Origin: Stagnimonas sp.
Lineage (GTDB): Bacteria; Pseudomonadota; Gammaproteobacteria; Nevskiales; Nevskiaceae
NCBI GenBank assembly: GCA_030652575.1
Contig: JAUSQI010000004.1
Location: forward strand, 1 to 34,868
Direction: 5' to 3'
DNA length: 34,868 nucleotides
The position numbers and the translations under genes were made by a program. The notes beneath the pieces were generated by a model, which made no database searches, was not told the DNA's origin, and saw nothing but the letters and a program-made list of their open reading frames with translations. Below are positions 1 through 34,868 of this stretch, in pieces. Position 1 is the first letter of the stretch. Every line of letters begins with the position of its first letter.

Positions 1-236
1 ACTTCGATGGCGTAGGTCCAGACGGCAAGGTTGCCGTCCTGAGTCCAGGCACCGCGGGTCTTGGCGTTGATGCGCTTGATGAGCGGCTCGGCGAAGCGGC
101 TCGGATTGTCGAGGTGGGCGGAGATGGCCTTGGTGAAATCCACGGAGACCTTCTCCGCGTTTGCTGCCGGTGCGGCTTGTGCCAAAACCAGCTGGCACGA
201 CCCCAGAAACAGCAACCCGAGCTTCTTATAGTTCAC
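1..236 (-). CDS. Secreted serine protease, N-terminal part only (runs off the window edge)
   Basis: This is the first 78 codons of a gene that continues left of the window. It starts at a GTG (236-234) preceded by GGGGAGGT, a strong ribosome binding site. The first 80 residues match those of the complete protease at 1498-3993 almost throughout: both begin MNYKK, have a short hydrophobic signal peptide ending near LVLAQ, and share the stretch around SRFAEPLIKR and TRGAWTQDGN. The main differences lie just after the signal peptide (AAPAANAEKV instead of VNPLPSPSVEK). The leader DNA is also conserved, including the promoter motif at 271-298. I infer a tandem paralogue. The catalytic part is not in the window, so whether it is intact cannot be said. 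Confidence 0.85.
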   Translation of the reverse strand, partial: MNYKKLGLLFLGSCQLVLAQAAPAANAEKVSVDFTKAISAHLDNPSRFAEPLIKRINAKTRGAWTQDGNLAVWTYAIE

Positions 237-270
237 AACGACCTCCCCTTAGAATGACGTGACTCAGAGG

Positions 271-298
271 AGAACGGTCGATGGGTGGGTTTGTCAGG
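271..298 (-). promoter_or_regulatory. ECF-type promoter motif, copy 1 (partial protease)
   Basis: Read on the minus strand: CCTGACAAA, 11 bases, ACCGTTCT. The -10-like end lies 35 bp upstream of the GTG start, the same distance as in the paralogue at 4028-4055. Assignment to the sigma factor at 8909-9526 is inference from five matching copies in this island. Confidence 0.7.
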
Positions 299-355
299 GC
301 AGGGCGCCAGACTGACGACATCGCGCCGACGGCATCAAAGATGATTCGCCGCTGC

Positions 356-410
356 ATTCCTAATCTCTCCAAGACGATAGGCTTAGGAATATCTGTATTT
401 CAGATATCTG
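356..410. repeat. Inverted repeat and palindrome cluster in a gene-poor stretch
   Basis: ATTCCTAA (356-363) and its exact reverse complement TTAGGAAT (383-390) are separated by 19 bases. The perfect palindrome CAGATATCTG follows at 401-410. The stretch 237-661 holds no convincing gene; besides these repeats it carries two copies of the island promoter motif facing away from each other. The repeats could be an operator, a hairpin or a trace of recombination; nothing decides between them. Confidence 0.45.
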
Positions 411-424
411 TTTTTACAGCGCTC

Positions 425-452
425 CCTGACAAACGCGCAGCCTCAGCGTCTT
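425..452 (+). promoter_or_regulatory. ECF-type promoter motif, copy 2 (plus strand, apparent orphan)
   Basis: CCTGACAAA, 11 bases, AGCGTCTT: the same element and spacing as the four minus-strand copies, with C to G at the second base of the -10 block. It points right, away from copy 1. The only open frame directly downstream is the 18-codon stretch at 504-560, so the original target gene may have been lost. Confidence 0.55.
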
Positions 453-503
453 ACTAACCAGGCCACCAAACACGCCTGCCTTACCAACGTCACGTGCGTC
501 GAA

Positions 504-560
504 ATGCAGAACCCCGAGAACTGGAAACGCATCTGGCAGAAAGCGATCTCAAAGCTGTAA
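504..560 (+). other. Short reading frame, possible gene remnant (18 aa)
   Basis: ATG to TAA, encoding MQNPENWKRIWQKAISKL. The frame stays open upstream to 387 without another ATG, GTG or TTG start. The composition looks like the C-terminus of a real protein rather than random sequence, and it lies about 50 bp downstream of promoter copy 2. I do not recognise a family. It may be a tiny peptide gene, or the tail of a gene whose front was deleted when the island rearranged. Confidence 0.2.
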
Positions 561-661
561 TGACAAGCTCCACTAATCGCCATTGATATCTGCCGGCCGT
601 AAGGTCAAAAAGCCGGGCGGCACGAGCTAGAATGTTATTCAACCGCAAGCGGAGCCCGGCC

Positions 662-886
662 ATGACCACCATCACCATTGAACTCACCCCGAGCCAAGAG
701 CGTGCGCTCAAGAGCCGCACCGGCAAGCGCACGGCCGCCGCCGCCGCAAAGGCCTGGATCGAGACTGGTGCGATCACGGCGGAACAGATTCGTCATGCGC
801 TGAAAGGCAGCATCGCTGAAGAGAAGGCCGGCAAAATGAAGAGCTTCGACACGGCCGCCGCGGCAATGAAATGGCTCGAAAGCTAA
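662..886 (+). CDS. Putative type II antitoxin, partner of the YafQ-like toxin
   Basis: A 74-residue acidic/alanine-rich protein. The N-terminus (TTITIELTPSQ) resembles the beta strand of a ribbon-helix-helix DNA-binding fold, followed by an Ala-rich helix; the C-terminal half would be the toxin-binding tail. I prefer the ATG at 662 over an upstream alternative at 632 because a GGAG sits about 7 bases before it and the upstream residues (MLFNRKRSPA) look non-native. Its TAA stop overlaps the toxin ATG (TAATG), so the two genes are translationally coupled. The family role is inferred mainly from gene order and size; it is not a clear DinJ or RelB by sequence. It would neutralise the toxin and repress its own promoter. 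Confidence 0.7.
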   Translation: MTTITIELTPSQERALKSRTGKRTAAAAAKAWIETGAITAEQIRHALKGSIAEEKAGKMKSFDTAAAAMKWLES

Positions 887-1158
887 TGCTGTTGCAGAGT
901 TTCAAGCGCGACTACCGACGGTTGAAAAGGCGACCTGATTTCGATACAGAAACACTTGAATACGTTCTGGAGCAGCTGGTTATCGGCTCGCTGCCTGCCG
1001 GGTTTCGCGAACATGCCCTGGTGAAGAAGGCCCGCAACTACGCTGGCTTTACCGAGTGCCACCTCGATGCTGACCTGCTCATGATCTACCGAGAGTTGCC
1101 GGGGGAGGTACGCTTGCACCGACTGGGTACGCATGTGGATTTGTTCGGTGTGGAGTGA
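886..1158 (+). CDS. YafQ-family type II toxin (RelE/ParE superfamily mRNA interferase)
   Basis: A 90-residue basic protein matching the YafQ pattern: FKRDYRRLKRR near the N-terminus, then REHAL, ECHLDADLLMIY, and RLGTHVDLF at the end. The residues corresponding to the E. coli YafQ catalytic set appear as His43, His59, Asp63 and His83; the His59-Asp63 and His59-His83 spacings equal those of E. coli. YafQ toxins cut mRNA on the ribosome. I chose the ATG at 886 because it overlaps the antitoxin stop; an in-frame ATG at 871 would add five residues. The pair sits between the two copies of the duplicated protease island, as expected for an inserted module. Confidence 0.85.
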   Translation: MLLQSFKRDYRRLKRRPDFDTETLEYVLEQLVIGSLPAGFREHALVKKARNYAGFTECHLDADLLMIYRELPGEVRLHRLGTHVDLFGVE

Positions 1159-1175
1159 ACTCAGAGGATCGCTGC

Positions 1176-1369
1176 CGTGAAGATCCATTTGGCAGGCCAA
1201 TGCTCATGTGCTTCGGTGCTAACATTTACCTTGACTGAGTTTGGCCATTTCGCCCGAAGCCGTGAGCTTGGAATAGAAGAGGCGCATCAGCTCTGCAGAG
1301 GCAGCATCGGAGGTTGACCACAGCGTTGAGATCACGGCCCTGGCATTGCGCGACAGCATGAATTGGCCC
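1176..1369 (-). pseudogene. Scrambled remnant of the promoter / CHAT-protease region
   Basis: Two pieces of the intact locus are joined here. Bases 1176-1235 resemble 5254-5325: a decayed TTTGGCAGG in place of TTTGTCAGG, then the shared GGTGCTAAC(A/G)TTTAC. Bases 1248-1369 match 6010-6125, the 3' part of the CHAT gene, and still encode in frame the CHAT C-terminal segment with SRNARAVISTLW and FYSKLTASGE. Everything between (the small membrane gene and the last codons of CHAT) is missing, as are the CHAT catalytic His and Cys. This is a dead duplicate left from a tandem duplication of the island. Bases 1159-1497 hold no intact gene. Confidence 0.75.
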
Positions 1370-1376
1370 GACATAT

Positions 1377-1402
1377 CCGCCACCTCCGCCACCTCCGCCA
1401 CC
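1377..1402. repeat. Nine-base tandem repeat, almost three copies
   Basis: CCGCCACCT is repeated nearly three times exactly where homology to the CHAT gene stops. It may mark the rearrangement junction. Confidence 0.6.
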
Positions 1403-1497
1403 AGTTGAATAAATTTGAGTGTGGCTCAGACGCTCGGTCGACAACACCGTACCTCGCAAGAGAAAGACCTTGATTGGCTTCGCCGCCATGTGGACTG

Positions 1498-3993
1498 CTA
1501 GTTACCAGTCATCAGCGTGGAGAGAGCTACAGAGCGCCGCATCCGACGCCTGCACAGCAGTCCCGCTCCGAGAGCGAACACTCCCACTCCAAACGATCCA
1601 CCACCCGAGGAACCGCCACCGGTGCCGGGATTGGTCGGCGTAGTGGGCGGCGTCGGGGTGGGCACCGCGCTACCCGTGACAAAGACCGTCTTGGTGGTCG
1701 AGCCACCCGCACCGGTGCAGGTCAGGTTGTAAGTGTTGGTGCCGACGTTGCTCACCGTCACGTTGGCCGACGCGCTGGTGCTCTGCGCACCGGCCCAGTC
1801 GCCCGTCGCGCTGCAGCTGTCGGTGTTCGAGCTGTTCCAGCTCAGCAGCACCGTGGTGCCCTGCGTAGCGAAGGTGCTGGACGTGCTGAAGTTCAGCACC
1901 GGAGCCACCCTGGGGTTGGCGGTGACGGGAACCGTAATCACCACTTCCCCACCGTTATTTCCTTGGCAAATCATGATGTAGCGGTTGTCGCCCTGTATTG
2001 GGGTCACCGTCTCGCTACCGCTCAGTGCCTTGGCACCCGTCCAGGCACCTTCAGCGCGGCAGGTGGCGGTGTTGGCGGAGTTCCAGTTCAGCGTGACCGT
2101 TTCGCCCACGAAGACCGTGGAGGCGCTGGTCACAAAGCTCAGCGTGCCAGCAGCCGGGGCGCTCACAGCGACGGTGACGCTGCTATCGGTGACCACCTGC
2201 GCATCATTTCGGCAGCTCAGGTTATAGGTGTGGTCGCCGGTGTTGCTGACCGTGAAGGTCTCGGTGCCACTGGGGTCCACACCGTGATCGGCGAGTTCAT
2301 CGCCGGCGAGGTGGCAGAAGCCAGCCTTGGTGGTGGACCAGTTGAGGGTGACCGACTCGCCCGTGTTGAGCGAGGCCTTGGTCGAAGTGAGGCTTACCGT
2401 CGAGGAACCGGCGCGAGCGGCGTTGTAGCTGCCGTCGCGCTGGGATATCCCGGTGTTGCTCGGGTCGAGCCAGAACTTGTAGGCGTTGGCGCTCGTGGCG
2501 CTGGCCGGGCCGTAGTAGGCCTCGCGGAAGCGCTGGTAGTTGGCGGTGTCACCAGCTGTAGAGCTAGAGTTTGTGGGGCAGGTATCGTCAGACGATGTGG
2601 AGAGCGTGCCTATGATCTGCTTTTTAGACGCATACCAAAGACCAGACCCGGAAGCGCCCGCAGCTATGCGACCAGTGGTCAACATAGGCCGCAGCTTAAG
2701 CGCCCATGCCTGGTAGGTCGGGCCGGTTTTCGGCTTGCCATCGGGGCCAGCGTAGCTGGGCATCGTCTGCTGGAAGGTGTAAGTCAGCGCGCTGTTGGCG
2801 TTGGAGTTGGCAGTGGTGCCCGTTTCGACATACTGCTTGGTGTGACTCCGGCCATGGTGAATACCAAAGAGAACCTGCTCTTTAATTGCTTCGCAATAAG
2901 GAGTCTTCGGGTCGTAGCTTGGGCTGCTCGGATCACAGAAGCGCGCCTCGCTGCTGGCATTAGGGTTCGCCGGGTCATAGGCAGGGTAGCCCTTGAAATT
3001 GACAACATTTTCGGCCGTCCAGCCAGCCCAGTAAGGGTTGGCACCGAAGGGAGGCGCATCGGTGGCTTCGAGCAGCAATGCGTCGCCAGTCATCGCACGG
3101 ATGACGGCACCGGTGGTTTCCTTGGAGGGGTCGTTGCGCACGAAGTCGAGATCCGTGCCGCAAGGGGTCTCCTGCGACCAGCGGATGATGTAGCCGTCGG
3201 CGTTGGGCGGCAGGGCATCACCGTAGCTGATGCAGTGAGCGGCAGTGGCCAGGAAGGTCGTGAAGCTGCCGCTGGCGTCGTTCACGAGATTGGCCGTGCA
3301 GAAGTCCACACCGAACACGGTGAGGCCGACGATGGCCTGGCCCGGATCGGTGATCTCGGGCTTGCTGTTGCGCTCGCAGATGAAGTTGCGGTCGCAGCTG
3401 GAATTGTCGTAACTGTTGCCCGATCCAGCCTGCGCCTTGGTCGGGTTCTTCTTGGCGTTGTAGGCAGCCTTGAGGCCAGCGAGCAGGGGGTGATCTGCAC
3501 CGCCAGGCACCAGTGACTTGTAGCCGACGTTGAAGCGGTCGATGGAGAAGCGGGCCATGCCCTTCGACGCGGCCGGCATGCGCACGATGACGGTGAGCTG
3601 TGAGCCCTCGAGCGCAGAGGTCAGCATCGTGCCACTGCGGAAGCGGTTGGCGCCGTAAACAGCCTTGGCCTTCTCGGTCGCAACCTCGACGGTGGCGGAG
3701 GGCGGCAGGAAGGCATCGTCAGCGTAGAAGCCCATCGACACAGCGCCGGGCACTTCGATGGCGTAGGTCCAGACGGCAAGGTTGCCGTCCTGAGTCCAGG
3801 CACCGCGGGTCTTGGCGTTGACGCGCTTGATCAGCGGCTCGGCGAAGCGGCTCGGGCTGTCGAGGTGGGTGGAGATGGCCTTGGCGAAGTTAAATGTTGC
3901 CTTCTCCACGCTGGGAGAAGGCAACGGGTTCACTTGTGCCAAAACCAGCTGACAAGATCCCAAGAACAGCACCATCAGCTTCTTATAGTTCAC
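1498..3993 (-). CDS. Secreted trypsin-like serine protease with three Ig-like repeats and a GlyGly-CTERM-like tail
   Basis: An 831-residue exported protein. It starts at GTG 3993 behind GGGGAGGT. Residues 1-20 are a signal peptide; about 30-190 is a propeptide-like region. The chymotrypsin-fold protease core spans about 195-515, with likely triad His253 (TAAHC), Asp304 (GDALLLE) and Ser448 (GASGSG), and many cysteines as in lysyl-endopeptidase-type enzymes. Three related domains of about 75-85 residues follow (about 530-614, 615-698, 699-773), each with a LNWS/LNWN/LSWN strand and two cysteines. The end carries a Thr/Pro linker, a Gly/Ser-rich stretch, a hydrophobic segment and an Arg cluster, the layout of GlyGly-CTERM signals handled by rhombosortase, here with about 11 extra residues after the arginines. 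Substrate unknown; probably surface-anchored or released by type II secretion. Promoter motif at 4028-4055. Confidence 0.88.
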   Translation of the reverse strand: MNYKKLMVLFLGSCQLVLAQVNPLPSPSVEKATFNFAKAISTHLDSPSRFAEPLIKRVNAKTRGAWTQDGNLAVWTYAIEVPGAVSMGFYADDAFLPPSATVEVATEKAKAVYGANRFRSGTMLTSALEGSQLTVIVRMPAASKGMARFSIDRFNVGYKSLVPGGADHPLLAGLKAAYNAKKNPTKAQAGSGNSYDNSSCDRNFICERNSKPEITDPGQAIVGLTVFGVDFCTANLVNDASGSFTTFLATAAHCISYGDALPPNADGYIIRWSQETPCGTDLDFVRNDPSKETTGAVIRAMTGDALLLEATDAPPFGANPYWAGWTAENVVNFKGYPAYDPANPNASSEARFCDPSSPSYDPKTPYCEAIKEQVLFGIHHGRSHTKQYVETGTTANSNANSALTYTFQQTMPSYAGPDGKPKTGPTYQAWALKLRPMLTTGRIAAGASGSGLWYASKKQIIGTLSTSSDDTCPTNSSSTAGDTANYQRFREAYYGPASATSANAYKFWLDPSNTGISQRDGSYNAARAGSSTVSLTSTKASLNTGESVTLNWSTTKAGFCHLAGDELADHGVDPSGTETFTVSNTGDHTYNLSCRNDAQVVTDSSVTVAVSAPAAGTLSFVTSASTVFVGETVTLNWNSANTATCRAEGAWTGAKALSGSETVTPIQGDNRYIMICQGNNGGEVVITVPVTANPRVAPVLNFSTSSTFATQGTTVLLSWNSSNTDSCSATGDWAGAQSTSASANVTVSNVGTNTYNLTCTGAGGSTTKTVFVTGSAVPTPTPPTTPTNPGTGGGSSGGGSFGVGVFALGAGLLCRRRMRRSVALSTLMTGN

Positions 3994-4027
3994 AACGACC
4001 TCCCCTTTGAATGACGCTGCTGTGAGG

Positions 4028-4055
4028 AGAACGGTTGGGTGGCGGATTTGTCAGG
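4028..4055 (-). promoter_or_regulatory. ECF-type promoter motif, copy 3 (complete protease)
   Basis: CCTGACAAA, 11 bases, ACCGTTCT on the minus strand, ending 35 bp from the GTG start. The -35-like and -10-like blocks are identical to copy 1 although the 11-base spacer differs, which suggests the blocks rather than the whole leader are conserved. Confidence 0.75.
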
Positions 4056-4075
4056 CCTCGATCGTAAAAGGCGTG

Positions 4076-5155
4076 TCACTCCAAGAGGTTTATCGGTTGC
4101 CCACTGCGGTCGTAAAAATCAATTTGTTGAACTGAAAAATCTATCTCGAATATTGGGTCGCCGTCACTGCGGATTGAATTGGGTATCGTTATTGCTTTTA
4201 CTGGCTTCGTTTTAACAGCGGCAAGTATGCGACGAGGCCCCAGATTACTGACGGCTTGTTGGATAGCGCGAGCCTTGACCACATCTTTAACCTCAATGAA
4301 ATAATTTGGTTCTGGCACATAACCCATCTTCATACTCCTGCCGTCGAAGGTAACTCGAATTGGAACCTGAGATGTCAAAGCACTGGTTCCCAATTCATTT
4401 CGCTGATATCTCGGATATCCTTCGTCGTCTGCGAAATGGGATGTTTTGACTAACACTGGATAACCTTTTTTCTCAAAATTATACTCATAGAATGTGATCC
4501 AAACTGGGAATATATAAACCTTGTCTTTTTTGAAAAAGGACAACATGTTTTTTACCTTCTCGCGACCGCTGGCTTCCAAATCTTTCTTCGAAAAAGGATC
4601 GGTGTCGAAGTAAGTGTCATTTAAGGCTGCACTTATCGCAATATCTTCTGACTCAGCATATCCAAGTTTCTTAGGTGTCGAAATGTTTCTGAGCAGAAAG
4701 TAAAGACCCCAAACGGGACCTTCCACGTCAGCATAGCCTGAATCGCCCAGAACTATAGATCCACTAGTTTGCGGCGGAAGTGCACAAGCCGCTGGGAAAC
4801 TACGGCCAGTGATAAATTCAACTTGGCCTCCCCCAGTCAAATAATGATTATAACTGTCGCACTTTTTATCTGACCGCCAATCTGCGGCAGTGATATAGCC
4901 ACGAGCCGATGATTTGGGAGAAGTTTGGTTCTGTGGGGGGATGACTCCCTTTTCCTTGGCTTTTTCGACAATGCTGTTTTTTAGTCCGTTGAGCAGTGCG
5001 TCAAAGCCGTCTGCGTAAATGAGATCAGATGTTAACAATATAAAAACAGAAAAAATTATTCTAATAATGTTATTTATTTTTCTTTTAATATTGCATTTAT
5101 TAAAATCCGGTAGAGATGGTTGTCCCGTTTTTACTTTTGAAATTTTCTTATTCAA
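4076..5155 (-). CDS. Exported protein of unknown function, AT-rich
   Basis: I do not recognise this family. The frame is open from 5287, but the ATG there lies upstream of the promoter motif at 5249-5276, so it cannot be the start if that promoter is used. The first plausible start downstream is TTG 5155 behind GGGGGGAAA, giving 359 residues. A basic stretch (KRKINN) and a hydrophobic segment (about residues 25-45, ending LIYADG) look like a signal peptide with a long n-region. The mature part (about 310 residues) has one close pair of cysteines (KKCDSY and AACALPP), many aromatic residues and no membrane segments. Base composition is clearly more AT-rich than both neighbours, with ATA/TTA codons, which suggests recent acquisition. 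It sits between the protease and the small membrane gene and seems to share their regulation. Confidence 0.7.
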   Translation of the reverse strand: MNKKISKVKTGQPSLPDFNKCNIKRKINNIIRIIFSVFILLTSDLIYADGFDALLNGLKNSIVEKAKEKGVIPPQNQTSPKSSARGYITAADWRSDKKCDSYNHYLTGGGQVEFITGRSFPAACALPPQTSGSIVLGDSGYADVEGPVWGLYFLLRNISTPKKLGYAESEDIAISAALNDTYFDTDPFSKKDLEASGREKVKNMLSFFKKDKVYIFPVWITFYEYNFEKKGYPVLVKTSHFADDEGYPRYQRNELGTSALTSQVPIRVTFDGRSMKMGYVPEPNYFIEVKDVVKARAIQQAVSNLGPRRILAAVKTKPVKAITIPNSIRSDGDPIFEIDFSVQQIDFYDRSGQPINLLE

Positions 5156-5248
5156 AATTGTTTCCCCCCGATATATTGTATGGATGTAGAAATATTTGTC
5201 TGTGGGGACGGAGCTCGCGCCGCTGTCATGAGTGACCGTCTCCAAAGG

Positions 5249-5276
5249 AAGACGGTCAAGGTTTACTTTTGTCAGG
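5249..5276 (-). promoter_or_regulatory. ECF-type promoter motif, copy 4 (AT-rich exported protein)
   Basis: CCTGACAAA, 11 bases, ACCGTCTT on the minus strand. It lies inside the longest possible reading frame of the gene below it, and so argues for the shorter start at 5155, leaving a leader of about 90 bases. Confidence 0.72.
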
Positions 5277-5345
5277 GCAGCAACCAAATGGAGCTTTGGT
5301 GCTAACGTTTACTAACTTGATTTATTGGGAATCCGCTGTTCGCTA

Positions 5346-5903
5346 ATGATCAACTCCACCCCCTCCGACAGATTGCAAGATGCTATCGCTGCTGGCATGG
5401 AAGATGCTTGGGCTGCGAAAGCAGGTCATGTGAGCGAGACACAGATGCAACGCTTTCGCGAGCGGCTGATGGCTGCTGGCGTAACAGGCGCGAACGCCTC
5501 GGCTGCTGGTGCAGTCGCGAACTTGCCGAAACGACATCAAACAGCATGGGCGCTGGCCGCCTCAGTGGCTGCTGTGTGCGTGGTCGGCACCTTGCTGAGT
5601 GTGCAAATCAACAAAGGCACGGACCTGGCCGTGGAAAAGACCGAGCCTACGAGAGGTGTGCTGGCGGTGTTTCGAGTCTCGCAAGATCAGCCCCGCGTGG
5701 AGGCCGCTCTGCAAGCAGCTGGCATCGCCTTCAGCCGCGTTCTGGGCGAACCTGGCGCACTTAAAGCGAATGTTGCCGCCGATCAGTTACTGCGCTTTCA
5801 AATGGCCTTGAAGACCCTCGGGTTAGATCCCGACGCTTACCCCGCAGAAGCCGCAGGCGACTACTTGCTTTTGACTAAGGGGCTGCCGTCCTACGCTCAG
5901 TGA
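5346..5903 (+). CDS. Single-pass membrane protein, candidate anti-sigma or sigma-regulator
   Basis: 185 residues: an N-terminal soluble part of about 65 residues (predicted helical, MINSTPSDRLQDAIAAGMED onward), one membrane helix at about 67-86 (TAWALAASVAAVCVVGTLL), and a C-terminal domain of about 95 residues that would lie in the periplasm if the N-terminus is cytoplasmic. No zinc-binding HxxxCxxC anti-sigma motif is present. I prefer ATG 5346; an in-frame TTG at 5325 is possible. Its last 29 bases overlap the end of the CHAT gene on the other strand. The topology is that of a membrane anti-sigma factor, and an ECF-like sigma gene sits at the other end of the CHAT gene, but sequence alone does not prove the role. 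No copy of the island promoter motif faces it. Confidence 0.65.
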   Translation: MINSTPSDRLQDAIAAGMEDAWAAKAGHVSETQMQRFRERLMAAGVTGANASAAGAVANLPKRHQTAWALAASVAAVCVVGTLLSVQINKGTDLAVEKTEPTRGVLAVFRVSQDQPRVEAALQAAGIAFSRVLGEPGALKANVAADQLLRFQMALKTLGLDPDAYPAEAAGDYLLLTKGLPSYAQ

Positions 5904-8787
5904 GCACGTAGGGTGCCCAGTAATAAGGGTGCGAACGGCCGTTGCCAGCTGCAGCACCGGATTTACCGGCGATGAGATCGAGTTGTGCCGCCCGCAGCGC
6001 CTCTTCTTCGCCCGAAGCCGTCAGCTTGGAATAGAAGTGGCGCATCAGTTCCACAGATGCGGAGTCAGACGTAGACCAGAGCGTTGAGATCACGGCCCTG
6101 GCATTGCGCGACAGCATGAACTGGCCCAAACCATCAACTTCTCGCCCGAACGCAGTTCGGGTATCGACTCCGGTAGAGCAGGCCGCGAGCACCACGAGCT
6201 GCTGACCATCAAATTGCAGATCGCTCTGATCCAGCTCAGTGAGGGTGACACGCCGCCCGCCGCCGAGAATGAGGAAGCTATCGGCCTCGCTGCCGGGCGC
6301 CAGTGCAAAGTGGCTGCTGATATGAATAATCGAATAGTGCTCTTTAACGGCACTGCTCAGCGCTGCCAGAGAGAAATCCGAACCGATCCAGGCGCGGCCA
6401 GAAAACAGAAACGCAGCACTAGGCCCACTGGCCAACATGCGAGCTTCTTCCACTACGGCCGGTATTGCCGGCAGTCCGTAGCCACCGGTAGGGTCGGCAA
6501 AAGCCGCAACGCGCGTCTTGGCATTGCCGGGGCCATTCTTCACCTCCGACTTGGCCGCGCTGATGCGGTTCTTAAAGGTGTATCGCTCAACCAGATAGCT
6601 TTTGCCATCGTGCAGTGCGGCAAACGGGATGTATCGAAGCACGTCGTCGGCTTCGATTTGAAGATCTGTAATGCGGTCTTGATTCAGTTCGGCTGCGATC
6701 GGCGCCAGCAACAGACGATTGAGTTGCTGGGCAGGAGCAAGGGCGGAAACGCTGGGGCTTTGCAAGGCACTGCGAAACGCTTTGACCAAAGTGCCGAGCT
6801 CAGCCCGCGAAATCGTTTCCATGATGGTGCGGCGGGTAGTGGCGGACTCGTAAAAAATCCAGGTGGCCCTATCAGTCACCAGATATTTGATTGCGGCGCA
6901 TCGCTCACCACAATTGGCGGTGGCAGCTGCTGCCTTGGTGAGCTGGGCGCGGCTTTGCTCGCGGATTGCGCGCTTTTTGAAGGCTGCATCCACTTGTGCG
7001 AACAGCGTGAGATATCTGCCACCCACGGGCTTGGCCGGGCGCGCTTCGGTAGAGGCCGCTGCAGCTTTTTTGTTGGCCGCCACGATGGCGTCATAGCGCT
7101 TGAGGAAGCTGAGTTCCGGCTCTGCGTATGCGAGTTGTGAATACTGGCCATCGGTTGCGCGCAGCGTCCAGGCGCCCAGTTCTCGGTTGTGTAGCGTTGT
7201 GAGCGCCACATCCGCCTGATCGAACATCTTGGCCTGCGCAAAAGCGATGGCAGCATCTTCGTAGTACTTACGCGCACCGATGAGATTGGGATCTGAAATA
7301 CCTCCGGCTTTCGAGAGCTGTTCGCGCTCGTTGAACGCGATCCGGCACCAGAAAGGCGCGCTGGGATTGGAGGCGGCATTCAAGGTGCGGCAGAGCTCGA
7401 AGGTGATCTCGTTGTGTTGCTCGTCATAGCCGGGGGCAAAGTCCATGTTCTCCTGCGCTTGCCAGTGCAGAGCGATGGCCTGTGAATACTTGCCCTGCAT
7501 GCGCCGCACGATCGCAGCGATGCTCTGTGCTCGGCCGGTGTAGTACGGGCTGTCCAGCTTGACGGCAAGCTGGTTGAGATCGTTCAAGTGGGTCTCTGCG
7601 AGTTTGAAGTCGTCCGCCAACGCCGCAATCTCAGCGGCATTGATGACGGCCTCAAAACGGAAGATCTCCCCCATGTCCGCATTGAGGAGCTTGATCGAAT
7701 CTTCCGCGTAGCCAAGCGCCGCCTTGTATTTGCCGAGCTTGGTTTGTATGTAGCCGAGTGCCTGTGCGGACCCCATCATCAAACCTGCCTGGCCGGTCTT
7801 GGTCGCAAGCTCGCGCACCTTCAACATGTTTTTCGTGGCCGCTTCGTAGTTGCCGGAGTGCGCCAGAATCGTGCCTTGGATGTAGTACGCCGTCGTGAAG
7901 TAGGGGTGCTTTACTGACTCGATGATGGGGATGGCATTGGCAACGACCGCGTTGGCCTCTGCGTATTGGCCGTTGCGTACCAGCTGGTTGGCGAGGCTTA
8001 CGTCGCTGAGCGCGGCTTCTACGGGATCACCGCTTTGCATGAAGAGCTCAGACGCCTTTCTGGATTTCTCGATGGCTAGCGTGAGCTTGCCTGACAGGCT
8101 GGCGAGATTGGCCTGCACGCGATTGACCTTGCCCAGGCCAGCGGTGTCGTGCAACTCGGAATAGATGCGCTCGGCCGTCTCTATGGGCGCGGTGACCTCG
8201 GGCAATTTGCCCAGAAAGACCAAGCTATTCGCCAAGGCCAAGCTGCTGTCTGCGGTCAGCTTGGCGTTTTTGGCTACGGTGGCCAAGCGGGTTGCAGTCT
8301 CGGCCTCGACAATCGAATCGGCGAACTTCGCCTGAAATACCAGAACGTTGCAGATCAGCAGATGTGCCTCTGCCTCAAGCCCAGGTAGTTTGTTGGCGGC
8401 GGCAAACGACACCACCGAGGCGGCAGCAGCACTCGCCACTGCAAAGCGCTGCGCCTTCATGGCGATCCTGCCGCCTTCCAAAAGGAGCGACATCCCTTTT
8501 TCAGAGGGCTTGATCGCGTTCTCTAACAGGCCCGCGATGAGTTTTTCGTCCTTGATCAGGTTTGGCTTTGCTTGCAATGCCGCCTTCAGGCGCGCAACGT
8601 CTGCTGGCGGGGCCGCGACGAGTGCGTTCTGGGTGGCGCTGAAGTCTGAAACGGCCTCGCCGTCAATCAGCCCTTGCACCACGGCTTGCGGAAGCGGTGA
8701 GGCCGTCTGTGCTGCGGCGACGAAGCTGGTTACTGAGCAACAAAAAATGAGTGATGCAATCCAAACAGCACGATTTTGCGATGTCAT
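5875..8787 (-). CDS. Secreted TPR-CHAT caspase-like protease
   Basis: 970 residues. Residues 1-25 form a signal peptide (ending FVAAAQ), so the protein is probably periplasmic or secreted. About 100-600 is a long helical repeat region of TPR type. The CHAT domain (caspase-fold peptidase) fills roughly 690-960, with the expected dyad: His826 in HISSHF and Cys870 in VVLAACSTG, followed by the family motif RAVISTLW and an EEALRAAQ helix. I chose ATG 8787 (AAGG about 7 bases upstream). A longer frame to 9006 would run through the promoter motif at 8818-8845 and into the sigma gene. CHAT proteases are activated through their repeat domain and cut specific partner proteins; the partner here is unknown. 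Its 3' end overlaps the membrane protein gene on the other strand. A dead fragment of a second copy lies at 1248-1369. Confidence 0.88.
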   Translation of the reverse strand: MTSQNRAVWIASLIFCCSVTSFVAAAQTASPLPQAVVQGLIDGEAVSDFSATQNALVAAPPADVARLKAALQAKPNLIKDEKLIAGLLENAIKPSEKGMSLLLEGGRIAMKAQRFAVASAAAASVVSFAAANKLPGLEAEAHLLICNVLVFQAKFADSIVEAETATRLATVAKNAKLTADSSLALANSLVFLGKLPEVTAPIETAERIYSELHDTAGLGKVNRVQANLASLSGKLTLAIEKSRKASELFMQSGDPVEAALSDVSLANQLVRNGQYAEANAVVANAIPIIESVKHPYFTTAYYIQGTILAHSGNYEAATKNMLKVRELATKTGQAGLMMGSAQALGYIQTKLGKYKAALGYAEDSIKLLNADMGEIFRFEAVINAAEIAALADDFKLAETHLNDLNQLAVKLDSPYYTGRAQSIAAIVRRMQGKYSQAIALHWQAQENMDFAPGYDEQHNEITFELCRTLNAASNPSAPFWCRIAFNEREQLSKAGGISDPNLIGARKYYEDAAIAFAQAKMFDQADVALTTLHNRELGAWTLRATDGQYSQLAYAEPELSFLKRYDAIVAANKKAAAASTEARPAKPVGGRYLTLFAQVDAAFKKRAIREQSRAQLTKAAAATANCGERCAAIKYLVTDRATWIFYESATTRRTIMETISRAELGTLVKAFRSALQSPSVSALAPAQQLNRLLLAPIAAELNQDRITDLQIEADDVLRYIPFAALHDGKSYLVERYTFKNRISAAKSEVKNGPGNAKTRVAAFADPTGGYGLPAIPAVVEEARMLASGPSAAFLFSGRAWIGSDFSLAALSSAVKEHYSIIHISSHFALAPGSEADSFLILGGGRRVTLTELDQSDLQFDGQQLVVLAACSTGVDTRTAFGREVDGLGQFMLSRNARAVISTLWSTSDSASVELMRHFYSKLTASGEEEALRAAQLDLIAGKSGAAAGNGRSHPYYWAPYVLTERRTAAP

Positions 8788-8817
8788 CGGTAGCCTTATC
8801 CCTGAAGTCGTACGACC

Positions 8818-8845
8818 ATAACGGTTGTGTTGCAAACTTGTCAGG
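8818..8845 (-). promoter_or_regulatory. ECF-type promoter motif, copy 5 (TPR-CHAT protease)
   Basis: CCTGACAAG, 11 bases, ACCGTTAT on the minus strand, ending 31 bp upstream of the CHAT ATG. The flanks are unrelated to the protease leaders, so conservation of both blocks and of the spacing here is the strongest sign that the motif is functional. Confidence 0.75.
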
Positions 8846-8908
8846 CATCGACTCAAAACAGATTTATGCGCCCCGACGCAGACAACGGGACTGACTGACG
8901 ATTCCCTC

Positions 8909-9526
8909 ATGGCTCTCGGCACCCAAAGACAAAAAACAACAAGCCTGCAACAGCTGGAGTCGAACCAACCCAATCGAAGCCAGTTGATTGAGCAGCTGTA
9001 TATCAAGCTGGCGCGACGGCTTGAGGCCTACATGGTCTCTCGCGGCCTGGCTGCTGATCGCGCCACCGACCTGGTGCAGGATGTTTTCGTGCGCGCACTC
9101 AAGAGCCTGCCTACTGCTGAAGGCTCATCACTTGAAGGCTGGCTATGGCGGGTCGCCAAGAATGTGCTGGTGGACGAGTACCGCCAAACCGGCCGGGTGC
9201 ATCTGGAAACCTTGAGCGAAGAACATGAGCTCGACGGCGAATCGTTCGACGATTGGATTTCTGGCTTGAGTGCGCCCATCGATGACATTGCACTGGAGCA
9301 GCTACGGCAATGTGTGTCGCTACGATACTGGCGATTTCGCGAGCAAAGCCCCGACCGGGCCGAAGTCGTCGAGTGGGCGATTCTCGACGAGCTGGACGGT
9401 GAGCAGGTATCGACGCTGATCGGCAGAACGGCCGGGGCGACGAGAGAGTTCCTGTCGCAGTCGAAAAAGAAGCTCAAAACGTACTTGGCACCTTGCCTGG
9501 CACTGTTGGATCGAAGAGGCCATTGA
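8909..9526 (+). CDS. ECF-like RNA polymerase sigma factor
   Basis: 205 residues. Region 2 spans about 25-100 (IEQLYIKLARRLEAYM, then ATDLVQDVFVRALKSL and GWLWRVAKNVLVDEYRQ), a typical core-binding and -10-recognition block. The C-terminal part (about 140-195) has a region-4-like helix-turn-helix (DGEQVSTLIGRTAGATREFL), but it is divergent and is preceded by an unusual RQCVSLRYWRFREQ stretch. The start is ATG 8909; the frame is open to 8825 but those residues fall in the divergent promoter region, and no strong ribosome binding site is visible. It is divergent from the CHAT gene. It is the obvious candidate to read the five-copy motif, although no copy precedes the sigma gene itself, so it may not be self-activated. 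A terminator follows at 9661. Confidence 0.85.
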   Translation: MALGTQRQKTTSLQQLESNQPNRSQLIEQLYIKLARRLEAYMVSRGLAADRATDLVQDVFVRALKSLPTAEGSSLEGWLWRVAKNVLVDEYRQTGRVHLETLSEEHELDGESFDDWISGLSAPIDDIALEQLRQCVSLRYWRFREQSPDRAEVVEWAILDELDGEQVSTLIGRTAGATREFLSQSKKKLKTYLAPCLALLDRRGH

Positions 9527-9660
9527 TGTTTTGGCGAGCGCGCTGATCACAACGTCAATGTTCTTGCCCTTGCGAGCGCTGCGATCCCTCTAAAAGCTGT
9601 GACAGAGCCGACGTTCCCCCGGTTTTGAGTAGCACTGATGTTTGGAGTCCAATTCTGAGA

Positions 9661-9680
9661 CCCGCGAAAGCGGGTTTTTT
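9661..9680 (+). terminator. Rho-independent terminator
   Basis: CCCGC, GAAA loop, GCGGG, then six T. It is a strong hairpin for the plus strand, about 135 bp after the sigma factor stop. I see nothing else coding between 9527 and 9660. Confidence 0.9.
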
Positions 9681-9693
9681 GTGCGTCAAGGTT

Positions 9694-10356
9694 TTACAGG
9701 CGGCTGAGCCTCAGGCCAGGCGATTGGCTGATGCCCAGGCTGGCCAGCGTCAATGTCAGCGCATTCAGCAGATGCCACGCCCAATGCGTGCCATAGGGCC
9801 AGCTCGCGCACAGGCGCTGATCCAGCGTACGCAGTGCCAGCGAGAGGCCGAACACGAGTGCGGCTGCAAAGAACAGGCGAGCCCGGTGGCTACGATCCTT
9901 CCAAGTCGATAACAGACCGAAAATCACCAAGCCCGCCAAGGCCGGGAAGTAGGCCACGGAGCCATTGAAGGCCTCTGGTGCAAACGGCGCCGTCAGCAAT
10001 AGGCCGAAAGCGTGGAACGCGCCCATGCTCAAAAGGGCGAGCCACCACGGGGCTGCCCAGCGGTAACGGGCATAGCAGGCGACAAACCAGTAGATGAAGA
10101 GGCCGATGAAGGCGACATCCAGCACCTCGGCCCATCGGGTGGCCACGGTGTGAAAGCTGGCGCTGCCAACGCCGATCAGTACGATCAAGACGGCCAAGGC
10201 TCGTACCAGCGCCGGCTCGCCACGCCGGGCGGCGCGGTCGAGCAGCCACAACCCTGCCAACACGAAGCCGAGATTGGAAAGCGCGTTGAGCGGTTCAGCC
10301 CAGAGTCCGGGCCCGAGTCGTTCGCAGTAAATATCCACGGAATCGGACCAGGCCAT
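9694..10356 (-). CDS. Ceramidase-family (CREST superfamily) integral membrane hydrolase
   Basis: 220 residues with about seven hydrophobic helices. The start of the protein, DIYCERLGPGLWAEPLNALSN, is typical of bacterial members of the alkaline-ceramidase family. The metal/catalytic signature of the CREST superfamily is visible as SASFH, a following LDV segment, and HWAWH near the C-terminus (zinc-type histidines). The natural substrate in bacteria lacking sphingolipids is unclear. I chose ATG 10356; a GTG at 10392 would overlap the end of queF by 25 bp. It lies directly downstream of queF, probably in one transcript. Confidence 0.78.
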   Translation of the reverse strand: MAWSDSVDIYCERLGPGLWAEPLNALSNLGFVLAGLWLLDRAARRGEPALVRALAVLIVLIGVGSASFHTVATRWAEVLDVAFIGLFIYWFVACYARYRWAAPWWLALLSMGAFHAFGLLLTAPFAPEAFNGSVAYFPALAGLVIFGLLSTWKDRSHRARLFFAAALVFGLSLALRTLDQRLCASWPYGTHWAWHLLNALTLTLASLGISQSPGLRLSRL

Positions 10357-10367
10357 GTCAGCGCCAG

Positions 10368-10793
10368 CTAGTGATTCTGATAGCCATCCCACTTCGCCGG
10401 CGGCAGGCCGGAAGGGTCGGCGAAATCGGGTTTGTAGCCGGGCTGGCGATGCTCGACGGTCACGTGCGTGTAGATGCCGCCACGCACATACCAGTCGGCA
10501 GTGAGCCGCATGAACTTCGGGTTTGTGGCACCGGCCAGGTCATCGAGAATGCGATTGGTCACGGCCTCGTGGAATGCGCCCTCGTCGCGATAGCTCCACA
10601 TGTAGAGCTTCAGCGATTTGAGTTCCACGCAGGTCTGGTCGGGGATGTATTCGAGATAGAACGTGGCGAAATCGGGTTGGCCCGTTTTGGGGCAGAGGCA
10701 GGTGAACTCTGGCATGCGCATGCGGATCACGAAGTCGCGGTGGCCGACAGGGTTGGGGAAGGTTTCAAGAGTTTTGCTGGGACGTGCGGTCAT
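10368..10793 (-). CDS. queF: NADPH-dependent 7-cyano-7-deazaguanine reductase (preQ0 reductase)
   Basis: 141 residues, the short single-domain (type I) form. It reduces the nitrile of preQ0 to preQ1, the queuosine precursor inserted into tRNA. The catalytic cysteine is Cys34 in [13 protein letters not shown], and the substrate/NADPH motif [20 protein letters not shown] is complete. The C-terminal [11 protein letters not shown] strand is also standard. It is divergent from smc, with only 84 bp between them. Confidence 0.95.
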
Positions 10794-10877
10794 CGGGAGG
10801 CGCCTAAAAGTTGGCGTTAATTTACACTAGGCACCCCAACAGACCGCCCCTGCAGGCGGCGGAAACTACAAGAACAA

Positions 10878-13800
10878 ATGCGCCTCACCGCCATCAAGCT
10901 CGCGGGCTTCAAATCCTTTGTCGATCCGACCTCACTGCCGTTGCCCAGCAACCTCACGGGCGTGGTCGGCCCCAACGGCTGCGGCAAGTCCAACCTGATC
11001 GACGCCGTGCGTTGGGTCTTGGGCGAAACCAGCATCAAGAACCTGCGCGGCAGCGATTCCGAGGACGTGATTTTCAACGGCAGCAAGACGCGCAAGCCAG
11101 TGGGCCGGGCCTCGGTGGAGCTGGTGTTCGATAACTCCGATCAGCAGATCGTCGGGCCCTACGCGGCGTACACCGAAATCTCGGTAAAGCGCGAACTGGC
11201 TCGCGATGGCAACTCGCAGTACTACCTCAATGGTGCCAAGTGTCTGAAGCGAGACGTCACCGATTTGTTTCTCGGCACGGGTCTCGGCGGCAAGAACCAG
11301 TACGCGATCATCGAACAGGGCATGGTCAGCCGCATGGTCGAGGCCAAGCCCGACGAGCTGCGCCAGTGGCTCGAAGAAGCGGCCGGCATCAGCAAGTACA
11401 AGGAGCGCCGCCGCGAAACCGAGAGCCGAATCAAGCAGACCCGTGAGAATCTGAGTCGCCTCAACGACTTGCGGTCCGAACTTGCGACAAGACTCGAAGT
11501 GTTGGTGAAGCAATCGGCCAACGCCGAAAAGTTCAAGACTTTCAAGGCGGAAGAGCGGCAACTTCGTGCTGAAATCCTGGCGCTGCGCTTGAGTGCCATC
11601 GAAGCGCAACGGGCTGCCAAGCTGGCTGAAATCAGCGGTCAGGAAGCTGCCTTTGAGTCCGCCAAGGCCGAAGTCGCTAAAACACTCGAAGCGCGCGCGG
11701 TCGCGGAGGCTGCGCTGAAAGAAAAGCAGGAAGCCGTCAACGTCGATCAGGGGCAGTTGTACGAAGCCGAGGCGCAGCTTGCCCGCCACGAGCAGGCCCT
11801 GGCCCATGCCCGCGAGCTGCAATCTCTCAAGGCCCGCGAGCTTGAACAACTCGCTCGCCAGCAGGCCGAGCTGCAAAGCCGCGAACAACGCGAGCAGGGC
11901 CGCCTGCAAGCGCTGGAAACAGAAGTGGCCGGTCTCGATTCGCAGGTCAAAACGGCCGAAGCTGTGGAAGGAGATGCGCTGGCAGCCGTCAGTAAGGCCG
12001 AAGCGGATGTGGTGCAGGAGCAGACCCGCTGGAACGAACACCTGGCGCGCAGTGAAGCGCCTCTGACCCAGGTCGAGGCCGAGCGCGTGCGGGTGCAGCA
12101 GCTCGACCGCGCCCGCTTCATGACCGATGAGCGCCTCAAGCGCCTGGCGGCCGAGCACGGCGCGCTCAACGCCACGCCGATTCAGGCGAGCCTGCTGGAG
12201 GCCGATACCGAACTCACCACACTGCAGACCGAGCTGGCCGATGCGCAGGCCGCACTGCAGCGCGTCGATCAGCAGCTCTCGGCCTTGCGCGACTCGCGCG
12301 CTGCGCTTGAAACGCGCTTGCACGAGGACCGCCAGGCGTTGCAATCGGCCCGTGGTCGGCTGGCGTCGCTGGAGACATTGCAGCAGGCCGCACTCCGGCA
12401 GGACGACGCCGAGCTGAACCAATGGCTGCGCCAGCAGAATCTTGCCGAAGTGCCTCGCCTTGCCTCGCAATTACAGGTGGGTGGCGGCTGGGAATCCGCC
12501 GTAGAGCACGTGCTCGGTGGCCTGCTGCAGGCGCCTTTGACCGCCGCCTTTGCGCAGGCGAGCGGCTCACCCAAGGCGGGCATTGCCTTGCTCGACCCCA
12601 CCACGGGCGAGGCGCAGAGCGAGACCGATCGGCTCTCGCACTTCGTCACCGGCCCCGCAGCGGTGCTGGATGTGCTGCATGGCATTTTCATCGCCCCCGA
12701 CGCGGCGGTGGCACGCCAGCGCGCCGAGACGCTGCTTGCCGGCGAGTCGGTGATCACCCCCGAGGGCATCTGGCGCGGCCGTGGCTGGGTGCGCCACCCC
12801 AAGACCGGTGATGCCCAGTCGGGCGTGCTGGCGCGAGCGCAGCTGGTCAAGCAGCTGAAGATCACGGTCGATGAGCTGGCCGCCAAAGTGGCCGTGCAGG
12901 AGCTGGAGCTCGGCGGCGCGCGGCAGCAGCAGCAGACCCTGGAAATCGAGCGGCGTGATCACGCCACCAAGACCGAGGCGCGGCGTCAGCGTCAGGCGCA
13001 GCGCATGGCATTTCGCCAGGCTCAGGCGGTGCGACTCGAACAGGTTCTGGCGCGTGCTGCACAGCTGGCGCAAGAACTCGAGGGCTTGAATCAGCAACAG
13101 TCGCAGCAGACCAAGGAGGCCACCGAATCGCGCGAGAAACTGGCGCAGCTGGAAGCCACCGCCACCCAGCTCAAGGCCGAGCGCGCCGAGCTGCAGCAAT
13201 CGCAGGCCCGAGCACGCGATGCCGTACAACGTCTGCGCAGTGCGCTGACGCAGGCCGCACAGGCACGCAACAGCGTGCAGCTGCGGTTGGCCGGCCAGCG
13301 CAGTGCCGCCGCCGCCCTGCAGCAAACCCTGCAGGACTTGGCCACGCGCATTGAAGCAAGTGCAAGAACCAAGGCTGAGCAGGAAACCCTGGCAGGTGAA
13401 CTGGCCGCCCCGATCACCGCCAACACCAGCGAGGTGGAAACGGCGCGTACGGCGGTTGCCGCAGCGCGCGACAAGCTGCGGGCCGCACGCGAACTCAGCG
13501 GTGCCAGCGAGCAACAGCTCAGCAGTGCGCAGCAGGCCGCTCGCAGCGCCGAATTTGTGCAGGACGCCGCCCGCGACCGGCTGCAGCAATCGCGCCTGGA
13601 TGCCGAAGGCGACAAGGCACGCGAAGCGTCTCTGCTCGAACAGTTCGTCGAGACGGGCTTTGCGCTGGACGTTCTGAAAGAGGGCCTTGCCACCGAAGCC
13701 ACGGCAGAGGTCTGGGAGGAAAAACTGGCCTCCACGCTGCGCCGCATCGAGCGCCTGGGCGCGATCAACCTCGCGGCGATTCAGGAGCTGGAAGAGGGTC

Positions 13801-14389
13801 AGACCCGCTCGGCCTATCTCGAAGAGCAATACAACGATCTCGACGGCGCGCTCAACACGCTCGAAGAGGCGATGAAGAAAATCGACGCCGAAACCCGCGA
13901 CCTGTTCAAGCAGACCTTCGACACCGTCAATACCGTTTTCATGGATCGCTTCCCCAAGCTCTTCGGCGGCGGCGAGGCCTACCTCGAACTCACCGGCGAC
14001 AGCCTGCTCGATACCGGCGTGCGGGTGATGGCGCGGCCGCCCGGCAAACGCAACTCGACGATCCAGCTGCTGAGCGGTGGCGAAAAAGCCATGACGGCGG
14101 TCGCACTTCTGCTGGCCTTGTTCCAGCTCAACCCGGCGCCGTTCTGTTTGATGGACGAGGTCGATGCCCCACTCGACGACGCCAACGTCGGCCGCTTTTG
14201 CGAGATCGTCCGCGAAATGTCGCAAGGCGTTCAATTCATTATCATTACCCACAATAAAATCACGATGGAGCTCGCCAACCAGCTGCACGGCGTCACCATG
14301 CAGGAGCCCGGCGTCTCGCGCCTGGTGAGCGTGGATGTCGCGCAAGCTGTTGAATTGACGGGTACCGAATTGCCTACCGAGAACGCCGC

Positions 14390-14393
<4 letters not shown>
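10878..14393 (+). CDS. smc: Chromosome partition/condensation protein SMC
   Basis: 1171 residues, the usual SMC length. The N-terminal ATPase half has Walker A GPNGCGKSN at 31-39. Two long coiled coils rich in Gln, Glu and Ala (about 170-500 and 670-1000) flank a hinge domain at about 520-640. The C-terminal half has the ABC signature LSGGEKAM at about 1065 and Walker B CLMDEVDAPLDD at about 1090. Dimers with ScpA/ScpB organise the chromosome. The last bases overlap zipA (ATGA), so translation is coupled. Long frames on the other strand inside this gene are artefacts of its GC-rich codon use. Confidence 0.97.
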
Positions 14394-17115
<2,722 letters not shown>

Positions 17116-17289
17116 CCGCTGTCCATGCCGTTCGACGCTGCTGTCCGCGTTGATATGCATGTGAAACACGAGCAATGTGAGCGAACGATTTTGCTCTTTG
17201 CAGATGCCAAGAAAGTCTTTTATCTGCTTGACTTTTGATGACAACTCAAGATTGCACCCATCGCATTGAAGATTCCTCATTTCAATGTG

Positions 17290-17319
17290 TTGACGCTCTG
17301 CAAAGCCAGTTGCTATAAA
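17290..17319 (+). promoter_or_regulatory. Probable sigma-70 promoter for hup
   Basis: TTGACG (17290-17295), 18 bases, TATAAA (17314-17319). It would give a leader of about 105 bases before hup. It lies in the 317-bp gap 17116-17432, where I see no convincing gene. Confidence 0.65.
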
Positions 17320-17327
17320 GGTTTTCG

Positions 17328-17370
17328 CCGCTGTCGTTCGTTGCATGCCACATCGCAACGAAGACAGCGG
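17328..17370 (+). other. Long hairpin in the hup leader
   Basis: The left arm 17328-17344 (CCGCTGTCGTTCGTTGC) pairs with 17355-17370 (GCAACGAAGACAGCGG) apart from one bulged base, with a 10-base loop. No T-run follows, so it is not a standard terminator. It lies inside the predicted leader RNA and ends about 60 bases before the hup start. Confidence 0.6.
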
Positions 17371-17432
17371 TATTCATTCTAGGGACTGTCAATCGGCTAC
17401 TCGTTAGCTCTTCAAGAGGGGAACTCTTACTC

Positions 17433-17705
17433 ATGAACAAATCGGAACTCATCACCGCCATCGCCGACAAGGCAGAACTCTCAAAGGCTGATGCTGGCCG
17501 TGCACTCGACTCTTTTGTCGAAGTGCTCGCAAAGGCATTGAAGAAGAACGACAAGGTTTCTCTCGTCGGCTTTGGCACCTTTGCCGTGCGCAAGCGCGCT
17601 GCTCGTACGGGCCGCAACCCCAAGACCGGCGCACCGCTGAAAATCGCCGCCAGCAAAAATCCTACTTTTAAGGCTGGTAAGGCGTTGAAGGATGCGATAA
17701 AGTAG
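17433..17705 (+). CDS. hupB: DNA-binding protein HU
   Basis: 90 residues, the standard HU length. [22 protein letters not shown] is the dimerisation helix pair, [17 protein letters not shown] the core strand, and [12 protein letters not shown] the DNA-clasping arm with the conserved Pro. It bends DNA and shapes the nucleoid. A good ribosome binding site (GAGGGGAA) lies about 8 bases before the ATG. HU-beta type is inferred from position before the tRNA genes and ppiD, as in related gammaproteobacteria. Confidence 0.95.
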
Positions 17706-17745
17706 TCGACTCGCTGGGACGCTCTTCGGTTAAGCGCCCGTCGAC
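17705..17745 (+). other. Hairpin between hup and tRNA-Val
   Basis: GTCGAC (17705-17710) pairs with GTCGAC (17740-17745), enclosing GGGaCGCT and AGCGCCC arms. No T-run follows; it may be a 3' end stabiliser or a processing site. Confidence 0.4.
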
Positions 17746-17760
17746 CACAAGTCGTGTAGC

Positions 17761-17836
17761 GGGTGCTTAGCTCAGCTGGTAGAGCGTCGCCCTTACAAGG
17801 CGCAGGTCGGCGGTTCGAACCCGTCAGCACCCACCA
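17761..17836 (+). tRNA. tRNA-Val (anticodon TAC)
   Basis: 76 bases including an encoded CCA. The acceptor stem GGGTGCT pairs with AGCACCC; the anticodon loop is CTTACAA; the T arm is GGCGGTTCGAACCCGTC. All arms fold normally. Confidence 0.97.
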
Positions 17837-17860
17837 AGATTGTTTAGTTGCAAACCGCGT

Positions 17861-17937
17861 GGAGCGGTAGTTCAGTTGGTTAGAATAACGGCCTGTCACG
17901 CCGTGGGTCGCGGGTTCGAGTCCCGTCCGCTCCGCCA
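17861..17937 (+). tRNA. tRNA-Asp (anticodon GTC)
   Basis: 77 bases including an encoded CCA. The acceptor stem GGAGCGG pairs with CCGCTCC; the anticodon loop is CTGTCAC; the T arm contains GGTTCGAGTCC. It follows tRNA-Val after 24 bases, probably in one transcript. Confidence 0.97.
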
Positions 17938-17945
17938 TTACATCG

Positions 17946-17973
17946 AAAGGGCGCTCTCAAGGAGCGCCTTTTT
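17946..17973 (+). terminator. Rho-independent terminator after the tRNA pair
   Basis: The GGGCGCTC arm and GAGCGCC arm, with a short loop, are followed by a run of five T. It lies between tRNA-Asp and ppiD. Confidence 0.88.
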
Positions 17974-18008
17974 GCTTTGTAGCACTCCTCAACAGCGATC
18001 AATCAAAT

Positions 18009-19931
18009 ATGTTGCAGACCATTCGTGACCGTGTGAGCGGTCCCATCATCTGGGCCATCATCGCGCTCATTGCAATTCCATTTGCTTTCGTGGGTATCGA
18101 GAGCTTCCAAAGCGGTGGCGCCGATCCGACGGTGGCCAAGGTCGGCGATCAGAAGATCACCTCCTCGCAGCTTGAAGCGGCATACCAGCAGCGTTTACAG
18201 CGCTTGCAACAAATGCTCGGCGAAAATTTTCGCTCTGACATGATCGAACCCGCCCGCTTTCGCGAGGGTGTGCTGCAAGAGATGATTCAAGAAACTGCGA
18301 TGCAGCAGCATGCTGCCGAAGCTGGATATACCGCTTCGAACGCAGCCATTCTGGATGCCATCCGTGTGATTCCAGCGTTTCAAAAAGAGGGGCAGTTCTC
18401 GGCTGAGCTGTATCGCGAAGCGCTTTCGAGGCAGGGTCTTGATCCGCAAGGCTTCGAGCGTCAGTTGCGTGATGGCCTGAGCGTCGACCAGATTCGCGAT
18501 GGCGTTCTGGCCAGTGCTTTTGTTACGCCAGCAGAGTCGGCTGCCGCGTGGCGCCTGGCCAGGCAGGAACGTGTTTTCAGCAGCACGCGTTTCAAGGCGG
18601 CGGACTACGAAGCGCAGATCACGGTCAGCGATGCCGACATCACCAAGCATTTCGCGGAACAGGGTGATCGTTACAAGGCGCCCGAACGGCTGAAGCTCAA
18701 AGTTGTCGAGCTCGATCTGGAAAAATTGCCCGAAGCGCCAGTACCCGAGGCCGCGGTTCTCAAAGCGCTTTACGACGCCGACAGCAATGCTTTTGCCTCC
18801 TCTGAAGAGCGGCGTGCACGTCACCTCCTGATTGCCTTCGGTGCCGACAAATCGGCCGCGCTGAAGAAAGCGCAGGAAGCGAAAACGAGATTGGATGGCA
18901 AAGCCGATTTCGCAGCGGTGGCAGGCGAGCTGTCAGATGATCCGGGCTCCAAAGCCAATGGCGGGGATCTCGGCTGGGTTCGCAAGGGCTTGATGACGCC
19001 CAAGTTCGAAGAAAGCCTGTTTGCCCTTCAGAAGGGGCAGGTATCGGAGCCTGTTGAAACCGAGTTTGGATGGCACCTCATCAAGCTCGAAGACGTGAAG
19101 CCAGCGGTGACCAAAGCTTTTGAAGATCCAACGGTGCAAGCCGAATTGCTCACCCGCTATCGCAAGCGGGATGTGGAAAAGCGTTTTCAGGAGCTGTCCG
19201 AAAAAATCGACGAGCTGGCTTTTGAGAAGAACAGCACGCTCGACCCTGTGGCTGAGGCTGTTGGTGGCCGCGTGGAAACCACGGATTGGTTTACCCGTAC
19301 CAGCGGCACGGGTCTGACTGCAAATCAAGCTATCACCCAGGCCGCTTTCTCGCCGGAAGTGCTGCAAGACAACGAAAACAGCAAGCCGATTTCTCTGGGT
19401 GCCAATCATGTCGCCATCGTGCGCAAGGCCGAGTACGAGCCAGCCCGTGCACGCACCATCGAGGAAGTGCGCGAACAGATTCGTGGTGAGCTGAAAACAG
19501 CCCGTGCGGCAGAAAAGGCCAAGCTCGAAGCCGAAGCCACGTTGAAGGCTGTGGAAGCCGGAGCCCCGTTGGCAACAGTGGCTGCTGAGCATCAACATGG
19601 CGTCATTGCCTCCGGTGCTGTGCGTCGCGACGCCGAAGGTGTCGACCGTGCGCTGCTCGATGCCGCGTTTCGTCTGTCGCGTCCGGCAGCGGGCAAAGTC
19701 AGCGTCGGCAAAGCAGAGCTGGCGGCGGGCGAAATTGCCGTGATCGCGCTGACCGAAGTGAAAGATGCTACGCCCGAAACCGACGACAACGCCTTCAAGC
19801 AGCAGAGCGTACAACTCAAGGATGCGCTCGCAGGTGCCGAGTTCGCGAGCTTCCGCACCGATCTTGAAGCCCGCTTGGGTGTCGACCGCAAGGCGCTGCC
19901 TGCGGCTGATCCGACGACGCCTGCACCCTAG
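18009..19931 (+). CDS. ppiD: Periplasmic folding chaperone / peptidyl-prolyl isomerase PpiD
   Basis: 640 residues. One N-terminal membrane helix at about 12-32 anchors the protein in the inner membrane. A SurA-like N-terminal chaperone domain (about 35-240) follows, then a parvulin domain at about 265-365 (RRARHLLIAFG, LSDDPGSKANGGDLGWV, FGWHLIKLEDV) and a second, degenerate C-terminal region. It assists newly exported proteins at the Sec translocon. Length and order fit PpiD rather than SurA. It follows hup and the tRNAs, a conserved arrangement. Confidence 0.95.
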   Translation: MLQTIRDRVSGPIIWAIIALIAIPFAFVGIESFQSGGADPTVAKVGDQKITSSQLEAAYQQRLQRLQQMLGENFRSDMIEPARFREGVLQEMIQETAMQQHAAEAGYTASNAAILDAIRVIPAFQKEGQFSAELYREALSRQGLDPQGFERQLRDGLSVDQIRDGVLASAFVTPAESAAAWRLARQERVFSSTRFKAADYEAQITVSDADITKHFAEQGDRYKAPERLKLKVVELDLEKLPEAPVPEAAVLKALYDADSNAFASSEERRARHLLIAFGADKSAALKKAQEAKTRLDGKADFAAVAGELSDDPGSKANGGDLGWVRKGLMTPKFEESLFALQKGQVSEPVETEFGWHLIKLEDVKPAVTKAFEDPTVQAELLTRYRKRDVEKRFQELSEKIDELAFEKNSTLDPVAEAVGGRVETTDWFTRTSGTGLTANQAITQAAFSPEVLQDNENSKPISLGANHVAIVRKAEYEPARARTIEEVREQIRGELKTARAAEKAKLEAEATLKAVEAGAPLATVAAEHQHGVIASGAVRRDAEGVDRALLDAAFRLSRPAAGKVSVGKAELAAGEIAVIALTEVKDATPETDDNAFKQQSVQLKDALAGAEFASFRTDLEARLGVDRKALPAADPTTPAP

Positions 19932-19939
19932 GGATTGAC

Positions 19940-21220
19940 ATGAACTTACCGCTCCACTGGCGCATGTTGATTGCCCTTGTGGCGGCGGTGGCCATTGGCA
20001 CCTTGTTTGGCGACTCCGAGTTGCTGCTCAAGGTGTGCAACATGATCGGCACCTTGTTTCTCAACGCGCTGAAGATGCTGATCGTGCCGCTGATTCTCGC
20101 GGCGCTGCTGAATGGCTTGATCGGCGGGGCAGAGCAGGGTGGTCTGGGACGGTTGGGCGCACTCACATTCGGCTTTTACATCGGCACCGGACTGCTGGCC
20201 ATATTGACGGGTCTGGCCTGGGCCAATCTGCTGACCCCCGGCATTGTCGATGGCGTGCCGGCTGCTCCCTTACTGGGACTTTCCGGCGACGCCAACGCCA
20301 TCGTTGCGCAGGTGCAGGAAAAAGGCACCCAAGACCTGTGGGCCGTGCTCATCCGCATGGTGCCGACCAATCCGATCCAGGCGGCGGCCACGGGCGACAT
20401 GCTCGGTCTGGTCACGTTCGGCCTGCTGTTCGGCTGGGCGCTCTCACAGCTGCCCGGTGACCTGCGCGGAACCCATGCAGCCTTCTGGAAAGGCGTTTAC
20501 GAGGCAATGACCCGCATCACCGCGCTGGTGATGAAGGCAGCTCCGATCGGTGTATTCGCCATTGTCACCGGCACCGTGGCCAAGACGGGCACAGCGGCGC
20601 TGGAGCCACTGGCAGTGTTCATGCTCGTGGTCGTGCTCGGCCTGCTGACACATGGGCTTGTTGTTTTGCCATTGGTGTTGAAGCTGGTGGCTCGCGTGCC
20701 GGCGTTTGCGCTGCATCGCGCAATGGTCCCGGCGCTGCTGACGGCGTTCTCCACCTCATCGTCGAATGCCACGCTGCCACTGACGATGGACTGCATCGAG
20801 AACAAGGCCAAAGTGCCCCGCCGGGTCTCCGGTTTCGTGCTGCCGATCGGTGCCAACGTCAACACCGATGGCTCGGCACTCTATGAATGTGTGGCCGCTA
20901 TTTTTATCGCGCAGGCCTATGGCTTGCACCTGAGCTTTGGCGCGCAGTTCACCGTGGTGGCACTGGCGCTGATTACCGCTGTTGGGGTGGCCGGCATTCC
21001 ATCCGCCAGTCTGGTGGCGATTGCGGTGATCCTTTCAGCGATTGGCTTGCCGCTCGAAGGTGTGGGCCTCATTCTGGCTGTCGACCGCGTGCTGGACATG
21101 TGCCGCACCGCGCTCAACGTATTGGGCGATTCATCCGCAACCGTCACCGTCGCAAGGCTTTCTGGCGAGGACGGGGTGCTTGGGCAACCTGCGTTGAAGG
21201 TTGCTGGCAAGAGGGACTAA
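19940..21220 (+). CDS. Dicarboxylate/amino acid:cation symporter (SDF family)
   Basis: 426 residues with about eight membrane helices. Family signatures are clear: the serine-rich hairpin [15 protein letters not shown], the [13 protein letters not shown] motif that binds cation and substrate, the re-entrant [14 protein letters not shown] loop, and the terminal [17 protein letters not shown]. It takes up acidic amino acids or C4-dicarboxylates with sodium or protons; which one cannot be read from the sequence. It starts 8 bp after ppiD, so co-transcription is possible, and is convergent with fabI, with 13 bp between them. Confidence 0.9.
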
Positions 21221-21233
21221 CTGCTGAAGCGGC

Positions 21234-22028
21234 TTACTTGCCGTCTTCCGGCAAGCTCATGCCCATGATGTTGAAGCCTGCATCGACATAAACGATTTCT
21301 CCAGTGATGCCGGAGGCCAGATCAGACGATAGGAATGCGGCCGTGTTGCCGACTTCTTCGATGGTGACATTCCGCTTCAAGGCATTGGCCTTTTCAGAGG
21401 CACTCAGCATGCCGCGAAAGCCCTTGATGCCGGCGGCGGCCAAGGTCTTGATCGGGCCGGCGGAAATGCCATTGACACGAATGCCTTCAGCGCCGAGCTC
21501 GGCCGCCATGAAACGCACGTTGGCTTCCAGCGATGCTTTTGCCGGCCCCATCACGTTGTACATCGGCATGGCGCGCACCGCACCGAGATAAGTCAGCGTC
21601 AGCAGGCTGGCCGAGCGGCCTTGCATCAGCGGCCTTGCCGCCTTGCCGAGTGCGGCGAACGAGTAGGCGCTGATGTCGTGCGCCAGGGCAAAGCCTTCGC
21701 GTGTCACGCTTTCAAGGTAGCCACCTTGCAGCAGTTCGCGCGGCGCGAAGCCGATGGAGTGAATGACGATGTCGATGCCGCCCCAAGCATCTTTCAAGGC
21801 AGCGAACACGGCATCAATTTCGCCGTCTTGGGTCACGTCCATCGGCAAGACCAGTTTCGAGCCTACCGAGTGCGCCAAGTCCTCGACGCGCGGCTTGAGC
21901 TTGTCACCTTGAAAGGTAAAAGCGAGCTCGGCACCTTCGCGTGCAAAGGCTTCGGTGATGCCGGTGGCGATGGAACGTTCACTGGCAACGCCAGTAATCA
22001 ATGCTTTTTTGCCGGACAGAAAGCCCAT
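21234..22028 (-). CDS. fabI: Enoyl-[acyl-carrier-protein] reductase FabI
   Basis: 264 residues, a short-chain dehydrogenase fold. It carries out the NADH-dependent last step of each fatty acid elongation cycle. The cofactor site is [11 protein letters not shown] (residues 13-23), [10 protein letters not shown] follows, and the catalytic set is Tyr147, Tyr157 and Lys164. The C-terminus ([10 protein letters not shown]) is typical. A clear GAGGAG lies about 8 bases before the ATG. It is the last gene of the minus-strand run, 30 bp after the AgmX-like gene. Confidence 0.97.
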
Positions 22029-22058
22029 GCGGTTTCTCCTCGAATCGCGCTGCCCCTA

Positions 22059-23054
22059 TTAGTTAGGAGGCTGGAAGCGGATTGGATAGTTGGGATAAGT
22101 GAAGGACGGGACGTCTTTGGGGCCGAAATCGAGCAACATCACACGGGACAGAATCTTGCGCTCCAGTTCGGGGTCGCCAAGCTCGCTGGAGACAATGCTG
22201 GCATCGGTGACCTTGCCCGAAGAGGCAATCGTCACGCTCAGAACAACCTTGCCGGAAAGACCGGGGTTCTCACGCAGCGCGCGGATATACATGGCGTAGA
22301 ACGAACCCTGCGCACGATCGAACGTCAACTGTATCTCGTCGAGCGAACGCCCTGATTTACCCTTGGTGCCGCCGTCACCCGCCTTGCTGGCATCGCGGCC
22401 AAAGCCCACGGGACTGTCGATGGTGGTCGCACGGCGCTTGCCGAGACCCTGACCGCTCTGGGTGCGGCTGACGCCCGCTGTGCCAGCGCCACCAATGCCA
22501 CTGGAGCCTGAGGCCGCGGCCGCCAGCGCTGCCGATTCGCCACCGCCACTGGCGGAGCCCGCATTGCTGGCCGCACCCTTGGAGGAAAGCACGTTGGGCG
22601 AGAGATTGTCGTTGCTCAGCGCGTCGCCCTTGTTGCGCAGATCGCTGAGTTGGTCGGCAAACGCCAGCACACCGCTGCGTTTCGCAACATCCCGTGCGGT
22701 TTCAACCGGCGTCGGCGTCGGTTCGGCAACAGCGGGCTTCTTCACATCCACTGGCTTCTCGGCGACTTTGGGTGCTGATTCCTGAGGCTGCTCTTTGGAG
22801 TCTTCTTCTGCCGGTGCCGGCTCTTCGATTTCTTCGGCCTTGACGGCATCCGGCGGCGCGGCCATCAGTTCGACGGTTGCCGGTGCCAGGTAGGTGCCGC
22901 CGCCTTCCTGCAAACCCTCGGTGCGATAGAGCGCGCTGAAAATGCCGATGAGCAGAAAGGGAATCGCGATGACGAGCAGCAGGCGACGGAAGCGGCGGTC
23001 GGCATCCTCGGCAAACTCATAGCCATCCCAGCGGATGGTCATTGCGGCATTCAT
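22059..23054 (-). CDS. TonB-like energy transducer with AgmX/PglI-type C-terminal domain
   Basis: 331 residues. A short cytoplasmic start and one membrane helix at about 24-44 (LLLVIAIPFLLIGIFSALY) are followed by a long Pro/Glu/Lys-rich then Gly/Ala/Ser-rich spacer (about 65-235) and a C-terminal domain at about 240-325 (FDRAQGSFYAMYIRALRENP, then GKVVLSVTIASSGKVTDASIVSSELGD). The last domain is of the AgmX/PglI kind, related to TonB and TolA tails. It should carry force from the ExbB/ExbD motor across the periplasm. Its ATG overlaps the stop of the second exbD. The outer-membrane partner is not identified; the TPR lipoproteins in the same run are candidates. Confidence 0.82.
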   Translation of the reverse strand: MNAAMTIRWDGYEFAEDADRRFRRLLLVIAIPFLLIGIFSALYRTEGLQEGGGTYLAPATVELMAAPPDAVKAEEIEEPAPAEEDSKEQPQESAPKVAEKPVDVKKPAVAEPTPTPVETARDVAKRSGVLAFADQLSDLRNKGDALSNDNLSPNVLSSKGAASNAGSASGGGESAALAAAASGSSGIGGAGTAGVSRTQSGQGLGKRRATTIDSPVGFGRDASKAGDGGTKGKSGRSLDEIQLTFDRAQGSFYAMYIRALRENPGLSGKVVLSVTIASSGKVTDASIVSSELGDPELERKILSRVMLLDFGPKDVPSFTYPNYPIRFQPPN

Positions 23055-23572
23055 CGGCCACCCCTCTTGCCGGCATGGGCGACCGAGATGGCGATGCGTG
23101 CAAACTTCAACTCGCCACAGGTCGCCAGTATTTTCTTCAGCACGGTGTAGGGGATGTCCCGGTCCGCCATGACGTTGATTTCGCCACGCGTCGTGGTACC
23201 CGCGTTATCGGTGCCCTGCACGGACATCAGCGTGACTTTGAGCAGTTCCGCCCGCAGCTGAGGCAACGGCTTGTCGGCCGGCGCTGACATGGCTTCATCC
23301 AGCGTCATCACCTGCACGCCCTGAATCAGCACGGCCTGGCGCGTGACCATGATGATCGGCGCTTCGTTGGGCTGGTCGAGCGAGAGCGAGGTGGGCAGCG
23401 TCAGCTCGCGCGGACTGCGCATGTTGTCGATGCTGCTGGTGGTGACGAGCAGGAAGAACACCAGCACCATGAACACATCGATCATCGGCACCAGGTTGAG
23501 CGACACCACGCCTGGTCGGCGCGCGTTGCGGCGCAGGATGCGCTTGGCGCGCAGCGTCAGGTGCGCGCTCAT
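23051..23572 (-). CDS. ExbD/TolR-family motor protein, second copy
   Basis: 173 residues. One membrane helix at about 25-45 (LNLVPMIDVFMVLVFFLL) contains the conserved Asp that carries protons in ExbD/TolR proteins. The periplasmic part contains a GEINVMADRDIPYTVLKKILATC segment close to the standard ExbD end, so this copy is the more typical of the two. It overlaps both neighbours by four bases (ATGA). Confidence 0.9.
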   Translation of the reverse strand: MSAHLTLRAKRILRRNARRPGVVSLNLVPMIDVFMVLVFFLLVTTSSIDNMRSPRELTLPTSLSLDQPNEAPIIMVTRQAVLIQGVQVMTLDEAMSAPADKPLPQLRAELLKVTLMSVQGTDNAGTTTRGEINVMADRDIPYTVLKKILATCGELKFARIAISVAHAGKRGGR

Positions 23573-24102
23573 GGCGTACCTCCGGCTGCGGGCGCTGGGC
23601 CGGCCTGCACAGGCGCATCACCCAAGGCGATATTGGGGAAGAGATCACGCAGGGTGCGGCCATCGCTGCTGGGCGTGATGCGCACGGCATCCATCGTCTG
23701 CACCAGGGTGTCGTGCGTGGTGGCGGGCTCCACCAGCAAGGTGATGCGGGTTTCGTCGGGGCGGGCGTTCTTTACCGTCAGCAGGCGTTCGCTGAGCGAT
23801 CTGTAGTCGTAGCCCTCGGCGGCCGAGCCATAGCGACCCAACTCGTTCAGGCCTTCGGTCAGCACCAGGCCATTGCCGCGCACGGTGACCACCAGAGGCT
23901 GGCGGTTGACGTCAGGCTGGCTCGTCTTCGTCGCATCCGGCAGGTTCAGCCCCAGGATCGAAACGCCGGTGGAGTTCACCAGCAGGAAGAACACCAACAC
24001 CACCAGGATGTCGATCATCGGCACCAGGTTGAGCTCGCCGACCTGTTTCCTGCGACGGTCGCGGCGCAGCACGGTGCGCGCCTTGCGGGTAAGTCCATGC
24101 AT
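23569..24102 (-). CDS. ExbD/TolR-family motor protein, first copy
   Basis: 177 residues. The membrane helix ELNLVPMIDILVVLVFFLLV keeps the proton-carrying Asp. The periplasmic domain is less typical (TRITLLVEPATTHDTLVQTMDAVR) and ends in a Pro/Ala-rich tail. Two different ExbD proteins with one ExbB suggest a mixed ExbD pair in the motor. It lies 29 bp after exbB and overlaps the next exbD. Confidence 0.9.
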   Translation of the reverse strand: MHGLTRKARTVLRRDRRRKQVGELNLVPMIDILVVLVFFLLVNSTGVSILGLNLPDATKTSQPDVNRQPLVVTVRGNGLVLTEGLNELGRYGSAAEGYDYRSLSERLLTVKNARPDETRITLLVEPATTHDTLVQTMDAVRITPSSDGRTLRDLFPNIALGDAPVQAGPAPAAGGTP

Positions 24103-24131
24103 CGGGAGTGCTCTTTGTCGGCCTGGAGGGC

Positions 24132-24764
24132 TTAGTTTTTGAGGCCGAGGGCGTTGAGGAACTTCAGCGCCGCCATTTCGAGGTTGTCGATCAGATCATT
24201 GGTCTGCGACGACAGCAGCGCATGCAGCAGCAGCATGGGCACGGCGACGCCGATGCCGAACGCGGTGCAGTTCATGGCCTCGGACACGGCCTTGGAGAGC
24301 AGATCCGCTTTCTCGGCAGGATTGACGTTGGAGACCGCCGCGAAACCGTTGATGAGACCGACCACGGTGCCGAGCAAACCCAGCAGCGTCGATACATAGG
24401 CGAAAGTGGCGAGGTAGTGGGTGCGGCGTTCCAGCAGCGGGGTCACTTCCATCAGGCTTTCTTCCATCGACATTTCCACTTCGTCGCGCTTGCTGCTGAC
24501 GCGCGAGCGGGCAATGCCGTGGCCGAAAATGCGGCCGATGGGGGAGTCCGAGGCCATTGCGGCGCCTTCTGCGGCGGCAAGGTCGCCACGATTTACCAGA
24601 GGGATCAGTTCGGACCACAGGCGGCGGTTCTCGCCCTTGGCGCGGCTAAGGTAAACCACGCGCTCGATGGCAATGGCCAGACCAATGACGGCCACGGCGA
24701 GGATGGGGTACATGAAGTGACCACCAGCCTGAAAGAAATGGGCAATCGTTGCGAAGGGGTTCAT
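24132..24764 (-). CDS. ExbB/TolQ/MotA-family proton channel protein
   Basis: 210 residues with three membrane helices: about 17-37 (FMYPILAVAVIGLAIAIERVV), 119-140 (FAYVSTLLGLLGTVVGLING) and 165-190 (AFGIGVAVPMLLLHALL). The LLGLLGTVVG motif is diagnostic. It would form the proton-driven stator with the two ExbD proteins. A good AAGGA site lies 6 bases before the ATG. It is 69 bp downstream of the small exported protein gene, with nothing visible in that gap. Confidence 0.92.
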   Translation of the reverse strand: MNPFATIAHFFQAGGHFMYPILAVAVIGLAIAIERVVYLSRAKGENRRLWSELIPLVNRGDLAAAEGAAMASDSPIGRIFGHGIARSRVSSKRDEVEMSMEESLMEVTPLLERRTHYLATFAYVSTLLGLLGTVVGLINGFAAVSNVNPAEKADLLSKAVSEAMNCTAFGIGVAVPMLLLHALLSSQTNDLIDNLEMAALKFLNALGLKN

Positions 24765-24833
24765 CGCGTTTCCTTAAATGAGCGTGTTGCAGGGTGTGAA
24801 GGGAAGTGGATCGTTACAGCAGGTTGGTTTCTA

Positions 24834-25181
24834 TTACTGGGCCTTGGGCAATGCGGTGCCGCTGCGCGTGCGCACATGGTCGGTAATGGTGTTGTAGTAC
24901 TCAAGCTGCCGACGGAACACGTCGGCATCAATCGGCAGCAGCTGTTCTTCGAGAAAACGTGCCGGACGGTCCAGCGCAACTTCGGGCGAATCATTGCGCC
25001 ACGGTGTGATGTAGAGGCCGATCGGCGACTCGCGATCACCGACCACAGTGGTGCCATCGGCATCGGTTTTAAGCGCCGGCTCTTCCGACGTCGTCACCGG
25101 CTGTGCAAAGACCGTCAGCGGCAATGCGGTTAGTGCCAGCAGCGAGAGTTTCGCAAGCGAGGACAGGATCGGACGCTTCAT
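24834..25181 (-). CDS. Small exported protein of unknown function
   Basis: 115 residues. Residues 1-26 are a clear Sec signal peptide (KLSLLALTALPLTVFAQ). The mature part, about 89 residues, is acidic then helical, with ESPIGLYITPWRN and FRRQLEYYNTITDHVRTRSG as its most distinctive stretches. I do not recognise a family. The ATG overlaps the stop of the TPR lipoprotein (ATGA), and exbB follows, so it is probably a periplasmic part of the same machine. Confidence 0.75.
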   Translation of the reverse strand: MKRPILSSLAKLSLLALTALPLTVFAQPVTTSEEPALKTDADGTTVVGDRESPIGLYITPWRNDSPEVALDRPARFLEEQLLPIDADVFRRQLEYYNTITDHVRTRSGTALPKAQ

Positions 25182-25843
25182 GTCTTGGGCACTACAGTCG
25201 TTGAGGTTGCAGGCGAGGCAGGGAGTTCAGTGGCTTCCAGCGCTTTGATCCAGGCCGTCACTTTCAGTTCGCGGTTGTTGGTCATGCGCTGATAGTCACG
25301 GTAGCGAACCAGGGCGTCAGCAGGGCGTTTGAGATACACGTCGTAAAGAATGCCCAGATTGAGAACCACCGGCGCGCTTTCCGGGTTGATCTCGAGCGAT
25401 TGCAGATACGACTGCTCGGCACGCAGGTAGTTCTTGCTTTCGCGGTAGAGGATACCCAGCCAGTTGTACGCAATCGCGTTGCGCGGGTTGGCCTCGACGG
25501 CACGGCTGAAGTTTTTGATCGCGGCGTCGCGCGCATTGGCCTTGGCGTCCAGCACGCCCAGATTGGTCAAGGGGCCGGAAAACTCGGGGTGCTCCTTTGC
25601 GAGTGCGGCAAATCCAGCACGGGCTTCGGGCAGCTTCTTGGCCTTGAGTGCGGCGAGCGCCTCGTCGAATTGCACGCTGGGATCTTTCACGACTGCGGGT
25701 TTAGGCGCCTCGCCGGGCTTGGGTGCAGTGCTGACCTCTTGGCCCTCTGCCGGCCGGTCGGGCTTCACTGTTGCCTGCGGCGCGCAGGCAGCCAGGGCCC
25801 AAGCCGCAAAGAGAGCCAGAACGGCCTTATTTGAGCGTGTCAT
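25178..25843 (-). CDS. TPR-repeat lipoprotein
   Basis: 221 residues. The signal peptide ends in a lipobox (ALAAC, Cys20), so it should be a lipoprotein. A Pro/Lys/Glu-rich linker (about 25-55) follows, then roughly four TPR units (about 58-190; for example AIAYNWLGILYRESKNYLRA and APVVLNLGILYDVYLKRPADA). A strong GGAGGAG site lies 6 bases before the ATG. It overlaps the upstream TPR gene by 17 bp. Size and layout recall PilF/PilW- or AglT-like TPR lipoproteins, but type IV pilus genes are absent here. Confidence 0.85.
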   Translation of the reverse strand: MTRSNKAVLALFAAWALAACAPQATVKPDRPAEGQEVSTAPKPGEAPKPAVVKDPSVQFDEALAALKAKKLPEARAGFAALAKEHPEFSGPLTNLGVLDAKANARDAAIKNFSRAVEANPRNAIAYNWLGILYRESKNYLRAEQSYLQSLEINPESAPVVLNLGILYDVYLKRPADALVRYRDYQRMTNNRELKVTAWIKALEATELPASPATSTTVVPKT

Positions 25844-28673
25844 AACTGTCTCCTCCCACTTCGCGTTTGCCGTACTTGGCGGGAGACAGCACGCCGAGTG
25901 CCGTCACGCTGCGGGCGATGGAATCATCGTAAAAGCCCTGGCCCACACGCTTGAGGTTGCCCTCATGGGCGGCGATCGCTTTTTCCTCGAACGGCAGGGC
26001 CTGTTCTTCAAGCAAGATGTTGTACTGCTCGATCTCCTCGCCACTCAAGTTGCGCGGGCGCTCCGAGTCGATCAAGGCCTTGGCAAAGGACTGATAAACG
26101 GTGCCCAACTCGTAGCTCGCTGCGGTGGTGATGTCGGCATAGCCGTACGCCCCTGCTTTTTCGAGCGACTGGATCGCGGCTTCGACCGCGGCCTTGCGTT
26201 GCGGCAGGCTGCGCTCGACAGGTGCCGACAGGCGGATGCGCGCGGCATCCTGTGCACTGATGCGGCCCACATCCAGAGCAGCTTGCGCGGCCAGGGATTT
26301 GCTGCGCTCGGTGCGGTTGCGCCCGGCCGCTTCGTCGGCACCGATCAGCTCACGCAGCCAGAACAGGTAGCGATAGCCATCGCCCTGCCCCTTGTAGATG
26401 TCGGCGATGCGGCGTCGTGCATCCACGGCCCGGTCGAGCGGCAAGGGGAAGGCGCCGACATAGAACTCGTAGGCCTTGGTGGCATCGGTCAGCTTGCCCG
26501 CGTCGTCGAACAACTTGGCGGCCTGCCAGGCAGCGTCCTGACGGACTTCGGTCGTCTCGGTGGTTCTAGCTGCAATGCGGCGATAGGCATCGGCTGCCTG
26601 GAAGGGCTTGCTGTCTTTTACATAGGCAATCGCCAGCTTCTTGTCGACGTCAGTCAGCAAGGGGCTGTTGGGATAACGGCTGCGGAACGCCTCCAGCACG
26701 GTTGTGGCTTCACCCCAGGCGGAGAGTCCGATCAGTGCTGCGCCGGCATCGTAGTCAGCGGTCTGGCGGATAGCGGCCTCCGGTGTGACGCGGCCGACAC
26801 GCAGGAAGCCGTCGGCAGCTGCACGCAGGTTGCCTTCGGCGCGTGCGGCTTCGGCCTGTTTGTAGATCGACGCCGCCAGCTGTTCGACCACCTGAGCACG
26901 GTCTGGGTCGTTCACCGGCGTGAGCTTCAGCAAGTCGGCGTAGGCCGCTTCGGCGCGGGGGAAATCCGCCTGCGCGAAGTAGCTGTCGCCCAGCACACCT
27001 TGCACGATACGGCGTTGCTCCGGTGTGGGGGGCGGTATGTAGGTCAGCACGCGCTGTGCGACCTGCACCGACTGCGCATCTTTCAGCTCATAGAGATCCT
27101 GCGCAGCACGGGTGAGCGCGGTGACCGCCTGCGGATGGGTCGGGAAGTTGTCGGCCAGTTTCAGGCTGGCGTCGACCGCCTGCTTGAGAGCGACGGGTCG
27201 TGTAGCTGCCGGCTGCTCCTCGGCATTCTTGTGATACGCCAGCACGGCGGCATAGCCTGCATCCAGAGAGCGGGCGTGCATGTGATAGCCGTAAGCGGTC
27301 TTGCTGAACTCGTTGGCGGCATCGAGCGGCTTGCCGCCGTCTTCCAGAGTCTCAGCCAGCAGATAGTTGATCTCGGGCGCTTTCGCGTCTTCCGGATAAA
27401 TCTCCAGAATGCGGCGATACCAGCCCGCAGCTGCCAGGAACGCCGTGCGTACTTCGGTCTGGTTGACCTGCGGCACTTTTTCGCTCTGCTGCGCCAGAGC
27501 CTGGTAATGCTTGGCCAGATCTTCCAGGTGACCGCGTAGTGCAAGCATCACTTCCGGGCTGGGCGCAACGCCGCCCCAGTAAGGCGTGGCCGGCGCGTAG
27601 GTATTGACGTAGCGTTCCTTTTCGCGGACGACCAGGTCGTTGAAGCCGCCATCGCGATAGACATCGATCACGCGCGCTTGAAACTGCGGCGACGAGGGAT
27701 GACGTGGATGCCGCTCGATGAAGGCTGCGAAAGCGCCGGCAGCGTCGCTGAAGCGGCGCTTGTCCAAAAACATCTCGCCGAGGGCGTTGTAGATCAACGG
27801 GTAGAAGCGCGGCTCCGGGTGGGTCGCGAAATACTGATTGACGGCCGGACCGCCACCCAGAATGGCGAATGCCAGACTGGTCACCCGTAATGAGTCCTTG
27901 GCAAGATCGGCTTTGCCTTTCTCGACTGCCTTCAGCGCGGCATCGACATCCTTGAGTTCGCCCGGCGGCAACTCGCGATCGAGGATGGCGAAGAAGACGG
28001 GCAGGGCATCGTCGAAACGTGATTGTTTGAACAGCGACCAGCCGTACTTGTATTGCGCAGGTTCGAAGAACGGCGTGGCACCGGCGAGATCCATGACGAT
28101 CCGATACTCGCGTTCCGCTTCAGGGTAGTTGCCCAGCCTGAAAAGCAGCTCGGCACGACGGAAGTGCGCGTCGCCGTTGAGCTTCGACGTGGGGAACTGC
28201 GTGTTGAGGAGGGTCAGCGTTTCGACGGCCTTTTCAGGCTTGCCGCTGTTCTGGTAGGCGCGCGCCAGCTGGTAGAGCACGCGGTCGTTGCGCGCTTCGT
28301 CGGGCGACTCTTTCAGCAGCTGCTGATAGGTCAGGATCGAGTCGGCAAGCAGCTTGTCGCTATTGGTGCCGCCGCCGGAGGCATCGTCCGTCTGCACCTG
28401 CAGATCCGCCATGCGCCGCATGGCTTCCTGCCGCACGGTGTCGTCGGGTTCGAGTTCAAGAATGGCGCGGTAGTTTTCCAGCGCTTTTTCAGGGTCGGGT
28501 GCGACAGGATCGGACAGCACGATGGCGAGCTTGTTCTTGTCGGGCTGCTTCTGTTTCGACAGCGTGCCGATGGCGGGACTCTTGTCCTGCGGACGCAGAT
28601 TGGTCTGGCTGCACGCACTCAGCGCAGCGGCGATCAACAGGGCCAGCAGCAGGGAAGGTGCATGGCGTGCCAT
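25827..28673 (-). CDS. Large TPR-repeat lipoprotein
   Basis: 948 residues. The signal peptide ends at a lipobox (LIAAALSAC), after which TPR or TPR-like helical repeats fill nearly the whole protein (for example YREAERE-type units around 140-260 and FPRAEAAYADLLKL around 570). It probably scaffolds other envelope proteins at a membrane face. The ATG at 28673 shares its A with the stop of the upstream gene (TGATG), so translation is coupled. Similar large TPR proteins sit beside ExbB/ExbD/AgmX sets in gliding bacteria and in various gammaproteobacteria; that link is family-level knowledge, not proof of motility. Confidence 0.82.
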   Translation of the reverse strand: MARHAPSLLLALLIAAALSACSQTNLRPQDKSPAIGTLSKQKQPDKNKLAIVLSDPVAPDPEKALENYRAILELEPDDTVRQEAMRRMADLQVQTDDASGGGTNSDKLLADSILTYQQLLKESPDEARNDRVLYQLARAYQNSGKPEKAVETLTLLNTQFPTSKLNGDAHFRRAELLFRLGNYPEAEREYRIVMDLAGATPFFEPAQYKYGWSLFKQSRFDDALPVFFAILDRELPPGELKDVDAALKAVEKGKADLAKDSLRVTSLAFAILGGGPAVNQYFATHPEPRFYPLIYNALGEMFLDKRRFSDAAGAFAAFIERHPRHPSSPQFQARVIDVYRDGGFNDLVVREKERYVNTYAPATPYWGGVAPSPEVMLALRGHLEDLAKHYQALAQQSEKVPQVNQTEVRTAFLAAAGWYRRILEIYPEDAKAPEINYLLAETLEDGGKPLDAANEFSKTAYGYHMHARSLDAGYAAVLAYHKNAEEQPAATRPVALKQAVDASLKLADNFPTHPQAVTALTRAAQDLYELKDAQSVQVAQRVLTYIPPPTPEQRRIVQGVLGDSYFAQADFPRAEAAYADLLKLTPVNDPDRAQVVEQLAASIYKQAEAARAEGNLRAAADGFLRVGRVTPEAAIRQTADYDAGAALIGLSAWGEATTVLEAFRSRYPNSPLLTDVDKKLAIAYVKDSKPFQAADAYRRIAARTTETTEVRQDAAWQAAKLFDDAGKLTDATKAYEFYVGAFPLPLDRAVDARRRIADIYKGQGDGYRYLFWLRELIGADEAAGRNRTERSKSLAAQAALDVGRISAQDAARIRLSAPVERSLPQRKAAVEAAIQSLEKAGAYGYADITTAASYELGTVYQSFAKALIDSERPRNLSGEEIEQYNILLEEQALPFEEKAIAAHEGNLKRVGQGFYDDSIARSVTALGVLSPAKYGKREVGGDSYDTLK

Positions 28674-30970
28674 CAAGGATTCCCCTTCTCGCTCAGACGG
28701 TCTTCATAAATCCGGGCCAGTGCGAATCGTGCTTCCACCAGATATTTCTCGACCAGTTTCTTCTGGCCTGCCAGTTCACGCAGGGCAATTTCCTGCAAGA
28801 CCTGAGCCTGCTCAGCGCCGGAGCTGGCCACCTTGGGGCGTAGCGCAGCGAGCTGCTCTTTGAGATCGGCCGAGCGCTCACGCGCACCATTGAACTTGAG
28901 TGGCGCACCTGCCAGCTGCAGCTGCAACGGCGGAAGGATTTCCGGGGTTGCCGGCACGGCATACGGCGCTGTCAGCTGCACATCCGCCCGCAGTTTGAGC
29001 TTGATCTTCTCTTTTTCGGGTTTGCGCGCGGCTTTGGCGCGCTCGATGCGTTGCTGCACGCTGCTGTCGTCGCTGTTCGCCGGGCGGCTGGCATACAGCG
29101 CGTCCATCTGATCGGTACGGGTTTTCAGCCCATCGAGATTGCGACCGAGAAAGCGGATGTCGCGGTAATTCTTGAGTGCTTCCTGATAGCGGTTCTGTGC
29201 GATCACCGTTTGCAGATAGAAGGTTTCGGGCGCATCGGGCAGGTCGCGCAAACGCCAGTTCCAGCCGGCTTCGGAGTCGATGTCGCGGCGCACGATGGTT
29301 TCCACCATGCGGTTTTCCTTGATGTACTGACTGGCGGTGTCGATGCGCTTGCGGCTTTCTTGCAGCAAACCCACGGCTTTTTCGTAGAACTGCTGGGCTT
29401 CGATGTGTGCGCCGACGCGATCCAGCGCGAACGGGATCGCCAGCATGCCTTCCTGCACCGCGGGGTCCATCGGGTCGCGATTGATCAGCTCGGCCCAGGC
29501 GACCATCGCCCGGCGCAGGTTGGCTTCCTGCTCTTTCTCGATCTTGTCGAGCTTGAAATTGCGCAGACCCACGCGTTTGTAGACATCGGGTTCGAGACGC
29601 GCGGGATTCAGCAGGATGCCCAAGGTCGCTAGCGAGGCCAGCGGATTCACTTCCGCGGGCGTGTCGCCCACATCGGCCTTCTTCTGTTTTTCACCGGCCG
29701 GGGCAAGTTCGGCCCAGCCCATGCCCAGCAGCGCACGATTTGAATACGGGCCTTCGATACGCACACGACCGAAGATCGGTTTGGCGGTGCCGCCCTGCTG
29801 TTTTTCGAGAAAGTGGTAACCCAGGGTCAAATTGGCTTTGTCGCGCAGCGCGAAGGACTCGGTGTCTTTCGGTGCAGCGCGGCCAATTTTGTCGAGCAGT
29901 GTTTCACCTTCGTCGGCACGGTTGGTATTGATGAGCGCAACCGCCAGGTTGTAGCGGGTGTAGGCGGACTGCTGATCGCCGTTCTTCATCTCGGTGAGCA
30001 CTTCAACGGCATCGCCGTAACGACCCTGTGCCATCAGCGTGCGCGACAGCAAATCCTGCCATTGCACGGACAGCGGACTGGGCAGTTTCTCGCGCATCCG
30101 CATCATCGAGTTGGTCGACTCCGCCAGGAAACCGCGCGAATAGAGGAACTCGGAAAGGCGAATGCGCGAACGGCCCAGCGCCATGTTGTCGGTGGTGGTG
30201 AGCGAAAGCTCGCGGTAGAGCTGCTCCGCGCGTGCGCGCATGCCAAAAGCGAGATAGCTTTCAGCCAGGCGCCAGCTGTAATCGGCGGGGAGTTTCTGTG
30301 AATCGTTACCGACCTTCAGTGCCAGCAAGCCTGTAGCCGCCGAAAAATAGCGCTCATCGGCGTTGAGGAAATCCGCTGTTCTCAGATGTGGGTCGTCCTT
30401 GCCGCCGCGTTTGTAGCCTTGCAGCACGACCAGCTTTCCGCCCTTGCCGAAGCGCAGTTCGATCTCGGCTTCCAGCTCGCCTTTTTCGAAAGTGCCTTCA
30501 AAGGTTTCGGTGACGAGGTTGGCTGCTTTGTCGGCTTCGATCGGTTTGCCTTTGAAAGCGACGCGCAGCCGGTGGGTGCCGGACGCGACATTGGCGCGCA
30601 GGATGCGGTGCAGACCATTTTTCAGCAGGCCGCGGGATTCCTGATCGCTGTAGGTGTACTGCACCGGTGCCGCGTTATCGAGAGTAACGATGGCGTCACT
30701 GAGGAATGCGGGGTTGTTCTCGGCGCTGCCGATGTAAACCGACAAGGCGCTGTATTGCGGGTAGGCAAAATCGTCTTCCAGTTTCTGCAGCTCGACGTTG
30801 AGCTCCAGCGCCTGTTCCTTGAGTCCCTGGATTGCGGAATCGAGTGCGATTGCATCCGGCGTGGGCTGCGGCGGTTCAGCCGCGATCGCGCTGCCTGCGC
30901 AGAGCAGAGCGACGGTCAAAATCCTTAAGGGACGCGTAAGCCATCGAATGGCAGTCGGTCTGGAGCGCAT
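28673..30970 (-). CDS. Large exported TPR-like protein
   Basis: 765 residues from ATG 30970, chosen because it is followed by a good signal peptide (LRILTVALLCAGSAIAAEPPQ). The open frame runs to 31060, which would overlap mltD and put 30 extra residues before the signal. Residues about 35-190 form a beta-rich domain (ALSVYIGSAENNP, then RLRVAFKGKP). From about 230 the protein is helical and repeat-like (SWRLAESYLAFGMRARAEQLYREL), with a charged C-terminal region. No lipobox is visible, so it is probably soluble in the periplasm. It is the first gene of the TPR-Exb run and lies 61 bp after mltD, so it may have its own promoter there. Confidence 0.78.
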   Translation of the reverse strand: MRSRPTAIRWLTRPLRILTVALLCAGSAIAAEPPQPTPDAIALDSAIQGLKEQALELNVELQKLEDDFAYPQYSALSVYIGSAENNPAFLSDAIVTLDNAAPVQYTYSDQESRGLLKNGLHRILRANVASGTHRLRVAFKGKPIEADKAANLVTETFEGTFEKGELEAEIELRFGKGGKLVVLQGYKRGGKDDPHLRTADFLNADERYFSAATGLLALKVGNDSQKLPADYSWRLAESYLAFGMRARAEQLYRELSLTTTDNMALGRSRIRLSEFLYSRGFLAESTNSMMRMREKLPSPLSVQWQDLLSRTLMAQGRYGDAVEVLTEMKNGDQQSAYTRYNLAVALINTNRADEGETLLDKIGRAAPKDTESFALRDKANLTLGYHFLEKQQGGTAKPIFGRVRIEGPYSNRALLGMGWAELAPAGEKQKKADVGDTPAEVNPLASLATLGILLNPARLEPDVYKRVGLRNFKLDKIEKEQEANLRRAMVAWAELINRDPMDPAVQEGMLAIPFALDRVGAHIEAQQFYEKAVGLLQESRKRIDTASQYIKENRMVETIVRRDIDSEAGWNWRLRDLPDAPETFYLQTVIAQNRYQEALKNYRDIRFLGRNLDGLKTRTDQMDALYASRPANSDDSSVQQRIERAKAARKPEKEKIKLKLRADVQLTAPYAVPATPEILPPLQLQLAGAPLKFNGARERSADLKEQLAALRPKVASSGAEQAQVLQEIALRELAGQKKLVEKYLVEARFALARIYEDRLSEKGNP

Positions 30971-31031
30971 GAACGGCAGGGAGGAGGGTGCGATGAAACG
31001 GGCGGGGACTATAACAAATGAAAACCGGCTG

Positions 31032-32246
31032 TCAGCCGCAATCGCGGCGGCTGCATTCATTCACTTTGAGTATCTGACCAGCGCGCAATGACGTGCTGCC
31101 GGCATCGGGATTCATGCGCTTGAGCTGTGCCACGCTCATGCCGTGCCGCTTGCCGATGTCGAACAGCGTATCGCCGCGGCGCACTTGATAGTGATCTGGC
31201 TTCATGCGCATGGAGGCGGTTTCCTGCGCGCTGCCGATGCGCAGGTCCCAGTGCATCTGTGCAGGCAGATCCCGGATTTTTTGTGCGGCGATCAAAATGG
31301 AATCAGATGACGCGTTGTCGTTGAATGCCGGCGCCGGGGCTGCAATATGCAAGGCGGCGCTGAGGGGCGTCATGGCTTGCTGCAACAACGCCAATTCGGC
31401 CCTGACGGCAATGGCATCGGCCGGCGGCAACAGCAAAGTCGGCGACTGCGTGGGCGAGTCGGCCGTCCGTAGTGCGGGGTTGAAAACACGCAATACCTCC
31501 TGGTCGACACCGGCAGCAGCCAGCGCGACATGCAAAGGCACTGCGCTGTCGAGCGAGATCAGCTCCGCAACGCCTGATTCGGCAATGGGCGGCAGCGTCA
31601 CGCCATAGCGACCCGGGCTGCGCACGAGTGCTGCGATGGCCAGCAGGCGTGGCACATAGTCCTGTGTGACCGGCGGCAATGGCAGACGCCAGAAATTGCG
31701 GGTGCGGCCATTTTTGATGGCCTGTTTCAGCCGCACGCCGCCCGTGTTGTAAGCGGCCAATGCCAGCGGCCAGTCGCCATACTCGCGGTGCAGTTCACTC
31801 AATAAATGCAGCGCAGCCGTTGTTGACGCGACGGGATCGCGCCGGGCGTCGTAGTTGAGTGCATCCTTGAGGCCATAGGCATCGCCAGTCTTGGGGATGA
31901 ATTGCCACAGGCCGTATGCCGACGAGACCGAAACAGCCTGCGCATTCCAGCTGCTTTCCACGGTCGGCAACAGCGCCAGTTCGGTTGGCAGACGGCGGGT
32001 TTCCGCAGCGTTCAGGATGTACCACAAGAACGGTTCGGCGCGCGCCAGCATCGCGGTGAAGTAGCCGGGGTTGGCGCGGTAGTGCGCGATAAAGCGTTTG
32101 ACCTCGGGGCGATCTTCACCGCCGAGTCTCATGCCAGCCACCAGTCGGGGCCAGATGCTTTCGGTTGTCGGCAGCTCGGCATGCACTTGACCGATGCCGA
32201 GCGAGAGCAGCAATGCCAGCAAACAGTGCTGCAGCTTCGGACTCAT
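31032..32246 (-). CDS. mltD: Membrane-bound lytic murein transglycosylase D type
   Basis: 404 residues. Residues 1-23 are a signal peptide without a lipobox. The lytic transglycosylase domain spans about 70-230, with catalytic Glu97 in LPTVESSWN, then SSAYGLWQFIPKTG and ALAAYNTGG. A single LysM peptidoglycan-binding motif lies at about 350-398 (YQVRRGDTLFDIGKRHGMS). E. coli MltD has two LysM units, so this one is shorter. The ATG overlaps the stop of gloB (ATGA). Confidence 0.92.
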   Translation of the reverse strand: MSPKLQHCLLALLLSLGIGQVHAELPTTESIWPRLVAGMRLGGEDRPEVKRFIAHYRANPGYFTAMLARAEPFLWYILNAAETRRLPTELALLPTVESSWNAQAVSVSSAYGLWQFIPKTGDAYGLKDALNYDARRDPVASTTAALHLLSELHREYGDWPLALAAYNTGGVRLKQAIKNGRTRNFWRLPLPPVTQDYVPRLLAIAALVRSPGRYGVTLPPIAESGVAELISLDSAVPLHVALAAAGVDQEVLRVFNPALRTADSPTQSPTLLLPPADAIAVRAELALLQQAMTPLSAALHIAAPAPAFNDNASSDSILIAAQKIRDLPAQMHWDLRIGSAQETASMRMKPDHYQVRRGDTLFDIGKRHGMSVAQLKRMNPDAGSTSLRAGQILKVNECSRRDCG

Positions 32247-33025
32247 GCGGCGCGAAATCCGTCCTTGGCGCGGCGCACGGCGGCAAACACGTCGGGTGCG
32301 CTGGCTCCGGTCTTGTTGACCGCTTGTGCAATCACGGATTCATCACAGCGTAGGAAAGGATTGTGTCGACGTTCCCAGCCAATCGTAGAGGGCAGCGTGA
32401 TGTGGCCGGCGGCACGGCGTTGTCGTATCGCGTGCAGCGCATCACTCAGGGGCGCCTCGTCTGGCGTCAACGCGGCAGCAAAAGCGATGTTGCCCAAGGT
32501 GTACTCGTGCGCTGCGAACACCTGGGTCTCGACAGGCAATGCAGCCAGTCGCGCCAGTGAGCTCTGAAACTGCAATGGGGTTCCCTCGAACATGCGACCA
32601 CAACCGGCGGAAAACAAAGTATCGCCACAGAACAGCAAGCCAGAGCCGAAGTAACAGATATGCCCGACCGTATGGCCGGGTGTTGTCAAGACCTCCAGGG
32701 TGAGGTCCAGTCCGGGTACCTGCAAAGAGTCGCCATCCTTCACGGCGGTGCCTAGCGCAGGCAGGCGATGGGCATCCTCGGCATGACCAATGACTACGAC
32801 GCCGGGATGCGCATCGACCAGCGCCATGACGCCACCGGTGTGATCGCCGTGGTGGTGGGTCAGCAAGATCGCGGTGAGTTTCAGAGACCTTTCAGAAAGC
32901 CAGGCCAGTACCGGCGCCGCATCTCCGGGGTCGACCATGACGGCATTGCGGCCGTCGTGTATGACCCAGATGTAGTTGTCATCGAAGGCCGGTATGGCAG
33001 TGACTTCGAGCAATGGGCTGACCAT
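32243..33025 (-). CDS. gloB: Hydroxyacylglutathione hydrolase (glyoxalase II)
   Basis: 260 residues, a metallo-beta-lactamase fold enzyme that hydrolyses S-D-lactoylglutathione in methylglyoxal detoxification. The dinuclear metal motif THHHGDH is at 56-62, with further ligands in TPGHTVGH, GDTLFSAGCGR and AAHEYT. The C-terminal helical HAGH domain (about 165-260) carries the substrate-binding basic residues. The start ATG 33025 fits the family N-terminus; an upstream GTG at 33067 would overlap the divergent methyltransferase gene. Confidence 0.95.
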   Translation of the reverse strand: MVSPLLEVTAIPAFDDNYIWVIHDGRNAVMVDPGDAAPVLAWLSERSLKLTAILLTHHHGDHTGGVMALVDAHPGVVVIGHAEDAHRLPALGTAVKDGDSLQVPGLDLTLEVLTTPGHTVGHICYFGSGLLFCGDTLFSAGCGRMFEGTPLQFQSSLARLAALPVETQVFAAHEYTLGNIAFAAALTPDEAPLSDALHAIRQRRAAGHITLPSTIGWERRHNPFLRCDESVIAQAVNKTGASAPDVFAAVRRAKDGFRAA

Positions 33026-33070
33026 GGGAAATATGTGTGGAATGGTTTTTTTTGCTAGGGTTTGCACACG

Positions 33071-33859
33071 ATGCCGACCCCACTAGACCCTCAGAGTATG
33101 TCGCAACTCGGTGCACATGATCCCGTGCGGCGCTGGGCTGCATCGACGCGTGGTCGCAGGCTCACCGCGCTGGAGCATGTGGAGGTTTCCCGGCAGGTGC
33201 CGGAACTGTTCGGTCGGCACTTCCTGCAGATCGGCCACTGGGGCCTGGACAACGATTGGCTCGAAGGCAGCGAGATGCTGCACCGTGCAGTGCTGACCAC
33301 CAGTGCCCAGGCGCAGGCACAACTGCCAGGCCAGGCACGCGTCGATGCGCTCGCCCTGCCGCTCGCCAGCCGCACGGTCGATGCCATCCTGCTGCCGCAC
33401 ACACTGGAGTTCGCCAGTTCGCCGCACACCTTGCTGCGGGAGGTGTCGCGCGTGTTGAGCGAACGTGGCCGCTTGCTGATTCTGGGTTTCAACCCCTGGA
33501 GTCTTCTCGCCATGCGGCGCTGGCTGGGTTTCGCACCGCGTGCCTTGCCGACGGACAGCCATTTCTATTCCGCAGGTCGCGTCAGCGACTGGCTGACCTT
33601 GCTGGATTTCGAGATCACCTCCGTGCGCCGCTTCAGTGCCGGATTTCCCTGGGTGCCACCGCGCAGCAACCTGGAGTTTTTCAGTCCCGCCGCCCTCGTG
33701 CAGCCCATGTCCGAAGGCTATTTGATCGCGGCTAAAAAGCGGGTCACGCCGGTGAATCTCGTCGGCCGCAGCCAGCGCGCGCAGGTCAGGCCCTTGGTGC
33801 CTGTTGCCGTCGCCCATTCGGTGCGTCGCGACGTCGAGCCAGAGTCACCCACCACTTGA
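33071..33859 (+). CDS. yafS: YafS-like class I SAM-dependent methyltransferase
   Basis: 262 residues from ATG 33071 (AGGG about 10 bases upstream). The fold is of the Methyltransf_11 kind: a motif I-like [13 protein letters not shown], then [24 protein letters not shown], then [24 protein letters not shown]. It lies between gloB and rnhA exactly as yafS does in E. coli, which supports the name. The methylated substrate is unknown. It is divergent from gloB and followed by rnhA after 22 bp. Confidence 0.82.
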
Positions 33860-33881
33860 TCTGCATCTTGAGTCATTGCAC

Positions 33882-34331
33882 TTGAAGAACGTCGTCATTC
33901 ACACCGACGGCGCCTGCCGCGGCAATCCGGGCCCCGGTGGCTGGGGGGCGCGCCTCGTCTTCGGCGCACATGTGCGCGAACTCTGCGGCGGCGAGCCCGA
34001 TACCACCAACAACCGCATGGAAATGACCGCCGTCATCGAAGCACTGGCAGCGCTCAAGCGTCCCTGCGCGGTGACGCTGTACCTGGACAGCGAATATGTG
34101 CGCAAGGGCAACACCGAATGGATACATGGATGGAAGGCGCGCGGCTGGCGCACCGCCGCCAAGGCACCGGTAAAGAACGTGGACCTCTGGCAAAAGCTTG
34201 ATGCGCTGGTCGAATCCAGCGGTCACCGCATCGACTGGCGCTGGGTCAAGGGGCATGCCGGCGACCCGGGCAACGAACGCGCTGACGGGCTGGCCAACAA
34301 GGGCGTTGAGCGGGCGCTGGGCCGCATTTGA
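33882..34331 (+). CDS. rnhA: Ribonuclease HI
   Basis: 149 residues. It cuts RNA in RNA-DNA hybrids. The four metal-binding carboxylates are visible: Asp9 (HTDGAC), Glu47 (RMEMTAV), Asp69 (LDSEYV) and Asp134 ([10 protein letters not shown]), plus the basic protrusion GWKARGWRT. No ATG fits the N-terminus; TTG 33882 gives the usual start [10 protein letters not shown], and TTG 33876 is an alternative. In many gammaproteobacteria dnaQ follows; here it does not. Confidence 0.94.
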
Positions 34332-34418
34332 CCTGAACGTTTGCAACCGGTTCCGTACGGGCAAACCCTGCACCGTAAGCGTACGTATGATTGGGTGACG
34401 CACCGCGCGCGCGTACTC

Positions 34419-34439
34419 TGTAAAGCCGTTGTAAAGCCG
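34419..34439. repeat. Short direct repeat in the rnhA downstream gap
   Basis: TGTAAAGCCG occurs at 34419-34428 and again at 34430-34439. The gap 34332-34538 shows no gene. It could be a regulator binding site for the efflux gene to the right. Confidence 0.3.
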
Positions 34440-34538
34440 CCGCGTATCACCCTTCATGCCGGGTGAAAAAAGGCGGTGTCCGGCCTGTCTGCTGATACAT
34501 TGGAAGTTTGTATCTTTTTCTAACAAGTCTCCTTCCAG

Positions 34539-34868
34539 ATGGCATCAAAAGCAATTTATACAGTGGTCGCGGTAGCGGGCATTGCTGTGGCGTCAGGCGC
34601 TGCATGGTGGTACCAGAAACCAAAAGCAAATGATGCCTCTGGTGCATCTTCCCAGGCTACCGGGGCTTCGCCCGCCGCAACTGGCCCGTCTGACGGCAGA
34701 CCGCTGTCGGTGGAATTCGCAAAAGTAGAGGTCACCAAAATCACCGACGACACCCAGGCCGTCGGAAGCCTGCGCTCAAGGCGCGGCGTTATCCTGCGGC
34801 CTGAGGTCAGCGGCCGCATCACCCGGCTTAATTTCACCGACGGCCAGCGCGTGCGCAAGGGCCAGGTG
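34539..34868 (+). CDS. RND efflux periplasmic adaptor (membrane fusion protein), N-terminal part
   Basis: The first 110 residues of a gene that runs off the right edge. An N-terminal membrane anchor lies at about 6-22 (IYTVVAVAGIAVASGAAWW), followed by a low-complexity Ala/Ser/Gly linker, then VEFAKVEVTKITDDTQAVGSLR and RPEVSGRITRLNFTDGQRVRKGQV. That last stretch is the lipoyl/barrel-sandwich half-motif of HlyD/AcrA-type adaptors. It would link an inner-membrane RND pump with an outer-membrane channel. The pump gene presumably lies outside the window. Confidence 0.82.
   Translation, partial: MASKAIYTVVAVAGIAVASGAAWWYQKPKANDASGASSQATGASPAATGPSDGRPLSVEFAKVEVTKITDDTQAVGSLRSRRGVILRPEVSGRITRLNFTDGQRVRKGQV

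Follow-up and report, generated by a model that had tools for sequence, protein, structure and literature searches.

In the RseA/RpoE and RsiW/SigW systems, a single-pass membrane anti-sigma factor restrains an ECF sigma factor until proteolysis frees it. Bacterial CHAT proteins have been studied mostly in cytoplasmic systems. The Craspase set, as outlined in PMC10028731, comprises the TPR-CHAT protein Csx29, the inhibitor Csx30 and CASP-sigma, with Csx29 cutting the inhibitor, and regulated proteolysis of the RseA/RpoE and RsiW/SigW type is mentioned in the same paper. CHAT, subtilase and carboxypeptidase genes are described in the context of ECF54, which is proposed to work without an anti-sigma factor (PMC8999054), while predicted sigma-70/metacaspase operons are given for Myxococcus, Anaeromyxobacter, Haliangium, Sorangium, Ralstonia and Fibrobacter (PMC3501461), and EACC2-caspase-ECF sigma neighborhoods are discussed as immunity- or death-type systems (PMC8195603). 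ECF-CHAT and sigma-caspase linkages are, therefore, already published in outline. An earlier sequence-only reading of the locus considered here had called it an undescribed signaling module, which holds in that no report of the module was present in the literature searched, but not for its components, as ECF54-CHAT contexts and sigma-70/metacaspase operons are in print.

The locus lies within a 34,868-nucleotide stretch of a Stagnimonas sp. contig (JAUSQI010000004.1; here termed the window), and we consider it quite likely that, as a whole, it represents a compact ECF signaling module with a membrane-held sigma factor, local promoters and a caspase-fold protease. Four gene types, encoding a sigma factor, a membrane protein, a TPR-CHAT protease and exported protease-like proteins, were found where the sequence-only reading had placed them, with small corrections. 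The sigma gene (positions 8909 to 9526, plus strand, start codon ATG at 8909) specifies a 205-aa ECF sigma factor with a region 2 and a GATREFLSQ-type region 4. Its product matched Pfam Sigma70_r2 (E = 1.3e-10) and the superfamily model TIGR02937 (44.3 bits, above the cut-off of 42.9), by which it is classified as an ECF sigma factor; Pfam region 4 alone was weak (12.8 bits versus a cut-off of 25.7). All 22 aligned members of the sigma family matched TIGR02937 at E<=1e-3, and the window protein shares 26 to 35% identity with 10 homologues.

The minus-strand gene at positions 5875 to 8787 encodes a TPR-CHAT caspase-fold protease of 970 aa with a signal-peptide-like N-terminus. Its ORF spans positions 5875 to 9006, the ATG at 8787 being the start which fits both the promoter (see below) and this N-terminus, on which its predicted export is based. 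The protein combines TPRs (TPR_12) with a CHAT domain (PF12770, E = 3.7e-50) bearing an intact catalytic dyad, and is classed on this sequence evidence as a TPR-CHAT protein. Cys870, previously named as the catalytic residue, is correctly numbered from ATG 8787, as is His826, and the dyad is invariant across 13 aligned CHAT proteins, the window protein included. Regular expressions returned no His motif in the CHATs of L046 and L075, and no Cys motif in those of L053, L054, L056, L058 and L075 or in one L057 copy; the L053, L054 and L058 proteins form part of the alignment (A6), in which the Cys column is invariant, and the others with missed motifs are outside it. Signal-peptide-like N-termini were also evident, by a heuristic, in many homologous CHATs. 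A phmmer search of the PDB with the window CHAT returned nothing at E<=0.01, a CHAT profile matched 143 PDB sequences at that threshold, with the matches listed (60 of the 143) aligning to the TPR part, and PADLOC, consulted for a possible role in defense, gave weak BovA and TPR matches only.

The third core gene (positions 5346 to 5903, plus strand) encodes a 185-aa single-pass membrane protein with one hydrophobic helix, which is probably an anti-sigma factor. AlphaFold modeling of this protein (pLDDT 72, pTM 0.39) predicted three N-terminal helices, one transmembrane helix and then a beta-alpha-beta-beta-alpha domain, presumed to be periplasmic and to span residues 93 to 185, an architecture common to both membrane-protein models generated. 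The layout is that of an anti-sigma factor, with a helical N-terminal part, one transmembrane helix, a C-terminal domain, a gene near that of the sigma factor and an orientation which is predicted; the gene is usually next to the sigma gene in homologous loci, and is approximately 3 kb from it in the window. No Pfam or NCBIfam family scored above its cut-off, and recognized anti-sigma models did not identify the protein, which yielded only PF23600 (12.8 bits versus a cut-off of 30) and no NCBIfam row. Among 29 relatives, the anti-sigma model NF052375 matched four weakly (best E = 0.0012; 15 bits versus a cut-off of 100 upon re-scanning two relatives), a point against the module, and no Pfam family recurred in more than two, the single best match being DUF3502 (E = 0.00016).

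Because BLAST against 48 loci revealed no relative of this protein, which was also missed by an initial profile of 33 seeds run with default filters at E<=10, its family membership is deduced from a second profile and from shuffled sequences. The second profile, built from 40 homologous partners without the window protein and without L041, L043, L048, L059 and L060, was run on the six-frame set with filters off and returned the window protein at 24.9 bits (E = 5.8e-6), while none of 2000 block shuffles reached 25.1 bits, the highest scoring 16.8. The protein thus appears to be a very diverged family member, which was counted against the interpretation as a module. Fold searches of both models against the PDB produced nothing reliable among the hits listed, with best Foldseek E values of 0.03 and 0.039 and best VIA-align Z scores of 7.2 and 6.6 to assorted small alpha/beta domains. 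The best PDB match of the membrane-family profile (E = 0.033) was an unrelated regulator and was rejected.

The exported proteins had been assigned to the same module as secreted proteases. Exported protein B (ORF at positions 1498 to 3993, minus strand) has a hydrophobic N-terminus and a glycine-rich C-terminal tail, and is trypsin-like by motif only, with the H/D/S motifs AAHC, DALLL and GASGSG identified by eye; neither Pfam nor NCBIfam gave a peptidase hit, and its assignment to the S1 trypsin-like proteins was not borne out by these models. Its tail scored 11.6 bits against GlyGly-CTERM (TIGR03501, cut-off 15.5), and a rhombosortase (110.3 bits, cut-off 84) is encoded in the genome. Copy A (positions 1 to 236, minus strand; 76% identical over 80 aa) is the 5′ part of a second such gene, cut by the contig end. 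The two copies form a DNA repeat (83.6% over 304 bp) which stops at the outer promoter edge in both (positions 298 and 4055). A further ORF, in AT-richer DNA (positions 4076 to 5287, minus strand), encodes a probably exported protein with a hydrophobic N-terminal stretch identified by eye and no Pfam or NCBIfam family above cut-off; the actual start below its promoter is TTG 5245 or, more likely, TTG 5155. This promoter, copy A at the edge of the window and a C-terminal CHAT fragment (positions 1219 to 1401, minus strand; 88% identical; PF12770 positions 223 to 254), a pseudogene piece without the catalytic Cys, had not been part of the first description. BLAST of the 48 loci with the window trypsin-like proteins returned a single 34-residue match, in L035 on the strand opposite the sigma operon, and the suggestion that such proteins belong to the conserved module was not supported; judged by these comparisons, they appear to be local additions outside it.

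The motif shared by these genes is a candidate promoter, CCTGAC-N16-CGT[CT]. The form initially deduced from the sequence, TTGTCAGGCNTCGA, has just two genomic copies (at 4048 and 8838) and represents, on the minus strand, part of the tighter form CCTGACAA-N13-CCGT[CT], of which there are exactly four copies in the 3.44-Mb genome, all at this locus and each preceding a gene whose product is predicted to be exported. These minus-strand promoters precede copy A (positions 273 to 298), protein B (4030 to 4055) and the CHAT gene (8820 to 8845, with its 3′ edge 33 nt before the start codon), all of which read CCTGAC-N16-CGTT, and the 4076-5287 gene (5251 to 5276; CCTGAC-N16-CGTC). A fifth exact site, CCTGAC-N16-CGTC (positions 425 to 450, plus strand), with the next plus-strand gene called at 632, is possibly a relic, and a weak, degenerate site with two mismatches (positions 8801 to 8826, plus strand) could serve the sigma gene or may be due to chance. 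No strong copy precedes the sigma or membrane-protein gene in the window, and the relaxed form, CCTGAC-N16-CGT[CT], is not enriched genome-wide over the reversed control (8 sites, 5 of them in the window, versus 11), both of which were counted against the module. Second-order Markov versions of the window (n = 300) contained a mean of 0.18 and a maximum of 2 sites.

Across 41 non-redundant homologous loci (570 kb), CCTGAC-Nk-CGTY occurred 74 times at k = 16 versus 0 to 8 times at each of the remaining spacings tested (k = 8 to 24); the reversed control gave 4 sites at k = 16 and 0 to 8 over all k, and Markov controls a mean of 3.45 and a maximum of 7 (20 runs). L041 and L048, which duplicate L040 and L047, were dropped from these spacing and Markov counts and from the promoter-target count. 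Sixty-six of the 74 sites were intergenic by our own gene calls, compared to 17.8% of bases, and 15 of the 41 loci harbored a site within approximately 260 nt of the sigma start. By a crude rule, signal peptides were predicted for 18 of 36 promoter targets versus 97 of 308 (Fisher P = 0.039; locus-edge genes, low-scoring ORFs and sigma and membrane genes excluded), an apparent enrichment so modest that it was counted against the module. In 10 other genomes, the relaxed promoter was rarer than its control in six, and CCTGAC-N16-CGTC was mostly near or below the reversed control (e.g., 9 versus 14 and 24 versus 20), with the exception of G451 (32 versus 16), in which a wider regulon is therefore possible. 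The conserved promoter lends support to the proposal that the sigma factor acts through the shared motif to drive the genes for the CHAT and the exported proteins.

Searching with the sigma factor alone retrieved 43 loci in other genomes, among which a related membrane protein was present in 40 (38 downstream of sigma and 2 upstream) and a CHAT and/or C14 caspase in 33. Gene presence was counted by six-frame profile searches, since a simple gene caller misses genes in AT-rich loci (L032, L052, L073 and L076). These counts uphold the view that sigma factor, membrane protein and CHAT constitute a set; homologous loci consistently missing one partner were sought among the 43, and this pattern was not observed, as loci retrieved solely through their sigma genes repeatedly show the linkage. 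Dozens of other bacteria carry related gene sets, among them Aquabacterium, Roseateles and Polaromonas isolates, with an operon version in Aquabacterium humicola (L063), and a conserved sigma/probable anti-sigma/exported caspase-fold module is well supported. Counted against it are three Solimonas loci which carry sigma only and the arrangement in the window, where the three core genes do not form one operon. It also counts against the module that a caspase-fold gene was not visible in 7 of the 40 membrane-protein loci, two of which carry a VWA protein and two of which are cut by a contig end.

Within the order, CHAT is present in 12 of 85 genomes, its own included, a rarity counted in favor of the module. 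The other 84 genomes contain nothing that matches the window CHAT gene at E<=1e-30, and the sigma gene was matched at E<=1e-8 in 10 of 85, its own counted. The distribution of these two genes gives the region the appearance of an accessory island with duplications, and would be in keeping with genes that are neighbors by accident or through shared horizontal transfer, with no functional tie. That explanation is contradicted by the recurrence of the linkage in many genera, together with the shared promoter and its strict spacing, and we regard it as very improbable. Five of 10 other CHAT loci (2 of 12 other CHAT hits, the partial G023 and G036, left out) harbor a parallel triad with a divergent sigma, which was counted for the module; the remaining five are without the set, which was counted against it. 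Of three parallel-triad membrane proteins scanned, one matched zf-HC2 (21.5 bits, cut-off 22.2), one RskA_C (E = 0.009) and one the anti-sigma model NF052375 (E = 0.00098), each below its cut-off; these matches were counted in favor of the module. The ceramidase-like gene that flanks the region was not matched in any of the four other genomes of the genus, which left no empty site for comparison at the island boundary.

We propose that the single-pass protein, with predicted cytoplasmic N-terminal helices and a small, predicted periplasmic alpha/beta domain, would retain the sigma factor at the inner membrane. A periplasmic signal may disable the membrane protein, and the freed sigma factor would then read CCTGAC-N16-CGT[CT] promoters adjoining its own gene rather than spread over the genome. 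The regulon here would comprise the secreted TPR-CHAT protease and three other exported proteins, two of them trypsin-like (one truncated by the contig end). As the most constant third partner across species, the caspase-fold protease is expected to be the principal effector or else a component of the switch; in the latter case, it would cut the membrane protein in a positive feedback.

That the CHAT serves as an effector alone, with another signal or protease throwing the switch and the CHAT and the exported proteins acting on targets in the periplasm or outside, is an even bet. The CHAT gene has its own promoter copy, like those of the other exported proteins and unlike the sigma and membrane-protein genes, and the swap of CHAT for a C14 caspase, together with the VWA partners of some loci, fits an exchangeable output; an output should, however, be as variable as the remaining exported genes, yet the caspase fold persists in most loci (33 of 43). 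This constancy, set beside other targets that vary, would instead suit a self-reinforcing trigger along the lines of the sequence-only reading, in which the secreted CHAT cuts the periplasmic domain, intramembrane proteolysis frees the sigma factor and more CHAT is made, a periplasmic parallel to the cleavage of Csx30 by Csx29. Such a trigger is also compatible with the invariant catalytic residues and signal-peptide-like N-termini noted above, and has a cytoplasmic precedent in Csx29-Csx30-sigma as outlined in PMC10028731. It is, nevertheless, rather unlikely given that the membrane protein is present without a visible caspase-fold gene in L055, L065 and L066, that a VWA protein takes the place of this gene in L038 and L039, and that a DegS/HtrA-like gene (Trypsin_2 and PDZ), a more usual site-1 protease, directly precedes sigma in L035.

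Whichever role the protease plays, the locus offers a promoter, a sigma factor and a probable inhibitor that can be put to the test in a class of caspase-like proteases, and its CHAT appears to be exported, with a dedicated switch controlling it. Should the protease also throw that switch, caspase-fold proteolysis would join DegS-type proteases in cross-envelope signaling, and one could test where the sigma arm of Craspase came from. The broadest form of this idea, in which a periplasmic caspase-fold protease is the anti-sigma site-1 protease of a widespread, RNA-free, extracytoplasmic CHAT/sigma/inhibitor triad, and type III-E CRISPR is possibly a later-captured cytoplasmic relative, is speculative and less probable still.

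Compared by description, the locus resembles ECF54 in having a CHAT gene in the context of an ECF sigma gene and is set apart from it by the membrane partner, which is the most constant neighbor here. It shares the pairing of sigma and caspase-fold genes with the sigma-70/metacaspase operons, and differs from them, as described in PMC3501461, by its membrane partner, promoter and secreted TPR-CHAT; proteins with caspase or trypsin-like domains likewise lie near an ECF sigma gene in the EACC2 neighborhoods, from which, as described in PMC8195603, the secreted CHAT distinguishes it. Unlike RseA and RsiW, the partner family has no recurrent Pfam match. The Csx29 model NF041237 did not identify the window CHAT as Csx29 (14.4 bits versus a cut-off of 300), and reached E<=1e-3 in 4 of the 13 aligned CHATs (best 2.7e-6), the window protein not being among them. 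As in the published outline of type III-E CRISPR, a TPR-CHAT, an ECF-like sigma factor (CASP in that system) and a sigma-restraining protein, putative here, are encoded together; in contrast to Craspase, the CHAT of the window has a signal-peptide-like start, and its partner is a membrane protein.

The locus lies at the left end of the 34.9-kb contig of a 3.44-Mb genome, and the gene types recognized there by the sequence-only reading (sigma factor, membrane protein, TPR-CHAT protein, and exported protease-like proteins) are all present in the window. The ECF sigma factor gene (8909 to 9526) and that of the single-pass membrane protein (5346 to 5903) are on the plus strand, and the minus strand carries the TPR-CHAT gene (5875 to 8787), an open reading frame for a probably exported protein of an uncharted family (4076 to 5287), exported protein B, which has trypsin-like motifs (1498 to 3993), and the first part only of a further copy, A (1 to 236). 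Counted from the CHAT start at 8787, Cys870 and His826 are unchanged in 13 of 13 aligned CHAT proteins, namely, that of the window and 12 others hand-picked from 22 CHAT loci. Copies A and B share 83.6% identity across 304 bp, a likeness which does not extend beyond the outer promoter boundary (298 and 4055), and the contig end falls within this repeat. The second copy, together with a CHAT C-terminal fragment (1219 to 1401), suggests that the island has undergone tandem duplication and then decayed in part. Between copy A and this fragment sit two small overlapping plus-strand genes (632 to 1158; 84 and 95 amino acids [aa]), antitoxin/RelE-like by eye, for which PADLOC gave no match at an E value of ≤0.01. 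The genome (G000) also encodes a rhombosortase (G000:C117:12245-12739; 110.3 bits, cutoff 84) and 13 GlyGly-CTERM tails above cutoff.

The shared motif proposed from the sequence alone has two exact matches in the whole genome, both inside the window. Reading it on the other strand and aligning the minus-strand gene starts yielded the promoter CCTGACAA-N13-CCGT[CT], of which the genome holds exactly four sites, all four in the window (273 to 298, 4030 to 4055, 5251 to 5276, and 8820 to 8845) and each upstream of an exported-protein gene. Allowing one mismatch added three sites versus 11 in the equally relaxed reversed control, and these are therefore regarded as background. The relaxed form CCTGAC-N16-CGT[CT] occurs at eight sites genome-wide, five of them in the window, compared to 11 for the reversed control; it is thus the clustering, rather than the total, which is notable.

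A sigma-alignment scan (pattern GATR[EQ][YF][LVI]SQ) of 84,980 species in the genome_contigs collection, blind to both CHAT and the membrane protein, retrieved 43 loci, many in metagenome assemblies, from taxa including Steroidobacter, Solimonas, Oceanococcus, Spongiibacter, Polaromonas, Aquabacterium, Roseateles, Pelomonas, Paucibacter, Rubrivivax, Gallionella, Mariprofundus, and Sulfuritalea. Neither the membrane protein nor a caspase-fold gene is consistently missing from these homologous loci: the membrane protein is found in 40 of 43 (38 downstream of sigma and 2 upstream), and at least one caspase-fold gene is found in 33 (CHAT in 22, C14 caspase in 17, and both in 6), these assignments being based on profiles built in this analysis. 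Pfam confirms CHAT in L034, L062, and L063, C14 in L034 and L042, and VWA/YfbK in L026. The membrane protein is usually encoded by the gene next to sigma, with a caspase gene in between in L034, and the three loci without it all belong to Solimonas. Seven loci possess the membrane protein and neither CHAT nor C14; among these, L038 and L039 encode a YfbK-like VWA protein, L059 and L060 are ended by the contig edge, and L055, L065, and L066 show no substitute, L055 and L066 being short contigs. In four additional loci (L024 and L026 to L028), the gene order is VWA, membrane protein, sigma. CHAT is otherwise rare, occurring in 12 of 85 genomes of the order, this genome included. The contigs of L046 and L051 are titled Bordetella parapertussis, which may be doubtful metagenome labels. 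The caspase-fold protease, as the most constant third gene, could itself throw the switch by cutting the membrane protein and freeing sigma, as first proposed; given the loci devoid of such a gene and the DegS/HtrA-like gene immediately before sigma in L035, this role is considered unlikely. That the protease would serve purely as an output is an evenly balanced prospect.

In the account with the most support, an ECF sigma factor, proposed to be restrained by its membrane partner, would drive a handful of nearby exported-protein genes, with that of the caspase-fold protease at their head. At k = 16, CCTGAC-Nk-CGT[CT] has 74 occurrences, spread over 33 of 41 nonredundant loci (570,202 bases), versus 0 to 8 for any other spacing between 8 and 24, 4 for the reversed pattern at k = 16, and a mean of 3.45 (maximum, 7) in 20 Markov controls. 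By the gene calls of this analysis, 66 of the 74 sites are intergenic, compared to 17.8% of bases, and 15 of the 41 loci harbor a site within approximately 260 nucleotides of the sigma start. Such sites lie ahead of sigma operons and of genes for caspase and CHAT, as well as for small lipoproteins and further exported proteins; under a crude rule, signal peptides were assigned to 18 of 36 promoter targets versus 97 of 308 nontarget genes (P = 0.039), an enrichment which is only suggestive. In five loci (L053, L054, L056, L058, and L059), a small lipoprotein-like gene (86 to 87 aa; pattern ...CD.GRWIELP..LMTC...) is divergent from sigma and has its own CCTGAC-N16-CGTC site. Genome totals of CCTGAC-N16-CGTC in 10 of these genomes were mostly close to or lower than the control count, with G451 as the clear exception (32 versus 16), and sites were bunched at the sigma locus in several genomes (3 of 4 in G458 and 6 of 14 in G453), so that the switch seems to act chiefly on its own neighborhood. 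In the single Solimonas genome searched, where sigma is without a membrane partner, there were 2 sites versus 14 in the control.

BLAST of the window membrane protein returned no match among 48 loci, and it was absent from the matches of a first partner profile run with default filters. A second profile, built from 40 partners with the window protein left out and run with filters off, scored it at 24.9 bits (E = 5.8e-6, six-frame set), the next-best window frame having an E value of 5 and the composition bias amounting to 7.8 bits; none of 2,000 helix-keeping shuffles reached its 25.1 bits (highest, 16.8). AlphaFold models of this protein (pLDDT 72, pTM 0.39) and its L046 relative (pLDDT 83, pTM 0.47; C-terminal domain blocks 89 to 98) share a plan of three N-terminal helices, a membrane helix, and a small alpha/beta domain. 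Curated anti-sigma models matched the membrane proteins below cutoff wherever a cutoff was given. Based on its place, its architecture, and a parallel triad at other CHAT loci, we infer that the partner is an anti-sigma factor.

This triad emerged from a reciprocal assessment of 10 of the 12 other CHAT matches of the order (L100 to L109), 5 of which (L102 to L106; five genomes of one genus) present CHAT together with a divergent ECF sigma (E = 7.5e-7 to 1.5e-4 against the sigma profile), a single-pass protein, and then a giant protein of 1,325 (cut) to 2,130 aa; the remaining five are without such a set. Four of the five CHATs have a signal-peptide-like start by eye, and for the two giants scanned (L102 and L104), the Pfam matches listed include a pro-kumamolisin activation domain plus Ig-like domains but not a peptidase domain. 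The three single-pass proteins scanned each gave a match below cutoff (zf-HC2 in L104, 21.5 bits against 22.2; RskA_C in L102, E = 0.009; the anti-sigma model NF052375 in L106, E = 0.00098). Since the membrane-partner profile detects none of the five, they represent a parallel arrangement whose kinship with the partner family is possible, and because CCTGAC-N16-CGTY is absent from all 10 loci, the divergent sigma probably reads another sequence. The L102 and L106 sigmas matched NF041236, the model for the sigma of type III-E CRISPR, below threshold (20 and 15.4 bits, respectively; cutoff 100).

Among the matches listed in an open-literature search of titles and abstract openings, neither the module nor the promoter is described, and novelty is claimed only within that search. 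The sigma group may already bear a number in the ECF reclassification. As excerpted from the respective reports, related arrangements in print include ECF54 sigma genes accompanied by those for CHAT, subtilase, and carboxypeptidase (PMC8999054), sigma-70/metacaspase operons (PMC3501461), EACC2-caspase-ECF neighborhoods (PMC8195603), and the Csx29-Csx30-CASP-sigma set (PMC10028731).
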